From a candidate division FCPU426 bacterium (GTDB taxonomy: Bacteria > Oederibacteriota > Muellerivitia > Muellerivitales > Muellerivitaceae), in NCBI GenBank assembly GCA_003152075.1, contig PLZG01000098.1, positions 1-64,000 on the forward strand: a stretch of 64,000 nucleotides of DNA, given 5' to 3'. Position 1 is the first letter of the stretch; each line of letters opens with the position of its first letter. The translations under genes were made by a program, and so were the position numbers. This document shows positions 1-64,000 of this stretch, in pieces. Below the pieces are notes generated by a model that was not told the origin of the DNA, did not search any database, and worked only from the letters and a program-made list of their open reading frames with translations.

Positions 1-72
1 TCGAATGCGTCTGACTCGAAATCAGATTTACGAGCAATCGTAACGGGGGTTCGAATCCCTCTCTCTCCGCCA
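1..72 (+). tRNA. tRNA-Ser(CGA), 3' part
   Basis: The window opens inside a tRNA. An anticodon stem-loop with loop ctcgaaa (anticodon CGA) lies near positions 10-25. A long variable arm follows, typical of class II serine tRNAs, then a T arm with gggttcgaatccc near 46-60. The acceptor 3' strand ends in G69 followed by an encoded CCA at 70-72. A G discriminator and a long variable arm fit tRNA-Ser. The D arm and the 5' acceptor strand lie outside the window. Confidence 0.9.
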
Positions 73-101
73 TTTTTATTAAAAAGATTCAATCTTTTTT
101 T

Positions 102-749
102 ATGAAACCATATCCCAAAACTCTTGACTCAATTATCTTTGATTTAGATGGAACTCTTTGGGACACCATGAACGCTTGTGCTATTGCTTGGAACCGAGTG
201 ATTCAACGCACCCATATTCCTTTTCGAAACATTCTTCCCGAAGACATTCGTAAAGTTACCGGACTGGCTCATGAACAATGTGTCCGCCGCGTATTTCAAG
301 GTCTCCCAGAAGAAAAACTTCAAATCCTTATTCAGGAAACCATGGAAGAAGACAATCGAGTTATCGCTGAAAAAGGCGGCGACCTTTATCCCGGCGTCGA
401 AGACGGGTTGTTTAAACTCAAAGAAAAATATCCCCTTTTTATCGTCAGCAATTGCCAAGCGGGCTATATTGAAACCTTCCTGAACTGGTCTAAATTTTCC
501 TTCTTTAAGGATTTTGAATGTTGGGGTAATACCGGTTTAACGAAAAAAGAAAACTTGAGAAACTTGGTTATCCGAAATCATTTAACTTCTTCAATTTTTA
601 TTGGGGACACAGAAGGCGACCAAGCCGCCGCGGAAGCTTGTAAGATTCCCTTTGTTCATGTGGAATATGGTTTTGGCACCTGTGTTAACAAAGATTTTGT
701 CGTTAAATCCTTTGAGGAATTAACCCTAAAACTTTTGGATTCTGATTAG
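102..749 (+). CDS. HAD-superfamily hydrolase, phosphoglycolate phosphatase-like
   Basis: 215 residues. The HAD motif I is near the N-terminus (IIFDLDGTLWDT, residues 11-22), with the nucleophile and acid/base aspartates of DxDGT. Motif II is VSNCQ near residue 117 and motif IV is IGDTEGD near residue 167, so all catalytic positions are present. A helical cap between motifs I and II places it with the phosphoglycolate phosphatase/Gph-like group. It probably removes phosphate from a small cytosolic metabolite; the substrate cannot be read from the sequence. It begins 30 bp after the tRNA with no clear Shine-Dalgarno site and is followed at 20 bp by an oxidoreductase gene, possibly co-transcribed. 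Confidence 0.85.
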   Translation: MKPYPKTLDSIIFDLDGTLWDTMNACAIAWNRVIQRTHIPFRNILPEDIRKVTGLAHEQCVRRVFQGLPEEKLQILIQETMEEDNRVIAEKGGDLYPGVEDGLFKLKEKYPLFIVSNCQAGYIETFLNWSKFSFFKDFECWGNTGLTKKENLRNLVIRNHLTSSIFIGDTEGDQAAAEACKIPFVHVEYGFGTCVNKDFVVKSFEELTLKLLDSD

Positions 750-769
750 GAAAAATTCGAGGTGAAAAA

Positions 770-1768
770 ATGTCCATTACCCCTTTCATCTTAGGCCGTG
801 GCATGGCGGGACAGGCCTTCCAGAAAAGTCTGGCCATCCTCGCCCTCCAACATCCCGACTGGGGAATCCAAGAAACCGTTCCCCTCAGCCGGAACCAAAA
901 ACCGGAAATTTCCACCCAGACTCCCAACCCCGTCTTGTTCATCGCCAATCCCCATGGCCTCCATGCCTCCTCCATTCTGGAAGGGGAAAAAGCCGGGTTC
1001 AAAGCCGTCGTGGTGGAAAAACCCGCTTGCGTGAATTTAAGGGAAGTGGGATCACTGAAGGCTGTCCGGATTCCCGTGGCGGTCTGTCACGGTTATCACC
1101 AGATGTGGGGGCCTCAAACTTTAAAGCAAATGTTGGAAGCCGGGGAATTCGGCGAGCTCATTTCCATCGAGGGACACTACTGGCAGTCCTCCGCGGCCCA
1201 AAAAGCGTTGGGACTTTCCCCCAAACCCCATCCTTGGAAGAACGATCCGAAGCTCAGTGGGGGCTCGGATGCACTGATCGATATCGGCGTCCATTGGGTG
1301 GAAACAGCGGCCTTCCTGATGGGGGAACCCAGCTTCAAAGGATCGGCATGGCTTTCCTATGCTAACACGGAAGCATCACACCGGGACACCCATGTACATC
1401 TGAATCTGGAGTTTCCACAAGGCCTGCGGGCCCTGGGTTCCATTTCCAAAACCTTCCATGGCGCGGCCAACGATTTTGAAATGAGCCTGATTGGCACCAA
1501 GCAGTCGGCAACCTGGAACTTCATGAACCCGGATGGGATTTGGGTCGGCAATGGGGGCTCCCGGACATTCCTGCCACGAAAGGAGAACAGCTTGGGCTCC
1601 CAACAGCCCCCCTTCCATGCCCTGGGCTGGCTGGAAGGCTATATTGAAATCACTCGTCAGCTTTTATTTGAGCTTCTGGGTAAGGGTGGAGGAAATTACC
1701 CACGCCTGGAAAACAATTTAAAAGTTCTGGAGTCCCTTTTTTCCTTGGAGACGATCCGCCGAAAATAA
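770..1768 (+). CDS. Gfo/Idh/MocA-family NAD(P)-dependent oxidoreductase
   Basis: 332 residues. The N-terminal Rossmann part is compact (FILGRGMAGQAF, residues 6-17) and is followed by the family signature VVVEKPACVN near residue 82, where the EKP lysine is catalytic. A C-terminal alpha/beta domain contains the conserved DIGVHWVETAAFLMG near residue 167. The family oxidises or reduces sugars, cyclitols and similar polyols with NAD(P). GAGGTG lies about 8 bases before the ATG. The nucleotide-binding loop is GRGMAG rather than the usual GxGxxG/A, a mild deviation. The substrate is unknown, and no sugar pathway gene is adjacent. Confidence 0.85.
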   Translation: MSITPFILGRGMAGQAFQKSLAILALQHPDWGIQETVPLSRNQKPEISTQTPNPVLFIANPHGLHASSILEGEKAGFKAVVVEKPACVNLREVGSLKAVRIPVAVCHGYHQMWGPQTLKQMLEAGEFGELISIEGHYWQSSAAQKALGLSPKPHPWKNDPKLSGGSDALIDIGVHWVETAAFLMGEPSFKGSAWLSYANTEASHRDTHVHLNLEFPQGLRALGSISKTFHGAANDFEMSLIGTKQSATWNFMNPDGIWVGNGGSRTFLPRKENSLGSQQPPFHALGWLEGYIEITRQLLFELLGKGGGNYPRLENNLKVLESLFSLETIRRK

Positions 1769-1781
1769 TGAGACCACCGAT

Positions 1782-2552
1782 TTATTTCTCCCCGCAGTAA
1801 TTCTTCAAAACGTCCCATTCTTCTTGGGTCATGATGGGTTGAGTATTCTCGTTCTTGAATTTCTCCACCATTTCGATGCGTTCTTGATTTGAAGGGTGGT
1901 CCGAAAGAAAGACTGAACTTCCTTCATGTTTCCCCATTCTCTCGAAGAAGCTCTTGAAACCTTGATTGTTCACATGAGCGGCTTGTAATCGTCGAAGGCC
2001 TTCCTCGTCCGCCTGCCGCTCTTGGCCCTTCGTGAAATCCATATTGAGGAGATATTTGGCGAAGCCCGCCGAAGATGACGCATCCCCAAAAATGAGATGG
2101 ATACCTTCGGCAGTGAAGAGATGAACCAGCGCTCCCTCCATGATATGACGGTGATGAACATGCTCGATCTCATGCGCCAGGACGCCCGCGATTTCCTCGG
2201 GGGATTCGGACTTATTCAAAAGCCCTGAATTCAGGGTAATGATCCCGCCCAAACCAGCGTAAGCGTTGATGATGGAGCTATTGGCTACATGGACTTCGAT
2301 GGGAAATTTCTTATCGTCAGGCTCAACAGGGTAAAGACGCTGGACAAGCCGTTGGAGCAGGGCTTCCGCCTCGGGATCATTCCGGCATCCCTTTCCGGGC
2401 AGGTCCAACCGAACCGCTTCTCCAAGGTGCTTTTCCCAACTCCAGGGGATGGCGTGCGCGAAGGGCCTGACTCCCACGGCGAAAAAAATCCCGAAGGCGC
2501 AAGCCACCCCAACCCAGATTAAACCCTTGAATTTTGAGGCGTGGTCTTCCAT
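1782..2552 (-). CDS. M48-family zinc metalloprotease, membrane anchored
   Basis: 256 residues from the ATG at 2552. I prefer this start because it forms a TAATG overlap with the stop of the upstream gene. One membrane segment lies at residues 9-29. The zinc motif HEIEHVHHRH (HExxH) is in the centre, and the third ligand glutamate is in QADEEGL further on. This is the architecture of short M48 (HtpX/BepA/LoiP-like) proteases, which degrade or chaperone envelope proteins. Translational coupling to the YbjQ-tandem protein suggests the two act together at the membrane. There are no TPR repeats, so it is not BepA itself. Confidence 0.85.
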   Translation of the reverse strand: MEDHASKFKGLIWVGVACAFGIFFAVGVRPFAHAIPWSWEKHLGEAVRLDLPGKGCRNDPEAEALLQRLVQRLYPVEPDDKKFPIEVHVANSSIINAYAGLGGIITLNSGLLNKSESPEEIAGVLAHEIEHVHHRHIMEGALVHLFTAEGIHLIFGDASSSAGFAKYLLNMDFTKGQERQADEEGLRRLQAAHVNNQGFKSFFERMGKHEGSSVFLSDHPSNQERIEMVEKFKNENTQPIMTQEEWDVLKNYCGEK

Positions 2553-3796
2553 TAGTGGTGAAGGAAAAATTTCAACCAAATGTAAAAAATAATGAACACA
2601 ATGGTAAGGATGAAGGAAATGGGTCCCCTTTGCGTTTTCCCGGCCGAGGCCGCGCGGGATTCGGTCATGGTGACATTTCCGCCTTGGGAACTGTCCACAA
2701 AGGTCTCGCGGTCCTGGATGATGGCTTGTGGCGGCAATACCTTGCTGACGGTGGTGACTCCCTTTACCTTTTTAACCGCCGTGCCGATGACCATGAACTC
2801 CACCAATCCGCCGCCCAGGTCATAGACCCTTGTTTTGATGCCGATCACCTCATCGGCGCCGCATTTGTCCGCGGCCTTTTCAATGCGTTCTAGCGCCTTT
2901 TCGCGGGCCTCATAAAGCACCTCGGTGAGTCCCGTCACTTGGCCGCCCGCCAGGCTTTTCAAGCCGGCCATGATCCCAGAAGTGAAACCCAGGGAATAAA
3001 CCGAAACGCCCATCACCAGTTGGATCGGCAGGTAACCCAGGTTGACCATATTCCACAATTCCTCATTGGTCATGTCGCAGGTAACGGGATCGTCGGCGTA
3101 ATCCTTTAGGTCCGGATGGCTGGAGGCCGTGCCGATCATCATCATTTCCTGCACTCCCAACAGGGGCATGATGGAGGTCTCGATACCGATGACCGCGTTC
3201 GCTTTCATGGATATGGCTTCCTTCTTGATACGCGTGAGCGCCAAATGGCGGGTCCGATCGAATATTTCCGAGTATTGCGGGACTTCCCCGCGCCGAAGCC
3301 CCCGAAAAGCCCCCCGGATGTTCCCGCCCACGCCGATGGAATAGGCCACGTTCCCGAACACGAAGCCATGGGGGGTAAAGCCCGAGTCGATCTGGCAGTA
3401 GAGCTGCTGGCCGCTGGCGGAAGTGGAAAATTTCATTTCCTCGGATTTGGAATCCTGCTCATGGACGGTCGAGCCCAAGGCGATGAACTCGATATTGCCG
3501 CCGTGATTGATCATGTCAAAGGAAACGCCCGCCAGGCCAATCCCACCCTCTTCCTTGGCTTCCTTGACCATCCGGTCATAGGCGTTCTCCCGGCCCTCAT
3601 GGACCAACTCGGTGATCTCGGTAATCTCACCGCCCGCTAAATTGGAAAGCCCCGCCCCGATCCCGCGGCCAACACCCAGGGCCACCACATTGTTGCCAAG
3701 GCAAAGCTGGCCGGCCTTGTATCCCAGTTTGTCCAAACAATAAATTTCGTTACCGGAAAATCCGGTGATTTTATTGGTGTTGCCTTTGGTTGCCAT
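2552..3796 (-). CDS. Tandem YbjQ (UPF0145/DUF74) protein with C-terminal membrane anchor
   Basis: 414 residues. Two copies of the YbjQ fold are visible. The first (residues 20-115) contains LGVGRGIGAGLSNLAGGEI and AYDRMVKEA. The second (about 240-345) contains GFTSGIMAGLKSLAGGQV and ALERIEKAADKCGADEVIGIK. YbjQ proteins form pentamers; heavy-metal binding has been proposed but the function is unsettled. A hydrophobic segment close to the C-terminus (about 388-411) would anchor the protein to the membrane. A strong Shine-Dalgarno (TAAGGAG) precedes the ATG at 3796. The gene is coupled to the M48 protease downstream. Two domains plus an anchor is unlike the usual single-domain soluble form of about 105 residues. 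Confidence 0.85.
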   Translation of the reverse strand: MATKGNTNKITGFSGNEIYCLDKLGYKAGQLCLGNNVVALGVGRGIGAGLSNLAGGEITEITELVHEGRENAYDRMVKEAKEEGGIGLAGVSFDMINHGGNIEFIALGSTVHEQDSKSEEMKFSTSASGQQLYCQIDSGFTPHGFVFGNVAYSIGVGGNIRGAFRGLRRGEVPQYSEIFDRTRHLALTRIKKEAISMKANAVIGIETSIMPLLGVQEMMMIGTASSHPDLKDYADDPVTCDMTNEELWNMVNLGYLPIQLVMGVSVYSLGFTSGIMAGLKSLAGGQVTGLTEVLYEAREKALERIEKAADKCGADEVIGIKTRVYDLGGGLVEFMVIGTAVKKVKGVTTVSKVLPPQAIIQDRETFVDSSQGGNVTMTESRAASAGKTQRGPISFILTIVFIIFYIWLKFFLHH

Positions 3797-3946
3797 AGCT
3801 TCTCCTTATACTGGTTTTCTGATAAAAATATTCCGGAATTGGAATTTAGCATACTTGAAGAATATTTTGAGGGAAACGAATATTCTTGGTTCCCGGGGAC
3901 ACTCGGGGCGGTCTTCCACCCTTTTCTCGCCGTTTTTATTTAATTA

Positions 3947-4615
3947 TTAACTCTGTACCTTGATATTAATCATGCCGTTCTTCAGCGAGCCGTACAGCCT
4001 CACCCACATTCCCATGTACATCTCCTGCCCGCGGGCCGCGGAGATATCCCCCAGGTCCATGATGTCCGTCCACCCGAAGGACTTTAATAGTTCCGTCACC
4101 TTCGCCTTGGCCTCCGGGTCGTTGCCCGAAAGGAAGATAGTATGGTCACCGCCCTTGAGCATCTTGGGATTAACCATGATGGGCGCCGTGAGAGTGTTGA
4201 AACATTTCACCACTTTAAGATTGGGAAAGGCCGCCTGGATGTTCCCCGCCACGGAACGGGTTTCGCTGGCCAGTGCCATGGGAAAACCCTTGCTGAAATC
4301 CAACTCGTTGGAAGTGTCGATAAGGACCTTTGTCCCCACCTTATCCACTCCGGCCATTTTCAAGGCCTCCACCGAAGCTTGCCCGTGAGTGGCGTTGATG
4401 AGAAGTTCGCCGTGGACAGCCGCTTCCTTGAAGGTAACGATCTTGGCCTTGTTTTTGACTGCGGTCAGCCATTCATTAAGGGTTCCCGCCATGTTCTTTT
4501 TTTCATCCAACTTCTTGGGATCCCGGGTGCCCAGTACTACGTCATGCCCCAGTTCCACCAACTTGGCTCCCAGTGTTTGCGCGACCACCCCTGACCCGAT
4601 GATTCCGATTTTCAT
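3947..4615 (-). CDS. NADPH-dependent F420 reductase-like / NAD(P)-binding oxidoreductase
   Basis: 222 residues from the ATG at 4615, which is preceded by GGGGAG. The Rossmann motif MKIGIIGSGVVAQTLGAKL opens the protein, and the NADP-type GTRDPKKL follows at residues 33-40. The rest matches the F420-dependent NADP reductase superfamily (COG2085): DTSNELDFSKG, VKCFNTLTAPIM and a short C-terminal helical part. Family members move hydride between NADP and F420 or act on other substrates. Nothing nearby indicates F420 synthesis, so the real substrate is unknown. It appears to be a single gene. Confidence 0.8.
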   Translation of the reverse strand: MKIGIIGSGVVAQTLGAKLVELGHDVVLGTRDPKKLDEKKNMAGTLNEWLTAVKNKAKIVTFKEAAVHGELLINATHGQASVEALKMAGVDKVGTKVLIDTSNELDFSKGFPMALASETRSVAGNIQAAFPNLKVVKCFNTLTAPIMVNPKMLKGGDHTIFLSGNDPEAKAKVTELLKSFGWTDIMDLGDISAARGQEMYMGMWVRLYGSLKNGMINIKVQS

Positions 4616-4717
4616 GCTGACTCCCCTTATTGATTTAAGACCTGGCAAGTCTAGGAAGGGGCTTACAAGGAATGCAAGATAGGGATTAAATTTAAGGCAC
4701 CACCAACAATTGGTATT

Positions 4718-4893
4718 CCCCCTTCTCCCTTGACGGGAGAAGAATGGGATGAGGTTGGAAAAGCCTTGTTTTAATTACCCCTCACCCTATGCCAATTTTG
4801 GATATTCACCCAAAATGTGATTGGCATAATACCGCCCACCTATAAGATTTATAAATGGGCAGCATACCTTTTCCCGCAAGGGGCGAGGGTAAA
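4718..4893. repeat. Bipartite palindromic intergenic repeat with a nested small element
   Basis: The outer repeat (cccttctcccttgacgggag near 4721, then ttacccctcaccct and tttcccgcaaggggcgaggg) is related to the repeat at 37945-38045. Here the second half is split after cccctcaccct by about 78 bp (4788-4866). The insert starts TATGCCAAT, carries ATTGGCATA at 4820-4828 as a perfect inverted copy, and ends GCATA. The simplest reading is a small non-autonomous palindromic element that inserted at a TA inside an older repeat. No gene is present in the 4616-4913 interval. Confidence 0.7.
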
Positions 4894-4913
4894 TAGATTT
4901 CTAGAAGTGTCCT

Positions 4914-5789
4914 TTATTGCTTGAGGGTACTGGTAATAATTTTTTTCAAGGCTTCCGCCGCGGGGGATAGCTTGGCCTTTTTCCGCCAGGCCAGGGACAA
5001 GGTCCTAACCGCCTTGGGTTGGGAGATTCCCGCGTAGGCCACACCGGGAAACTTGGCCACCATCTGCGGCACCAGGCTGATGCCTAAGCCCGCCGCCACC
5101 AACGCCTGAACGGTTTCAATGCCGCCGCTCTCAAAAACCACTTTCGGTTCCAGACCCCCCTTCCGGTAAAAATCCAAGGTGATCTGGCGGAAGCCGTGGC
5201 CGGCTTTCATCAAAATAAAAGGTTCCTCCGCCACTTGCTTGAGTGCTAGGGACTTCATCCCCGCTAGCGGGTGTTTGGCGGGCAAGGCCAGCAAGAGTTC
5301 CTCGGTCAGGATCGTTTGGTGGTCCAATCCAGGCCTCAAACCCGCCTCGTCCAGAATGGCGAGTTCTATTTCCCCTTCCTCCAGGTCGCCGGCTAGATCC
5401 GGAGAGGATTCTTCTTTCAATTGGACTTGGATTTTGGGATAAGCCTTCCGGAAGGCGGTCAGGATCGCCGGAAGAAGATGGGCCCCCGTGGTGGGCATGC
5501 ATCCCAGGCTGACCTTTCCCAGGGTAAGACCGGATTGGGCCTTGGCGTCTTCCCGGGCGAATTCCATCTCCCCCAGGATCGTTTTAGCCCGGGGCAGGAA
5601 AGTTTCACCCCGCGCCGTGAGTTTTCCGCCCTTTCGATTACGGTCAAAAAGCGGCCCGCCCAATTCGTCCTCGAGTTTTGCGATTTGGATGCTCAAGGAA
5701 GGTTGGGACACGTTGCAAGCCTTGGCTGCGCTGGTAAAGCGGCCCGTCTGGGCGACGGCGAGGAAGTAGCGAAGTTGGTGGGTTTCCAT
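4914..5789 (-). CDS. LysR-family transcriptional regulator
   Basis: 291 residues. The N-terminal winged helix is canonical (METHQLRYFLAVAQTGRFTSAAKACNVSQPSLSIQI, residues 1-36, then LEDELGGPLFDR). A substrate-binding domain of the CysB/OxyR type follows from about residue 90. It resembles OxyR-like regulators in length and sequence, but the two redox cysteines of OxyR are missing: the corresponding region reads KAGHGFRQITLDFYRKGG. It is therefore more likely ligand-sensing than peroxide-sensing. It is divergent from leuC, which makes leuCD a candidate target, and an ATAGTTA-type palindrome covers its own start codon, suggesting autoregulation. Confidence 0.9.
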   Translation of the reverse strand: METHQLRYFLAVAQTGRFTSAAKACNVSQPSLSIQIAKLEDELGGPLFDRNRKGGKLTARGETFLPRAKTILGEMEFAREDAKAQSGLTLGKVSLGCMPTTGAHLLPAILTAFRKAYPKIQVQLKEESSPDLAGDLEEGEIELAILDEAGLRPGLDHQTILTEELLLALPAKHPLAGMKSLALKQVAEEPFILMKAGHGFRQITLDFYRKGGLEPKVVFESGGIETVQALVAAGLGISLVPQMVAKFPGVAYAGISQPKAVRTLSLAWRKKAKLSPAAEALKKIITSTLKQ

Positions 5790-5820
5790 AGTTATTAACT
5801 ATATATAACATAGTAACTAT
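5788..5820. promoter_or_regulatory. Twin palindromes at the LysR gene start (probable operator)
   Basis: ATAGTTATTAACTAT at 5788-5802 is a perfect 7-1-7 palindrome that overlaps the start codon of the LysR gene. A shorter related palindrome, ATAGTAACTAT, lies at 5810-5820. The two centres are 20 bp apart, about two helical turns. LysR regulators commonly bind paired dyads near their own start, so autoregulation, and possibly control of divergent leuC, is inferred from position. Confidence 0.6.
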
Positions 5821-5855
5821 ATCTTTTACAAATATAACCAACGAGAGATATATTA

Positions 5856-6002
5856 CTGTCATTGCGAGGAATGATCCCCGAATAGGGGATCGAAAATGAC
5901 GAAGCAACCTCAGTTGAAATACGCCTTTTCCCAATTTTTTTAAACTGGGGTTGCTTCGTCGTAACCGTCCGCCTATTCGGCGGCCACTCCTCGCAATGAC
6001 AG
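5856..6002. repeat. 147-bp palindromic (MITE-like) element upstream of leuC
   Basis: The ends are perfect inverted copies: ctgtcattgcgagga at 5856-5870 and tcctcgcaatgacag at 5988-6002. Inside, gacgaagcaacctcagtt and aactggggttgcttcgtc form a second inverted pair, and gatccccgaataggggatc and ccgcctattcggcgg form separate small hairpins. The element has no coding capacity. It lies between the LysR gene and leuC, so it is transcribed or promoter-proximal. Elements with the end cattgcgagga occur in many bacterial genomes. Confidence 0.8.
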
Positions 6003-6029
6003 CAGTTAATTTAATTCAATGAGGTTTTC

Positions 6030-7442
6030 ATGAGCAAAGGCACCCTTTACAACAAAGTCTGGGACTCCCACGTGGTGGACAAGCTCCCCACGGGCCAGTA
6101 CCAGCTCTTCATCGGCCTCCACCTGATCCACGAGGTCACCAGCCCCCAGGCCTTCGACATGATCGCCGAGAAGGGCCTGAAGGTGGCTTACCCCAACCGG
6201 ACCTTCGCCACGGTCGACCACATCGTCCCCACCAAGAGCCAGGCCCGGCCTTTCCAGGACAACGAGGCTGAGTTGATGATGGGCGCTATCGAGAAAAACG
6301 TGAAGAAGTTCGGCGTTCCCTTCTACGATTTCAACTCGGGCAACCAGGGCATCGTGCACATCATCGGGCCAGAGATGGGCCTCACCCAGCCCGGCATGAC
6401 CATCGCCTGCGGGGATTCGCACACCTCCACCCACGGGGCCTTCGGCACACTGGCCTTCGGCATTGGCACCACCCAGGTTCGGGACGTGCTGGCTACCCAG
6501 TGCCTCGCCATGGACGCCTTGAAGGTCCGGCGCATCAACGTGAACGGCAAGCTGAAACCCGGCGTGACGGCCAAGGACGTGACCCTCTATATCATCCAGA
6601 AGCTGGGGGTGAAGGGCGGTATCGGCTACGCCTATGAGTACGGAGGTTCGGTTTTCGACGCCATGACTATGGAAGAGCGCATGACGGTCTGCAACATGGC
6701 CATCGAGGGCGGCGCCCGGGTGGGCTACGTGAACCCCGACCAGACCACCTTTGATTACCTGAAGGGCCGCAAATACTCGCCCACCGCCGACAAGTGGGAC
6801 AAGGCGGTGGCCTATTGGAAATCCGTGGCCTCAGACAAGGACGCGGTTTTCGATGATGTGGTGAACTTCGACGCTGCCGATATCGAGCCTATCGTCACTT
6901 GGGGCATCACCCCCGACCAATCGGTGGGCGTTAACGACAAACTGCCGGAAGTCAGCCGCTTTTCCGCTGACGAGGTGAAGACCGTGGAGCTGGCTTACAA
7001 GCATATGGACTTAAAACCGGGCCAATCCATCAAGGGCACCCCCATCAACGTGGCCTTTATTGGTTCCTGCACCAATGGCCGCATCAGCGACCTGCGGGAA
7101 GCCGCCAAGGTGGCCAAGGGCCGTAAAGTTTCAAAATCCGTGAGGGCCTTTGTGGTTCCAGGCTCCCAGCAGGTGAAAGCCCAGGCTGAGAAAGAAGGCT
7201 TGGATAAAATTTTCACCGAGGCAGGTTTCGAGTGGCGCCAAGCCGGCTGTTCCATGTGCCTGGCCATGAACCCGGACAAGCTTCAGGGCCGGGAGATTTC
7301 CGCTTCCTCGTCCAACCGGAATTTTATCGGCCGCCAGGGCAGTAAGGACGGAAGGACCATGTTGATGAGCCCCGCCATGGTGGCCGCCGCGGCCATCGAG
7401 GGAAGAGTCGCGGACGTAAGAGAACTGATGAAAAACCTTTGA
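6030..7442 (+). CDS. leuC: 3-isopropylmalate dehydratase large subunit
   Basis: 470 residues, the usual length for LeuC. It converts 2-isopropylmalate to 3-isopropylmalate in leucine synthesis, together with LeuD, in the cytosol. The 4Fe-4S cysteines are visible as [10 protein letters not shown] (about residue 346) and [11 protein letters not shown] (about 405-415). The N-terminal VWDSHVV and the central [13 protein letters not shown] are also present. Start and length agree with family members, and a weak AATGAGG site precedes the ATG. leuD follows 100 bp downstream, separated by a hairpin. The divergent LysR protein is a plausible regulator. Confidence 0.95.
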
Positions 7443-7522
7443 ACCACGAAGTACACGAAGTTTAAATCTTGAAGATTTTTAAATCAAAATTCTTACTTCG
7501 TGACCTTCGTGTACTTCGTGGT
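7443..7522. repeat. Long hairpin between leuC and leuD
   Basis: Perfect 18-bp inverted repeat: accacgaagtacacgaag at 7443-7460 (directly after the leuC stop) and its complement at 7505-7522, with an A/T-rich loop containing a second pairing, aatcttgaagattttt. It ends 10 bp before the leuD Shine-Dalgarno. A structure this size in the leuCD transcript could lower leuD expression or stabilise the leuC message. A related ctctgtggtaaaaattcc sequence occurs near 62370-62390, so the motif is probably dispersed. Confidence 0.75.
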
Positions 7523-7542
7523 AAAAATTCTTGGAGGTTGAA

Positions 7543-8145
7543 ATGAACAAGGTCACCCAAATCGAAGGAAAGGCCGTACCGGTCGAGGGCAACGATATCG
7601 ACACGGACCGCATCATCCCCGCCCGCTACCTGAAAGAAATCACCTTCACGAACATGGGTAACTATCCCTTCTATGACGAGCGTTTCGACGCCGAGGGGAA
7701 ACCCAAGGGCCATCCCTTCGACCTGCCCCAGTTCCAAGGCGCCCACCTGCTCTTCGTGAACCAGAACTTCGGCTGTGGCTCCTCGCGGGAGCACGCCCCC
7801 CAGTCCCTCATGCGCTGGGGCGTCCGCGCCATCATCGGCGAGTCCTTCGCGGAAATCTTTGCCGGAAACTGCACCATGCTGGGCATCCCCACGGCTACCG
7901 TCAACCATGGGGAAATGATGAAGCTCCAGACCCTGGTGAAGGAAAAGCCGGAAACAAAATTCATGTTGGATTTGGAAAAGAAGACCTTGCTAAGCGAGGG
8001 GAAAGAATACCTGAAATTCGATATCCACGAGTCCAAGCGCAACGCCTTAGTCAACGGCACCTGGGACTCGACGGGCTTATTGCTGGGCAACGCCGGAAAA
8101 ACGGCCGAAGTGGCAAAAAAGCTCCCCTATGTGGCGGGGTTTTAA
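7543..8145 (+). CDS. leuD: 3-isopropylmalate dehydratase small subunit
   Basis: 200 residues from the ATG at 7543, chosen because GGAGG at 7533-7537 is correctly spaced; a TTG 12 bases earlier overlaps that site. Family motifs are clear: VEGNDIDTDRIIPARYL, then NFGCGSSREHAPQSL in the centre, which forms the substrate-facing loop. It pairs with LeuC to form the leucine-pathway isomerase. Length equals typical bacterial LeuD. It follows leuC in the same orientation, with the hairpin element between. Confidence 0.95.
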   Translation: MNKVTQIEGKAVPVEGNDIDTDRIIPARYLKEITFTNMGNYPFYDERFDAEGKPKGHPFDLPQFQGAHLLFVNQNFGCGSSREHAPQSLMRWGVRAIIGESFAEIFAGNCTMLGIPTATVNHGEMMKLQTLVKEKPETKFMLDLEKKTLLSEGKEYLKFDIHESKRNALVNGTWDSTGLLLGNAGKTAEVAKKLPYVAGF

Positions 8146-8331
8146 TCCCTCAGTCATAAATCATGCCTTACCCTGTTATCACTTAATCAAAAACGGGCAA
8201 CAGTTTGCAGTTGACCTTAATTTTCAAGATTTTTACTAAGGTTTAGCAGCCCTATCGATGTGTTATCCTGATGGCCATCGCCAACCTTTTTTAGTCCTTT
8301 ATTTGAATCCAGTTATTCCATCGGAGGGTAT

Positions 8332-9132
8332 ATGCGGAAAATAGTATGGCTGCTTGGCATTGCCGGTTTAACCCTCTTAGCCGCGCCACTTTGGGCCGAT
8401 AGAGTGACCGCCGATGAACCCATCGAAAACCCAACCCCTAAGCCGACCCTTGCCCCGCCTATTGTTCCGACCCCTGCCCCGGCGACCGTCTCCCCGGGCG
8501 GTTTAAGTCAAAAGGATTTCTCGATTGAGGTATCCCCCTTTATTTCTTTCCCCGCAAGTGGCAACACGGCCAATCAATTCAATATGGGCGGGGGATTCGA
8601 GGCATTCCTCAACTTCGCCGCCGATAAAAATTTATTAATCGGCCTGGATGGCGGTCTAGAGGACTTTCCGATCAATAACGCCTTTGTGGCTAAAACCTTC
8701 CAACAAACTTATGGGATAGCCATTCCACCGGGCGTGACGATTACCGGCGATTTGAGCTGCATCCCCATCCTAGCCATGGCCAAATATTCGATCGGTAATA
8801 ACAAGGTCAGGCCCTACCTGCTATGGGGCATGGGTTTCGGGTTCAATAAGGCCAACTCCTCGGTCAGTTACAAAAATCAAACGGTCATGATCGCCGCCAG
8901 CGAAACATCTTTTTTCATGACGCCCGGATTGGGGCTGACCATCCCCCTTGACGTGTGGGCCGAATTATTCTTTCAGATACGGATCGACCTGGACTTTACA
9001 TCCCAAAACAACAGCGACACCGCTGTCATTACCCTGCAGGGGTCTACCGCCCCTCCCCAGACCCTGAATGGAAACCTAACCGACGACAGCCCCACTATTT
9101 TCATTCCGCTTCAAGTCGGGATCCGGTTGTAA
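8332..9132 (+). CDS. Predicted outer-membrane beta-barrel protein
   Basis: 266 residues. A signal peptide (residues 1-22, cleavage after PLWA) is followed by a Pro-rich stretch (about 32-57) and then by alternating hydrophobic strands with aromatic girdle residues, ending in the terminal strand IFIPLQVGIRL. This is the pattern of small 8-stranded outer-membrane barrels (OmpA/OprF N-domain or porin-like). GGAGG precedes the ATG. No enzyme motif is seen. A structural or stability role in the outer membrane is the most that can be inferred. Confidence 0.75.
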   Translation: MRKIVWLLGIAGLTLLAAPLWADRVTADEPIENPTPKPTLAPPIVPTPAPATVSPGGLSQKDFSIEVSPFISFPASGNTANQFNMGGGFEAFLNFAADKNLLIGLDGGLEDFPINNAFVAKTFQQTYGIAIPPGVTITGDLSCIPILAMAKYSIGNNKVRPYLLWGMGFGFNKANSSVSYKNQTVMIAASETSFFMTPGLGLTIPLDVWAELFFQIRIDLDFTSQNNSDTAVITLQGSTAPPQTLNGNLTDDSPTIFIPLQVGIRL

Positions 9133-9221
9133 TCTTCGGTTATTTTTTCGGACAAAAGGGCAGTGACTATAATCCATTATTCTGCCTGTGGGAACTGGCC
9201 CCAAAAACACCATAACCTCGA

Positions 9222-9869
9222 TTACAAAATACGGTATCCGACTTCCAAGGAAAGAACACTGTTGTTGGGCGAACCGGTAAAATTCGTGAATAGCGTGTTG
9301 AAACTAAAATCGTAGCGAACATCCAATAAAAACTTATCGATCTCGATTCCGGCGCCAACGATCCATCCCAAGTCAAAATTGTCCCGAAGGTGGACGGGGA
9401 GGTTTCCCGGGGCGGGGTTGATGAAATGAACCGATGAGCTTAGGGCGATGGCCGGCGCGGGACCGGTGAATAACCCGGCTTTCACTTGGGAACCTAGGGA
9501 AGCTTTGGCCTTGAGGAGCAACGGCACTTCTAAATAATTACTTGTATTGGTATAGGTGTTATCGATATAACCCACTATTTGCCCATATTGATTAATTTCG
9601 CCGACATGATGGTATGTGATTTGGTTGCCCTTCATGGTGAAATTGGCTTCCGGCTGGAAGAACAGGAAATTATTCAGCCCCATATCCACAAAAACTCCCC
9701 CGGTGAAGCCAAACACCACGTCATAGGAAATGAGCGGACTGGGTACATACAAATTGGATACATAACATGCCATATCCAACCCGCCTTTTATCCCAAACCC
9801 CACCGGATCAGCAAAAGCGCTATTAAGCGGACTCAGGCATACCAAAATAAAAAACATGAACTTTTTCAT
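9222..9869 (-). CDS. PorT-like outer-membrane beta-barrel protein
   Basis: 215 residues from the ATG at 9869, which carries AAAGGA upstream and begins a good signal peptide (MKKFMFFILVCLSPLNSAFA). The mature part shows GFGIKGGLDMA at the start, repeated amphipathic strands, GAGIEIDKFLLDVRYDFSF and the C-terminal strand SLEVGYRIL. This matches the outer_membrane_beta-barrel/PorT group (8-10 strands). The function is unknown. Its leader region (9922-9986) shares a 65-bp sequence with the leader of the SecY-like gene further upstream. Confidence 0.75.
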   Translation of the reverse strand: MKKFMFFILVCLSPLNSAFADPVGFGIKGGLDMACYVSNLYVPSPLISYDVVFGFTGGVFVDMGLNNFLFFQPEANFTMKGNQITYHHVGEINQYGQIVGYIDNTYTNTSNYLEVPLLLKAKASLGSQVKAGLFTGPAPAIALSSSVHFINPAPGNLPVHLRDNFDLGWIVGAGIEIDKFLLDVRYDFSFNTLFTNFTGSPNNSVLSLEVGYRIL

Positions 9870-9921
9870 TTTTAATCCTTTGAAATGAATATCAAGAACC
9901 AAACAGCCTTTGGCCAAACCT

Positions 9922-9986
9922 GACCAATTCTACTCCCCTCCCTTCCTCGCTCCTTTCAAATCCTCCAACTATTTGCCCCTTCAAAC
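9922..9986. repeat. 65-bp direct repeat, copy A
   Basis: Starts gaccaattctactcccc and ends tttgccccttcaaac. The same sequence with scattered differences is copy B at 11361-11426. Copy A overlaps the last codons and stop of the SecY-like gene and lies 52 bp upstream of the beta-barrel start. Copy B lies 21 bp upstream of the SecY-like start. The copies therefore flank the SecY-like gene, and each precedes a minus-strand gene. Confidence 0.7.
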
Positions 9987-11339
9987 TACCTTGTATTTAA
10001 CCGTCGCGAGAAGGGCGCGGGACTTCTCCACCTCTTCCTCCGGGACAAGCAGCCTCATTTTATAGAGTGGATCGAACCAAAACAGGAGCCTTCTATAACC
10101 ATAGGCTTGGATGTAAAAAGAGATTCCTTCTGCTTGGAAAAGGCCCTTTAAATAGCTGGCCAAATGCACGTTGTCCATCTCCAAAAGTTCCACGCCCGGT
10201 CCATAAAACCGCCAAAATTCCCACTGGGCCCAAAAATCCCGTACGACCGCCAAAAGAAAAATGAGAGAACCTAAACTTGTGATTCCATAAAGAGATCCTA
10301 TGTTTTTATCCAGCGGCATCCAAAAAAGAAACGATCCCGCCAAAAGAACGGCAATACCCTTGAGAAATTGTTTATCCAAAATCTTTTCGCGCCTTTTCAA
10401 ATAGGTCGGTAGATTCCCCACCGAAAGCCCAAAAACATCAATATCCCCATAAATCCAGTTGTAGAAAAGCAAACCCAGAGGCACGATTAGGACGCATTCA
10501 AAAGCAATGTGGGGCCAACCTTGTTTAAGCCAATGGGGAAAAATCTCGGCGAAGGTAAAAAAAGCGTAAGTAGTGGAAAGGGTGGTAATGGCGGCGTAAT
10601 GAGGTTCCAAGCCGGAAGGAAAGGGTGATATTTCATACCACAACCTTTTTCTATCCGCTAATTTCATCGGAATCCTCGGAGCCTTTGCGATGAATTTCCA
10701 GAGAAAAACCGCTATAACCGCGAAGAGGACGTAAATCACTAAGACCATAAATCTCTCGTAACCAAGTGTGCTTAATACAACAAATTCCCCCAAATGTTTG
10801 GACACATGCCTGCATAGACCTTCAAACCATTCAGCTAAAAGGAGAACCAAGAAACCGTTGCCCACTCCAAATCGGGTGATCAGTTGGGCGATCCAAAGGG
10901 CCAGGAAAGTACCGGCTGTTAAGGTAACGACATTGAGAAAATGAAAAAGGAGCGGGGAGGAATAATAGGGTGAATAGGAACCCACGAGCACCTTAACCGA
11001 ATAACTGTTTCCCAAGGCTCGAATGAGGGTAATGACCAAGGTGATTGCGAAGGCGCAAAAATTTATCTTTTCCCTGCCGGTAGTCCCTTCAAGCCGCCAA
11101 CGCGCCATCGGTTTGATAATCAGGGAAAATATTTCAGCGATTAAAAATCCATCAATGATCGGGCCAAGCCCCATGGCGAGGATGCTGATTTGAGAAATCT
11201 GGTCGCCCTTCATCCTGAATAGGACACCGTAAATAGAAACAGCCGTGGGAAGGGGGACCCAAAAAAGACCCATAAAGATGGCCGCGAGAGCGAGGGTCCA
11301 GAAGAAGGAATTCCCGTAAGATTTAGTGTTTGGAGTCAT
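9981..11339 (-). CDS. Divergent SecY-like membrane protein with C-terminal DUF2007-like domain
   Basis: 452 residues from the ATG at 11339 (AAAGGATGATATG). At least nine hydrophobic segments. Several spans recall SecY: MGLGPIIDGFLIAEIFSLI (compare SecY TM2), then a loop EGTTGREKINFCAFAITLVITLIRALGNS (compare the EGREGRRKI-type cytosolic loop and TM3), and WIAQLITRFGVGNGFLVLLL near residue 150 (compare the ITERGIGNGISLII signature). Loop and motif residues are otherwise degenerate. From about residue 380 a soluble tail, LLEMDNVHLASYLKGLFQAEGI through LLVPEEEVEKSRALL, looks like DUF2007. The gene is isolated from ribosomal genes, so it is probably not the housekeeping translocon channel. Confidence 0.65.
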   Translation of the reverse strand: MTPNTKSYGNSFFWTLALAAIFMGLFWVPLPTAVSIYGVLFRMKGDQISQISILAMGLGPIIDGFLIAEIFSLIIKPMARWRLEGTTGREKINFCAFAITLVITLIRALGNSYSVKVLVGSYSPYYSSPLLFHFLNVVTLTAGTFLALWIAQLITRFGVGNGFLVLLLAEWFEGLCRHVSKHLGEFVVLSTLGYERFMVLVIYVLFAVIAVFLWKFIAKAPRIPMKLADRKRLWYEISPFPSGLEPHYAAITTLSTTYAFFTFAEIFPHWLKQGWPHIAFECVLIVPLGLLFYNWIYGDIDVFGLSVGNLPTYLKRREKILDKQFLKGIAVLLAGSFLFWMPLDKNIGSLYGITSLGSLIFLLAVVRDFWAQWEFWRFYGPGVELLEMDNVHLASYLKGLFQAEGISFYIQAYGYRRLLFWFDPLYKMRLLVPEEEVEKSRALLATVKYKVV

Positions 11340-11360
11340 ATCATCCTTTTTAAAATACCC

Positions 11361-11426
11361 GACCAATTCTACTCCCCCTCCCCCGCGCCCCCTTTTCAAA
11401 TCCTCAAACTATTTGGTTCTTCAAAC
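11361..11426. repeat. 65-bp direct repeat, copy B
   Basis: Second copy of the sequence at 9922-9986, starting gaccaattctactcccc and ending tttggttcttcaaac. It sits immediately upstream of the SecY-like start codon, in the place expected for a promoter or leader. Confidence 0.7.
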
Positions 11427-11498
11427 CCGCCTCAATGAAGGCCGTTTGCGGTTAACAGAATTGCCAAAAACTTAAACCTACAATTTTCCCGATATTAA

Positions 11499-13736
11499 TT
11501 AAGGCACCAATAATTCCATCCTTTGCCTTTTGGGATTAAAAGGCCTTGCCATACGGAGGTTGCTGGGAAGCGGCCCACCCTTCCAATCCTCCGGAGTCAC
11601 CACATAAAGGTAATGTTTCCCGGGAGTTAGGGAATCCAAGGCCCCTTCGATATAGTTCTTCCCTTGCGGTTGATTCGAGTCACTATCCAAACTCCAAATA
11701 CCATCCCCAAATTGAAGGGCCGCCAAGTCGGCGGGGCTATCGGCCCACAATGCCGCCACTTTTCCCGAATTATCCAACCGTAGGCCTTGGGACAAGTAGG
11801 GCATGCCGCTAATTGGGGGATGCGCGTGGGTCGCCGCCCCGATCCAAAACTCAAAGGCCGATAACAAATGCCTTAAGGCCTCGGGAGTGGCGCATTGCAC
11901 GAGGAAAGGCCGTTTCATTCCGTTGACCACCAGGCCCAATTGGTACAACTGTTTGGCTTTTGTTTTTATCTCATCGCAATGGATGGCCTTCACGTCCTCC
12001 CAGTAAAACTCAATCTTCCCGGGCCCGCCCAGGATGCCCTCGATGGGCAATCCGCCCCCGTAGGTCAGGGTGAAGCCGGTCATGGCCGGGGAAACCGACA
12101 GGACTTTTTGCTTGTCATGCCCCACGATCAGGGAATATTTTTCCGGGTCCTGCAGGTCCCCCAGCCTCTTGACGGACATATCCGCGCTCATGATATCGAC
12201 CTGGAAAGTCACCATCTTGATCCGGGCGGGAAGTGGAATGGCCTCCATTTCGGCTTCCAAATAACTTCGGTCCTCGATGTCGGAATTCCAAGGAACGGCT
12301 TTTGGCGAAGGTGAGGAAACAACTTTTGTAACAGGTTTAAAAGTAGAAAGGTGCAAAGGTTTTGAATCTTTGGGATTAGTGGAAGTTGCCTTGGCATCCC
12401 GGTGCATTGGTGGTTCCGCCAAGGTTGTTGTGGTTCCATTACCAATTGTTTCGTCTTTCTTGGCGATCGTGGCGTCGTGGCGGTTAAATGCTGTTGTCGT
12501 GCTGTCGCCTGCTGTTGGTAATTTCTCCGTTCCCCATCCCCTCCCATAAAACCAAACCGCCCCCAACAGCAAAACCAGTAAACCCGTGCGGAGGGGTTGC
12601 TTAGCGAAGGCCCCGAAAAGACTAAGCGCCAAAACAACCCCCAAGAAAATAGCCAAGCCCAAATGTTCCTGGGCCAGGCGCCAGACCCAGGCCGGGAAAT
12701 CCACCGCCACCAGGTAAGCCAGGAAGCGGAAGGGATATTCCACCCAGGGCTTGAGGACCGGGGAAAAGCGTGCGGCCAGGCCGCCCAGCACGACCCACCA
12801 GAAAACCAACTGGCAGAGGCTATAGACCCCCCAATGCAGAACCACGGGAACCGGATTGGTCAAACCCGAACTGGCGCCTCTATGTTTATGGCCGGATGCA
12901 TGGGACTGATGTAAGGGTACGACTTGATTAGCCACCCACTTGAAGACATAGTGGAGGTGCTTCAAGGACCAATGCCAGAAAATCCGCGCTACCCACTTTC
13001 CGTTTTTCACCGTGTCTTTAACAACTGCTTTTAACTCGGGGTGCTTTTTGGCCGCCTTGGGATGTTGGGAAGGCTTTGGGATGGATGGGGACCCCACCAA
13101 CAGGGTATCAATGGCCGCGCCGACACGCTGGCCCCAGCTTCGGGCTGGCAAGGCGGGGGTATCTGTCGGGGTAAAGGTCACCTCCTCTGCGGATTGGGGA
13201 GGTTCACCCCCGGAAAGTGGGGGTGTATGGTTTTCGCGGTTAGCTGTCGACTGTGGACTTCCAACCCGTTCGATGGACTCAGGGCCCTGAGGCTCTCGAA
13301 GGGCTGTCGACTGCCTTTTAACTTTAGGCCCAGGGGTCCTTTTGGTGGGGGTTGCCATGGGGTCAAACTCCCCCACCGGCTTACCGCTGACGATCCATTC
13401 CACCAAGTACTCGATTTGAATGGTTGTTAGTTCGCGGGTTAGGACCAGGTCCAGGGCTGGATGGAAGGCGCCAGGAAGATCCCCAACCTTGCCATTCAAC
13501 CCAGCCAGGGCCAAGGCGTTTCGAAAGGACATGAAATAAGGCATCGCCGACCGGACCTTTTGGATAGCGGGAAGATCAAAACAATCATTTAATTTTAAAA
13601 ACTCGTAAACTTGGCTTTTCTCGAGCTTTAAGGCCTTTTGAATTTCAGGGGTTTTTGAATTGGGTTTTGCTTGAAGGTGTTTCTTAAGGTCTTCCAGCCG
13701 ATCCAACCAAACTAAAGATTTTGATTTAAAACCCAT
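11499..13736 (-). CDS. Membrane protein with ParB/KorB-like HTH, PH-like and PDZ-like domains
   Basis: 745 residues from the ATG at 13736 (GAGG upstream). Residues about 30-85 resemble the ParB/KorB helix-turn-helix: TPEIQKALKLEKSQVYEFLKL, then a recognition-type helix and FRNALALAGL. A Ser/Pro/Thr-rich linker (about 125-230) follows, then several membrane spans between about 300 and 400. Beyond the membrane are a beta-rich PH-like region (about 505-635) and a PDZ-like C-terminus (GLRLDNSGKVAALWADSPADLAALQFGDGIWSLD, from about 642). No ParB nuclease/CTPase box is seen. A 21-bp iteron array lies directly upstream, so the HTH may bind it. I do not know a described family with this order of domains. 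Confidence 0.65.
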   Translation of the reverse strand: MGFKSKSLVWLDRLEDLKKHLQAKPNSKTPEIQKALKLEKSQVYEFLKLNDCFDLPAIQKVRSAMPYFMSFRNALALAGLNGKVGDLPGAFHPALDLVLTRELTTIQIEYLVEWIVSGKPVGEFDPMATPTKRTPGPKVKRQSTALREPQGPESIERVGSPQSTANRENHTPPLSGGEPPQSAEEVTFTPTDTPALPARSWGQRVGAAIDTLLVGSPSIPKPSQHPKAAKKHPELKAVVKDTVKNGKWVARIFWHWSLKHLHYVFKWVANQVVPLHQSHASGHKHRGASSGLTNPVPVVLHWGVYSLCQLVFWWVVLGGLAARFSPVLKPWVEYPFRFLAYLVAVDFPAWVWRLAQEHLGLAIFLGVVLALSLFGAFAKQPLRTGLLVLLLGAVWFYGRGWGTEKLPTAGDSTTTAFNRHDATIAKKDETIGNGTTTTLAEPPMHRDAKATSTNPKDSKPLHLSTFKPVTKVVSSPSPKAVPWNSDIEDRSYLEAEMEAIPLPARIKMVTFQVDIMSADMSVKRLGDLQDPEKYSLIVGHDKQKVLSVSPAMTGFTLTYGGGLPIEGILGGPGKIEFYWEDVKAIHCDEIKTKAKQLYQLGLVVNGMKRPFLVQCATPEALRHLLSAFEFWIGAATHAHPPISGMPYLSQGLRLDNSGKVAALWADSPADLAALQFGDGIWSLDSDSNQPQGKNYIEGALDSLTPGKHYLYVVTPEDWKGGPLPSNLRMARPFNPKRQRMELLVP
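13245..13315. repeat. Dispersed palindromic repeat inside the coding linker
   Basis: The stretch contains tagctgtcgactgtgg, cagggccctgaggctctcg and ggctgtcgactgcc, all recognisable pieces of common intergenic repeats. In the host gene frame it encodes STALREPQGPESIERV, and the opposite strand gives the FDGLRALxLSKG type of peptide. It therefore looks like a short palindromic element that inserted in frame into the disordered linker of the 745-residue protein. A similar ctgtcgactgtc motif lies at 27855-27885. Confidence 0.6.
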
Positions 13737-14147
13737 GTGAACCTCAAATTCCGGCAATGAGCCAAGTTTTTCCGACAATCAACCCGGTCTTTTCCGACAA
13801 TGAGCCGGGTCTTTCCGACAGTCAACCCGGCTTTTCCGACAATGACCAAGGTTTTTCCGGCAGCAAACCCGGCTTTTCCGGCAATGGGCCGGTCTTATCC
13901 GGCAGACAACCCTGCCCCGGTCAATGAGCGATGCCTTGTGGGACGGGAGTAATTTACAAGAATCGAATTTTTAGCTTCAAGGGGAAGGGGGATGGAAATT
14001 TTACGGGGGACTGGAATTTATAAAAAACTGCAACCTTATTGACCTGCATCGGCTCCCGGTCGGCAGTCCGCAGTTGAAAAGAGTCAAATAAGGCGGTTCG
14101 GTGGAACAAAACCCGGTTCCCAGCGGATTTTATGTTGTCTGACTTCC
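13737..14147. other. 411-bp intergenic region: iterons plus unassigned sequence
   Basis: The first 170 bp hold the 21-bp repeat array described separately. The remaining 240 bp (13907-14147) hold no open reading frame or strong hairpin that I can support. A promoter for the 745-residue gene must lie here or within the array, but no consensus pair stands out. The stretch also contains the end of the ispH operon transcript. Confidence 0.6.
13749..13906. repeat. Iteron-like array: eight copies of a 21-bp unit
   Basis: The core TTCCGACAAT (variants TTCCGGCAAT, TTCCGACAGT, TTCCGGCAGC, ATCCGGCAGA) starts at 13749, 13770, 13792, 13813, 13834, 13855, 13876 and 13897. Seven steps are 21 or 22 bp, two helical turns, so all copies face the same side. 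A decayed ninth copy may lie near 13916. Flanks alternate between gagcc and caaccc types; acccggct and agccgggt in neighbouring units are inverse complements, giving a 42-bp higher-order pattern. The array starts 13 bp upstream of the start codon of the ParB-HTH membrane protein. The layout resembles plasmid iterons or an operator/partition site. Confidence 0.85.
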
Positions 14148-14846
14148 CTATCGCGTTCCGCGCCAGAACCTGAAGATGCCCGCCAAGATTACGGCTTCCC
14201 CGGCGGCAAATAATACCCAGTTGTAATTCCCGGGTACAAAGTGCGAAAAAATCTTTTGGAACTCCCCATAGGCCGGGAGGGAAAATAAATCCTTGAAATG
14301 ATTCCCTGACGCGATTAACCGGCCATAGTCGATGAGGAAAGTATAGAGCATCATGAACCCGCCCGTGAACCATAAGGCCCAATCTCCGGGCCGGGGGTTC
14401 TTTTCCGAACAGAGCAGGCAGTAAGCCAATAGGATCATCGTCAAGGACCCGATCACCGGCGCGAGGACCGGACCGACCCAGGGCCAGGGAATGAGGAATA
14501 ACAGATCATAGGTCAGCAATGATTCCGGCCAGTTCAGGGCGGCCTTCAGCCAGATATAGTAAAAGAGGTCCCATACCGCGAAAGCGAACAGGAAATAAGC
14601 AAACCTGTTTTTAAGGCTGGAAGCGGCCAGATAAGCGACGCCCAGAAGCATCACCAGGGTTGAAATTTCCCGGAGCACCTCGATGGGAAGGACGTCCGGC
14701 CCCATGAACTTCTCAAAGGGAAAACCGAAGCCGTTCGGGCAATAGAGCATCCGCAGGTAAATCACCACCGCGCTTTCGAGGTAGCCCATGGCCACCGCGA
14801 AGAGGGCCACCACCACGATTTTTTTATGTTCCTGTTTCCACATCAA
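14148..14846 (-). CDS. Conserved multi-spanning membrane protein of unknown function
   Basis: 232 residues with about seven hydrophobic segments. Characteristic stretches are MGYLESAVVIYLRMLYCPNGFGFPFEKF at the start, FAVWDLFYYIWLKAALNWPESLLTYDLLFLIPWPWVGPVLAPV in the centre and FIDYG-like LIDYGRL later. I recognise it as one of a widespread unnamed membrane family, not a characterised protein. It is the last gene of the ispH operon, and its ATG overlaps the stop of the 511-residue gene by four bases, so the two are translationally coupled and probably partners. Confidence 0.7.
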   Translation of the reverse strand: MMWKQEHKKIVVVALFAVAMGYLESAVVIYLRMLYCPNGFGFPFEKFMGPDVLPIEVLREISTLVMLLGVAYLAASSLKNRFAYFLFAFAVWDLFYYIWLKAALNWPESLLTYDLLFLIPWPWVGPVLAPVIGSLTMILLAYCLLCSEKNPRPGDWALWFTGGFMMLYTFLIDYGRLIASGNHFKDLFSLPAYGEFQKIFSHFVPGNYNWVLFAAGEAVILAGIFRFWRGTR

Positions 14847-16378
14847 ACACTCCTTTTAAAGGATCGGAAGGTTCCCGGTCCCGTGACCTTGAGCGGAAAG
14901 AATTGCGCGACAACATAAAAAACCATGGCCCAAACAAAATGGGACAAAGCCATCCCCAGGAGGAAAAGTAGGACCAATGTTCCCCAAAGGAGAAAATGAC
15001 CCATCGGATAAGGAGGGGTTATTTTACTCCCGCTCCCCTTTGGACGCCGAATGGCCGAGCGCAGAAGAAAAAAGGCCCGGCCCAAAAAAATAAAAAGAAC
15101 CCCATAGACCACCAAAGGAATGCTCCCGCCCAACTTGACCTGGATCCCCGGCAGGGGCTGGCGCGTCAGGTTGTAAAGAATACTGGCTTCTCCCACATAA
15201 GGCGCGTCCGTGGCGTTGGATAAAATTCGCGGTATTAAAAGCGTCCCATCGGGAAGCGGCCAGCTGAAGGCCAGCATTTCCGAGGCGACCGGATAGGCTC
15301 GGTCCATCCGGCCATTCACCCTGGCGGCTCCCACGCCAAAGGCGCAGGCGGAAATACCGTGCCCCGCCACGACCGGCCCCGAGTCCACATCCCAGTACCA
15401 CTCATGCCCGCGAAGGTCGTTGGGGAATTCCCGGAACCCCGCCGCTCCCCAGCGGGTCTGCCAAAAATATTGGTCATAAGCTTCATATAGTTTTGACCCA
15501 AATTCCGGCCAAGCCTGGGCGGCGAATAGGCACAAATAGGAATTACTGCAACCCCGTGAGGGGCCCCAGGTTTCTCCCTGTTTGGAATCCGCCATGTAGG
15601 GCGGAAGTCCCCTCCTGTCCGCCAGGTTGCCTTGAAAACCCCTCATGGCCCTTTTCACGAAACCCGAATGGTCCGTGCCCAGTAAAAGATCCGCTTCCCG
15701 GATGTTCGCCACCGCGGCCACCACATCCGCCGGAAAGCATTGCTGGGGATAATCATCCAGCAAGCCGAATTTCGACCGGTCCACTTCGGTGGATAGGGTT
15801 TCCACCTGGTCCCGAAGGACCGGCAGGTAACGGGCGTCGCCGGTCAATTTTTGGTAGGTCGTGGCCGCCGAGATCATCAGCATCCGGTAAAAAATATCCT
15901 CCTGGTGGAGGTAGTTTTCCCCACCTCCCCAATATTTCCTCACCCACCCGGCCGTGTTGGGGTCCAGGATTAGGGCAGTAGAGGCCTCAATGGCCCCCCG
16001 GGCGTAATCATTCGGGGCCTGCGCCATGAAGTGGTCCCCCCCGTCCCAGGACTTTTGAAGGGATTCCACGGCCCAAAGGTAATAGGCGGATCCGAAGGGC
16101 GGCCACTCGGTTCCGGAGATATTGGCGCCCGTCAATGCGCCCGCGCTCCCGGAAGCCATCCGCTCCCTGGCCCATTTTTCGTACCTGGGCGTGAGTTTCT
16201 GGAAGAGATAAACCGCCGATCGGGGGATGCCGCCCTTGCGGATGGCGGGGTCCGATATCCCCCAGAGGATGGTGAGGGCCGGCAGGATGAGGAAATAAAG
16301 GGCCGCCATGATCATCAGCACCCGGTTCACCAGGGTAATAGTCCTGGCTTTGTTTTGAAAAACAGGTTTGGTTTTCAT
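14843..16378 (-). CDS. Membrane-anchored protein with predicted alpha/alpha-toroid domain
   Basis: 511 residues. One membrane span near residues 19-41, a large soluble domain (about 60-420), and two or more membrane spans near the C-terminus (about 425-500). The soluble part is rich in W, Y, G and D motifs (WPPFGSAYYLWAVESLQKSW, YLHQEDIFYRMLMISAATTYQKLTGD, HEWYWDVDSGPVVAGHGISACAFGVGAARV) and in paired helices, which is what alpha/alpha toroids of the glycan-processing or linalool dehydratase-like type look like. No catalytic residue can be named safely. Its operon contains ispH, so a lipid-linked or isoprenoid substrate is an attractive guess only. Confidence 0.55.
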   Translation of the reverse strand: MKTKPVFQNKARTITLVNRVLMIMAALYFLILPALTILWGISDPAIRKGGIPRSAVYLFQKLTPRYEKWARERMASGSAGALTGANISGTEWPPFGSAYYLWAVESLQKSWDGGDHFMAQAPNDYARGAIEASTALILDPNTAGWVRKYWGGGENYLHQEDIFYRMLMISAATTYQKLTGDARYLPVLRDQVETLSTEVDRSKFGLLDDYPQQCFPADVVAAVANIREADLLLGTDHSGFVKRAMRGFQGNLADRRGLPPYMADSKQGETWGPSRGCSNSYLCLFAAQAWPEFGSKLYEAYDQYFWQTRWGAAGFREFPNDLRGHEWYWDVDSGPVVAGHGISACAFGVGAARVNGRMDRAYPVASEMLAFSWPLPDGTLLIPRILSNATDAPYVGEASILYNLTRQPLPGIQVKLGGSIPLVVYGVLFIFLGRAFFLLRSAIRRPKGSGSKITPPYPMGHFLLWGTLVLLFLLGMALSHFVWAMVFYVVAQFFPLKVTGPGTFRSFKRSV

Positions 16379-16392
16379 TTGATCCTCCTATT

Positions 16393-16767
16393 TTAAAGAG
16401 AAAATCTACCGGGAGGCCCCAATAAGATGATAATTAATATAATCATCATCAATACCGCCGCTCCGTAGCAACCAACCACATAAACCAAGGAGTATCCGAT
16501 TTTGTCCTTCCAACCTTCTTCCCCCCGCCATACAAAGGGAACTCCGGCGAGGGGAAAATAATAAATCATCCCGTCCAAAATTAAAAATCTCCGGGGAATG
16601 CCAAAGAGTTCCCCAACCTGATCGCCAAAACAAGCCAGCACCAGGCAAACCAAAGGCGACAGGATTGCTCTCCACCACTTCACCATCCTGCGGGAGTTCA
16701 GTTCTTGGCACTCGGGACAACGCCAAAAGTTAATAGGTGAATTGGTTTCGCAGGCGGCGCAGGTCAT
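16393..16767 (-). CDS. Zinc-ribbon membrane protein
   Basis: 124 residues. CxxC pairs at Cys3/Cys6 and Cys17/Cys20 form a short zinc ribbon at the N-terminus. Three hydrophobic segments follow (about 34-50, 62-80 and 90-118). The order ribbon-then-membrane is common in small bacterial membrane proteins without known function. The ATG lies 1 bp after the stop of the upstream Yip1-like gene and the next gene starts 14 bp downstream, so it is inside the ispH operon. Confidence 0.65.
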   Translation of the reverse strand: MTCAACETNSPINFWRCPECQELNSRRMVKWWRAILSPLVCLVLACFGDQVGELFGIPRRFLILDGMIYYFPLAGVPFVWRGEEGWKDKIGYSLVYVVGCYGAAVLMMIILIIILLGPPGRFSL

Positions 16768-16768
16768 G

Positions 16769-17500
16769 TCACTCCCCCATGACGCGGAACCAGTGGGTGA
16801 GGAAAAACACCTTCTCGTCCGCCAGGAATAATTTGGAGGTTCCCAAAATCGGGCGCAGGATGGTGCTCATTTGGAACGAAACCAGCAGGAACACGAAGGC
16901 CCAAAAGACCAGGCCTTCCGAATAGGCCTTCCCCAAAAGGCCGAAACCCGCGGACAAGAGCCGGAAACCGAAGCCCACCGAGATGACCCAGAAAATCAGG
17001 TGGATCCACCCGATAAACACGATGTTGTTGGTCGTCTGCGAGAATATCCAAAGAACCGGCGCGAATCCCGCCAGCAAAAGCACCACCAGGGCCAGCGCCA
17101 GGACCAGCAGGGAAAAAACGGTCCCGATTTTCAGGTCCGCCCCGTTGACGCAGGTGAAAACGTAAAGGCTGGGAAAAGTCAGCAGGGCGCTGACCATCAG
17201 GCCAAAGGCTATCTTGACCGGGGAAGCCCACAGCTGGGTGCCTCCCGAATAGCTTCCCATGATGAGCCCGTAAAAAAGGGCTCCCACGATTACCGTCAGG
17301 ATCAAATAGGGCATCCACCTTCTGGTTCCGCCCGAAATCTCATACACCAATTGGGCGGGATGCTTCAGCAGGCTTTCCAAGGCCGAGGCCCAACCCAAGG
17401 GGCCCGCCACCTTTTTAAAATCCGAATCCAATTTTCCAAGGTACCCCCTTTTTCGATCCTTCAAACTGGGGACTGCCGCCGCTTCCTGATAGTTTTCCAT
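16769..17500 (-). CDS. Yip1-like membrane protein (paralogue 1 of 3)
   Basis: 243 residues. A hydrophilic N-terminus of about 60 residues is followed by five membrane segments. The pattern (ALESLLKHPAQLVYEISGGTRRWMPYLILTVIVGALFYGLIMG, then LTFPSLYVFTCVNGADLKIGTVFSLL, then RPILG) fits the Yip1 family. The two upstream genes have the same spacing of segments, including the first-span motif FxYGxxxG and the late LRPxxG motif, so three paralogues stand in tandem. Bacterial Yip1 proteins have no established role; eukaryotic relatives act in membrane trafficking. Confidence 0.7.
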   Translation of the reverse strand: MENYQEAAAVPSLKDRKRGYLGKLDSDFKKVAGPLGWASALESLLKHPAQLVYEISGGTRRWMPYLILTVIVGALFYGLIMGSYSGGTQLWASPVKIAFGLMVSALLTFPSLYVFTCVNGADLKIGTVFSLLVLALALVVLLLAGFAPVLWIFSQTTNNIVFIGWIHLIFWVISVGFGFRLLSAGFGLLGKAYSEGLVFWAFVFLLVSFQMSTILRPILGTSKLFLADEKVFFLTHWFRVMGE

Positions 17501-17520
17501 GTCCGTCTCCTTTCAAATTT

Positions 17521-18225
17521 TTACTTTGCCAACCTTGAAACCTTTTCCGTCAAATCGTCATAAAAACTTCCTTTCACCAAGGCCTCGTCACAATAAAACT
17601 CCACCGGTATGGTTGGCTTTCCAATGAAGGGCCTCAAATACCACGACAATTGAGAGCCCAATAAAAGGTTCTCCGCCAGCCAGGCCAGGAAGATCAGCCG
17701 GGCGATGGTCTTGTCCCGGCAAACGCGCGAAAGCAGGTGGAACAACCGCACGTGGGAGGCGATCCCCACCCCGGCGATGACGGTCACTTGAAAGATCGTG
17801 ATGATGGCGTGCCCCAACATTTTCCCGGGCCCGGTGGCGGAGGGAGCGGCCCAATCCATGAAGAGGCCGATGGGAGCCAGGCTCAGCAGGATCGTCACCA
17901 TGACCGCGTAACCCATCAGCTGGATGACAAGGCTTTGGCGAAAGGAAAAACGCGCCCCCAGGAGGGAAGCCAGCATCCAATTGGCCGCCGCCGTTCCCGA
18001 AAGGGTGGCCGCGATCAAAACCGGCGATTTGATGGCCGCCCAAAGGCCTTGCAGTGGCGCGCGCCACAATCCGATGGTGAAACCGTAGATGAAAAAACCT
18101 CCCAAAACCCATCCCAGGCAAAAGAGGGACCAGGCCCTTTTATCTTCCTCAAGCCAATCCACGGCTTCCGCGCTGCCTTGGCAAAGTTTTTTCAGGCGCT
18201 TGAAATAATCCATGGTCAGCTTCAT
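17521..18225 (-). CDS. Yip1-like membrane protein (paralogue 2 of 3)
   Basis: 234 residues, five or six membrane spans. It is a close paralogue of the next upstream gene: both start with RLKKLCQGSAEAVDWLEEDKR, share GGFFIYGF and end with SWYLRPF-G-P--PVEF. Strong purine-rich GGGGGGAAAGAG precedes the ATG. The near-identical N-terminal 40 residues, with DNA identity over the same stretch, indicate a recent duplication. The function is unknown. Confidence 0.7.
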   Translation of the reverse strand: MKLTMDYFKRLKKLCQGSAEAVDWLEEDKRAWSLFCLGWVLGGFFIYGFTIGLWRAPLQGLWAAIKSPVLIAATLSGTAAANWMLASLLGARFSFRQSLVIQLMGYAVMVTILLSLAPIGLFMDWAAPSATGPGKMLGHAIITIFQVTVIAGVGIASHVRLFHLLSRVCRDKTIARLIFLAWLAENLLLGSQLSWYLRPFIGKPTIPVEFYCDEALVKGSFYDDLTEKVSRLAK

Positions 18226-18240
18226 TTCTCTTTCCCCCCC

Positions 18241-18945
18241 TCAATACTTCAACCGTGAAAGGGCCCCGGTTAGGCCGCTGTAAAAACTCCCAGCGTGCCA
18301 GGCATTGCCATGAAAGAACTCCACAGGTTTAGTCGGGTTTCCCATGAAAGGCCTCAAGTACCAAGAGAAATGGGAACCCAGGAACAAATTGTTGGCCATC
18401 CAGACCAGCAGGACCCAACGGGCCACCGAACGGTCTCGGCAGAGGTATAGGATCAATTGAAAAAGCCGGACATGGGCAACCACGCCTGCCCCCGCGATTC
18501 CCACCACTTGGAACAAGCTAACGGCCACATAGCCTGTCCAAGCGTCCTTACCAAGGGCCGAGGGGGCACAACCATCTAAGAAAAGACCCAGCGGAATCAA
18601 GCTCATGAGGATTGTGACTAAGACCACATAACCCATGAATTGGACAAGGAGGCTCTGGCGCAATGAAAGGGAGATGCCCAAAAGGGACGCCAGCATCCAA
18701 TTGGCCATGGCCGTGCCCAACGAGGTGACCACCATGAGAACCGGAGTTTTGATGACCCCATAAAAACCTTGTAGGGGCGCCCTCCAAACCCCCACGGCGA
18801 AACCGTAAATGAAAAAACCTCCCAAAACCCAGGCCAGGCAGAAGAGGGACCAGGACCTTTTATCTTCCTCAAGCCAATCCACGGCTTCCGCGCTGCCTTG
18901 GCAGAGTTTTTTCAGGCGGTGAAGATAGGCCAAATTAACTTTCAT
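18241..18945 (-). CDS. Yip1-like membrane protein (paralogue 3 of 3)
   Basis: 234 residues from the ATG at 18945, preceded by GGGGGATC; an upstream ATG-like start would run far into the neighbouring gene. It has the same architecture as paralogue 2 and is close to it at the amino-acid level throughout. It overlaps the upstream 167-residue gene by 11 bp and is followed 15 bp later by paralogue 2, so all three are co-transcribed with ispH. Confidence 0.7.
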   Translation of the reverse strand: MKVNLAYLHRLKKLCQGSAEAVDWLEEDKRSWSLFCLAWVLGGFFIYGFAVGVWRAPLQGFYGVIKTPVLMVVTSLGTAMANWMLASLLGISLSLRQSLLVQFMGYVVLVTILMSLIPLGLFLDGCAPSALGKDAWTGYVAVSLFQVVGIAGAGVVAHVRLFQLILYLCRDRSVARWVLLVWMANNLFLGSHFSWYLRPFMGNPTKPVEFFHGNAWHAGSFYSGLTGALSRLKY

Positions 18946-19438
18946 GTTGATCCCCCTTCCGGAAAAAGGCCCGTCCGAAAAGAAGACGGAATGCCGCCGA
19001 ACCAAAACCTATCGGGGGTATGGCCATGAACCAAAGCTCCGTCAAACGAAAGGGGCTGTCCGAGTATCCTTGGTGGAACAATTCGAAAGCGGGTCCATGT
19101 GGATCCAGCCATGCCCAAACCCCGATCCAAAGGTTCGCCAGTAAAAAATCGGCCAAGACGAACCAAAGGGAACCTGCCATGCGCTTGATAAGAACCAGCT
19201 TGAGGAGCAAAGACCCGATGAGGTGCAGGGAAAGGAGCCTGTAGAAAAAAGTGAAGATCATGACCATCATTACCACAAAGCCCAAATCGCCCCAATTATA
19301 AGAGAGAAAATTATTTTGCTCAAAACCCGTGGCCAAAATCCCGGCTAAAAAATAGAAAGGGACTTCGCACAAAAGACTGAGGGCCCAAAAACCAAACCAC
19401 TTGCCGAAACCTTTCAAGATGTTCAGGTACATTTCCAT
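18935..19438 (-). CDS. Four-span membrane protein of unknown function
   Basis: 167 residues from the ATG at 19438 with GGGGGGAT upstream (an alternative ATG is two codons later). Membrane segments lie around residues 10-35, 45-80, 82-110 and 135-155. No family was recognised. It starts 29 bp after the ispH stop and overlaps the start of the Yip1-like paralogue by 11 bp. Position points to the envelope function shared by this operon. Confidence 0.6.
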   Translation of the reverse strand: MEMYLNILKGFGKWFGFWALSLLCEVPFYFLAGILATGFEQNNFLSYNWGDLGFVVMMVMIFTFFYRLLSLHLIGSLLLKLVLIKRMAGSLWFVLADFLLANLWIGVWAWLDPHGPAFELFHQGYSDSPFRLTELWFMAIPPIGFGSAAFRLLFGRAFFRKGDQHES

Positions 19439-19467
19439 TTCTATCCCCCCATTTAAGGAACGGACTT

Positions 19468-20322
19468 TCACTTGATCACCGCCGCTTCCAGGCTGACGAG
19501 CGCCTGGTAAACTGCCTCGATCGTCTCGTCCAAAGTGGAGGTCCCCGCCGTCAACCCGATGGTTTCAAACCCCTTGAACCAATCCGGGTTGAGCTCCCCC
19601 TCCTTCTCCACTTGGAACGAGGGGACATGGCGGGATTGGGCTAGGAGGGAAAGTTGCCGGGTGTTGTTGGAGTTCTTTCCCCCCACCACCACCAAGGCGT
19701 CCACCCGGGCCAGGAGCTCCTCCACCGCTTCCTGCCGCTCCCGGGTGGGGCGGCAGATGGTGTCCACGAAGCGGATTTCCTTGCCGAAATTCCTGCGGGC
19801 GATTTTCTGAAAGAGGCGGTCCAAAAGGGCCGGCGGAGTGGTGGTTTGGCAGAGGATGCCGATCCGGTCCGCCTCGTAAATGCGGACATCCTCGGGATTT
19901 TCCACCACCGCGAATTTTTCAAGGTCGCCCGTCAGGCCCTTCACTTCCACGTGGTCCTTGCGGCCGATGATGACGACGAAGTAGCCCCGTTTAGCGAAAT
20001 CCTTCGCCAATTCGTGGACCCGGCGCACCAGGGGGCAGGTGGTGTCGATCAGGGTCTTGCCCTCGTTCCGGAGGGCCAGGCGTTCCCGGTCGCTCACCCC
20101 GTGGGCCGTGAGGACCACCCTTGATTTAAGAATCGATGGCGAACGATCCGATTCCTCCACCATCGAAATCCCCTTCTCCTCAAGGCGGCGGGTCACCTCG
20201 CCGTTATGGACCAGCTGGCCGTAAACCGTGACTTCGTTGGGTTGGGGCAATCCCATCACCTTTTCCAAGGCGTCCTTCACCCCAAAACACATTCCCATCG
20301 CCTGCGCTCGTAAGACTCTCAT
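19468..20322 (-). CDS. ispH: 4-hydroxy-3-methylbut-2-enyl diphosphate reductase
   Basis: 284 residues, typical for IspH. It performs the last step of the MEP pathway, making IPP and DMAPP with a 4Fe-4S cluster in the cytosol. The three cluster cysteines are visible: MGMCFGVKDAL at the start, DTTCPLVRRVH near residue 93 and FVDTICRPTRERQEAV near residue 190. The GGKNSNNTRQL motif near 215 binds the diphosphate. The start is fixed by GGAGGAG just before the ATG. It heads an operon of seven further membrane-related genes, and the palindrome CTTTGCAATGCAAAG lies 25 bp upstream of its start. Confidence 0.95.
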   Translation of the reverse strand: MRVLRAQAMGMCFGVKDALEKVMGLPQPNEVTVYGQLVHNGEVTRRLEEKGISMVEESDRSPSILKSRVVLTAHGVSDRERLALRNEGKTLIDTTCPLVRRVHELAKDFAKRGYFVVIIGRKDHVEVKGLTGDLEKFAVVENPEDVRIYEADRIGILCQTTTPPALLDRLFQKIARRNFGKEIRFVDTICRPTRERQEAVEELLARVDALVVVGGKNSNNTRQLSLLAQSRHVPSFQVEKEGELNPDWFKGFETIGLTAGTSTLDETIEAVYQALVSLEAAVIK

Positions 20323-20346
20323 AGCTCCTCCTTCAGTCACAAACCA

Positions 20347-20361
20347 CTTTGCAATGCAAAG
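20347..20361. promoter_or_regulatory. Palindromic operator upstream of ispH
   Basis: CTTTGCAATGCAAAG is a perfect 7-1-7 palindrome, in the 57-bp gap between the winged-helix gene and ispH. It matches the site at 21398-21414 at 14 of 15 positions (that copy has TGTAAAG on one side). It is the likely binding site of the winged-helix regulator, so the ispH operon is inferred to be its target. A good -10 box is not visible here. Confidence 0.7.
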
Positions 20362-20379
20362 CTAAAGCACAAAAAAAAG

Positions 20380-20778
20380 TCAGGCAGGCGCCCAACTCGA
20401 ATTTCCGCTCTTCTTGGAACCCTCTTCCCTTAAGACCTTTTCAACCGAGGCGTCCTTAACCACATTTCCCAACTCTTCCAGGTAATCCAAAAACCGTTTC
20501 CGGCCCTCTTTGCTCAGGCGGCAAAGGGTCTTGGGTTTTTTGCCCTCGTAGCCCTTTTCAACCTCAACCAATTTTTCGTCCTCAAGGACTTTTAAATGCC
20601 GGCTCAAATTTCCATCGGTGAGGGCGCAAAGTTCCTTGATGTCGCCGAAGGTCAGGTCGTCCTTATGGGTCAAAAGGCAGGTCATGATACCCAGCCTCGC
20701 CTTTTCATGGATGGCGCGGTCCAGCCCCTCATAGGCATGCCGGCCAGCCTGGGATCCGGTTGTTCTTTTCCCCGTCAT
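20380..20778 (-). CDS. Winged-helix transcriptional regulator (HTH_34 / ArsR-like)
   Basis: 132 residues. The winged helix occupies about residues 20-100: AIHEKARLGIMTCLLTHKDDLTFGDIKELCALTDGNLSRHLKVLEDEKLVEVEKGYEGKKPKTL-. This is the small one-domain type (PF13601-like), usually encoded next to a membrane partner, exactly as here. No metal-binding cysteines are arranged for ArsR sensing. The gene overlaps the upstream membrane gene by four bases. Two copies of one palindrome, upstream of this operon and of ispH, are likely operators. Confidence 0.85.
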   Translation of the reverse strand: MTGKRTTGSQAGRHAYEGLDRAIHEKARLGIMTCLLTHKDDLTFGDIKELCALTDGNLSRHLKVLEDEKLVEVEKGYEGKKPKTLCRLSKEGRKRFLDYLEELGNVVKDASVEKVLREEGSKKSGNSSWAPA

Positions 20779-21377
20779 GGCTTTTTCCTCTCAAGGTTGA
20801 AATAAAGAATGGAGGCCCCCGCTAAAAGCCCAAGGCTGAAATCCAGTCCCATACCCCAAGGGGAAAGACTTTGTCCCGAGGGAACCAAAGCCAGCAAGAC
20901 CACCCCGCCCAGGAAAAAAGAGGCTGCCATCCAATGGATGGAACCGGGAAGGTAGGGTTTGGAGGCGTAAACACCCATTCCAAACAGGATGGACCAGAGG
21001 CCCGGAAGCAAAACGATAAAGGACTCGCTGGTCTTGCAAACGGCGAAGGTGAGGAAAGCCCCCGCGAAGAGGCAGGGCAGGAACTGGCCCAACGCCAAAC
21101 GGGTTTTTTTACGTTCCAGGGGAGTTTCGTAAGCCACGTAATGGAAAAAAATCTGGCTTAACGGAAGCAACAAGTTAATAACACCTACCGCGACCCAGAA
21201 ATAAACGAAGGAAAGGGGATGTTCGGCTGCCACAAAGCGGGGCTGAAAGAAAGCGGCGCCCAGGGCCACCAATCCCATCGCGGCCGTCAAAACCGACCGG
21301 TACCCCCGATACAGTTCCGAGCGTTGGACGTGATTGTGGATTTCTTCCAGTTGTTCTAGCGCTTCGTTGATTCCCAT
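20775..21377 (-). CDS. Membrane partner of the winged-helix regulator
   Basis: 200 residues from the ATG at 21377. A short amphipathic N-terminus (INEALEQLEEIHNHVQRSELYRGYRSV) precedes five to six membrane segments. Proteins of this type are commonly encoded with a winged-helix repressor and may sense the membrane state, but this is inference. There is no Shine-Dalgarno: a TTTACA/TATATT promoter places the transcription start at or next to the A of the ATG, so the mRNA is probably leaderless. It overlaps the regulator gene by four bases. Confidence 0.7.
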   Translation of the reverse strand: MGINEALEQLEEIHNHVQRSELYRGYRSVLTAAMGLVALGAAFFQPRFVAAEHPLSFVYFWVAVGVINLLLPLSQIFFHYVAYETPLERKKTRLALGQFLPCLFAGAFLTFAVCKTSESFIVLLPGLWSILFGMGVYASKPYLPGSIHWMAASFFLGGVVLLALVPSGQSLSPWGMGLDFSLGLLAGASILYFNLERKKP

Positions 21378-21383
21378 GAGAGA

Positions 21384-21414
21384 AATATACCCCACTTACT
21401 TTGCAATGTAAAGT
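21384..21414 (-). promoter_or_regulatory. Promoter TTTACA-17-TATATT overlapped by a palindromic operator
   Basis: Read on the minus strand, TTTACA (21412-21407), a 17-bp spacer and TATATT (21389-21384) give a good sigma-70 promoter. The 17-bp near-palindrome ACTTTGCAATGTAAAGT (21398-21414) covers the -35 box, where a bound repressor would block RNA polymerase. The -10 ends seven bases before the ATG of the membrane gene, which predicts a leaderless transcript. Confidence 0.75.
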
Positions 21415-21492
21415 ACTTTTTATTTAATTTTATTAGAGGGTTATCGGGGCCTTCCCTATGAGGCGGGGTTTTAATCCGGTAAAATAACCCTT

Positions 21493-23133
21493 ATGCGAGC
21501 ATCCCCTAAAATCGCGTCCTGTTGGTGGCTTTGCGCTTTCGCGGTCTTTTTCTCCCTTCAAACTGTTCCCCGTATTTTCATTGAGTCCCCCATCAACGAT
21601 GAACCTATCGACTTGACAGACGGTTATTTTTATTGGAAAGGGGATGTCACTACGGACGGAAGCCACCCTCCTTTTTTAAAAATGCTGCAGGCCCTCCCCT
21701 TGAGGGCAATGAACCTTTCGGATTCCGTCGACCCGAAAATGAAGCTGCCTTTAGAGCGCGCCTACAATTTCTTATTTGTCCAAAACAAGGAACATTTTGA
21801 GGGAATGGTTAGCCTCGGGCGTTTCACCACCCTATTTTTCGCCCTGGGCATTGGCTGGCTGATTTTTAGGTTAACCCGAAAAGGGACTTTGGTTGTTTGT
21901 ATTTCGGCCATGATTCTCTGGGTATTCGAGCCTACCACCCTGGCCTTTTCAAGCTTATGCGGCTCGGACATCCCCGGAACCTTTTTCTTTGTTTCCGCCA
22001 TCCTGGTATTCCAAAAATTTCTGGAAAACCGCGGGGTTAAATGGGGCTTGGCCTTAGGAACCCTAACCACGATGGCGGTTTTTTCGAAATTCTCGAACCT
22101 TTTCCTGGTTCCCATTTTCATCATCCTGGAGCTCGCCCAGGTTTGGCGGTTAAAAAGGCCAACCTTCCCCCGAATCTCTTTGATTCTGAAAAGCTATGGT
22201 GCCGCCCTCCTGGTTTTCTTTTTTTTTATCTTCCTTCTTTATCTACCGGGAACCTTGGGTGATCCCAGTCACCAAAGCCCATTCGCTTATTTGTTCCAAA
22301 ATATAAGGGCCATCATTTTCATTTTTTCCCAACATCATCCCAATTATTTCCTGGGCTTGGGTTCCCGCCACAATAACTGGTTTTACTTTCCCGTGGCTTT
22401 CGCCTTAAAAACCACCCTGCCTTTTTTCATTCTGACGGCACTGGCCTTGGGTATGGGGTTGGCGAAAAAAATCACATTCCCTCCCTGGATTTGGATTCCT
22501 CCCCTTCTCTTTTTCGCCTTTATCCTGAATGTCCAAAATATGGGGGTTCGCTACCTTTTGCCTGCTTTCCCTTTTTTGATCTTGATGGGCGCCCTTGTGC
22601 TCGGACAACTTTGGAAATGGAAACCCCATTGGGGCGGAAGGGTTGGGAAAATTTTAGTGGTGGGCCTTCTGCTTTGGCATTCGGTGAGCGTCCTTTCCAA
22701 TTACCCCAACATGATCGGCTATTTCAATGACTTCATTCCGGAATCAAAAAAAGTTTATTACCTGGGGGATACCAACCTGGATTTCGGGCAAGACGTGAAA
22801 AAATTCGCTCGAGCCGCCCAAGAAAAAGGCTGGAAAAAAGTGAAGTTAGCGCAATTCGGGGGAACCACTGACCCGTCCTTTTACGGCTTCGCCTGGTCCC
22901 CCTGGACTCAAAAAGATTTGGCCGGGCCCCAACCGGGTTGGGTTTACGCCGTCAACATGACCATGCTTCAATTAGGCCCGCTCTTCCAGCCCGATTTGAC
23001 CCCCATCGCCCAAAGCTGGGTGATCAATCTTCCCCCAACGGGCCGAATTGGAAATAGTTGGATTTATTTTGAAGTGCCGGGTGAGCCCCATCCCGATTCC
23101 TCGCCCGCCTTGTCCAGCGTGCGGATTTTTTAA
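21493..23133 (+). CDS. GT39-like (ArnT/PMT-type) membrane glycosyltransferase
   Basis: 546 residues with about ten membrane spans. The first extracytoplasmic loop contains the acidic motif PINDEPIDLTDG and GSHPPFLKM, as in PMT/ArnT enzymes that use polyprenyl-phosphate sugar donors. A soluble C-terminal domain (from about 415) follows the spans. The substrate is unknown. It stands alone on the plus strand, diverges from the winged-helix regulator operon by 115 bp, and ends in a 4-bp convergent overlap with the beta-propeller gene. Confidence 0.75.
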   Translation: MRASPKIASCWWLCAFAVFFSLQTVPRIFIESPINDEPIDLTDGYFYWKGDVTTDGSHPPFLKMLQALPLRAMNLSDSVDPKMKLPLERAYNFLFVQNKEHFEGMVSLGRFTTLFFALGIGWLIFRLTRKGTLVVCISAMILWVFEPTTLAFSSLCGSDIPGTFFFVSAILVFQKFLENRGVKWGLALGTLTTMAVFSKFSNLFLVPIFIILELAQVWRLKRPTFPRISLILKSYGAALLVFFFFIFLLYLPGTLGDPSHQSPFAYLFQNIRAIIFIFSQHHPNYFLGLGSRHNNWFYFPVAFALKTTLPFFILTALALGMGLAKKITFPPWIWIPPLLFFAFILNVQNMGVRYLLPAFPFLILMGALVLGQLWKWKPHWGGRVGKILVVGLLLWHSVSVLSNYPNMIGYFNDFIPESKKVYYLGDTNLDFGQDVKKFARAAQEKGWKKVKLAQFGGTTDPSFYGFAWSPWTQKDLAGPQPGWVYAVNMTMLQLGPLFQPDLTPIAQSWVINLPPTGRIGNSWIYFEVPGEPHPDSSPALSSVRIF

Positions 23134-24125
23134 TTCGCCGGCTTCATGATACGAAGCACCGGTGCTTTGTTGACCTTGGCTAGCGGGAAATAAACATAGT
23201 GGGTTTTGGTATCTATCGCCACTGAGTGGGCATTGTTGCCCACGGGATAATCCCCGAATTTTTCAACCTTCCGGTCCCTCACCCGGAACAGGGAAACTTC
23301 CCCCGACTCGGAAGCCACATAGAGGTATCCTAGGTTGGGGTCAAAGGCTATCACGTCCGGATCCTTCCCCACGTCCGAAATCCCAATTTCCTGGAAATTA
23401 TTCAGGTCCATCACCACCAGCTTCTCATTCCCGTCGCAACCAATAAAGGCTAGGTGGGAATTGGTGTCCAGGCAGAGGCCATGGGGATGCTTTCCTCCGT
23501 GGATCGGGTAACGATTGGTAATTTTTTGGGTCTTGGGATCGATGACCACCAATTCATCCTTCGACTGAACATTGACCAGGATCATGTGGGAAGCGGGGTC
23601 ATAACAGGTGTTGCCCACCTGCCCGTCCATCTTGATGGAAGCTACCCTTTTGTTTTTTTCGACATCGATGACCGTTTCCGCGCCGCCCATCTCGTCCGAA
23701 ACGAAAAGCTCGTGGGTTTCGGGAACATAGGCCATGCCATCGGGGAAATTGCCCGCCGGAACACGGGCCGTTTCCCGTAAGTTTTCAATATTGATGAAAA
23801 CCACCTGATGAAGACGGGTGACACTGGCGTAGAGGCGGTGGAGTTCGGGCACGACTAAGAGGCCCGTCACCCCGGGATAACCGGCCAGAGTGGCTTCCAC
23901 CTTGCCCAACCGCGTGTTGTAAACAATGATTTGGCCCGCGCCCATATGGGCTATATAGAGGGTATCGGTGTCGGGGTCGAAAGTCTGGTAGTCAAAACGG
24001 GAAGTGCCGCCTGTGAGGGGCACATCGGATTGGAGCCGCAGGAAAGAAGGCGGGTCCGCTAAGGCGGCGGAAAACCCCAGGAAACCTAAGACAAGCGCGG
24101 TCTTCAAATGATAGTGGTTGGGCAT
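23130..24125 (-). CDS. Secreted YVTN-type beta-propeller protein
   Basis: 331 residues from the ATG at 24125, which begins a signal peptide (residues 1-23, ending AALA). The mature part has about six blades with the repeat type DPxxxxLYIAxxGxxxIxVxDxxxxKVxxxI, e.g. PDTDTLYIAHMGAGQIIVYNT and DPNLGYLYVASESGEVSLFRV. This is the YncE/YVTN group, usually periplasmic and of unknown binding partner. The upstream EVE gene ends at 24151 in the same direction, so the two may be co-transcribed. Confidence 0.8.
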   Translation of the reverse strand: MPNHYHLKTALVLGFLGFSAALADPPSFLRLQSDVPLTGGTSRFDYQTFDPDTDTLYIAHMGAGQIIVYNTRLGKVEATLAGYPGVTGLLVVPELHRLYASVTRLHQVVFINIENLRETARVPAGNFPDGMAYVPETHELFVSDEMGGAETVIDVEKNKRVASIKMDGQVGNTCYDPASHMILVNVQSKDELVVIDPKTQKITNRYPIHGGKHPHGLCLDTNSHLAFIGCDGNEKLVVMDLNNFQEIGISDVGKDPDVIAFDPNLGYLYVASESGEVSLFRVRDRKVEKFGDYPVGNNAHSVAIDTKTHYVYFPLAKVNKAPVLRIMKPAN

Positions 24126-24150
24126 ATGGACGATTATTTTAACCGAGCTT

Positions 24151-24633
24151 TCATTCTTGGGAATCAATTAAACGGTTGATGATTTTCCACTCAGCCTCAG
24201 TGACCGGCTGAACTGACAGGCGGGAATACTTGAAAAGAGCCATGTTTTTCAGTCCTGGTACTTTCTTCAGGAAATCCAACTGCAGGATTTGCTTGCAAGA
24301 TTTCACGTATTTCACATCCACCATGTACCAGCTGGGCCTGGCCGGATCGCTCTTTGGGTCGTAATGAACGTCCTTGGGATCGAAGGCCGTGTGGTCGGGG
24401 TATCCCTCTTTGGCAATTTCACCCACTCCGGCGATGCCGCTGGGCTTGCCGCCGGAATAATAGAAGAACATGCCGTCGCCCTTTTTCATCTTGTCGCGCA
24501 TGAAGTTTCGGGCCGTATAGTTGCGTACCCCATCCCAGAAGGTGACTTTGTCCTTCTTCCATTGCTCGACCGGGTAAACATCTGGCTCAGCCTTCATCAA
24601 CCAATGCCGATACTCTTTATCCCACACGCCCAT
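24151..24633 (-). CDS. EVE-domain protein (thymocyte nuclear protein 1-like)
   Basis: 160 residues, a single EVE domain. Diagnostic segments are YRHWLMKAEPDVYPVEQWKKDKVTFWDGVRNYTARNFMRDKMKKGDGMFFYYSG at the start and PARPSWYMVDVKYVKS centrally. EVE domains are PUA-related and bind modified bases in DNA or RNA. In bacteria they sometimes associate with restriction of modified phage DNA, but no such gene is nearby here. Isolated EVE genes like this are common housekeeping ones. Confidence 0.9.
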   Translation of the reverse strand: MGVWDKEYRHWLMKAEPDVYPVEQWKKDKVTFWDGVRNYTARNFMRDKMKKGDGMFFYYSGGKPSGIAGVGEIAKEGYPDHTAFDPKDVHYDPKSDPARPSWYMVDVKYVKSCKQILQLDFLKKVPGLKNMALFKYSRLSVQPVTEAEWKIINRLIDSQE

Positions 24634-24657
24634 TTTGATTTCCTTAATTAAATTTTT

Positions 24658-25089
24658 TCATTTTAAGGTAAAAGGCTGGATGGTTTTTTCACTTTCATAA
24701 CCTTCCTCCCCGATCGAGGTGAGCGCGAAAAAATAAGGTTTCCCCTTGACCAAAGATCTCAAAATGAGTTTTTTTTCGGTGATGGGTTGGCGATTCAGAC
24801 GCCTGTATTTTTGTCCATCAGTGGAAACATAAATATTATACCCAACCGCTTTAAGATCAGCCGCCCAGGAAAGTTCTGCGCCAAACCGCTCCTTTGTAAT
24901 CGTTAATTGGGTTGGTTTCTCGGGGTTTGGTTTGGAAGTGGAGAATAAACGATATATCCAGGACCCTCTGAGTTTGGGATGATCTCCGGGACCTCCCAAA
25001 TCAACTTCAGTTTCGGCTTCAGCCGAAGGAAATACCAGCCAGCCAACCAGAAGAACGGCTAAAAAAAAGAAGCCTTTCTTAACTGGCAT
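24658..25089 (-). CDS. Secreted fibronectin type III-like protein
   Basis: 143 residues. A signal peptide (1-26, ending AEA) is followed by a linker and one FN3-like domain (about 55-143): PTQLTITKERFGAELSWAADLKAVGYNIYVSTDGQKYRRLN and GKPYFFALTSIGEEGYESEKT. Such domains mediate protein or glycan contacts. The whole protein is short, so it may be an accessory subunit. The rhodanese gene lies 13 bp upstream in the same orientation. Confidence 0.65.
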   Translation of the reverse strand: MPVKKGFFFLAVLLVGWLVFPSAEAETEVDLGGPGDHPKLRGSWIYRLFSTSKPNPEKPTQLTITKERFGAELSWAADLKAVGYNIYVSTDGQKYRRLNRQPITEKKLILRSLVKGKPYFFALTSIGEEGYESEKTIQPFTLK

Positions 25090-25102
25090 AAGGCCGGACT
25101 CC

Positions 25103-25414
25103 CTAACTTTCTATTTTCTGGTGTTGCCGCCAAAGTTCGAAGCCCCCGGCGAGGCTATAAACTTTCTGAAAACCCTGGTCCATCAAGTAGCCGGCCCCGC
25201 CCTGACTGGCGTTGCCGTGGTAGCAGTAAACCACTATGGGGGTTTTTTTCTCGTGAGTGGAAACGAATTTTTCGATATTCGCGTCGGTCAAGGGGAGCGC
25301 GCCGGGAATATGGGCGGCCTCATAGGAAGCCGGGTCCCGGATATCCACGAAGGTGGCCCCGGATTCGAGCAGTTCCTTGGCCTGGACTACGTCAATTTGG
25401 GCTATGTCGTTCAT
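25103..25414 (-). CDS. Rhodanese-like sulfurtransferase (GlpE-like)
   Basis: 103 residues, a single rhodanese domain. The active-site loop is VVYCYHGNASQGGAGYL with the persulfide cysteine at residue 65; this CYHGNxSxGAA form is the GlpE type. FVDIRDPASYEAAHIPGA gives the CH2A-type motif. It transfers sulfane sulfur (for example from thiosulfate) to an acceptor in the cytosol. The length equals that of E. coli GlpE. Confidence 0.9.
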   Translation of the reverse strand: MNDIAQIDVVQAKELLESGATFVDIRDPASYEAAHIPGALPLTDANIEKFVSTHEKKTPIVVYCYHGNASQGGAGYLMDQGFQKVYSLAGGFELWRQHQKIES

Positions 25415-25489
25415 GCTTCAAAACCTCATTTGAACTATCTAGCTTCGCTAAAGCTACGCCAGACAGGCAGAGTTACCTCCGCAGTAAAT

Positions 25490-26278
25490 CTATTTCCGCT
25501 TCAGGATTTCTCTCTCCCATAGCTTAGCGTATTTACAGAAATCATGGAATGCCGAGAGGCCGCAAACCATGAACCCGTGCCAGCCGTCGAGAATCCCGCC
25601 CCGGGAAATATACATTCGTAAAAAGGTGAAAAGAGGGGCGAGTGTGACGTAATACATCCAAAAGGCCTTTTTCTTTTCCTTGCGCGCCACATCTAAGAGG
25701 TAAAGATCCGAATAACGGTTCATTTTCTTGAGGTATTGGCGGATGGTGTCATAGCTGTAATGGTTCATGGGCTCGTCCAGGTCGAGGGTCTTTCCCTTCA
25801 CTTCCAGGCCCTCATGAACGGGTTCGTTGGTGAATTTTCCTCTACCCTTTTTGATCAGCCGCAACTGGGCGTCCGGCCACCAACCGCAATGACGGATCCA
25901 CTTGCCAAGGAAAAAGGCCCGCCGTTTGATGAAATAGCCATCCACTCCCGGGGGAGTCTCTTGGACTTTTCGTTCGATCTCCTGGATTAACTCCGGTCTT
26001 AATTCCTCGTCCGCGTCCAGGGACAAAATCCATTCCCCCCGGCATTTCTCCAGCGCCCAATTCTTCTGGTCCGAGTATCCTTTCCATGCCCGCGTGAAAA
26101 CTTTCGCGCCGAGCTTCCGGGCCGTGGCCACGGTTTGATCCTTGCTTTGGGCGTCCACCACGATCACTTCAGGCTTCGAAAAGACTTTCCCCGAAAATCG
26201 CAGGCTCTTTAGGCAGCGCCCTATATTGCGTTCCTCGTTCAGGGAAATAATGACCACCGATAAGGACAAATTTTTCAT
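25490..26278 (-). CDS. Glycosyltransferase family 2 (WaaE/KdtX-like)
   Basis: 262 residues from the ATG at 26278 (AAGGGA upstream). The N-terminal GT-A motif SVVIISLNEERNIGRCLKSL is followed by VDAQSKDQTVATARKLGAKV, WGYSDQKNW-type GYSDQKNWAL and DADEELRP (the DxD region). This set is characteristic of the lipopolysaccharide core glucosyltransferase WaaE/KdtX. It probably modifies an envelope glycolipid at the inner membrane. The neighbouring GT4 remnant and GT39 gene suggest a once larger glycan cluster. Confidence 0.85.
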   Translation of the reverse strand: MKNLSLSVVIISLNEERNIGRCLKSLRFSGKVFSKPEVIVVDAQSKDQTVATARKLGAKVFTRAWKGYSDQKNWALEKCRGEWILSLDADEELRPELIQEIERKVQETPPGVDGYFIKRRAFFLGKWIRHCGWWPDAQLRLIKKGRGKFTNEPVHEGLEVKGKTLDLDEPMNHYSYDTIRQYLKKMNRYSDLYLLDVARKEKKKAFWMYYVTLAPLFTFLRMYISRGGILDGWHGFMVCGLSAFHDFCKYAKLWEREILKRK

Positions 26279-26293
26279 GCCCGTCCCTTTTTG

Positions 26294-26395
26294 GTGGAGC
26301 CCCCGGGCAAAGCCGGGGGGCTCCACGAAGTCCAAGCTTCGCTTGCCGTGCCTTTCAGGCCCGCTCCGCTTTCATCCACGGGCAAGCCCGTGGAT
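26294..26395. repeat. Two strong hairpins next to the truncated GT4 gene
   Basis: Hairpin 1 at 26294-26326 pairs gtggagccccc with its complement, one base bulged. Hairpin 2 at 26374-26395 is perfect: atccacgggc, aa, gcccgtggat. The second ends one base before the stop codon of the GT4 remnant. Both look like dispersed repeat elements and could act as terminators of the remnant's transcript. Confidence 0.7.
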
Positions 26396-26396
26396 T

Positions 26397-26885
26397 TCAA
26401 TACGCTGACTTTAACTCAATGCCGTTCCTCACCACCACCAGCTGTTCTGGCTCAAACACGCCTGTTTCTTCCAGCATCTGTTCGCGGATATTCTCGCAAA
26501 CCACCGCGCATCGGGGTCCATAAACATTGAAATTCCGGTTGGAAAAATGCAGGTGCTGGCGCCCGTGGAGGGTGGAAAGGTAGCCGGTCCTCGTGAACCG
26601 GCAGGCCCAATGGGAAACCCAACTGGCCGCGCGCGAATGAGCGTGCACCAGGTCAATTTTTTCGGCGCGGATGAGGTGAACCAGGGCCCGGACATTGCTT
26701 ATCCGGCTAAAAAACCTGCGGTTGTAAATCGGGATTTTTATGAGTTTAGCCTTAACCGATTGGGAGAAACTTCCCGCGGCGATAAAAACCTGGTGGCCCT
26801 TTTGGCCCTGCCGGTGGATGAGGGCAGCCGTGGAAGTTTCAGACCCGGTCACCAGGTCACCGCTTAAAACATGCAAGATATTCAT
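26397..26885 (-). pseudogene. GT4 glycosyltransferase, N-terminal half only (truncated)
   Basis: 162 residues from the ATG at 26885. It reads as a GT-B N-terminal domain: MNILHVLSGDLVTGSETSTAALIHRQGQKGHQVFIAAG, then DLVHAHSRAASWVSH and STLHGRQHL. It stops at VVRNGIELKSAY, exactly where the hinge and C-terminal donor-binding Rossmann domain (with the EX7E motif) should start; normal GT4 enzymes have 350-400 residues. The palindromic hairpins begin at the stop codon, so the 3' half was probably lost by an event involving that repeat. Catalysis is not expected. Confidence 0.75.
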
Positions 26886-26958
26886 GGAATCCCTTAGTAG
26901 GCTCATGGAGAATGATGCCGGTATTATAGCCGTGAACCCCGTTATATATGGAAGCCCG

Positions 26959-27831
26959 ATGAAGACGAGAAAAAATCTCAAAAACGAAGTCTTTGAGTTC
27001 GACCAACCCCTGACCCGCTGCGGACTCTGCGGGTCTGGGGACCTTTCGCTCCACCACGTGGATTTCAAGGGCATACACATTTCCCGTTGTGGTAGCTGCG
27101 GCGTCCAATTCATGAACCCCCAATATACCGATGGCTACCTGAAGCGTTACTATTCCCAATATGCCTGGGAGGAAGTGAAGGAACTGAAGCTGGAGGAATC
27201 ACTCCAGTCGGGCCACAATTTCTATCTTTCGCTGGTGGAAAGGGCTCGTCCCCAAAAGGGAAAACTCCTGGATGTGGGAGCTGGAGCGGGCGGCCTACTG
27301 ATGGCGGCCAAGGAAAGAGGCTGGGCCCCCACCGGGTATGACGTGGAGGGAAAAATCACCCGGCTTGCGGCGAAGCAATGGGGCCTACCCTATGTGTTCG
27401 GGGACTTCACGAAAATCAAATGGAAACCCCAATCCTATGACGCGATCACCATGCACCAGGTTTTGGAGCATCTGAAATCCCCGGTTTCCTATTTGAAATC
27501 CATTAACCGCCTCTTAAAGCCCGGCGGCGTCCTCTTCCTGGGTGTTCCCAATATCGGTTCCCTCTCCTCGAGGTTGAAATTCTTTTTGGAAAAAGCCAGC
27601 CTGCGGAAGAAAAAGGTGGGCTCCTATTACGACACGAACCATCATCTTTGGTATTTCACTCCCGCCCCCCTCATTCGGATCCTTTCCGAATTGGGTTTTG
27701 AGACGGTTCATCTCCGAAGCGGCCATCAAGTAAGGCCCGGCCAATCCCACTTGAAGAGGCTTTGGATGCGCAACGTGACCGAGCGCTTGCCTTGGAAAAG
27801 TTCTTTTGTCTTAGTGGCAGTGAAACAGTAA
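26959..27831 (+). CDS. Class I SAM-dependent methyltransferase with N-terminal zinc ribbon
   Basis: 290 residues from the ATG at 26959; longer starts would run into the opposite-strand GT4. Four cysteines (CGLCGSGD and CGSCG) form a zinc ribbon at residues 20-45. The methyltransferase core starts at LLDVGAGAGGLLMAA, and HQVLEHLKSPVSYLKSINRLLKPGGVLFLGVPN is the usual motif II-III segment of Methyltransf_23 enzymes. These often methylate sugar moieties of cell-surface glycans, consistent with the glycosyltransferase next door. It is divergent from the GT4 remnant. Confidence 0.85.
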   Translation: MKTRKNLKNEVFEFDQPLTRCGLCGSGDLSLHHVDFKGIHISRCGSCGVQFMNPQYTDGYLKRYYSQYAWEEVKELKLEESLQSGHNFYLSLVERARPQKGKLLDVGAGAGGLLMAAKERGWAPTGYDVEGKITRLAAKQWGLPYVFGDFTKIKWKPQSYDAITMHQVLEHLKSPVSYLKSINRLLKPGGVLFLGVPNIGSLSSRLKFFLEKASLRKKKVGSYYDTNHHLWYFTPAPLIRILSELGFETVHLRSGHQVRPGQSHLKRLWMRNVTERLPWKSSFVLVAVKQ

Positions 27832-27852
27832 ATACACTTTCGTTAAAAGCCG

Positions 27853-28263
27853 TCAGCTGTCAACTGTGACCTGTCGACTGTCATCCGCCTTTCCTTCCGG
27901 CCTGCAATGCCACCAAGCCCACAACATTAACAACAAATGAAAGGGAATCATGGCCGACAATTCCCAATGGGGCAATGGGATTCCCGCCCCGCCGATGGAC
28001 AAGATATATAGGTTTAGAGGTAAGGACATGCTCCAAAACAAAAGGATTCCGTAACAAGCCCATCTCCGGGTAAGAGATATGGCCAAAAAGAAAGCCAAAA
28101 AAATCCAGGCGGTTCCCGTGGAAGCCACCAGGACATCCGGATGAGGCATGAAGGAAGGGATGATACTTAGGTAATAACTAAATTTCGTGAAATGGTAGAT
28201 GCCCGCGAAGAGGTAAGTGAAGACCATGACGCTAAGACTGATTTTTTTGAGCATGTTTGTCAT
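27853..28263 (-). CDS. DoxX-like membrane protein
   Basis: 136 residues, four membrane spans. The first span motif FAGIYHFTKFSYYLSIIPSFMPHPDVLVASTGTAWIFLAFFL and TRRWACYGILLFWSMSLPLNLYI match the DoxX/COG4270 family. An alternative ATG is three codons in. The last ten codons (DDSRQVTVDS) run into a dispersed repeat (cagctgtcaactgtgac, ctgtcgactgtc), so the C-terminus appears to have been replaced by repeat sequence. The function is not established. Confidence 0.75.
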   Translation of the reverse strand: MTNMLKKISLSVMVFTYLFAGIYHFTKFSYYLSIIPSFMPHPDVLVASTGTAWIFLAFFLAISLTRRWACYGILLFWSMSLPLNLYILSIGGAGIPLPHWELSAMIPFHLLLMLWAWWHCRPEGKADDSRQVTVDS

Positions 28264-28309
28264 AATAACTTTGCTCAGTTAAACCATAAAGTATTTAAAA
28301 GGCTGTAAA

Positions 28310-28603
28310 TTGGCCCTATTTATCAAAAAAACCGAAACATTCGTTTGGATTGTGGGAGAAATTATTTTTTGGATTTCAGTGATTGTTGTTTTAATTCACA
28401 TTTGGATAAATTTTTTTGGGTTAAATATTAAAAACAGTTGGTTGTTGATGATCTTTATCCCCTTGGGAGTGGGGGTAGCTTGTATACCCGCCGCCACAAT
28501 GGGCGAGCTTACTTTTTTAGAAATTTTTTTCCGCGCACTCCGAATATTTCTTTCTTTTCTTCTTTTTTGTTCTCTGTTATTCACACTCGTTAAATTGCTT
28601 TAG
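28310..28603 (+). CDS. Small hydrophobic protein (uncertain)
   Basis: 97 residues if the TTG at 28310 is the start. Three hydrophobic segments and few charges. AT-rich compared with neighbours and without a clear Shine-Dalgarno. It fits between the DoxX-like gene (divergent) and the next gene (convergent) without overlap. It could be a real small membrane protein or a chance open frame; I recognise no family. Confidence 0.35.
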   Translation: MALFIKKTETFVWIVGEIIFWISVIVVLIHIWINFFGLNIKNSWLLMIFIPLGVGVACIPAATMGELTFLEIFFRALRIFLSFLLFCSLLFTLVKLL

Positions 28604-28608
28604 TTTTT

Positions 28609-29457
28609 TCATTTGCCCATCGGCTTCGGGAGCTTGAAGACAGCCTTCATGGCTTTATTGGAATCCGACTGCGGGAAAGTTAGAGTCACCTGGTCCCCCT
28701 CGCAAGCTATTTGGTCGATGGTTCCATTATCCGGGATGGGGTAAGCTGATAAATCAATGGCCTGGGCGGCCACCCTAAAGCGGTCTTCATCCAAATAGAG
28801 GCAGGCAAGGTAATACTTCATGGCCGGCGCGTCCGGAGTTCCCTCATCGGCTTTTAACACGAACGCGGCGGTCAGCGCGTCCGCGGTCCATCCCACCAGG
28901 CTCGCGAGAGAAATTTTATTTCCAATGGTAGGCAAAGCTTTTTTAAAGAGGTTCGCTTGGGCATCCGGCGAATAAATCCAGCCCAACCCGGCGGGCCCCT
29001 TGCCCAGGCGGATAAGCCCGATGGCTTCCTCCGTTCCGTCCTTATCAAAAAGACCCAGGAGGGACTGGTTGTCCGGCGAAAAAAAATACTTTTTCAAGCC
29101 AAGAAACTGGCGTGAATCGGACGTGTTGGAAAGGTTCAACTGGATAAGGGTGAACCTTTGTTCGGTCGTGTCCCTCAGGGTTGTTCGGCAAAGAAGGTTT
29201 AGGTGGTCCTCCACCAGGAAATACTCGTTGATGGAATAAACCTTCAGGGGAAACCGGATCGTGTTTGACCTCAGTTTGTCGGTGATGTCCACGTTAATGC
29301 TTGGCCCTCCGAGGCTTACAGGGGCGTTGTCGACACCAGGCATGGTCTCGGAAAGGTTGATCTTATAATCGAAGTTTTCCAAGACTGCTGGGGCGGCCCA
29401 AAGGGGAGAAAAGGCTGAAAAGCAAATAACGAAAACCAATAGATTTGATCTATTCAT
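28609..29457 (-). CDS. Secreted protein of unknown function
   Basis: 282 residues. A signal peptide (residues 1-21, ending LWA) is followed by a beta-rich chain with no cysteine pairs or catalytic motif that I can name. It has segments such as LVEDHLNLLCRTTLRDTTEQRFTLIQLNLSN and ACEGDQVTLTFPQSDSNKAMKAVFKLP. A periplasmic or surface location is likely. No close neighbour gives a clue to function. Confidence 0.6.
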   Translation of the reverse strand: MNRSNLLVFVICFSAFSPLWAAPAVLENFDYKINLSETMPGVDNAPVSLGGPSINVDITDKLRSNTIRFPLKVYSINEYFLVEDHLNLLCRTTLRDTTEQRFTLIQLNLSNTSDSRQFLGLKKYFFSPDNQSLLGLFDKDGTEEAIGLIRLGKGPAGLGWIYSPDAQANLFKKALPTIGNKISLASLVGWTADALTAAFVLKADEGTPDAPAMKYYLACLYLDEDRFRVAAQAIDLSAYPIPDNGTIDQIACEGDQVTLTFPQSDSNKAMKAVFKLPKPMGK

Positions 29458-29561
29458 GGGATCAATAATGATTCAAGAAAGACTTGATAGCAAGGGGTAC
29501 CACGAACCCCAAAGAGTTAAAGGTCCCGTTTTACTTTGATAGGTTAATAAAACTGTTAAAT

Positions 29562-30353
29562 TCAGGCGGGAACTTTTTTATCACCCGAAATCATGTGGAT
29601 GGCTTCGACGATCTGCTCGGCGACGACGGGTTTGGGCAAAAATATTACATAAGGATCGTCCTTAAAGGCTTCCCGCACATCCCTTCGGCTGCTGGCCGCC
29701 AGGACCAGGATGGGTTTCAACTTCAAGAGGGGTTTGGCCCGGATCAACCGGAGGAAACCCAGCCCATCCATCCCCAGGATTTCCAGGTCCGCTATGACCA
29801 AGTCCAAGGGCCGTCGGCCCGCCTCCACCAGCGCCTGGGTAGGGTCCCCGGTTTCGATCACGGTCCAACCTTGGTTTTCATTATCAATGGCACGCTGGAT
29901 GAAATGGCGCACCATGGAGGAATCCTCCAGCAAAAGGATATGCTTTCCAAATATTCGGTTTTTTGAAGAATGGGCGGAAGTGGTGGATTCGTAATCGGGC
30001 CTGAGCAATTTTGAGATATGGTTGAGAAGATCGGATCGCTTTTTTTTTGGAATCAAGGCCGATACCCGCAAACGGTTCAGAATCACCACGGCATTTTCGA
30101 TGACCTGTTCCGTAAAAAGTAGGACAGACCTTTTGTCCGGGTCCAAGGCATGAATCAACGGTTCCCCACCTAAACCCGGCAAATCCCATTCGGTTACTAC
30201 TAGGTCCACCTTCTTGCTGTTTAAGACGCTGTTGATCTGTACAAGGTTTTCAGCTTCGAAGACTTGGAATCCCATGCCCTCGAGATGGATCGCAAGCAAG
30301 CTTCGAGAATCGGTGGCTTGATCAACGATTAAAATCGTTTTTAGTGCGTTCAC
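29562..30353 (-). CDS. Double receiver-domain response regulator, first domain with Asp-to-Glu change
   Basis: 263 residues made of two REC domains and no output domain. REC1 (about 5-115) has VDLVVTEWDLPG, where Glu55 takes the place of the phosphoacceptor Asp (CheY Asp57); one of the two acidic-pocket residues is also Gln. Lys103 region is kept. REC2 (about 137-255) is intact: LLLEDSSMVR, Asp189 in LDLVIADLEILGMDG and PKPV near the end. A fixed acidic REC1 plus a phosphorylatable REC2 suggests one constitutive and one switchable surface. No histidine kinase gene is adjacent. Confidence 0.8.
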   Translation of the reverse strand: MNALKTILIVDQATDSRSLLAIHLEGMGFQVFEAENLVQINSVLNSKKVDLVVTEWDLPGLGGEPLIHALDPDKRSVLLFTEQVIENAVVILNRLRVSALIPKKKRSDLLNHISKLLRPDYESTTSAHSSKNRIFGKHILLLEDSSMVRHFIQRAIDNENQGWTVIETGDPTQALVEAGRRPLDLVIADLEILGMDGLGFLRLIRAKPLLKLKPILVLAASSRRDVREAFKDDPYVIFLPKPVVAEQIVEAIHMISGDKKVPA

Positions 30354-30577
30354 CTAGAATCCCTTCGGGAAGGTATCACTCCAGTTTAATACATTTGTGT
30401 TTTGGGTTCCCCTCATTTTATTTCAACACAATCCCTATTCCAAGCCGGGAAATCTAAAATAAGGGGTTTTTATGCTTGTTACCTCAGAAACTGCACAAGA
30501 AGTGGAGGATGAACTGTGCTCTGATCGGCTGCGGTAGTAACCTAAGCTTGTGGAAATACTGGATACGAGAATCCTCA

Positions 30578-31516
30578 ATGACTAAACGTGCTGTTATTAC
30601 TGGAGCCTTTAGTTACACGGGAGCCACCGTTGCCCGCGAGATGTTGAATCGTGGTTGGACTGTTCATACCCTGACCAACCGAAGCCGTCCGCCGGAAGTC
30701 ACCAATATTTCTTCAAGTCCTCTGAAATTCGATATTGAATATCTAAAGCAGGAGCTCAAAGTGGCCGATGTTTTTATCAATACCTATTGGGTTCGTCTCC
30801 CATGGAAGAATACCAATTTTCAAACTGCGATTGAGAATACACACCTGCTTATTAAGGCCGTTGCCGAAGCAAAAATTCCACGCCTAGTCCACGTAAGTGT
30901 CAGTAACGCCGAGAAAGGGCAAAACCTTGGCTATTATCGAGGGAAATTCGAGTTGGAAAAAGCCGTTAAGGGTTGTGGCATTTCTTACGCGATTGTTTGT
31001 CCCACTTTGATCGTCGGCCCTAACGATATTTTGACCAATAACATCGTCTGGTTCCTTCGACACTTCCCTTTTTTTCCACTTCCCCAAGGCGGCCATTATT
31101 CGTTGCGGCCAGTTACCTTAACCGATACGGCTCGCATCATTGCCGATACCGCCGAAAGCAAAGACAACATGAAAGTGGATGCCGCGGGGCCGGACACCTT
31201 ATCCTTTCGTGACTACCTGATCTGGTTGTCTAAATCTTGTGGGGTGGGGCCTTTGCTGTTGAACACTCCCAATTGGTTTTCGTTAGTTGGCCTTAAACTC
31301 ATCGAACCCTTTTTGAAAGATGTCATTTTGACCCGCGAGGAATTAAGGGGGCTTCAGCAGGAGCTTTTATGTTCAAACCAACCGTCTTTGGGGAAAGAAT
31401 CCGCCTTGGAATGGTTAAGGCTTAATGCTGGAAGTTTAGGAAAGACTTATTCGAATGACATTCAAAGGCATTTTGAATCCGGTTCAACCAAGCTGATTTT
31501 TTCACCTAACCAATAA
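30578..31516 (+). CDS. NAD(P)-binding epimerase-like (NmrA / NDUFA9 group) protein
   Basis: 312 residues from the ATG at 30578, where the Rossmann fold begins (MTKRAVITGAFSYTGATVAREML, motif GxxxxTG). Then VHVSVSNAEKG, YYRGKFELEKAV (the YxxxK pair) and VCPTLIVGPND, as in atypical extended SDRs that sit in complex I or reduce quinones. The substrate is unknown. It overlaps the 3' end of the opposite-strand secreted protein gene by 15 bp. Confidence 0.8.
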   Translation: MTKRAVITGAFSYTGATVAREMLNRGWTVHTLTNRSRPPEVTNISSSPLKFDIEYLKQELKVADVFINTYWVRLPWKNTNFQTAIENTHLLIKAVAEAKIPRLVHVSVSNAEKGQNLGYYRGKFELEKAVKGCGISYAIVCPTLIVGPNDILTNNIVWFLRHFPFFPLPQGGHYSLRPVTLTDTARIIADTAESKDNMKVDAAGPDTLSFRDYLIWLSKSCGVGPLLLNTPNWFSLVGLKLIEPFLKDVILTREELRGLQQELLCSNQPSLGKESALEWLRLNAGSLGKTYSNDIQRHFESGSTKLIFSPNQ

Positions 31517-33610
31517 CACTCTTTTGATTCTTTTCTGAAATGGTTCCACTAGGTAAAAAATGTAAACCCCACTGGAACAGGAATCCCCGTACTTGTTGGT
31601 CCCATCCCAGGAATAATCCGTCTGGAAAGAACCATTCAACATTCTCTCGTCCAAAGTCTTGATGTGTTCCCCGGCAGAGTTATAAACCCTTAAATTGAAT
31701 TGGCCCCGGTTATTGCAATAGGCCACGTGAATGGAAACCGATTCCTGGCTGGGTCGGAAAGAGTTCCGGGAAATATAGAACTCATCACAATCGGGCGGAA
31801 AGGTTGCGGTTGGGACAGGTGTGTAGGTTGAGGTTCGGGTCACGGTAGGGGTGGGCGTAATGGTCGCGGTGAAAGTTGAAGTGTTGGTGTAGGTATTGGT
31901 GAAAGTGTTTGAAAAGGTAAAGGTCGGCGTAAGAGTAGGGGTAAAGGTGATCGTGGGGGTAAAAGAAAAGGTGTAAGTAGAGGTATTGGAAGGGGTAAAG
32001 GTCGGAGTCCCGGTCCAGGTTGGGGTGTAAGACAAAGTGGGCGTGAATGTAATCGTTGGCGAGAGGGTAAAGGTCGGAGTAAATGAGTTGGTAACGGTCA
32101 GGGTATTAGTGGCTGTGAGCGTGGAAGTAGGGGTAGAGGTTGGTGTAGACGAAGGCGTAGTGGTGAGGGTCGCGGTAGGCGTCATCGAATCCGTTGGCGT
32201 TAATGTTTGTGTGAAAGTGTTGGTATTGCTGAGAGTTAGGGTGGGTGTATTGCTGGCGGTTGAAGTAGGACTATTGGTTGAGGTGACGGTGGGACTGTTC
32301 GACGGGGTAAGAGTCGGTGTTTTGGTGGGTGTAATGGTTGGGGTGGAACTGGGGCTATTGGAAGGAGTGGAAGTAATCGTAAGAGTGGGTGAAGATGTGG
32401 CGGTTCGGCTATTGGTGGGAGTAAAGGAATTAGTAAAAGTGAATGAAGAGGTTGGGGTGGAAGTAATCGTGGGGGTAAAGGTGATGGTGGGAGTGAAGGT
32501 GGAGGTACCGGTGTTGGTAACGGTCGGTGTTGAGGTGGGGGTCGCGGTGGCGCAAATGGAATTACAGGAAGCCGCTAATAAGTTAACCCAATAAAAATTC
32601 TTACTCCCGCTACTCACGGGATTACCTAAGGCCCAGGTGATTTTTCCTGAAGGGTTTGAAAGCGGGACGTTGTTGTAACTATCCAAGAATGTATCGAAGG
32701 AGGTAATGCCGTGGAATATGGTTCCCATACCAAATTCCTGAATGGGTGGTTGGGCAATGCCCGGGGAGGTGGTGCCGAAAAATTGGTCGGAAATGCTGAC
32801 CGGGAGGTTCGGTGCGCTGATACCCCCCCACCGCGAGAACCGGTTGGCCGCGCAGACGGCGCTGTGCTGGCAGCTCCAATCCAGGGTCGAGTTCCAGGGG
32901 GTGACACCATAATCCAGGATAGGGCCACCAACTGTCGATCCACCCCAGGCGAAAAGCCCATCACCCAATGCCACCGCTCCGCAGGTGCTGGGGGAAGGAA
33001 CCGTATAGACGATCACTAACCCGGCTAAGACCCCCCCGTTTAAGGCGTTCGTGCTATAACTCGAGACCCCGGGCGAAACTTGGCTCGTCACGTCGTAGCG
33101 CACGTTACAAAAAAATTGACTCTGCCCGCTTTGAGCGTCAATCACCAGGCGCGGGTCCAGCCAAACATTCTCGAAATTGCCCTGGCCCGACTCCACGCCA
33201 GAACCGGTCAAACTGCCGCCGAAGGATATGGGGGCGTTACTGCAAGCATAACCGTTCCACCATTCCACCACGTCCAGATAAGCCGCCTGAATGGTGGCGC
33301 CGGCCGGCGGGGTGCTTTGCATGACAATCGTATTCGTCCCGGCCGGATTGACCCCCTCCGCGTAAAGCACCGACACACCGGAAGCGGAATAGAGGTAAAA
33401 CTGGTTGATGGCCATGGTGTTGAGGGAAACGCTTGAGGAAGTACAGTTGTCCAGGTTTCCAGTTTGGGTATAGGGGGCGCCGGAAGCGCCATATTGGGCT
33501 TGGGCCGAAGAGGGTAAAAGAACCAGGGTTCCCAGGAAGAAGGCCGTGAAAAGAGAGAGAACCCTTCGGAGAAGTTGGGCATTGAAGCCGCTAAGTTTTG
33601 AGGTTCGCAT
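31502..33610 (-). CDS. Secreted protein with long Thr/Ser/Pro linker and FlgD-like C-terminal domain
   Basis: 702 residues from the ATG at 33610. The signal peptide ends near residue 39 (SAQA). A globular N-terminal part of about 320 residues with several cysteines (CTSSS, CSNA, CGAV, CQHS) is followed by about 250 residues of TPT/TFT/STPT repeats. The final 85 residues (ISRNSFRPSQESVSIHVAYCN to YSWDGTNKYGDSCSSGVYIFYL) resemble FlgD-Ig or type IX-like sorting domains. It probably sits on the cell surface or outside, with the linker as a glycosylated stalk. The N-terminal part is not recognised. Confidence 0.75.
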   Translation of the reverse strand: MRTSKLSGFNAQLLRRVLSLFTAFFLGTLVLLPSSAQAQYGASGAPYTQTGNLDNCTSSSVSLNTMAINQFYLYSASGVSVLYAEGVNPAGTNTIVMQSTPPAGATIQAAYLDVVEWWNGYACSNAPISFGGSLTGSGVESGQGNFENVWLDPRLVIDAQSGQSQFFCNVRYDVTSQVSPGVSSYSTNALNGGVLAGLVIVYTVPSPSTCGAVALGDGLFAWGGSTVGGPILDYGVTPWNSTLDWSCQHSAVCAANRFSRWGGISAPNLPVSISDQFFGTTSPGIAQPPIQEFGMGTIFHGITSFDTFLDSYNNVPLSNPSGKITWALGNPVSSGSKNFYWVNLLAASCNSICATATPTSTPTVTNTGTSTFTPTITFTPTITSTPTSSFTFTNSFTPTNSRTATSSPTLTITSTPSNSPSSTPTITPTKTPTLTPSNSPTVTSTNSPTSTASNTPTLTLSNTNTFTQTLTPTDSMTPTATLTTTPSSTPTSTPTSTLTATNTLTVTNSFTPTFTLSPTITFTPTLSYTPTWTGTPTFTPSNTSTYTFSFTPTITFTPTLTPTFTFSNTFTNTYTNTSTFTATITPTPTVTRTSTYTPVPTATFPPDCDEFYISRNSFRPSQESVSIHVAYCNNRGQFNLRVYNSAGEHIKTLDERMLNGSFQTDYSWDGTNKYGDSCSSGVYIFYLVEPFQKRIKRVLLVR

Positions 33611-33763
33611 GGGTAAGAAATCCACCGTCGGCCGTGAGCCACCTTCTTATATCCCCTCTTCTAACGGCTCATTTCACCTTCTCCTGAAGGGTGTTTTCAC
33701 TATGTTTTAAAGGGATTTTACGGGTTCTGATTGATCTTTATTTTAGGGAGTGATTAAAACAAC

Positions 33764-33791
33764 AAAGCCCGGCTTTTTGGCCGGGCTTTTT
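33764..33791 (-). terminator. Rho-independent terminator downstream of the HtrA gene
   Basis: A 10-bp stem (aaagcccggc / gccgggcttt) with a 6-base loop, flanked on both sides by A/T runs, so it can work in either direction. It lies 41 bp after the stop of the HtrA gene and before the next minus-strand gene. Confidence 0.8.
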
Positions 33792-33831
33792 CCTTATTTT
33801 AAAATTCAACATTCAAAATTGATAATTGCCT

Positions 33832-35373
33832 TTATTCATCACCCGTCTGCAGGAAAGCATAAACCGTCACATTGTTACGCCACAGAAAAAGTCGCACCCC
33901 GTTTTTCAAATCGCTTTTTTTCAAAACCGTGGCCAATTGATTGGCCGAGTAAATCGCCGAGTTCCCCACCTTCAAAACAATGTCCCCGGGCATCAATCCC
34001 CCCGCCTGGGCGGGACTTTGTTGCTCAACGTTGGTAACCACCGGCCCCTTGGGAGCGCCTGGCGGAAGCTGGTTCAAAATATCCGGGGTCTGGTCTTGGA
34101 AGGTAAATCCCAGGTTTTCGTTAGGAGTAACCGTTTCAGGCTCATTTTCCGTATCGGGTGATTTAGGGTTTAACCCCAGTGTCTTTTCACTGAGCGCCTG
34201 GAGAGTCACAGGAATCTCGCTTTGCGTTCCGTTCCTTAAAATGTTTAGTTGAATGGTCGAGCCAGGCTTATAGGTGTAAAGTTTCGCTACCAGGTCCGCC
34301 GAGTTAGCCAGCTTTTCCCCATTGATCGCCAGGACAATATCCCCGGGCTTCAAGCCCGCCTTTTCCGCGGCGCTTCCCGGGTTGATATTGGAAAGCAAGG
34401 CCCCTTCCGTCGAGGCAAGTCCGAAGCTCTTGGCCATCTTGGGGCTCAAGGACTGAACCATAGCCCCCAGGCCGGCCCGGATAACTTTTCCCTCATTCAC
34501 CAGGTCTTCCGCTGCTTTGCGCGCGATATTTGCGGGGATGGCGAAACCAATTCCGACTGATCCACCCGATTGGCTGTAAATGGCGCTGTTAATGCCGATG
34601 ACTTCCCCCTGGACATTACAAAGAGGGCCGCCTGAGTTGCCGGGGTTAATGGAAGCGTCGGTTTGAATGTAGCTTTGCATTCCACTGCCTTGGCTCACCT
34701 CAACACTGCGGCCCTTGGCCGAAATGACGCCAGTGGTGACCGTGTGGTCCAATGCGAAGGGATTACCAATAGCAATGGCCCATTCCCCTACTTTTAAAGC
34801 GTCCGAATCACCCAAAACCACATGAGGGAATTTCTTGACCCCATCGGTAATCTTGACGACACCGATGTCGATCTTCTCGTCCTTGCCGACAATCTTGGCC
34901 GGGTAAGTGGTTCCGTCGCCGAAGGTAACCGTAATTTTTTCCGCTTTGCCGATAACGTGGGCGTTGGTGAGGATATAGCCGTCGGAAGTGATCAAGAAGC
35001 CCGATCCCAAGCTGTGTTGTTTTTGCTTGAGAGGCTGTTGCGGCATCCGCTGCATACCGCGGGGACCATAGAAGAAGTAATTGAAGAATTGGTCCATGTC
35101 TCCGAAGTTGTTGGGTCCCTGGATACTTTCCGTCCATTCGGAGCTGATGTTTACCACCGCCGGGCCCACTGTGGCAGCCACGTCGCTGAAGGCCTTTTGA
35201 ATGGCCAAGGCTGGGCTGTCGACAGGCAATTTCACGGGAGGCTCTTCCTTGCCCAGATTAAGCGTCGCGGCCGAGACCACCATGGGAAGAATGCCTGACA
35301 ATGTTATAAGCGCCGCCGCGAAAAATCGAATGAGTCGTCCTAACACAGGTCTAGATTTGGCCTTGAGTGTCAT
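33832..35373 (-). CDS. HtrA/DegP-family periplasmic serine protease
   Basis: 513 residues from the ATG at 35373 (GGAGGAAAAG upstream). A signal or anchor segment lies at residues 12-35. The trypsin-like domain carries the triad: His in ILTNAHVIG, Asp in EKIDIGVVKI and Ser in NPGNSGGPLCN. Two PDZ domains follow (about 320-410, 430-505). The family degrades or refolds damaged envelope proteins. The HspR-like regulator is 19 bp upstream in the same operon, suggesting heat or envelope-stress control. Confidence 0.95.
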   Translation of the reverse strand: MTLKAKSRPVLGRLIRFFAAALITLSGILPMVVSAATLNLGKEEPPVKLPVDSPALAIQKAFSDVAATVGPAVVNISSEWTESIQGPNNFGDMDQFFNYFFYGPRGMQRMPQQPLKQKQHSLGSGFLITSDGYILTNAHVIGKAEKITVTFGDGTTYPAKIVGKDEKIDIGVVKITDGVKKFPHVVLGDSDALKVGEWAIAIGNPFALDHTVTTGVISAKGRSVEVSQGSGMQSYIQTDASINPGNSGGPLCNVQGEVIGINSAIYSQSGGSVGIGFAIPANIARKAAEDLVNEGKVIRAGLGAMVQSLSPKMAKSFGLASTEGALLSNINPGSAAEKAGLKPGDIVLAINGEKLANSADLVAKLYTYKPGSTIQLNILRNGTQSEIPVTLQALSEKTLGLNPKSPDTENEPETVTPNENLGFTFQDQTPDILNQLPPGAPKGPVVTNVEQQSPAQAGGLMPGDIVLKVGNSAIYSANQLATVLKKSDLKNGVRLFLWRNNVTVYAFLQTGDE

Positions 35374-35392
35374 TGTTCTTTTCCTCCAAAAA

Positions 35393-35710
35393 TTATTGTT
35401 TCTCATTCCCAGGAATAGGACGCTGGGTAATGTTCCTGCTTTTCAAAAGCTCGTCGATCTCCGGATGCTGGGTGGATAGGGTGATGACGATCTTGACTCC
35501 TGATAAATTGACTCCGCAGGTTTTGACGAGGTAGTTAATGCATTCGAGCCGTTCAATATCCACTTGCGAGTACATGCGGGTCTTGCGGAGGGTGCGGCAT
35601 GGAAATATCAGGCCCAGCCGTTCGTATTGGCGGATCGTCTGCTCATGAAGCCCTAAAAGCTGGGCCACGACACTGATGGTATAAGCTGGATGATGGGGTG
35701 AGACTTCCAT
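35393..35710 (-). CDS. MerR-family regulator, HspR-like
   Basis: 105 residues from the ATG at 35710 (AGGAAAAA upstream). The MerR helix-turn-helix is at the N-terminus: YTISVVAQLLGLHEQTIRQYERLGLIFPCRT, then RMYSQVDIERLECINYLV. Length and sequence fit HspR, the repressor of heat-shock genes in many bacteria, which lacks the metal-sensing C-terminus of classical MerR. It is the first gene of the operon with htrA, and self-control is likely. Confidence 0.85.
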   Translation of the reverse strand: MEVSPHHPAYTISVVAQLLGLHEQTIRQYERLGLIFPCRTLRKTRMYSQVDIERLECINYLVKTCGVNLSGVKIVITLSTQHPEIDELLKSRNITQRPIPGNEKQ

Positions 35711-35783
35711 TTTTTCCTGATTCGACGGTTTTGGACCGTCAACCACCGGATTAGCTGGTTGAGCGGCCCGCCGTTATTATTTA

Positions 35784-36635
35784 TTACGCCACGTAATCCC
35801 GGAGCAGCTCCACATCCTTGGAGGCGCGGATTTTCTTCATCGCGCGTTCCTCGATCTGGCGCACCCGCTCCTTGGAAATGTTCAAGCGCTTTCCTATCTC
35901 GTCCAAGGTCTGGCTCTCCTGGCCGTCCAGGCCATAGCGCCAGGTCAAAATCTTTCCGTCCCTTTGGTCGAGAGTCTTTAACGCTTCCTGGATTTTCACC
36001 GTCAGGTCCAGGTCCATGAGTTTCTTTTCCAGGTTATCCACTTCCTTGGGGTTGCTCAAAAAGTCGACGATCGGCTTTTCGCTGTCCCCCACATGCGTGG
36101 TATCCAGGCTTAAGTAACCATGGGCGAATTGCTGGACCTCGTTCAAGGTCTCCCGGTTGATATCGACCTTCTTCATGACTTCCGAATCGCTCACCGGGCC
36201 GCCGGCCTTAAGCTTCATGGCCTCGACCTTCTTGTTGATTTTGCGGATTTTCTTGGTTTGGCTCTGGGGAATCCGGACAATATCCGCCTTATCCAAAATG
36301 GCAGCCAATATGGACTGGCGGATCCACCAAACGGCGTAAGACACGAACCGCACGCCCCTCTCGGGGTCAAAGGTCCGGGCGGCCTTCATTAGCCCCAGGT
36401 TGCCCTCGTTGATCAAATCCAGGAAGGAAAGCCCACGGTTGCGGTAGCCCTTAGCCACCGAGACCACAAAGCGCAGGTTGGCTTCGATCATATGGTTCAA
36501 GGCCTTCTCATCGCCCTTTTGGGCGGCCTTGCTGATTTCCTTTTCTTCCTCGCGGGTCAAAAGCGGCACCCGGGCGATTTCTTTTAAGTAGGTTCCCACC
36601 GACTTCTCTTCAGTGGCGAATGGTAACTTTTCCAT
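35784..36635 (-). CDS. RNA polymerase sigma-70 factor (RpoD/SigA family, short form)
   Basis: 283 residues from the ATG at 36635 with AAGGAGA. It has region 1.2 ([20 protein letters not shown]), region 2 ([40 protein letters not shown], then [15 protein letters not shown]), region 3 and region 4.2 ([28 protein letters not shown]). It lacks region 1.1, as group 2 sigma factors and some primary ones do. Since this window does not contain the whole genome, principal versus alternative role is undecided. A consensus promoter lies upstream. Confidence 0.9.
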
Positions 36636-36694
36636 GACTGTCTCCTTTTCCAAAACGACTTCACTAGCTCGTTTATATTATCTTTTGTAAACAG

Positions 36695-36723
36695 ATCATA
36701 TTATATTAGTCACTTCATGTCAA
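36695..36723 (-). promoter_or_regulatory. Consensus sigma-70 promoter of the sigma factor gene
   Basis: On the minus strand TTGACA (36723-36718), a 17-bp spacer and TATGAT (36700-36695) differ from consensus at one base. The ATG is about 60 bp downstream of the -10, leaving a short leader with the Shine-Dalgarno. The surrounding sequence is A/T-rich. Confidence 0.8.
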
Positions 36724-36796
36724 GTAAAAATAGCCCGATTTACTCCATAAAATGGGGCCTTTACAGTTTTAGACTTGGTTTTGACGTTAGGGCTAG

Positions 36797-37879
36797 CTAG
36801 GAAAGGTCGGCAGGCAGGTCTTTCAGGGAGGCTTTCTTATGCAAGACTTGGGATTTCCAAAGAGTCCGCATGGTGTCCAGGTACATGACGGTGGCGATAG
36901 CCAGGGGTATCAGGAAAAAGATGACCCGGAACAGGAGGACGGCAACCAGGGACTGGCTAGTGGGAACCCCCAGGAGTTTTAAGACGCCCACCACCGAACC
37001 TTCGGTGACGCCCAGCCCCGCCGGGACCACGTTGATCGTGGAGGTCAGGAACTCGACCGTGATGCCCACTAGGAGCAAGCCCAGGGAAAGATGCACCCCC
37101 GCCGCGCGGAAGCAGAAGAAAAACGTTATGGCCGTCATGAACCAGTCCATGGAGACCCAAAAAAGAACCAACAGGAGCCTCGCCCACCCTTGGTGAAGGA
37201 ACTTGATGGATACCTCTATTTCCTCGTGGATTTTTTTGGCTTCTCGAAGATTGACCTTCTTCTTGGTGATCTTATGGGTGGCCCAATGAACGGCGCCCAT
37301 CACGTACCGGAGGAACCAACGGCGGAAAGCCCGATTGAAAAAAACTAGAACCATCACCGTCACAACCCCGATCAGGCCCAGCATGGACAAAAGCACGAAA
37401 ATTTGTTTGGAGGGGCCGATCAGTTCTTGGTGGTTTCTCAGGTAAATCACCCCGCCTAGACCAACGAAGGAAAGCACTAGATTGAAAATCATGTTTTGAG
37501 CGAAGGACAATGGAATACTCGCCGAATATGGCACTTTTTCGTGTTTTAAAAGGAAGGACCGCACCGCCATGGTAGACATCCCGCCGGTGGAAACGATGTA
37601 ATTAAAGGTCTGCGAGATGAAGGTAATGACGAAAAGCCGCCCGAAGGGGATGTGATAATTCGCCATCTTGAAGATAGTGCTGAAGGAGTAGCCCAAGGCC
37701 AGGTAGGCGCCACACATGCAGGCAAAAGCGAAAACCACGGAAAGCTTATTCAGATGGTGGACGACCTCCAAAAGCTGGCGCCCGTCGCTAAAACCCAGTG
37801 TGACCAATCCCAGAATCATGAAGCCCACGATCACCAGGAGAATGATCATTTTGGTCTTGCTGATGTGGGGATAGTTCAA
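36797..37879 (-). CDS. YbhN/UPF0104-family membrane protein (flippase-like domain)
   Basis: 360 residues with about eight membrane spans. TTG at 37879 is the likely start, as GGAG stands nine bases before it; ATG at 37849 would cut into the first span. Family marks include NYIVSTGGMSTMAVRSFLLK near residue 93 and NVVPAGLGVTEGSVVGVL near residue 300. This domain is also found in MprF, where it flips lysyl-phosphatidylglycerol, and in proteins of lipid-linked pathways. Here no synthetase domain is attached, so the substrate is unknown. Confidence 0.8.
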   Translation of the reverse strand: MNYPHISKTKMIILLVIVGFMILGLVTLGFSDGRQLLEVVHHLNKLSVVFAFACMCGAYLALGYSFSTIFKMANYHIPFGRLFVITFISQTFNYIVSTGGMSTMAVRSFLLKHEKVPYSASIPLSFAQNMIFNLVLSFVGLGGVIYLRNHQELIGPSKQIFVLLSMLGLIGVVTVMVLVFFNRAFRRWFLRYVMGAVHWATHKITKKKVNLREAKKIHEEIEVSIKFLHQGWARLLLVLFWVSMDWFMTAITFFFCFRAAGVHLSLGLLLVGITVEFLTSTINVVPAGLGVTEGSVVGVLKLLGVPTSQSLVAVLLFRVIFFLIPLAIATVMYLDTMRTLWKSQVLHKKASLKDLPADLS

Positions 37880-37944
37880 ATCACGCTCCGCAAAGCCCGG
37901 ATTTTCTGTAAAATACCGTCCATGTTTTCAAATAGGAATTCCCT

Positions 37945-38045
37945 TCACCCCTCACCCTACCCTCTCCCGCAAGGGGCGAGGGTTAACAAGAAAAACCCGC
38001 AAACATACCCCCCTCTCCCTCGACGGGAGAGGGCCGGGGTGAGGG
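37945..38045. repeat. Palindromic intergenic repeat upstream of the CapA gene
   Basis: Two related hairpin parts: cccctcaccctaccctctcc/cccgcaaggggcgagggtt near 37947-37983, and ccccctctccctcgacgggag/agggccggggtgagggtg near 38009-38046. The same two parts occur in the opposite order at 4718-4893. The end of the second copy supplies the sequence just before the GTG start of the CapA gene. Confidence 0.7.
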
Positions 38046-39310
38046 TGATCATTAAATCCTCGATCTTATTGATGGCCATCTTCTTCGCGGTGGGTTGCGC
38101 CGGAGTCAAGAAAGTAACCCAAACTACTGGAGAGGCACCACCCCCTACTCCAACCGCCGTCATCGCTCCCTCTTCGGACAAGACCATCACTTTGGCCTTC
38201 ACGGGAGACATTATGATGGCCGACTCGGCAGCTTACAAACTTAAAACCGAAGGTCCCGATTCTTTCTTTACATATACCGCTCCCCTTTTGAAACAGGCGG
38301 ACATCGCCATGGGCAACTTGGAAGGGCCTTTGGGGCTGAAGGGAAAAAAGGTTAAAGGCAAAAAATATACCTTCTTAGTGGCCCCTTCCTGCGCCCTTGG
38401 CCTCGCTCACGCGGGCTACAAATTGCTTACCCTGGCCAATAATCACACAATGGATTATGGCCCCATGGCCCTTCAGTCCACGATCGCGGCTTTGGAGAGC
38501 CAAAAGCTCCAACATACTGGGGCTGGGATGAACAACGCCGAAGCCCGGCAACCCGCCTGGTTCGATCTGAAAGGCCGCAAAGTGGCCGTCCTAGCCTATT
38601 CCAACACCATCCCCGCGAAGTACTGGGCCACGGACAAAAGGCCCGGATGCGCCCCCGCCTACGCCGATGAGATGAGGGAGGATATTAAAGCCGCCCGGGA
38701 CAAAGGGGCCAACCTAGTCATTGTTTGCTGTCACTGGGGCCAGGAAAAGAAAACCACGCTTCGTTATTACCAACCCCAATTGGCCCATATGGCCATTGAG
38801 GCCGGCGCCGACGCCGTGGTGGGTCACCACCCCCATATTTGGCAGGGGCTGGAGGTTTACCAGGGAAAGCCCATCGCCTACGCTATCGGCAATTTTTGTT
38901 TTGGAACCCTGACCCCTATCAAGGACAGCGGCATTCTATATTTAAGCTTCGATGAGAAGAATCGGTGGGGGGGTGGAAAGATCGTCCCCTTGAACGTGAA
39001 CAACTACCAGGTTCAATTCGCGGCCCAACCCATGCAACCCAAAGCCGCCAAGAGTTTTTACAATTACTTGACGAAATTATCGAAGAACGTGGATTTAAGT
39101 TATGCGGACGATTCATTTACCTGGAAAGCGCCCGATGTTACTGTCACGCCAGTTTCTACCCCTATCGCCAGTCCAACCCCAACGGAGTCCATTATCAAAA
39201 ATGGTTCTTCAAAGAAACGGATGACGTCCCCGACGCCCTTTGAGGGGACCCCCACCCCTGAACCCAGGGACAATCCCAATGGTTCCCTGCCGGGCGTGAA
39301 GAAGCCTTAA
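38045..39310 (+). CDS. CapA/PgsA-family metallophosphatase lipoprotein
   Basis: 421 residues from the GTG at 38045. The start gives an 18-residue lipoprotein signal with lipobox AVGC (Cys18); longer starts would translate the upstream repeat (SLHPSPYPLPQGA, LPRRERAGVRV), which is not credible protein. The CapA domain has AFTGDIMM, MGNLEGPL, TLANNHTMDYG, IVCCHWGQE and VVGHHPHIWQG, the metal-binding set of this calcineurin-like family. A Pro/Thr tail ends the protein. CapA proteins take part in poly-gamma-glutamate or capsule export, but no synthase is nearby. Confidence 0.85.
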   Translation: MIIKSSILLMAIFFAVGCAGVKKVTQTTGEAPPPTPTAVIAPSSDKTITLAFTGDIMMADSAAYKLKTEGPDSFFTYTAPLLKQADIAMGNLEGPLGLKGKKVKGKKYTFLVAPSCALGLAHAGYKLLTLANNHTMDYGPMALQSTIAALESQKLQHTGAGMNNAEARQPAWFDLKGRKVAVLAYSNTIPAKYWATDKRPGCAPAYADEMREDIKAARDKGANLVIVCCHWGQEKKTTLRYYQPQLAHMAIEAGADAVVGHHPHIWQGLEVYQGKPIAYAIGNFCFGTLTPIKDSGILYLSFDEKNRWGGGKIVPLNVNNYQVQFAAQPMQPKAAKSFYNYLTKLSKNVDLSYADDSFTWKAPDVTVTPVSTPIASPTPTESIIKNGSSKKRMTSPTPFEGTPTPEPRDNPNGSLPGVKKP

Positions 39311-39358
39311 AACAGTCTGCAACCTTTAAAAAACTCACTGATCGGTCTCTTCTTTGTT

Positions 39359-39440
39359 GTTGTAGGGGCGGGATTCATCCCGCCCGGTCTTTGATTTCAT
39401 AGGTTTTATTCACTGGCGCGATAAATCGCGCCCCTACAAC
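39359..39440. repeat. Palindromic repeat, cgcccctaca type
   Basis: gttgtaggggcg at 39359-39370 and its exact complement at 39429-39440 enclose about 58 bp with small internal hairpins (gggattcatccc and gcgcgataaatcgcgc). It is a known type of dispersed element with no coding capacity. It fills most of the gap between the CapA gene and the next minus-strand gene, and may serve as a bidirectional terminator. Confidence 0.75.
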
Positions 39441-39467
39441 ACAGTTTTCAGAGGTTACAGTCTCGAA

Positions 39468-39782
39468 CTAGCCGCAGGTTTCGCTCACCTTGGCGGATAC
39501 CATTTTCACGTTATCGTTCACCAGGAGGGACTCCCCCGTCAACGCGTTGTGCTTTTGGCATAGTGGAACAATGTACCAACCAACGTCGGTCAGACTGTCC
39601 TTTTGAACACGCGCGCCTATTTCGATGTGATTCATGCAGTCCTGAACAGGGCAGTAGGTGGGGGCTTGGTCGCTGAATCGATCCCAATGATCAAGCCAGG
39701 TTTCGCACTTGCAGCCCTTATCGTCGATACCGTTTATATTTTTAATCTTCACTTTTTTCTTCTTTCTTCCGACTACTGCCAT
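39468..39782 (-). CDS. Small conserved cysteine-rich protein
   Basis: 104 residues from the ATG at 39782. The basic N-terminus (RKKKKVKIK) is followed by metal-ligand groupings (CKCETWLDHW, YCPVQDCMN and VPLCQKHNAL), all with Cys/His pairs, and ends VSAKVSETCG. I recognise it as an unnamed family of small zinc proteins, with a hint of HNH-like LCxxHN. It overlaps the small zinc-ribbon gene by ten bases and is the last of three overlapping genes. Confidence 0.7.
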   Translation of the reverse strand: MAVVGRKKKKVKIKNINGIDDKGCKCETWLDHWDRFSDQAPTYCPVQDCMNHIEIGARVQKDSLTDVGWYIVPLCQKHNALTGESLLVNDNVKMVSAKVSETCG

Positions 39783-39934
39783 TGGCTTGATCGTTCCTTG
39801 CGACGGCGGTCGCCAGCCTTTTCTTTCCCACCCATCATGCGGGCTCCTCCGCACTTAGAGCAAACGAACTTCCTCTTTTTATGGGCCGAATGGGGCATTT
39901 CCCTCATTTTGATCTTGCATCGCCTACAGAACAT
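39773..39934 (-). CDS. 53-residue zinc-ribbon protein
   Basis: Starts at the ATG at 39934 with GGGGAGG five bases upstream. CRRC at residues 3-6 and CSKCGG near 24-29 make a short zinc ribbon, and the C-terminus is very basic (GKEKAGDRRRKERSSQWQ). Such proteins may bind nucleic acid. It overlaps the grpB-type gene upstream by 11 bases and the next gene by ten, a clear sign of a coupled operon. Confidence 0.55.
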   Translation of the reverse strand: MFCRRCKIKMREMPHSAHKKRKFVCSKCGGARMMGGKEKAGDRRRKERSSQWQ

Positions 39935-40457
39935 TCCGCCTCCCCATTTCGAAAGCCTTAGCTTCAATGCCTTTTATAAAATCAGTTTTAGCCGCGGCGT
40001 ATTCGTTGCCATCAGTGAATTGGGGCGCGAGCGTTCGTTTAAGTTTTTCATATTCATTCACCGCTTCCCTGTTCATACGTAGATAATCACGGAAAGCGAG
40101 ATGACGTTTCCAGAACTCACTTCCTTTTTCGACCAGGTGAATATGGTGTTCGAGGCTATTCCCGGCGCTGTTCTTAAGAAAATAGCGGCGACAGGGCATT
40201 TCCTTCTCATATTTTTTGACGTACTCATAACCCAAACCGTTGATTGGCCCGAGGCAATAGGTATCGGCGGTCTTAAGGGCCTGAACACAAATCATGATGT
40301 CTATAATCGGCTTCGCGGCAAGACCGGCCACCGCAGTACTGCCTATGTGCTCGATTTTCAGAACCCATTGGCCGACGCAATTGAGTAAACGTTCCTTTTC
40401 CTCTTCGAACATATCGGGCCAGCAAGGATCGTAATTCGCAATGACAATTTTGGACAT
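39924..40457 (-). CDS. GrpB-family protein (UPF0157, nucleotidyltransferase fold)
   Basis: 177 residues. The signature EHIGSTAVAGLAAKPIIDIMI is at residues 36-56, then HHIHLVEKGSEFWKRHLAFRDYLR. The family has a nucleotidyltransferase-like fold, and no activity is settled. First of three overlapping genes ending at 39468. GGGGAGG stands 12 bases before the ATG, slightly far. Confidence 0.9.
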   Translation of the reverse strand: MSKIVIANYDPCWPDMFEEEKERLLNCVGQWVLKIEHIGSTAVAGLAAKPIIDIMICVQALKTADTYCLGPINGLGYEYVKKYEKEMPCRRYFLKNSAGNSLEHHIHLVEKGSEFWKRHLAFRDYLRMNREAVNEYEKLKRTLAPQFTDGNEYAAAKTDFIKGIEAKAFEMGRRNVL

Positions 40458-40558
40458 TCTCAGTGACGCCTCCCCGTAGTGGACAAGTTTAGAGCTCTGG
40501 GCTTCCGGGGTTAATTGTAAGGCTAGTTTGAGCTCAAGGGTTAGCCTGACTGCTTTGT

Positions 40559-41011
40559 TCAGCTATATAAGATCCTAATGGCAAACCCTAGGGAAACAAA
40601 AATGGTAATTACAAAACAGAAGATGGGTCCCGACCACATCTGTGAAGACTGAGCGAGCCTGAACACCGTTGGATCATTTGGGTTATAAAGCAAATCGACC
40701 CTCTCCCCAACCTTCGGCGAGTTAAAATTAAACAGCGAATGGTTGGCACTTTCCTGCGTCCGGACTTTACCATCAGGCGTTTGATAACGAACCTCAACAA
40801 CCTCATAGCCGCCACGTACTGAGGAATGATGGACCCAACGAGTCACCACTCCCGTGACCGGGCGACCGATCTTCTGAAATTGAAGCGTTCCCCAAGCCAA
40901 ATATCCGCATAACAAGGCAGCAAGTAAGAGAAAAATCATGAAAGGAAATGAAACAAAAACGAATGACAAAATCCGATTAGGCCAAAGATTTGAACGGTAG
41001 ATCGGTTTCAT
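40559..41011 (-). CDS. DUF3592 membrane protein
   Basis: 150 residues: a membrane span at about 15-40, an extracytoplasmic beta domain (GRPVTGVVTRWVHHSSVRGGYEVVEVRYQTPDGKVRTQESANHS and GERVDLLYNPNDPTVFRL) and a second span near the C-terminus. This is the DUF3592 layout. AGGAATCTC precedes the ATG. The function is unknown. It stands alone between the grpB operon and the histidine kinase-like gene. Confidence 0.8.
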   Translation of the reverse strand: MKPIYRSNLWPNRILSFVFVSFPFMIFLLLAALLCGYLAWGTLQFQKIGRPVTGVVTRWVHHSSVRGGYEVVEVRYQTPDGKVRTQESANHSLFNFNSPKVGERVDLLYNPNDPTVFRLAQSSQMWSGPIFCFVITIFVSLGFAIRILYS

Positions 41012-41165
41012 GAGATTCCTACTTTTAACTTGTTTTTGAAATGTCCACCTTCACCCTGGGTTCGCAAAATCGATCATTAATAGCTCCCCGGGTTGGACTC
41101 GAATCGGCCGTCAATTCGCTTTGAGTCCAATTCTAGACCGTCTTCCAATAACTTGTCTAAAAACA

Positions 41166-41197
41166 AAAAAGCCCCGAAAAAATCAGGGCTTTTTGAG
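41166..41197 (-). terminator. Rho-independent terminator of the pseudo-kinase / gyrA operon
   Basis: aaaaaagccccgaaaaaatcagggcttttt folds into a stem with one mismatch and A/T runs at both ends. It sits 25 bp beyond the stop of the 1090-residue gene. Together with the promoter-less spacing upstream, it may end a gyrB-gyrA-kinase transcript. Confidence 0.75.
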
Positions 41198-41221
41198 TAG
41201 TGAATATAGTTTATCCGAAAC

Positions 41222-44200
41222 CTATTCGATCAATTCCCCTTCGTCCTTCTTGGGAGGCTGAGGAGCGGCGTTTAATCCACCGGGAGGCACACCGGGGGCG
41301 GGAGGCTTGGGAGCTCCGGCCGGTGGCGCACCGGGCATAGGGGGTCTTGGCACGGGAGGCTTCACTTCCGTCTTCATTCCATCGGCGCTGTCTAAATCCA
41401 AAACTCCCGGGGCGGGGGCAGGTTTCAACCCGGTTGGAACTACTTTAGGCGGCATACCAGGCGCCCCTGAGGGCGCACCCGGAGTCAGAGGCATAGCTGG
41501 TCTGGGTGGAGCAGCCATTCCAGGGGCGGCGGCTGGAGCTCCGGGCATGGTAGGCCTTGGGGCCATAGGAGGCGGTCCACTGGGTGGAACTCCCGGTACG
41601 GGTGGTCTTGGAGCCGCTGGCAAACCCCCCATTGAGGGGGTTCCGGGCGCACCCATCCCAGCGGGAGGTGGCACGGCTGGCCTTGGCGGCATCGAGGGCA
41701 TTCCAGCGGGAGGGGCTACTGGTTTTTTGTCGATCAAGGCATCCAATAGGCCACCACCGGGAGCAGGGGGTTTAGGTGCGGAAGCGGGTGCCGGCATGCC
41801 CCCCGATAAAGGGGTCCCGGGCATAGCTGGCCTGGGTGGGACCCCCAAAGAGGGGGTTCCGGGCATACCTGAAGGAGCTCCGGCCGATGGAGCCGCACTT
41901 GGCGCGGGAGACGGTGGTTTGCCGGAAATGAGCGCATCCAACATTCCAGTTCCAGCAGGGGCCGGGGGTTTAGGCAGGCCGGGTGAACCCACGGGGACAC
42001 CGGGCATCGTCGGAACGGCAGGCTTCGGCAATCCAGGCGTTCCCATCGCGGGAGGGACCCCCATAGAGGGGGTCCCGGGCATACCAGCTGGCCTGGGTAA
42101 CCCAGGCGGCGCCATTCCAGGAACCCCTGGCCTTGGTAAGCCGGGTGCTCCCATCCCGGGAGGAGGAGGTTTGGGTAATCCCATTCCTGGCGCCATACCG
42201 GGAACGGCGGCCTTGGGCGCTACTGCTCCCAAGGTGGGTGTTACACCCGCTTTGAGACCCGGGGCCGTCACCGAGGGTGAAGCCCCCACCATGGGGGCAG
42301 GCATATCGCCCGGCTTGTTCCATTTCGTTGGGAAAGTCAGGATAAGTTTAGTGCCCGGGTCCGCTTTTTCGGCCACCGCTCCCCCGCCGTGGGAAGCCAG
42401 GATGGTTTTTATCAGGGCGAACTTGAGCCCCGTGCCCGCCAACTGGGGCGAGCCGGGATGTTTAGGATCGTAGAACTCGTCAAACAATTTGGGGAGGCTT
42501 TCCGGAGTGACCATCAAACCGGGGTCATTCACCGTCACCTTCACCAGACTGCCCAAAGGCTCAACGAGAATGGTAATAGAGGAAGCCCTGGGGGCGTCTT
42601 TGATGATTTGCAAGTAAAGGATGTTCCACAACTGGTTGAAACGCCTGCGGACAATGGGAACCTTGGGGAGGGTGCCCTTGACCTCCACCTTAATCTTGAT
42701 GTTCTTCACCTCGGCTTGGGCCTGGAAGTTGAAGGCAAGCCCCTCGATTTCAGAAGCGAGATTTACCTCTTCCGGAACGGAGCTCTCCTGCTCGATTTCC
42801 ACCTGGTAGATATCCACCAGGTCGTTGATGAATTTTTCCAAGCGGGCGGAACGGTTAATGACCATTCCCAGGAATTCCTGTTGTTTCTCGTTGATGCCGC
42901 CCTGGGAGGCTCCCAAGGCCGAGGAAACATAACCCTTGATGATGCCCAAAGTGGTCTTGAGTTCTTCCGACATGGTTCGAATGGCCGCGGCCCTTACCTG
43001 TGAGACTTTGATGGCTGAGGAAGCTCCGACGGCCTCTAAAAGCTTGGCCTCCATTGCCTTCAACTGGGCTTCCGCTTTTAACTGGGCTTCCTTGAACTTC
43101 AATTCGGTTTCCGCTTTGGATTGGTCCGTGGAGGTAATCTGCGCTTTTAATTTACCGATTTCCCCCTTGGCCTGTTCGGTTTGGTTTCGAAGGCCTTCCG
43201 ACATGCTTTTGAGGGCGTCCATTTCCTTAAGCTTGTCGTTCAATAGCTGGTTCTTTTCATTTAGCTCGTTGCGGGTGGCCTGGGCTTGTTGTTGGGCGGC
43301 GGCGACCTGGCCGGCCGCTTCCTTAGTTTTGGCGTCCACTTGGGCGGCTCCGCGCCTGAGGGCTTCCTCTTTTTCCTGGTTGGCAGCTTGTTTTTCCTTC
43401 TCGAGTTTATCCATCAGCATGGCGGCGGCCTGGACCACTTGGCCCACCTCATCCTTGCCGAAACGGCGAACCGTATCCGCGGTTAAGGGGCCCTTGTCGT
43501 TGGCGGCGTTCAAAATCGCGCCGCTGGCTTTGCGGAGGGGGCTCAAAATAAGCCCGAAGAAAATAATCCCAACGATACAAACCCATCCGAGAGTCCCAAA
43601 AAACGCAATTATGATGATCGTGCCCGTGGGAGTCTGGAAAAATTGTGGCAGGTTTTCCAGGGAAGGGGCGGTTGATTTGGAGGAGGAGGCCGGCGATGAC
43701 GGCTGAAGGATGGAGGATGGGAATGTATGGACGATTCCAAACTTAGCGAATACCGGCGCCCAAACACCGGAAACCTGGTCGGGATTGAACTTGGAGCTGC
43801 TTCTCTTGTTGGCCAAGTCGTCCTGGGCGACAGCAAGCCAGCCTTCTTGGTTGGGATTGAAGTTGGTCCCTACTTTCGCCGGATTCGTGTCGTAGAAAAT
43901 ATTCCCCGACCCCGCTTCCAAAAGGAATATATCGCCGCCCTTCGGGTCCATATGACGGAAAAAATCCGCGAGGCTGATGATGGCTTCAACAATGGAAGGT
44001 GTGTTGGTGGAAACGGCAAAGACGAAAGCCGGGTAACCCAATTTCAAAGTGTAAAAAAGATGGGGCTTTCCGCCGTTGCTCTTTAACTTTTCGACCGTTT
44101 TTTGGAATTCCTCACTAGCCCCATAAGAGGGGTCCGTGATAAGAGACGGAGAAGCCGGAACGGTTCTTTCCACCTTTCCCGTTGGCGATAGCACCACGAT

Positions 44201-44494
44201 CCCGGATATCCCCTGATGGGTTTTAATAAAGGTATCTAGTTGGGCGTCGCTGTTTTGAGCGGTAAGATTCGGGATTTCGGCGTTAATTTTATCAATGGCG
44301 GCGGCCATGGAGTTAGCCATGGTATCCACTTCCGTTTTTAGGAGAGGAAGGGCGGCCTGGACCGCGGCCGTGTTAATGGCGGGGGATTTGGGCGCCGGAG
44401 CCTGGTTGAAAAGAATCCAAAAATAAACGCCCGTCAGGCCCAGGACAGGCAGGATACCGATGAAAAAGAGGGCTTGGTAATACTTGCTTTTCAC
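41222..44494 (-). CDS. Degenerate histidine kinase with 365-residue Pro/Gly-rich tail
   Basis: 1090 residues, GTG start at 44494 with AAAGGA. Order: membrane span (8-28), extracytoplasmic Cache-like sensor (about 40-285), second span (about 300-322), HAMP (to about 375), Glu/Lys/Ala coiled coil (about 375-490), then a HisKA-like helix and ATPase-like domain (to about 720). Glu510 in RTMSEELKTTLG occupies the phosphoacceptor His place. The N-box reads NILYLQIIK, lacking the key Asn, while VNDPG and GTGLKFALIK of the G boxes are partly kept. The tail (725-1090) is MPGTPSMGVPP-like repeats. It may bind a partner rather than transfer phosphate. The gene follows gyrA by 124 bp. Confidence 0.75.
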   Translation of the reverse strand: MKSKYYQALFFIGILPVLGLTGVYFWILFNQAPAPKSPAINTAAVQAALPLLKTEVDTMANSMAAAIDKINAEIPNLTAQNSDAQLDTFIKTHQGISGIVVLSPTGKVERTVPASPSLITDPSYGASEEFQKTVEKLKSNGGKPHLFYTLKLGYPAFVFAVSTNTPSIVEAIISLADFFRHMDPKGGDIFLLEAGSGNIFYDTNPAKVGTNFNPNQEGWLAVAQDDLANKRSSSKFNPDQVSGVWAPVFAKFGIVHTFPSSILQPSSPASSSKSTAPSLENLPQFFQTPTGTIIIIAFFGTLGWVCIVGIIFFGLILSPLRKASGAILNAANDKGPLTADTVRRFGKDEVGQVVQAAAMLMDKLEKEKQAANQEKEEALRRGAAQVDAKTKEAAGQVAAAQQQAQATRNELNEKNQLLNDKLKEMDALKSMSEGLRNQTEQAKGEIGKLKAQITSTDQSKAETELKFKEAQLKAEAQLKAMEAKLLEAVGASSAIKVSQVRAAAIRTMSEELKTTLGIIKGYVSSALGASQGGINEKQQEFLGMVINRSARLEKFINDLVDIYQVEIEQESSVPEEVNLASEIEGLAFNFQAQAEVKNIKIKVEVKGTLPKVPIVRRRFNQLWNILYLQIIKDAPRASSITILVEPLGSLVKVTVNDPGLMVTPESLPKLFDEFYDPKHPGSPQLAGTGLKFALIKTILASHGGGAVAEKADPGTKLILTFPTKWNKPGDMPAPMVGASPSVTAPGLKAGVTPTLGAVAPKAAVPGMAPGMGLPKPPPPGMGAPGLPRPGVPGMAPPGLPRPAGMPGTPSMGVPPAMGTPGLPKPAVPTMPGVPVGSPGLPKPPAPAGTGMLDALISGKPPSPAPSAAPSAGAPSGMPGTPSLGVPPRPAMPGTPLSGGMPAPASAPKPPAPGGGLLDALIDKKPVAPPAGMPSMPPRPAVPPPAGMGAPGTPSMGGLPAAPRPPVPGVPPSGPPPMAPRPTMPGAPAAAPGMAAPPRPAMPLTPGAPSGAPGMPPKVVPTGLKPAPAPGVLDLDSADGMKTEVKPPVPRPPMPGAPPAGAPKPPAPGVPPGGLNAAPQPPKKDEGELIE

Positions 44495-44545
44495 TTACAG
44501 TCCTTTAGACAACGTCTTGAACAACAAAAAAAATTTTAAGTTTTG

Positions 44546-44618
44546 GGTTTCAAATTCTAAATTGTGAAAGATTTTTTAATCAAAAAATTAAAAAATCTCA
44601 TTAATTCAAAATTCATAA
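44546..44618. repeat. AT-rich spacer repeat, copy between gyrA and the kinase gene
   Basis: gattttttaatcaaaaaattaaaaaatc forms an A/T-rich hairpin, then ctcattaattcaaaattcataatta. A close copy lies at 47221-47276 between gyrB and gyrA. Both come right after a stop codon on the minus strand, so they may act as weak terminators or processing sites between the gyrase genes. Confidence 0.6.
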
Positions 44619-47174
44619 TTATTTTTTAACTTCGACTTCCTCGTCTTTGGGCACGTTTACGACGGAAACCAAATGGTCGTCATCGCCCATTTTAATCAAA
44701 CGCACCCCTTGCGCCAAACGTCCCGTGGTCTTTATTTCCTTTACCCGCTGGCGAATGACTTTACCCTCAGCCGTCATAGCGATGATCTCGTCCTCATCCC
44801 CCACCGCCGTGATGCTGATGGCGAGGCCGTTTTTAGCGGTCGTTTTGATGTTCAGGATGCCCTTTCCGCCCCTGCCCTGCCGGCGGTAGGCTTTCAAGAG
44901 GGTACGCTTGCCGTAGCCCTTGGTCGTGGCCGTCAGGAGTGATTTGCCTTCCTTGACCACTTCCATCCCGATCACCATGTCATTCTTGCCAAGGCGGATA
45001 CCGCGCACGCCCTTGCCCGCACGGCCCACTTCCCTCACTTGTTTTTCCGCGAAGCGGATGCTCTTGCCCTGCTTGGTGGCGATCAGGATGTCCTGCTTGC
45101 CGTCTGTGATCCAGGCGGAAACCAGGCCGTCACCCTTGGAAAGCGTGATGGCGATGATGCCGCCGGCCCTTGGCTTGTCGAAAGCCGAGAGCAGGGTATT
45201 TTTGATGAGGCCTTGCTCAGTGGCCATGAGGATGCTGTATTTTTCCGTGAATTCTTTCACGGGAAGAACGGCTGAGATTTTTTCATTTTCACCCAGCTTC
45301 AACACGTTGGCCAGGGCCGTACCCTTGGCGTAACGGGAGGCTTCGGGGATTTCGTAAACCTTCAGCCAATGAACCTTGCCGAAACTGGTGAAGATGAGAA
45401 GGAAGTCGTGGGTCGAGGCCGTGTACATGCGCTCGATGAAGTCCTCTTCCCGGACGGTGGCGCCGGCCACACCCTTGCCGCCCCGGCGCTGCTTGTGATA
45501 AGTGTCCACCGGCATGCGCTTGATGTAACCCCCGTGGGAAAGGGTGATGACGCCTTGTTCGTCCTCAATCAAGTCCTCAACCTTGAGGTCTTCCGCCTTG
45601 CCGATGATCTGCGAGCGGCGCGGATCGGCGTACTTGGTTTTGATCTCGGCCAGCTCATCCTTGATGACCTGCCAGAGTTTCTTTTCCGATCCCAGAATGC
45701 CTTTCAAGACTTCGATGGTCTTGATGATTTCCTTGTACTCTTCCTCGATCTTCTTGATTTCCAAGCCGGTCAATTGGCGTAATTGCATTTCCAGGATGGC
45801 CTGGGCTTGGATGGCCGAGAGGTCGAAATTTTCGATGAGGGCGGTTTTGGCCTCGTCCGTGGATTTGGAAGCGCGGATGGTCTTGATGACCTTGTCCAGG
45901 TTGTCCACGGCAATTCTTAAGCCCTCCAAGATATGGGCGCGCTTTTCGGCCTTGTCCAAGTCGAACTTGGTGCGGCGGATGACCACTTCTTTGCGGTGCT
46001 CCAGGTAATGATAGAGAAGGCCCTTGAGGTTCAGCACGCGTGGCTGGCCGTTGACGAGCGCCAGCATGATGATGCCGAAGGAAGTGCGTAAGGAGGTTTG
46101 AGTCAAAAGGTTGTTCAAAACAACCTGGGCGTTCATGTTCTTGGAAACTTCAATGACAACGCGCATGCCGTCACGGTCGGACTCGTCACGGAGGTCGGTG
46201 ATGCCTTCCATCTTCTTGTCGCGCACCAGCTCGGCGATTTTCTCGATGAGTTGGGCCTTGTTCACCTGATAGGGAAGCTCGGAAATGATGATGCGTTCGC
46301 GGTCTTTCTTGTCGACTTCCACGCCGGCTTTCGCCTGCATGCGCACGCTTCCCCGCCCCGTGGTGTAAGCCTCGTGGATTCCCTCTCGACCTAAAATGAA
46401 CCCACCCGTCGGAAAGTCCGGCCCTTGGATGAATTTGATGAGGTCCTTAACGGTGGCTTCGGGGTGGTCAATGAGATGGTTTAATCCGTCGATCACTTCC
46501 CCCAGGTTGTGGGGCGGAACGTTGGTGGCCATACCCACGGCGATACCCGTGGAACCGTTGACGAGGAAATTGGGGAAAGCGCAAGGCAAGACCAGCGGTT
46601 CTTCGCGCGTGTTGTCATAGTTGGGAACGAAATCGACGGTGTTCTTGTCGATATCCTTCAGGAGCTCTTCGGCGAGGGGCGACATGCGTACTTCCGTGTA
46701 ACGTTCGGCGGCAGGTGGATCCCCGTCGATGGAACCGAAGTTACCCTGACCGTCGACCAGCACGTAGCGCATGGAAAAATCCTGCGCCAAACGGACGATG
46801 GTGTCGTAGACCGAGGCGGTGCCGTGGGGATGGTAATTACCCGTGACGTCACCCGTGACCTTGGCCGATTTACGATAAGGCTTCTTGGAGGTCAAACTTA
46901 GGTCGTGCATTCCCATGAAAATACGGCGATGGACGGGCTTGAGACCGTCACGAACGTCCGGAAGCGCGCGGCCCACGATGACGCTCATGGCGTAATCGAG
47001 GTAGGAATCCTTCATCTCGTTTTCGATATCCGTCGAGACGATATTTCCCCGATTTGGGTCGCCGCTATCGCCGCCCGTGGCGGGAGGCGGATTCTTACCC
47101 GGCGGGATCTGGTCGTTCCCGTTGTCCTGGGGTTCCTTTGGGGCGCTTTCTTTTTTCTTTTTCAACCTGGCCAT
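44619..47174 (-). CDS. gyrA: DNA gyrase subunit A
   Basis: 851 residues. It cuts and rejoins DNA in the gyrase A2B2 complex. The active-site tyrosine is in AAERYTEVRMS near residue 159, and the GyrA-box QRRGGKG is at about 566. Six-blade C-terminal wrapping domain follows. An extra 45-residue acidic/Pro N-terminus precedes the usual start. In the quinolone-pocket helix HPHGTASVYDT, positions equivalent to E. coli 82 and 83 are Thr and Ala instead of Asp and Ser. AAAGGA precedes the ATG. gyrB is immediately upstream. Confidence 0.97.
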   Translation of the reverse strand: MARLKKKKESAPKEPQDNGNDQIPPGKNPPPATGGDSGDPNRGNIVSTDIENEMKDSYLDYAMSVIVGRALPDVRDGLKPVHRRIFMGMHDLSLTSKKPYRKSAKVTGDVTGNYHPHGTASVYDTIVRLAQDFSMRYVLVDGQGNFGSIDGDPPAAERYTEVRMSPLAEELLKDIDKNTVDFVPNYDNTREEPLVLPCAFPNFLVNGSTGIAVGMATNVPPHNLGEVIDGLNHLIDHPEATVKDLIKFIQGPDFPTGGFILGREGIHEAYTTGRGSVRMQAKAGVEVDKKDRERIIISELPYQVNKAQLIEKIAELVRDKKMEGITDLRDESDRDGMRVVIEVSKNMNAQVVLNNLLTQTSLRTSFGIIMLALVNGQPRVLNLKGLLYHYLEHRKEVVIRRTKFDLDKAEKRAHILEGLRIAVDNLDKVIKTIRASKSTDEAKTALIENFDLSAIQAQAILEMQLRQLTGLEIKKIEEEYKEIIKTIEVLKGILGSEKKLWQVIKDELAEIKTKYADPRRSQIIGKAEDLKVEDLIEDEQGVITLSHGGYIKRMPVDTYHKQRRGGKGVAGATVREEDFIERMYTASTHDFLLIFTSFGKVHWLKVYEIPEASRYAKGTALANVLKLGENEKISAVLPVKEFTEKYSILMATEQGLIKNTLLSAFDKPRAGGIIAITLSKGDGLVSAWITDGKQDILIATKQGKSIRFAEKQVREVGRAGKGVRGIRLGKNDMVIGMEVVKEGKSLLTATTKGYGKRTLLKAYRRQGRGGKGILNIKTTAKNGLAISITAVGDEDEIIAMTAEGKVIRQRVKEIKTTGRLAQGVRLIKMGDDDHLVSVVNVPKDEEVEVKK

Positions 47175-47220
47175 GTCATTCCTTTAAATCAATTTTGAGT
47201 TTTAAATTATGAGTTCTAGA

Positions 47221-47275
47221 GCATTTTTTAATCAAAGATTAAAAAATTTCATTAATTCAAAATTCATAATTTCCA

Positions 47276-47276
<1 letters not shown>
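47221..47276. repeat. AT-rich spacer repeat, copy between gyrB and gyrA
   Basis: Sibling of 44546-44618: cattttttaatcaaagattaaaaaat (hairpin), then ttcattaattcaaaattcataattt. Placed just downstream of the gyrB stop at 47276 and followed by gyrA after 46 bp. Confidence 0.6.
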
Positions 47277-49888
<2,612 letters not shown>

Positions 49889-49916
49889 TTATTCCTTTTG
49901 CGTTAAATACGAACCG

Positions 49917-50243
49917 TCACCGCTTCGAGCTTCGGGACAAAATTAAGTTGATACTTTTAATACCCACTTCCGGAAATTCATTTTGAAGCTTTTGCAAAAC
50001 TTCCGCTTTGCGGAAGTTCATTTCTTGCATCCAAATAGGGTGGTCGAAAGCCATTTCCACCACCCGTTTTTTTAACTCCACCCGGGTAAGGGCTTTTGAA
50101 AATTTTTCGCCCAGCACTTCCCTGCACTTCTTCTCAATCTGGAACTTCTCGAAATCATCCTTCACGCCCAGCGTTTGAAGAGCGCCTTCCAAAAGCGCGC
50201 CGACTTCGACCAATCCTTCCCGGGGCCTCTTCTTTCTTCTCAT
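49917..50243 (-). CDS. DciA-family (DUF721) replicative helicase loader-like protein
   Basis: 108 residues. The C-terminal half carries the DUF721 pattern: KCREVLGEKFSKALTRVELKKRVVEMAFDHPIWMQEMNFRKAEVLQKLQNEF. In bacteria without DnaC or DnaI this family (DciA) loads DnaB. It overlaps recF by four bases and lies just before gyrB, the common place for dciA. The N-terminus is basic (MRRKKRPREG), suited to DNA binding. Confidence 0.85.
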   Translation of the reverse strand: MRRKKRPREGLVEVGALLEGALQTLGVKDDFEKFQIEKKCREVLGEKFSKALTRVELKKRVVEMAFDHPIWMQEMNFRKAEVLQKLQNEFPEVGIKSINLILSRSSKR

Positions 50244-51361
50244 GCGCCAACCGGTCCTTCTTGCGTCATCTTGATTTGCCCCGCCTCAACCCAGAAAATC
50301 CTTGCGTTCTTGGAAGCCGCCAAAAAATCGTTCGCCGAAGTGCCCGTTAAAAAAGCCTGGCCTCCCTGTTGCAAGCGGTTCAGGAAAAAGGCCTGCCGCT
50401 TTTCATCTAATTCGGCCATCACGTCATCGAACAAAACCAATGGGGCCGTGTGACAACCCTCGGTCAACAGGGACAACTGAGCCAGCTTTAAAGCCAAAGC
50501 GCCCGTGCGTTGCTGCCCCTGGCTTCCAAACTTTCGCAAAGGCTTACCGTTCACCCATAACCCCAAGTCATCCCGGTGAGGCCCCACCACCGTGACACCC
50601 CTGGCCAATTCTTCCCTTCGGGCTTGCGCCAAAGCCTGAAGCATTCTTTCCTTCAAGGATCCTTCGTTATTCTCCAAGGGTAATTGCGGTTCATACCTCA
50701 CTTCAAAATTTTCCGCGCCGCCTGTTAAATCCTTTAGCGCCTGCCCGGCAAATTCCGAAAGCCGTCGCGCGACCTCAGCTCGCTTAATTATCAAGGCCGC
50801 CCCGTGTTCAGCCAGGGGTTCGTCCCAAATCACTAATTGGGCTTCCACATTGGGAATCTTCTGGCGCAAGAGGGAATTGCGCTGCTTTAAAGTCCGCTCA
50901 TACTGCTGAAAGTGACCCAGGTACCCCTGGTCCATTTGAAGAATCGTCACATCCAAGTAGCGCCGTCTTAAGGCGGGCCCACCCTTTACTAAAAACAAAT
51001 CGTCGGGTGAAAAAACTACCGCCGGCAAGCGGCCCAAAAGGGAAGAGAGCTTTTTTTGCTTCTTGCCGTTCACGAGAAGGACTTTATTTTTTTCCTTTCG
51101 AAGCTCCAGCTGGATTTGTTCTTGGCCTTCTTCCTGTTGCAATACCCCTTCAATAGCTCCAGCTTCTTGGTTGAACTGGATCATTTCTTCGTCCGCTGCG
51201 GCACGAAAAGACCGGGTAGTGGAGAGACAATAAAGGGCTTCCAGTATATTGGTCTTGCCCTGGGCGTTAGAACCTAGGAAGAGATTCAGCTGCGGGTGAA
51301 ACCCCACCTCCATGGACTGGTAATTTCGAAAATGGGAAAGCCGTAGGGAGCTAACATGCAC
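50240..51361 (-). CDS. recF: DNA replication and repair protein RecF
   Basis: 373 residues. It is an SMC-like ATPase that loads RecA at gaps with RecO and RecR. Walker A is GSNAQGKTNILEALYCLS (about 30-47), the signature region is KFGSQGQQRTGALALKLAQL and Walker B is LVLFDDVMAELDEKRQAFFL. The start is the first ATG after a 430-bp intergenic region that carries candidate origin features. dnaN, which usually precedes recF, is absent. Confidence 0.95.
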   Translation of the reverse strand: MHVSSLRLSHFRNYQSMEVGFHPQLNLFLGSNAQGKTNILEALYCLSTTRSFRAAADEEMIQFNQEAGAIEGVLQQEEGQEQIQLELRKEKNKVLLVNGKKQKKLSSLLGRLPAVVFSPDDLFLVKGGPALRRRYLDVTILQMDQGYLGHFQQYERTLKQRNSLLRQKIPNVEAQLVIWDEPLAEHGAALIIKRAEVARRLSEFAGQALKDLTGGAENFEVRYEPQLPLENNEGSLKERMLQALAQARREELARGVTVVGPHRDDLGLWVNGKPLRKFGSQGQQRTGALALKLAQLSLLTEGCHTAPLVLFDDVMAELDEKRQAFFLNRLQQGGQAFLTGTSANDFLAASKNARIFWVEAGQIKMTQEGPVGA

Positions 51362-51790
51362 TCATCTGCCTCTTATTAAATGTCATCCCAAGGCCCAAAG
51401 GACTTGGGATCAAATGGTGGTCTTCAGTGGCAAAAAAGGGCCTCAAGGGCCCAAATAGATGAAAAAAGGGAAGCTTTTGCGTTGGATAAGCGTCTCTAAA
51501 ACGTTGTTATTATAGCCGTGAGAGGGGTGAAATGCAGTTTAAAAAAGATGATATTTCCTATCTTTTTAAATAACCTTTTTAATATATGCATAAAAAATTA
51601 AACATAATATAAAAGCCGTTTTTGGTTTATTTTATAGGGATTTGAAAGGAACTTGGATCGTTGTTCCACATGGAACTAAAGGCCGCCATTTGCTATTCGT
51701 TCTTCCTCGTACGCTTTAGTTTTAAATATTTTCCAAATGGTCAAGAATTGGGGAGAGGACGACGAACGGTAGAGGACAAACAACTGTTAT
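51362..51790. other. Intergenic region rsmG-recF: AT-rich patch, parS-like site, weak DnaA-box matches
   Basis: 429 bp without a gene. From recF upward: a hairpin atcccaag/cttgggat at 51384-51409; a perfect minus-strand TATAAT at 51514-51509 that could serve recF; a strongly A/T-rich patch at 51535-51640; and the 15-mer TGTTCCACATGGAAC at 51662-51676. One-mismatch DnaA-box-like sequences occur just inside the rsmG end (51825-51833 and 51855-51863). This is a possible chromosomal origin, but the box evidence is weak. Confidence 0.45.
51662..51676 (+). promoter_or_regulatory. parS-like palindrome, copy 1
   Basis: TGTTCCACATGGAAC: arms GTTCCA and TGGAAC around CA. Bacterial parS is TGTTTCACGTGAAACA, so layout and 11 of the first 15 positions agree. 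The same 15-mer in opposite orientation is copy 2 at 54546-54560. Origin-proximal parS sites are standard in chromosomes with ParABS. Confidence 0.55.
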
Positions 51791-52519
51791 TTAAAGTGGA
51801 TGTTTCGAAGGTTGTCCAACAGAGCGTGGATAAGTGTCGGGAGTTTTCCCCAATTTTTCCACAAAAACAATTGAACGTGACTGATTTAAACCGGGGAGGG
51901 AATATCCCATTTTTTTAACGATTCGGCATTGAAGGGTCTCGATGGCCTTTTGAGCTTTATCCACGATTTTCAGTTGGTCTTCCGTCATCCAATTCACAAG
52001 ATATCCACCGGTTTTCAAGAGGGGAAGGGCATATTCCAAAAGTACCGGAAAATCAGCAACTGCCCTCGCGGTGATTCCATCCCAGCTTTCGCGAGTGCGA
52101 GGATCACGGCCAAGTTCTTCGGCTCGGCCTGTAAGCGTTTTGGCCTTCCACCCTGCGGCTTGAAGACATTCTTCCAGCGCTTTGGTTTTCTTGGCCACCG
52201 AATCCATCAAAGTGACTTCGATTTGAGGGAAGGCGGCAATCAGGACAGCTCCGGGAAATCCGCAACCTGTCCCCAAATCCATCCACCGTCTCTCAATCTT
52301 GGCCAAAGGCTTTACTTCCTTCAGAACATAAGCCGAATCCAGCAAGTGGAAATTCAGGAACGCCCCGTCTTCGGTCCATCTGGTCAAATTCAGGGTTTCG
52401 TTAATTTGAAGCATCTTGAGGGAGAACCGAGTTAAGGCAGAGAGGGAATCAAGGGTGAAATAATCGGCCAGCCCAACTTTTTGAAGGGCTTCCCCGACCT
52501 TTTCAGGGGTTAGGCTCAA
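51791..52519 (-). CDS. rsmG: 16S rRNA (guanine527-N7)-methyltransferase
   Basis: 242 residues. It uses SAM to make m7G527 in 16S rRNA. Motif I is WMDLGTGCGFPGAVLIAAFP near residue 79, followed by VTLMDSVAKKTKALEE, and ITARAVADFPVLLEYALPLLKTGG matches the family centre. Its ATG overlaps the mnmG stop by four bases, the usual mnmG-rsmG coupling. About 20 extra residues at the C-terminus are not conserved. Confidence 0.95.
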   Translation of the reverse strand: MSLTPEKVGEALQKVGLADYFTLDSLSALTRFSLKMLQINETLNLTRWTEDGAFLNFHLLDSAYVLKEVKPLAKIERRWMDLGTGCGFPGAVLIAAFPQIEVTLMDSVAKKTKALEECLQAAGWKAKTLTGRAEELGRDPRTRESWDGITARAVADFPVLLEYALPLLKTGGYLVNWMTEDQLKIVDKAQKAIETLQCRIVKKMGYSLPGLNQSRSIVFVEKLGKTPDTYPRSVGQPSKHPL

Positions 52520-54426
52520 TCTTGGTTTTCCTGGACGAAGGCTGCGGCGCTTTCTGCCTGCTTCTTGGAATAGCGGCTGATGGCCAGCAATAGAACGGCC
52601 AGATCGGCTTGGGTAACCCCCTGGATCCGGGTAGCCTGGCCGAAGGTTTCGGGCCGGATCTTGTTGAGTTTTTCCTTGGCTTCCCGGGAAAAACCAATGA
52701 CTTTCAGATAGGGGAAGTTATGGGGGACAGGTAGGGTTTCATTCCGGCTTTGGCGCTGAATTTCCTGCCTCTGTTTAACCAAATACCCCTCGTACTTGAG
52801 CTCCACCTCGATCTGAAAGGCTACTTCCGGGTCAAAATGAAGATCCTGAGGCAAAAAGGGACGAAGTCCCTCGTAGGTAATCCAGGGTCGACGCATGATG
52901 TTATCCAGGTAGAGGGAACGATCTTGAACTGTCAGCTGAAGAGCTTCGTTCGGGGCGGCTTCCGGGGGCAAAATCCGGGTCCTAAAGCCCTTTAGCCCCT
53001 TTTCAATCTGAACTTTTTTTTCAATTACCGCCTCCCTGGCCAAAGCGGGAATAAGCCCTAGCTCAAACCCCTTTTCCATGAGGCGGATATCGGCGTTATC
53101 GGGCCTCAAAAGGAGACGATATTCGGCTTTAGAGGTAAAGAGCCGGTAGGGTTCATCTGTGCCCTTGGTTACTAAGTCGTCCACCAGAACCCCTATATAG
53201 GCCTCGGTACGGGAAAGAGTAAAAGGAGCCAAGCCTTTTACCGCCAAAGCGGCGTTTATTCCCGCCATTAGCCCCTGGGCGGCCGCCTCTTCATAACCTG
53301 AGGTTCCATTGATTTGCCCTGCCAAAAAGAGGTTCTTAACCCGGTAGGTTTCCAAGCTATGGGTTACCTGGGTAGGGGGGACGAAGTCATATTCCACCGC
53401 GTAACCCGGTCGCACGATTTCAGCCTGTTCCAATCCCGGGATGGTATGCAAAAAGGAATATTGGGCGTCCAAAGGAAGGGAAGTGGAGAGGCCGTTTAAA
53501 TAATATTCGCTAGAGGACAAGCCTTCGGGCTCAAGGAATATTTGGTGGCGCTCCTTATCCGGGAATTTAACCACTTTATCCTCAATGGAGGGGCAGTAGC
53601 GGGGCCCGATACCCTTGATCACACCCGAATAGAGAGGTGACCGGGACATATTGTCTTTGATGGCCTGATGGGTCTGGCCATTGGTGTAGGTGATATGGCA
53701 TGCGATTTGAGGCTGTAGGGGAAAGGTGGTGGTGAAGTGGGAAAAGGGGATTGGATCCTCATCACCCCATTGTTCTTCGGTTTTGGAAAAATCGATGGAT
53801 TCCCGCCTGACCCGTGGGTTGGTGCCAGTCTTGAGGCGACCAACTTCAAAGCCTAGCTCCTTAAGGTGCGTCGGAAGCCCTTTTGATGAAAGGTCGCCGT
53901 TGCGACCGCCTTCAATTTTAGTTTCCCCAATGTGCATGAGACCATTAAGAAAGGTGCCGGTAGTAACCACGACCGCCTTAGCTTTTATCTCATCGCCAAA
54001 TTCCGTCACGACACCCTTCACCACTCCGTTAACTACCATCAATCGGTCCACCATAGCTTGTAGAACCGATAGTCCCGGTTGGCGAAGAATCGTGTTCTTC
54101 ATCCGTTGATTGTATTGCTCCTTGTCGCACTGGGCGCGCAGACCCCACACGGCCGGCCCCTGAGTTCGGTTGAGGACTCGGGATTGAATCGAGGTCTCGT
54201 CAGTAGCACGGCCCATCTCGCCGCCCAAGGCATCAATCTCCCGAACCAGGTGGCCCTTGGCGAGCCCACCGATGGCGGGGTTACAACTCATCTTGGCGAT
54301 GGTGTCCGGGTTCATGGTGAGAAGGGCGGTGGAGAGTCCCATGCGGGCGCAAGCCAACGCCGCTTCGCAACCAGCGTGTCCGGCCCCCACAATGATTACG
54401 TCATAGGATGAAGAAAAAAAACTCAC
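52516..54426 (-). CDS. mnmG: tRNA uridine-34 carboxymethylaminomethyl modification enzyme MnmG
   Basis: 636 residues. With MnmE it makes cmnm5U at the wobble position of tRNA. The FAD-binding motif is VIIVGAGHAGCEAALACARMG at residues 9-29; KMSCNPAIGGLAKGHLVREIDALGGEMG and RTQGPAVWGLRAQCDK are the family hallmarks. The start is GTG at 54426, with GGAG at a good distance. It is separated from its partner mnmE by the toxin-antitoxin-like pair, which is unusual since mnmE and mnmG are often adjacent. Confidence 0.97.
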   Translation of the reverse strand: MSFFSSSYDVIIVGAGHAGCEAALACARMGLSTALLTMNPDTIAKMSCNPAIGGLAKGHLVREIDALGGEMGRATDETSIQSRVLNRTQGPAVWGLRAQCDKEQYNQRMKNTILRQPGLSVLQAMVDRLMVVNGVVKGVVTEFGDEIKAKAVVVTTGTFLNGLMHIGETKIEGGRNGDLSSKGLPTHLKELGFEVGRLKTGTNPRVRRESIDFSKTEEQWGDEDPIPFSHFTTTFPLQPQIACHITYTNGQTHQAIKDNMSRSPLYSGVIKGIGPRYCPSIEDKVVKFPDKERHQIFLEPEGLSSSEYYLNGLSTSLPLDAQYSFLHTIPGLEQAEIVRPGYAVEYDFVPPTQVTHSLETYRVKNLFLAGQINGTSGYEEAAAQGLMAGINAALAVKGLAPFTLSRTEAYIGVLVDDLVTKGTDEPYRLFTSKAEYRLLLRPDNADIRLMEKGFELGLIPALAREAVIEKKVQIEKGLKGFRTRILPPEAAPNEALQLTVQDRSLYLDNIMRRPWITYEGLRPFLPQDLHFDPEVAFQIEVELKYEGYLVKQRQEIQRQSRNETLPVPHNFPYLKVIGFSREAKEKLNKIRPETFGQATRIQGVTQADLAVLLLAISRYSKKQAESAAAFVQENQD

Positions 54427-54545
54427 GGTACGCTCCGGAAAGAAAAAGTGAGGAGGGAAGTTTATACCAGGAGTGGTTCGTTGTCAGCTTCGACTTTAAA
54501 ACCGTTATGAATGACGGCGGACAAAGGATGGACGACTGTCTTGAA

Positions 54546-54560
54546 GTTCCATGTGGAACA
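54546..54560 (-). promoter_or_regulatory. parS-like palindrome, copy 2
   Basis: On the minus strand this reads TGTTCCACATGGAAC, identical over 15 bases to 51662-51676. It lies in the 173-bp gap between the small RHH-type gene and mnmG, 2.9 kb from copy 1. Confidence 0.55.
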
Positions 54561-54599
54561 AATCGAAAGCCGCTTGTAATCCGTTCGATGGATTAAAGA

Positions 54600-54965
54600 T
54601 TATTTTTCGGATGGAAGAGAGTAGCGATGTTGTTTGGCATCGTCAAAAAGCTGTTTCAAGGAACCTTTCCACCGATGGCTTTTGAACTTTCCATTACGCA
54701 AACCTTCGGCTTCTTTAAGGACTTCCTTGTCCAACTTAGAGCCAAGTGTAGTCCAACGAACGCCCAAGTGCTTCATGATGAGCTTTCCAATTCCCTCGGA
54801 AAGTTTTTGAATTTCGGGATTCTTTTTTAAATGAACTTCGTGGTGAACCTTCTCCAGGATGGCGTCTTCAATGAAACGGCTGACGTTGGGATATTTCATT
54901 TTCTTCGAGAGCGCTTTTAATTTTTCCACACCCATTCTTGGCCGAAAAGCGATAAGTTCGGACAT
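54600..54965 (-). CDS. Probable antitoxin with ribbon-helix-helix N-terminus
   Basis: 121 residues. Residues 4-40 (IAFRPRMGVEKLKALSKKMKYPNVSRFIEDAILEKV) have the strand-helix-helix pattern of RHH DNA-binding proteins. The rest is helical and basic. It follows a RelE-like small gene by 58 bp. The gap holds the perfect inverted repeat TTGTATAAC-N4-GTTATACAA, a likely operator. AAGGAGTGG precedes the ATG. Toxin-then-antitoxin order as in higBA is assumed. I do not recognise the exact family. Confidence 0.55.
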   Translation of the reverse strand: MSELIAFRPRMGVEKLKALSKKMKYPNVSRFIEDAILEKVHHEVHLKKNPEIQKLSEGIGKLIMKHLGVRWTTLGSKLDKEVLKEAEGLRNGKFKSHRWKGSLKQLFDDAKQHRYSLPSEK

Positions 54966-54990
54966 GGCGCCACTCCTTGGAATGGGTTCA

Positions 54991-55012
54991 TTGTATAACT
55001 TTTGTTATACAA
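54991..55012. promoter_or_regulatory. Inverted repeat upstream of the RHH gene (likely operator)
   Basis: TTGTATAAC at 54991-54999 and GTTATACAA at 55004-55012, nine perfect base pairs around TTTT. RHH repressors bind such short dyads. A partial copy, CTTGTATAC, occurs upstream of the toxin-like gene near 55360. Confidence 0.65.
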
Positions 55013-55023
55013 GAACAAGTGCC

Positions 55024-55287
55024 CTATTCGCGCAAGGAAAATCGGGTGATATAAAGAATATGAGCCTTTAAATCCACCAACCCAGTGAACCGAACCTTTT
55101 GCCCGGGTTCGGGGAAAAAAGCCGCTTGGTCGCCCTTTAAATCCACCCGGAACCAGCGAGTGGGAGGAAAACTCAAGAGAGCCTGGAGCCTTTGGTTGAC
55201 CAAAGCCTCCAAATGGGGAGAGCCAAGGATCGCTTTTTCTAGGGCGGCCCGGACTTCTTCGCTTAATTTTAATTTCCATTGATTCAT
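55024..55287 (-). CDS. Probable RelE/ParE-type toxin
   Basis: 87 residues with GGGGAT before the ATG. The pattern LKLSEEVRAALEKAILGSPHLEALVNQRLQALLSFPPTRWFRVDLKG, then GQKVRFTGLVDLKAHILYITRFSLRE follows the RelE/ParE fold: two helices, then four strands ending with a basic residue. ParE toxins act on gyrase and RelE toxins on mRNA; which applies is unknown. Next to the RHH gene it forms a plausible two-gene module within the mnmE-mnmG interval. Confidence 0.5.
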   Translation of the reverse strand: MNQWKLKLSEEVRAALEKAILGSPHLEALVNQRLQALLSFPPTRWFRVDLKGDQAAFFPEPGQKVRFTGLVDLKAHILYITRFSLRE

Positions 55288-55412
55288 AAAATCCCCATGG
55301 TGTGATTGCGGTGGAACTGAATGGGCCTTCGTGAGAACGAAACACTGAAGGAATACACTTGTATACTAATTGCGAAGATTTTTCAATGGGAAATAGAAAG
55401 AAAAAAAGAGTT

Positions 55413-56780
55413 TTACTTTCCGATGCAAAACTTCATGAAGATGTCCTCGAAAGCGGTGGCGGGAAGGTTGCGACCTCGGATGCGGCCAATGGACAAGGCC
55501 GCCTCGCGTAATTCTTCAGCCCAGATCTCAAACGGCTGTTTGGCACTTATGAGCCCTTGAAGCCTCTCTAAATTTTGAAAGGCCTTTTGAATTTCTTGCT
55601 GGTGCCGGGCGGAGGTTAAGACCACGTCTTCGCTACCCAACGGGGTTTGGATTAACTTTTCAATCTTTTCAGTCACTTGAGTCAGGCCCTCTCCGGTCTC
55701 GCAGGAAAGGGCTATGCACCTGGACTTCTCCAAATTTGAACCCTTCCAAGGTTCTTTTGTTTTCGCCAGGTCCATTTTATTGAAAAGGTAATGGGTACGG
55801 TCTTTGGGAAGCAAAGCTTCTTTTAATTCCTTGAGCGATTCTTGAGGATGAGCGGCATCCACCAACCAGAAGATGACATCCGCTTCCTCGATGACCTGAC
55901 GGCTACGGCGAATGCCCTCCACTTCGACCACGTTCTTTGCTTCCCGGATGCCCGCTGTGTCAAACAGCCGGATCCTAACGCCTTTAAGCCGAATTTCGCC
56001 TTCCACCACATCCCGGGTTGTTCCCGCTATGGGGGTCACAATGGCCCGGCTGGTACCCAAGAGGGCGTTTAAGAGGCTGGATTTGCCCACGTTGGGCGGA
56101 CCCACCAGGGCTACGGCCAAACCCTCTCGAATGACTTTTCCTTGCTGATAGCTTTCCAAAAGCTTGCGTAGTTCCTCTTTTACGCCACCCACTTCCTTCC
56201 CAAACTTTTCCTGATCAAGGGAGGGAATACCATCATCGGAAAACTCCAACCGGGCCTCTATCTTTAAATAGAGAGATTTGAGGACTTCTTCTATAGGCTC
56301 CAAGTGGGCGGACAATCCTCCCGTGAGCTGTTTTAGTGCCTGGCGACGGGCTGCATCTCCTTGGGCCGAAACCATGGTCTCGACGGCCTCAGCCTGGGCT
56401 AAATCCAGTCTTCCATGCAAGAAAGCCCGGTAGGTAAACTCTCCTGGCTCCGCCAGACGGGCACCCAGGTCGACCAATATTTCCATGAGTTGCTCCAAGA
56501 GGGCGGGACTACCGTGGACATGGAACTCGATAACATCCTCGGTGGTATAGCTGTGAGGTTTAGGCATGACAAGGAGAAGTCCCTCGTCAAGGATTTCACC
56601 CGTTTTAGGGTTCTTGAATTTTCCAAAGAGGATTTGCCGACGACGGTCCAAGGGCTTGGCGGTCATGAATAGGCGGCCCGCGATAGGGAAGGCTTCGTCA
56701 CCTGAAATACGCACTATGCCTAACCCGCCCACTCCGGCGGGGGTCGCGATGGCGGCAATCGTATCCTCTAAGTGATACAT
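55413..56780 (-). CDS. mnmE: tRNA modification GTPase MnmE
   Basis: 455 residues from the ATG at 56780 (GAGGA upstream). Partner of MnmG in tRNA wobble uridine modification. The N-terminal TrmE domain opens with YHLEDTIAAIATPAGVGGLGIVRISG. The G domain has G1 GPPNVGKSSLLNALLG, TPIAGTTRDVVEG and G4 NKMD. The C-terminus ends CIGK, whose cysteine is essential. Length is normal. Confidence 0.97.
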   Translation of the reverse strand: MYHLEDTIAAIATPAGVGGLGIVRISGDEAFPIAGRLFMTAKPLDRRRQILFGKFKNPKTGEILDEGLLLVMPKPHSYTTEDVIEFHVHGSPALLEQLMEILVDLGARLAEPGEFTYRAFLHGRLDLAQAEAVETMVSAQGDAARRQALKQLTGGLSAHLEPIEEVLKSLYLKIEARLEFSDDGIPSLDQEKFGKEVGGVKEELRKLLESYQQGKVIREGLAVALVGPPNVGKSSLLNALLGTSRAIVTPIAGTTRDVVEGEIRLKGVRIRLFDTAGIREAKNVVEVEGIRRSRQVIEEADVIFWLVDAAHPQESLKELKEALLPKDRTHYLFNKMDLAKTKEPWKGSNLEKSRCIALSCETGEGLTQVTEKIEKLIQTPLGSEDVVLTSARHQQEIQKAFQNLERLQGLISAKQPFEIWAEELREAALSIGRIRGRNLPATAFEDIFMKFCIGK

Positions 56781-56800
56781 AAATTTTGTCCTCAAAAAAG

Positions 56801-56830
56801 AAAGGCCCTCCCCAAAGGGGAGAGCCTTTT
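56801..56830 (-). terminator. Hairpin terminator between jag and mnmE
   Basis: The sequence aaaggccctccccaaaggggagagccttt folds back on itself. Read on the minus strand it is followed by ctttcttttttgagg, a U-rich run. It lies 14 bp beyond the jag stop and just before the mnmE ribosome site, so it probably ends or attenuates the rpmH-yidC-jag transcript. Confidence 0.7.
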
Positions 56831-56843
56831 CCTTCAATACAAA

Positions 56844-58103
56844 TTAAGCTCTGTTTCCGATGGAATCGTCCACTTGTTTCTCTTTCGGGATGGCGTTGCC
56901 GGGCTCGGGCTTATTTTCCGAAGCCTGGTCCACCGACATCGGCATGACGGCCGGAGGCTGGTTATGCACGACCGGCTGTCTTTCCTCAAAGGGCCGGTTA
57001 CTCGCCACCGGTTGGCTATCCTCGGGAGGAACCGTGCTGTCAGGGGCCACATCGCCCGCCGCCGCCGCTGAAGCTGCCGCTTCAGGCGTTACTTCCGGCG
57101 CCTTCACCTTGGGGATAATCACCACTTTGCGCCGTAAGCCTTCGCCCCGGCTTTCGGTGGTCACATGCTCATGATCTTTCAAGGTCATATGCACCACCCG
57201 GCGGTCCTTGGAACTCATGGGGCGCATGGGGATTTCCACGCCTGTTTCCTTGGCCTTTTGCGCCAAATTAACGGCTAGTTCTTTTAGCTTTTCCTTCTGG
57301 CGCTCCAGATAGCTTTCCACGTCCACGATGATGATGGACTTCTCGTCGCCCGTCATGCGTTGAACGGTTTTGGAAACCAGGTATTGCAAAGCTTCCAGTG
57401 TATGTCCGTGGCGGCCGATTAAGGTTCCGCTGGAAGGGCCCATGATGTTCAGGATGGTGTTGCCATCCGTATCCTTTTGGATCTTCACCGTGTCCGGCAG
57501 ACTCATGCCGCGTAAAAGCCGACTCAAGATACCTTCGGCGAAAGGCCCGACCGCGGAAGGCTTTAAGGAAATCTTCACCTTGGCGGGTTTGGAACCGATC
57601 CCCAAAAATCCCTTGCTTCCCTCGTCCAACACCTCGGTCTTCAAGTCGGCCTTGCCGACATTGAAGCGTCTTGAGGCTTCCTCGATGGCATCCTCGGAGG
57701 TGCGCCCTGTGACTTCCACCCAAGAACCGCCGATGCGGGGGACATAACCCTCGCTTCTTTCATGGCGATCGTGTCTCTCGTGGCGTTCACTGCCACGGTA
57801 GGAAGAAGGTCCATGGGACCCTGGCCGGTGCCCCCCGCTGTTTGAGCGGTGTTCGCCCCCCTTGTTGTCACTACGGTCAAAACGGGGATTGTTTCCCTTA
57901 TATCCGCCGCCACCACCACTCCGGTGCTCTCCACCGCCGCGATTCTCACGGTTATAACCACCGCCGCTACTACTGCCCCCGCTTCGATTTCCACTATAAC
58001 CGCCCCGGTTTCCGCTGGAAGGCCTTCCACCACTACTGGGGGGTCTTCCCCCACTTTGCGCCGGCCTGTCACTGCTACCGCTCTGATTTGAAAAGTTTCT
58101 CAT
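56844..58103 (-). CDS. jag: Jag/KhpB RNA-binding protein with long Gly/Arg/Ser-rich N-terminus
   Basis: 419 residues from the ATG at 58103 (AGAGGTAGT). Residues 1-125 are low-complexity GGR/GGY/SGG/HRG, then come Jag_N (SWVEVTGRTSEDAIEEASRRFNVG, about 127-178), a KH domain with GTLIGRHGHTLEALQYLVSK and an R3H domain (SSKDRRVVHMTLKDHEHVTTESRGEGLRRKVVII), then a Pro/Ala/Glu tail of about 85 residues. Ordinary Jag has 200-300 residues without the RGG-like part. It binds RNA and acts in cell envelope growth control. It is encoded after yidC as usual. Confidence 0.9.
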   Translation of the reverse strand: MRNFSNQSGSSDRPAQSGGRPPSSGGRPSSGNRGGYSGNRSGGSSSGGGYNRENRGGGEHRSGGGGGYKGNNPRFDRSDNKGGEHRSNSGGHRPGSHGPSSYRGSERHERHDRHERSEGYVPRIGGSWVEVTGRTSEDAIEEASRRFNVGKADLKTEVLDEGSKGFLGIGSKPAKVKISLKPSAVGPFAEGILSRLLRGMSLPDTVKIQKDTDGNTILNIMGPSSGTLIGRHGHTLEALQYLVSKTVQRMTGDEKSIIIVDVESYLERQKEKLKELAVNLAQKAKETGVEIPMRPMSSKDRRVVHMTLKDHEHVTTESRGEGLRRKVVIIPKVKAPEVTPEAAASAAAAGDVAPDSTVPPEDSQPVASNRPFEERQPVVHNQPPAVMPMSVDQASENKPEPGNAIPKEKQVDDSIGNRA

Positions 58104-58357
58104 GGTTTTACTACCTCTTCTTTCTTCCGGGTTCTTTGGATTTCCTGGTTCATGGCCTTCGGTTAAATCAACCGCAACAGGTTCGTCACCTCCAGTTAAG
58201 GAGAGCCCGCAGGCCACTGGAAGGCAATGAGTGCCAGGAGAATCGGAAAAAACCGCTCCCTAAATTTTTGTTGACCGGAGACTTTGGCCATCCGGCCCGA
58301 CACCTTCCTTTAAGCGGTCCTAGACGCGCCTGTCGGAAGGGGAATCACGTTATTTCT

Positions 58358-60076
58358 TCAGCTCTTCTTATTAAGCGACCGGTAAACAATCTTGTTCTGA
58401 AGCATCGAAAGCAGATTCGACACCAGGATGTACAACTGCAACCCCGAGGGGGTATTGCGCAAGAACATGGTGAAAACGATGGGCATGAACCAAAGGAAAA
58501 ACTTCTGCTGCTGGGCCTGGGGCCCAGTGGGGGGCGTTTGTTTGGAAGTCATCCATTGGGTCGCGAACATGGAAACCCCCATAAGGACCGGCAGAACATA
58601 AAGGGGATCTTTCAAAGAAAGGTCGCTGATCCAAAGGAAAAAACTCGCTCCTCTCAGCTCAATACAATGCGAAAGGGTGGAATAGAGGGCAATCCACACT
58701 GGCATCTGCAGAAACATGGGCAAGCATCCCCCGAAAGGGTTGATGCCGATCTTTTGCTGCAGAGCCAAGGTTTCCTGGTTTAGTTTCTGGCGGTCATTGG
58801 CGTATTTTTTCTTTAAGTGATCCAGCTGGGGCTGAATCTCCTTCATTTTTTTGCCCATCTCGCTCATATGCTTGATACTGCGGGCCGTGGGCCACCATAG
58901 AAGCAGTTTCACCAAAAGGGACAAGAGGATGATGGCAATTCCCCAGTTTTTGGCCCAAGTGTAAAACCAATTCAAAAGCTTGAGCATGTAAACGCTGATG
59001 GGTCCCACGATTTTTCCGAAATCAATCACGTTTTCCAATTGCAAATGGAGGTTCGCTAAAATGTGGTAATTCTGAGGCCCGATATAGGCTTGTCCCTGGG
59101 ACCGGAAACTTTCACCCGGCTTTAACTCATGGCTGAAATAAATCAACAGGGGCCTGGGCCCAAAAATTTTATCGTTCACGCCAGGCGTGGGAGCTTCGGG
59201 CGAGGGCAAGTTATACACGTTAAAGTCACGGACAATTTTGACTGAGGCCTTTCCCGAGGAAGAGTCGGGAATGAGCGCGGCCACAAAAAACTGGTCGGCT
59301 AAAGCCGTCCAGCCAATGGGGGAGGGAATCTCCACGCTTTCCTGGGATTTCTTAGGAGTTTCAAAAGAAACATGGTCCCCGGTGAAGGTAGCGACCCGGT
59401 AGCCCTGGATGCTGGAACTGGTTCCCGTATTTTCCTGGGCTCCTAAGGTATCGGCCCATTCCACCGCGAGACTTGAGGCCGGCAGGGAGCCCCGCCCCGA
59501 GGGGGTTACTTGAACGTCAAAATCAATCAAGTAGGAGTCGTTTTTTAAGCCGAAACCTTTTTCCAGAACGGTTCCATTACCATCCACATACCGGAAAACT
59601 AATTTTTCGTCGGGATTTTTTTTAGACAGTGTTTTAGAGGAGCCGGTAACTTCGAACATAGCCTGGTTGAGATCGGGCAGGGGAGCGTAAGTGATGGAAA
59701 AGGGTTTGGGCCTTCCTGGATCGGCATTGACGAGCTGGATAAATTTTTGAGTCTCACGATTGAGGTATTTCTTTAATTGAAACCCCGTCAGGACCGCGCC
59801 CTTATTGGAAAAGGTCGCGATATAGTCGTCGGTCTCAACCGTCACTTCTTTTAGGGGAAGATCATGAGTCTTATGTTGAGAAGCCTGTTTTTTGCCAACG
59901 GGAACAAGAGCGGATTCCTTAACTTGGGCCGGGGAAGCTTCTGGCGAATTGGCCGCAACCTCGGTTACCGGTGCCGAAGCGTTTTCTTGTTGGGGTGGGG
60001 GGAAAATAAGATACCAACCGAACATGATGACGACTGAAAGGGTGATGAATAGAACAAAGCGGCTTTGGTTTTCCAA
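58358..60076 (-). CDS. yidC: Membrane protein insertase YidC (Gram-negative type)
   Basis: 572 residues. It inserts inner-membrane proteins, alone or with SecYEG. N-terminal span (FVLFITLSVVIMFGWYLIF), a large periplasmic beta domain (about 60-350), then five spans with the Arg-containing groove (KLLLWWPTARSIKHMSEMGKKMKEIQPQL). The periplasmic domain is found in diderms, not in monoderms. A basic C-terminus follows. It is downstream of yidD with an 18-bp gap. Confidence 0.97.
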   Translation of the reverse strand: MENQSRFVLFITLSVVIMFGWYLIFPPPQQENASAPVTEVAANSPEASPAQVKESALVPVGKKQASQHKTHDLPLKEVTVETDDYIATFSNKGAVLTGFQLKKYLNRETQKFIQLVNADPGRPKPFSITYAPLPDLNQAMFEVTGSSKTLSKKNPDEKLVFRYVDGNGTVLEKGFGLKNDSYLIDFDVQVTPSGRGSLPASSLAVEWADTLGAQENTGTSSSIQGYRVATFTGDHVSFETPKKSQESVEIPSPIGWTALADQFFVAALIPDSSSGKASVKIVRDFNVYNLPSPEAPTPGVNDKIFGPRPLLIYFSHELKPGESFRSQGQAYIGPQNYHILANLHLQLENVIDFGKIVGPISVYMLKLLNWFYTWAKNWGIAIILLSLLVKLLLWWPTARSIKHMSEMGKKMKEIQPQLDHLKKKYANDRQKLNQETLALQQKIGINPFGGCLPMFLQMPVWIALYSTLSHCIELRGASFFLWISDLSLKDPLYVLPVLMGVSMFATQWMTSKQTPPTGPQAQQQKFFLWFMPIVFTMFLRNTPSGLQLYILVSNLLSMLQNKIVYRSLNKKS

Positions 60077-60094
60077 ATGATTCTCCCGTTATGA

Positions 60095-60316
60095 TTAGTG
60101 AACGGGGTGGAACCCTCCGGATGAGGCGGGATGGCAACGGCTCAAACGCTTCAAACCCATGGCAAGGCCCTTTAGGGCTCCGTACTTCTCCACGGCTTGT
60201 CGGGTATATTCAGAGCAGGTGGGTGTAAACCGGCACGAAGGGGGTAGGTAAGGCGAGATCATTAGTTGATACCCCTTGAGTAAAAGTAAAATCCCCTGCT
60301 TTAAGAGTTTGTCCAT
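60095..60316 (-). CDS. yidD: Membrane protein insertion efficiency factor YidD
   Basis: 73 residues from the ATG at 60316. The family block GYQLMISPYLPPSCRFTPTCSEYTRQAVEKYGALKGLAMGLKRLSRCHP is complete, with its three conserved cysteines. It sits between rnpA and yidC in the usual order. Helps insertion of inner-membrane proteins. Confidence 0.95.
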   Translation of the reverse strand: MDKLLKQGILLLLKGYQLMISPYLPPSCRFTPTCSEYTRQAVEKYGALKGLAMGLKRLSRCHPASSGGFHPVH

Positions 60317-60324
60317 CTTTTTCC

Positions 60325-60681
60325 CTACTTCATCCGGAGGAGGAGGCCCGCCCGCTTCGCCAGGCCCAGGAAAGATTCCTTGAGCTCGTTGAAGGTTCGG
60401 CCCGCGCTTCCACGCCTTGGAACCAGGATCACCTGGTATCCTCCGCGGAAAGTTTCTTTTTCCACCCGGTAAATTTCCCGAAGACGCCGTTTGAGGCGGT
60501 TTCGAAGGTAGGCCTTCCCTAAGGCCCGACTCAACGACACGCCAAATTTTCTTAAGCCCGCGTCCTCGCTGAACTGCACGTAAAAAGCCAACGACCTGTC
60601 TTCCAACTTGCGGCATTGCTGAAAAACCGCCTTGAACTCCTTCGATTGTTTAAGCCGCTCGGACTTCAAGAACCGCGGCAT
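60325..60681 (-). CDS. rnpA: Ribonuclease P protein component
   Basis: 118 residues. Binds the RNase P RNA in 5' maturation of tRNAs. The RNR motif region is AYLRNRLKRRLREIYR near residues 58-73. FGVSLSRALGKA is the expected preceding strand. It lies 23 bp after rpmH and 8 bp before yidD, the normal cluster order. Confidence 0.95.
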   Translation of the reverse strand: MPRFLKSERLKQSKEFKAVFQQCRKLEDRSLAFYVQFSEDAGLRKFGVSLSRALGKAYLRNRLKRRLREIYRVEKETFRGGYQVILVPRRGSAGRTFNELKESFLGLAKRAGLLLRMK

Positions 60682-60704
60682 TATTAAACTCTCCTAAGCG
60701 TCCG

Positions 60705-60842
60705 TTATTGGACGCTGACTTTGACACGGCCCTTTTTGCGGCGGTTGCTCAAGACCCTGCGGCCCCCGACCGTTTTCATGCGGCTGCGAAAACCATGGAC
60801 CTTCTGGCGTTTCCGCTTGTTGGGTTGAAATGTTCTTTTCAT
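60705..60842 (-). CDS. rpmH: 50S ribosomal protein L34
   Basis: 45 residues, too short for most gene callers. The translation starts [20 protein letters not shown] and continues [19 protein letters not shown], an unmistakable L34. ATG at 60842, stop at 60705-60707. It is the first gene of the rpmH-rnpA-yidD-yidC-jag group. No strong Shine-Dalgarno is seen, and the 200 bp upstream, shared with divergent cobU, should contain its promoter. Confidence 0.95.
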
Positions 60843-61045
60843 GAGAGAGAACCCGTTCCTTTACTAAAGTGGAATTTCGGCGAAAAAGAGGGTTGATTCT
60901 AACGTAAAGAACCGTTTCACCACAAGCCCCTTAGGGGCCTTAGGATTCTGAGGTTAATCATTATGGTGATTTTAAAGCCTATGGCTATGCTAGCCGTTCA
61001 AACCTTCTTCCCAAAGGCCTATTCTTAATGGTAAAAGGTGCCCTT

Positions 61046-61585
61046 ATGATTTCTTCGCTCCAACTCATTCTCGGCGGCGCGCGTTCGGGTAAATCCCGTT
61101 ATGCCCTAAACCAGGGCGACGAACTCACTTACGACCGCCGGATTTTCCTGGCCACCGCCTTCGCCGGGGACACGGAAATGGAAAATCGCATCAAGCGCCA
61201 TCAGACGGAACGCGGCGATCAATGGACCACCATTGAGGAACCTTACGACTTGGCGGCCCCAGTGGAAAAATCCAAAGCAGAATCGAATAGTTTGTTGGTC
61301 ATTGATTGCGCCACCCTATGGATTTCAAATCTGTTGTGTGGAATGGGCGGAAAAGCACTTGAAAGTTCCGAGATAGAAAAAGAATTTGAAAAATTATTTA
61401 AAATTCTGTCCCAACAAAAAGGAAGAATCAGGATCGTTTCTAACGAAGTGGGCCTGGGGTTGGTTCCGGACAATTTATTGGGCCGTCAGTTTCGGGATCT
61501 GCAGGGACAATTCAACCAATCTCTCGCGGCTCTTGCCGGGCAAGTTATTTTGATGACCGCCGGGCTCCCCCAAAAAATAAAATAA
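61046..61585 (+). CDS. cobU: Adenosylcobinamide kinase / adenosylcobinamide-phosphate guanylyltransferase
   Basis: 179 residues from the ATG at 61046 (AAAGGTG upstream). It phosphorylates adenosylcobinamide and adds GMP in nucleotide-loop assembly. P-loop LILGGARSGKSRYAL at residues 6-20, then FLATAFAGDTEMENRIKRHQTERGDQWTTIEEP and the IVSNEVGLGLVPDN block, all CobU markers. No cobalamin riboswitch is recognisable upstream. cobT and cobS follow after one intervening gene. Confidence 0.93.
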   Translation: MISSLQLILGGARSGKSRYALNQGDELTYDRRIFLATAFAGDTEMENRIKRHQTERGDQWTTIEEPYDLAAPVEKSKAESNSLLVIDCATLWISNLLCGMGGKALESSEIEKEFEKLFKILSQQKGRIRIVSNEVGLGLVPDNLLGRQFRDLQGQFNQSLAALAGQVILMTAGLPQKIK

Positions 61586-61734
61586 ACTTCTACGCAAAAC
61601 TTGAAAAATTTTTTGAAGCTTGATTAACTATGTCCGCTTCAAAATTTGCATAAAGCGAGTCTGTTCTGGCTTATCAACCGCCGTCGCCAATCTCAAAATC
61701 AAAATGGGTTTCCGGCCTTTCCACCTTAAATCGT

Positions 61735-62283
61735 TTGTGGAAACGAGGCCTCTTGCCCGATGATCTCGAGAGGCATTATTTCCTCCACTGGTTCGTGATT
61801 TACAACGGAAACATCATCCAAACCGCCAAGGCCCTTCAAATCCACCGCAACACCATTCAGGGGCATTTCCTGAAGATGGGATACTCGAAAAAGTCGGTCC
61901 GCCTTCGCCACACCTGGCAAAAACTTAATGAAAAATCCAAGAACCTTTCCTTCGAAAAAAAGTTTTATCAATTTTATAACCAATTTAGTAAGAAGCCGCG
62001 TTTCTCCCCCGAGGAAAACGCCGGGATGGTGGGCTTGTGGCAGGCGAAGTTTCCTTTTAAGACATTGATCCCTCAATATTTCCTCTGGGCAGTCCGGGCT
62101 GGGAAATCCAAGGACTGGGTTCAAAAGGAACTTGGCTATTCCTACCGCCACCGGGCCCGCTTGATGAACCCGATCTTAAAACCGAAAACCCGGGATGGAT
62201 TCTGGCTCGCGCCCATGAAACCCCAAGTGAAGGAAGTTTATTCCGCCCGTTACCGCACCATCCTCTCCCGCAAAAAGCGATAA
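61735..62283 (+). CDS. Unrecognised protein with Fis-type helix-turn-helix
   Basis: 182 residues if the TTG at 61735 is used; there is no ATG nearer than residue 52 and no clear ribosome site, so the start is uncertain. Residues 8-50 (DDLERHYFLHWFVIYNGNIIQTAKALQIHRNTIQGHFLKMG) resemble the Fis/NtrC-type DNA-binding end, followed by an unassigned helical, basic region. It lies between cobU and cobT on the same strand and could be a regulator of them or an unrelated insertion. Confidence 0.5.
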   Translation: MWKRGLLPDDLERHYFLHWFVIYNGNIIQTAKALQIHRNTIQGHFLKMGYSKKSVRLRHTWQKLNEKSKNLSFEKKFYQFYNQFSKKPRFSPEENAGMVGLWQAKFPFKTLIPQYFLWAVRAGKSKDWVQKELGYSYRHRARLMNPILKPKTRDGFWLAPMKPQVKEVYSARYRTILSRKKR

Positions 62284-62413
62284 TATCCAAAGGTTTTCAC
62301 CTCACAGCATAGTGTTTTAAGAAATTCTAATTTTCTGTTTTATCTTTCCCCTGTGATCTCCGTGAACTCTGTGGTAAAAATTCCTTGTCTTTATCAACCA
62401 TAGAGGAAAAACC

Positions 62414-63505
62414 ATGAACCTGTCCAAGACCATCTCCTCCATTCCCTCGCTCGATAAAAAAGCCATGCAGAAAGCTGAAAAACGCCAGGCCCAACTCACC
62501 AAGCCCGCAAAAAGTTTGGGCAGGCTGGAAGAGTTCGCTATCCAAGTAGCCGGCATCACAGGTGAGGAAATTCCCTCCATCGGAATAAAACGGGTCATCC
62601 TCTGCGCGGGTGACCACGGCGTCACAGTAGAAGGTGTTTCGGCTTTCCCTTCGGCTGTCACCCCCATGATGGTTTTGAACTTCCTCAAGGGAGGCGCCGC
62701 CATCAGCGCCTTGGCTCGCCAAGCGGGAGCTGAAGTACAGGTGATTGACGTTGGCGTCGCGTCGGACCTTCCCAAAAACAAAAAACTGATCTCGGCCAAA
62801 ATTCGTAAGGGTACCCGGAACTTCAAGGTGGAATCGGCCATGACCACGGCCGAGTGCGAAAAAGCCATTGAGTTGGGAATCCAGCTGGCCGATAAGGCCA
62901 AAAAAGACCAAGTGAAATGGGTGGTCTTGGGTGAAATGGGAATCGGCAACACCACTTCCGCCGCGGCCCTCATGGCCGCCCTTCTTCCTTGCGCGGTCGA
63001 GGACGTCACCGGCTTCGGAACGGGCATTGACCGTACCCAATGGCTGGTCAAGTGCCGGGTGATCCAGGAAGGCCTTCAACGCCACCAACCGGATTCCGCA
63101 AAGCCACTTCAAGCCCTTCAACATTTAGGTGGCTTGGAAATCGCGGCCCTAACCGGCGTGGTCTTGGGCTGCGCCAAGAACCGCATTCCGATAGTGGTGG
63201 ATGGCTTTATCACCTCGGCGGCTTTCCTGGTGGCTTACCGCCTGAATCCCCGCGTAAAGGATTTCGCCTTTTTCTCCCACCGTTCCGAGGAACCTGGCCA
63301 TACCAAGTTTTATGACATGATTGGCGCCCTGCCCATCCTGGACCTCAAAATGCGCCTCGGCGAGGGCTCAGGCGGGGCCTTGGCCTTAAATATCCTGGAA
63401 GCCGCCCTTCGAACCCACGCCGAAATGGCGACATTTGAGAGCGCCAAGGTGCCAACGAAAATCAAAAAGAAAAAACCTTCCTCAGTTAACATCGGGAAAA
63501 AATGA
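62414..63505 (+). CDS. cobT: Nicotinate-nucleotide-dimethylbenzimidazole phosphoribosyltransferase
   Basis: 363 residues. It activates the lower ligand base of cobalamin to alpha-ribazole phosphate. LTKPAKSLGRLEEFAIQVAGITGE at the N-terminus, CAGDHGVTVEGVSAFP, EMGIGNTTSAAALMAAL and the catalytic glutamate in KMRLGEGSGGALALNIL are all present. The C-terminus has an added Lys-rich tail. Its stop overlaps the cobS start (ATGA), so the two are coupled. Confidence 0.96.
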   Translation: MNLSKTISSIPSLDKKAMQKAEKRQAQLTKPAKSLGRLEEFAIQVAGITGEEIPSIGIKRVILCAGDHGVTVEGVSAFPSAVTPMMVLNFLKGGAAISALARQAGAEVQVIDVGVASDLPKNKKLISAKIRKGTRNFKVESAMTTAECEKAIELGIQLADKAKKDQVKWVVLGEMGIGNTTSAAALMAALLPCAVEDVTGFGTGIDRTQWLVKCRVIQEGLQRHQPDSAKPLQALQHLGGLEIAALTGVVLGCAKNRIPIVVDGFITSAAFLVAYRLNPRVKDFAFFSHRSEEPGHTKFYDMIGALPILDLKMRLGEGSGGALALNILEAALRTHAEMATFESAKVPTKIKKKKPSSVNIGKK

Positions 63506-64000
63506 AAGCCCTGTTGATAGCACTTTCCACCCTGACCCCTTTTCCCTCCTCACCGGAGAAATGGACTGAAAGGGAGTTAAAGCAATCGGTTGCCTTTTAT
63601 CCGCTTATAGGAGCCTTGATCGGCGGCTTGCTGGTACTCACGGCAAGAATCCACCTGGCCCACGACCTTAAGGCCCTGCTTCTCCTCCTCCTATGGGTCA
63701 TCACAACCGCCGCTTTTCATTTGGACGGCCTCAGTGACTGCCTGGATGGGTTCTTCGGGGGGAAAACACCCGAGGAACGTCGGCGAATCATGAAGGATCC
63801 TTCCATCGGGGCTTTCGGTGTTACCGGAATTGCCCTGACGCTTCTCTTCAAATATGTGCTTCTCTCACGGCTCCTCGCCGTGGAAGAAAACTGGAAATGG
63901 TTTCTTCTTATCCCCATGGCCGCCCGGTGGGCAGTGACCTTTTCTTGCGCCCTATTCAAGGCTCCCCAAGGCGATAAAGGATTGGGTTCCCAGGTGGTCG
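63502..64000 (+). CDS. cobS: Adenosylcobinamide-GDP ribazoletransferase, 5' part
   Basis: The first 166 residues are in the window; the gene continues beyond it. Joins ribazole to adenosylcobinamide-GDP at the inner membrane. The signature FHLDGLSDCLDGFFGGKTPEERRRIMKDPSIGAFG near residues 72-107 has the metal-binding DGxxD pair; membrane spans lie on both sides. Translationally coupled to cobT. Confidence 0.93.
   Translation, partial: MKALLIALSTLTPFPSSPEKWTERELKQSVAFYPLIGALIGGLLVLTARIHLAHDLKALLLLLLWVITTAAFHLDGLSDCLDGFFGGKTPEERRRIMKDPSIGAFGVTGIALTLLFKYVLLSRLLAVEENWKWFLLIPMAARWAVTFSCALFKAPQGDKGLGSQVV

Follow-up and report, generated by a model that had tools for sequence, protein, structure and literature searches.

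Direct-repeat arrays upstream of membrane-anchored, ParB-type HTH proteins that lack the CTPase domain: putative private binding sites in a candidate-phylum bacterium

ParB and its paralog Noc, the nucleoid occlusion protein, load on DNA as CTP-dependent clamps at single palindromes and then spread (PMC8429893, PMC12704722). Noc also brings DNA to the membrane, and a Noc protein furnished with an artificial transmembrane anchor gave no functional rescue in B. subtilis (PMC4331003), so that a permanent anchor need not confer Noc-like activity and caution is due where nucleoid occlusion is considered. Segregation with no known motor is also carried out by RocS of Streptococcus pneumoniae, a single DNA-binding protein that fixes DNA to the membrane, and by Par of plasmid pSK1, a one-gene partition system (PMC11500499). 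In plasmid R388, direct repeats (the stbDRs) surround the promoter of the gene that encodes the binding protein, StbA, motif copies occur at other promoters, and DNA positioning is independent of a ParA-like partner (PMC3098194). A PNAS 2025 survey of ParB-CTPase fold fusions has established that the ParB fold is often recombined with other domains; its main text never uses the word 'transmembrane' (PMC12704722).

These systems are the closest known to the locus described here, which lies in a window of 64 kb (the whole stretch of DNA that was analysed), and all of them are analogies. The window protein shares with Noc a ParB-type HTH, Noc and ParB being the best fold matches of its HTH domain, and the further likeness, namely specific sites scattered on the chromosome and DNA brought to the membrane, is conditional for the window system (PMC4331003, PMC8429893). 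Noc retains the CTPase domain and works by spreading from single palindromic 16-bp sites, whereas the window protein has no CTPase domain and is accompanied by direct-repeat arrays; likewise, the anchor of Noc is an N-terminal amphipathic helix under CTP control, and that predicted for the window protein consists of hydrophobic segments placed after the HTH. RocS and pSK1 Par differ in having an unrelated winged HTH (MerR-type), a coiled coil and DUF536, and RocS is anchored by an amphipathic helix (PMC11500499). The stbDRs of R388 are plasmid-borne 9-bp repeats placed every 11 bp, and the partial text of the source reports neither membrane segments nor a ParB-family relation for StbA (PMC3098194). 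With respect to the fusion survey, the window protein represents the converse case, a ParB HTH without the CTPase fold (PMC12704722).

The first-pass annotation of the window had described eight direct repeats of about 21 bp, with a 42-bp alternation, directly upstream of the gene, and both TRF and autocorrelation confirmed them. The array occupies 13749..13918 of the minus strand, where the in-register count gives eight units of 21-22 bp that alternate in an A/B pattern of 42 bp: 13749-13769, 13770-13791, 13792-13812, 13813-13833, 13834-13854, 13855-13875, 13876-13896 and 13897-13918, with unit starts spaced by 21, 22, 21, 21, 21, 21 and 21 bp. Read in the gene sense, each unit is formed by a core, TTGYCGGAA, and a linker, and CCGGGTT recurs in alternate linkers. 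TRF reports the array with a period of 21 (13749-13886, 6.5 copies, score 120) and of 42 (13749-13912, 3.9 copies, score 198), and finds no other tandem array across the whole 64-kb window. The lag-42 autocorrelation reaches 54.2 in the 450 bp upstream of the gene, versus a maximum of 13.0 in 60 shuffles. As the unit corresponds to two helical turns, all sites of the array are expected to face the same side of the DNA. A gap of 12 bp separates the array from the ATG at 13736, which is preceded at about 8 nt by GAGG, and an alternative, longer TTG start (13778) falls within the array itself. No inverted repeats were found in positions 13300-14300 of the window, the sites thus being direct repeats and not palindromic parS or NBS sites. 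The term iteron, in its plasmid-replication sense, did not survive: an iteron replication origin was discarded because no Rep gene was recognised and the contig, of 240 kb and chromosomal type, carries leuC/leuD.

The gene that follows the array (11499..13736, minus strand) is an open reading frame with paralogs and encodes a 745-aa ParB-type HTH protein, predicted to be membrane-anchored, for which Pfam returns no family match. Its residues 1-126 (13359..13736, minus strand) form a ParB/Noc-type HTH domain, as indicated by the AlphaFold2 model, its fold matches and hhalign. The model, built from an 18-sequence alignment, is all-helical (pLDDT 88), and its ten best PDB fold matches in Foldseek are all Noc or ParB, with probabilities of 0.99-1.0 and TMq of 0.49-0.59, although with E values of only about 0.05-0.2. 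Moreover, a profile of the HTH-only proteins aligns to homologues containing the ParB N-domain with an hhalign E of 2.7e-10, matching the HTH just behind that domain. The ParB-type HTH proposed by the first-pass annotation was borne out. Searches with the HTH profile returned only designed TPR proteins among PDB sequences (E > 0.09) and no match in the viral contigs searched, and the window protein had no match in the genome contig collection searched. The predicted recognition helix, placed at residues 40-52 (13581..13619, minus strand) by predicted secondary structure, sits, judging from column identities, in a stretch that is among the most diverged in the four HTH-only paralogs described below.

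Behind the HTH, a hydropathy scan detects hydrophobic membrane segments at about residues 298-405 (12522..12845, minus strand), in agreement with the earlier placement of such segments between the HTH and the C-domain; their number and topology are tentative. For the C-terminal 254 residues the model is poorer (pLDDT 62). They include a PH-like domain at about residues 534-636 (11829..12137, minus strand), with pLDDT mostly of 70-85 and one loop of about 44, and the fold matches of the C-domain are weak but consistent, mostly to PH and FERM domains. A possible PDZ-like C-terminus at about residues 641-745 (11502..11816, minus strand) is poorly modelled in the window protein and derives from a PDZ_2 match in the paralog C109 (E 3.9e-4, below the gathering score). 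The order HTH, membrane segments and PH/PDZ-like domain given by the first-pass annotation is right, its PH-like part being backed by the fold matches and its PDZ part being the least certain.

The genome that contains the window (G000) is a metagenome assembly of 4.1 Mb in 114 contigs, in which contigs break within or close to these repeats. The PH/PDZ-like C-domain is common to seven further genes of this genome, and homologues in relatives of the same family occur without it. Two kinds of protein can be distinguished. Kind (i) combines the ParB N-domain with the HTH, and mostly with membrane segments as well, and gives profile matches to Spo0J (5e-21), Noc (2e-16) and also ParB, as well as to Pfam ParB_N. 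Kind (ii) starts with the HTH, the ParB N-domain being missing, and comprises the window protein (C13) and three paralogs named after their contigs, C54, C31 and C82. Both alignment and Pfam find the ParB N-terminal CTPase domain, with its GxxR and ENxxR boxes, absent from these four and present in C99, C109 and others. Among the genomes examined, HTH-only genes were seen in G000 only; the other genome of the same genus has canonical-type ParB only. A separate canonical-type ParB of 288 aa is encoded on C96 of G000. Of the neighbouring genes in the stretches read, none was recognisably ParA-like, and there was no adjacent parS. Within kind (i), the proteins of G000 C108 (L072 4707-6224) and G006 C69 (L084 4856-6619) apparently carry two tandem ParB-N/HTH modules, with no obvious membrane segment; the C99 gene (L026 6940-8766) adjoins caspase-like (by eye) and hydrolase-like genes; and the C39 copy (L030 3885-4139, 4118-5669) has a frameshift and is cut off by the contig end, which may reflect either an assembly error or a pseudogene.

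An alternating 21-22-bp array lies directly upstream of all four kind (ii) genes (C13, C54, C31 and C82), with periods of 42, 43, 44/22 and 43. By autocorrelation and TRF, a comparable array is found upstream of 0 of 21 kind (i) homologues: five in G000 (C99, C109, C36, C39, C108), five in G001, a candidate division FCPU426 bacterium (DAIDGV01; C9, C10, C23, C3, C24), three in G002 (C29, C56, C60), one in G003 (C329), two in G004 (C102, C143), three in G006 (C43, C69, C70) and two in G029 (C155, C102), the calls in G029 resting on TRF and inspection of the upstream DNA instead of autocorrelation. The lone repeat signal among these 21, a 15-bp repeat upstream of G002 C29, was set aside for its period. 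Two canonical-type ParBs likewise have no upstream array. If the genes were independent, 4/4 versus 0/21 would correspond to P = 1/12650; since the four array genes are paralogs, the true weight of the comparison is smaller, and the association may stem from one ancestral event. The expectation that the gene is always preceded by repeats of about 21 bp thus holds for the HTH-only paralogs and fails for the homologues with a ParB N-domain, which assigns the array to the HTH-only branch and rules it out as a feature of the whole family. In the relative G006, a tandem array of about 51/104 bp stands beside a degenerate ParB-like match (C45; L086 3941-4329).

The four arrays have different cores, which in gene sense are TTGYCGGAA (C13), GTTGGCAT (C54), CCATAGACA (C31) and CGGTAGACG (C82). 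Within each array the core is strongly kept, with a pairwise identity of 0.92, 1.0, 1.0 and 0.97, respectively, and linkers have identities of 0.50-0.59 (for C13, 0.53 in the linker versus 0.92 in the core). The longest conserved run reached permutation P values of 0.0002 (C31) and 0.012 (C82), with weak outcomes of 0.086 for C13 and 0.13 for C54; these values are descriptive because the cores were defined after looking. Spacing is continuous, so that no unit with a broken core was skipped, save for a stretch of N in C54 and an inserted repeat in C31, whose array (L025 4262-4439) is split by an interspersed repeat-like sequence (TGTCATTCCGAGG...). A fixed-orientation alignment of the four cores was dropped, given that the shared CCGGGTT linker gave another register.

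On the far side of the array, a promoter-like control region (13946..14026, minus strand, from the alignment of C13, C54 and C82), containing TTGA...TTGTAAATTA, is conserved over about 80-98 bp at these three loci, with 81% identity between C54 and C82 and 73% to C13. BLAST of the fetched DNA matches this region at the C13, C54 and C82 loci only, the C82 copy, used as query against the whole genome, recovers C82 and C54, and a sigma-70 promoter scan found nothing. The cores, which lie between this conserved control region and the gene, differ. The reader of the site behaves similarly: HTH alignment columns 21-60, which cover the helix-turn-recognition helix, are 13-35% identical among the paralogs, whereas columns 81-130 are 58-75% and the C-domain 55-79% identical. 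That site and reader both diverge while their surroundings stay is, with four pairs, suggestive. Overall, the window array is quite probably the binding site of the adjacent protein, and each paralog would bind its own array.

Arrays with the same cores exist elsewhere in the genome; neither these nor the family of four genes, each with its array, had been accessible to the first-pass annotation. A whole-genome paired-core pattern search located C82-type arrays at C31:71746-71967 and C90:15414-15592, in which the core identity is 1.0 versus 0.54 and 0.57 for the linkers (longest conserved run, P 0.009 and 0.007 for the two), a C54-type array at C90:67063-67133 and a C31-type array where contig C8 begins, as well as a single C13-type pair beside the C31:71.7k array. 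All the extra arrays are intergenic or at a contig end; protein searches gave no ParB-type gene at them, the surrounding ORFs being of other kinds. For the one core tested, C82, tandem arrays occur in no other of 45 genomes of the phylum, and the three isolated C82-core pairs of G009 are at the level of control counts. GTCTGGCTACGCC-type repeats flank the arrays at C31:71k.

An any-sequence scan for arrays, covering about 1.84 of the 4.1 Mb of G000, also gave coding-like repeats of 18/24-bp units, set aside by eye; the only other arrays of similar period were C31:72308-72376 and C10:7-97. The former, a 21-bp repeat (TTACAATAATTGGAAGTCCAT), lies upstream of a gene that begins with an HTH-like part and also carries HATPase and a STAS-like DUF4325; it may be another sort of operator array, used for autoregulation. 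The latter, with four repeats of 23 bp, is located at the left end of an IS21 copy (istA with Mu-transpos_C_2/rve; IstB_IS21). As IS21 ends are known to carry direct repeats spaced 23 bp (PMC10122671), the arrays studied here could be imagined as transposon-end-like repeats, or as minisatellites near genes, and not as sites for the adjacent protein; the same-core arrays that exist without a ParB-type gene and the interspersed repeat that splits the C31 array would fit such an origin. Nevertheless, no transposase lies near the four gene arrays, neither istA/istB nor another, and no second array or end appears across the genes, on which basis IS21 or other transposon ends were rejected there. 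In addition, the unit sequences are unlike the IS21 repeat, the array is in the same place at 4/4 HTH-only genes despite differing cores, and the core is kept while the linker drifts, all of which renders this origin improbable.

Far less probable still is that the array acts as RNA, in the form of a repeated hairpin leader of the mRNA. The sense strand of the window array does fold better than shuffles (z of -2.3 and -3.5 in two runs), which can be attributed to partial complementarity of neighbouring linkers, whereas the other five arrays have sense z values of -0.96 to +1.38 and Rfam gives nothing above the gathering score. A structured RNA was discarded for these reasons, only 1/6 arrays folding clearly better than shuffles.

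Taking the arrays as protein-binding sites, the model that we somewhat favour is that they are private to membrane-anchored, CTPase-less ParB-type proteins and serve autoregulation and, probably, DNA-membrane tethering. The ancestor would have been a membrane-anchored ParB-type protein with a CTPase-like N-domain, an HTH and membrane segments, from which the lineage of the window protein lost the N-domain. Having lost it, the window protein would be unable to load as a sliding clamp, and a phased array of 8-11 sites would replace clamp spreading by gathering many protein copies in one place. Because the array is located between the control region and the start codon, autoregulation is predicted, the protein on its own array repressing or tuning its own gene, and because the same protein carries membrane segments, the protein-array complex is predicted to pin the array DNA to the membrane. 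Finally, duplication of the gene, after which the recognition helix and the array core changed in parallel, would have produced at least four pairs of differing specificity in one genome, some of them with further arrays elsewhere.

The first-pass annotation had proposed either a tether or an autoregulator. The arrays do accompany the gene, and those with the same cores at four other places argue against a role that is autoregulatory only. It could still be argued that these proteins are simply membrane-gated transcription factors, following a ToxR/CadC-like logic, in which the C-domain senses a signal and the HTH on the arrays sets the expression of its own gene and of the genes beside the other arrays, with no positional role in the chromosome. 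Consistent with this, the array at three loci has a conserved control region on one side and the start codon on the other, and the C90:67063 array is found about 280 bp upstream of a GGDEF/EAL-type gene (by eye). However, the C31:71.7k and C90:15.4k arrays do not adjoin a promoter closely, the distances to the start of the next gene on the same strand being about 430 and 800 bp, and an ordinary operator would hardly need as many as 8-11 sites, which leaves a purely transcriptional function rather unlikely. More tentatively, and with less confidence than the combination of autoregulation and tethering, the four or more pairs might act as orthogonal 'addresses' that fasten chosen loci to the membrane, array multiplicity replacing the CTP sliding clamp.

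If tethering by private arrays is correct, the system would represent a natural experiment on ParB-type function without the CTPase, in which many sites are set against one site plus sliding. It would also supply paired protein and site sequences with apparently joint divergence, useful for learning the ParB HTH code, protein/array pairs that could serve as tools for labelling or tethering, and a possible means by which little-studied candidate-phylum bacteria hold chromosomal loci at the membrane.

Directly downstream of the window gene, positions 9981-11399 encode a SecY paralog (PF00344, E 4.7e-24) whose C-terminus is DUF2007-like; next to the C54 and C31 paralogs, no gene of this sort was recognised. 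The C82 gene is followed downstream by a second copy of the PDZ-like C-terminal end, and an apparent CPBP-type membrane protease gene, recognised by eye, is situated between the two (L028 3023-3298, 3359-4216).
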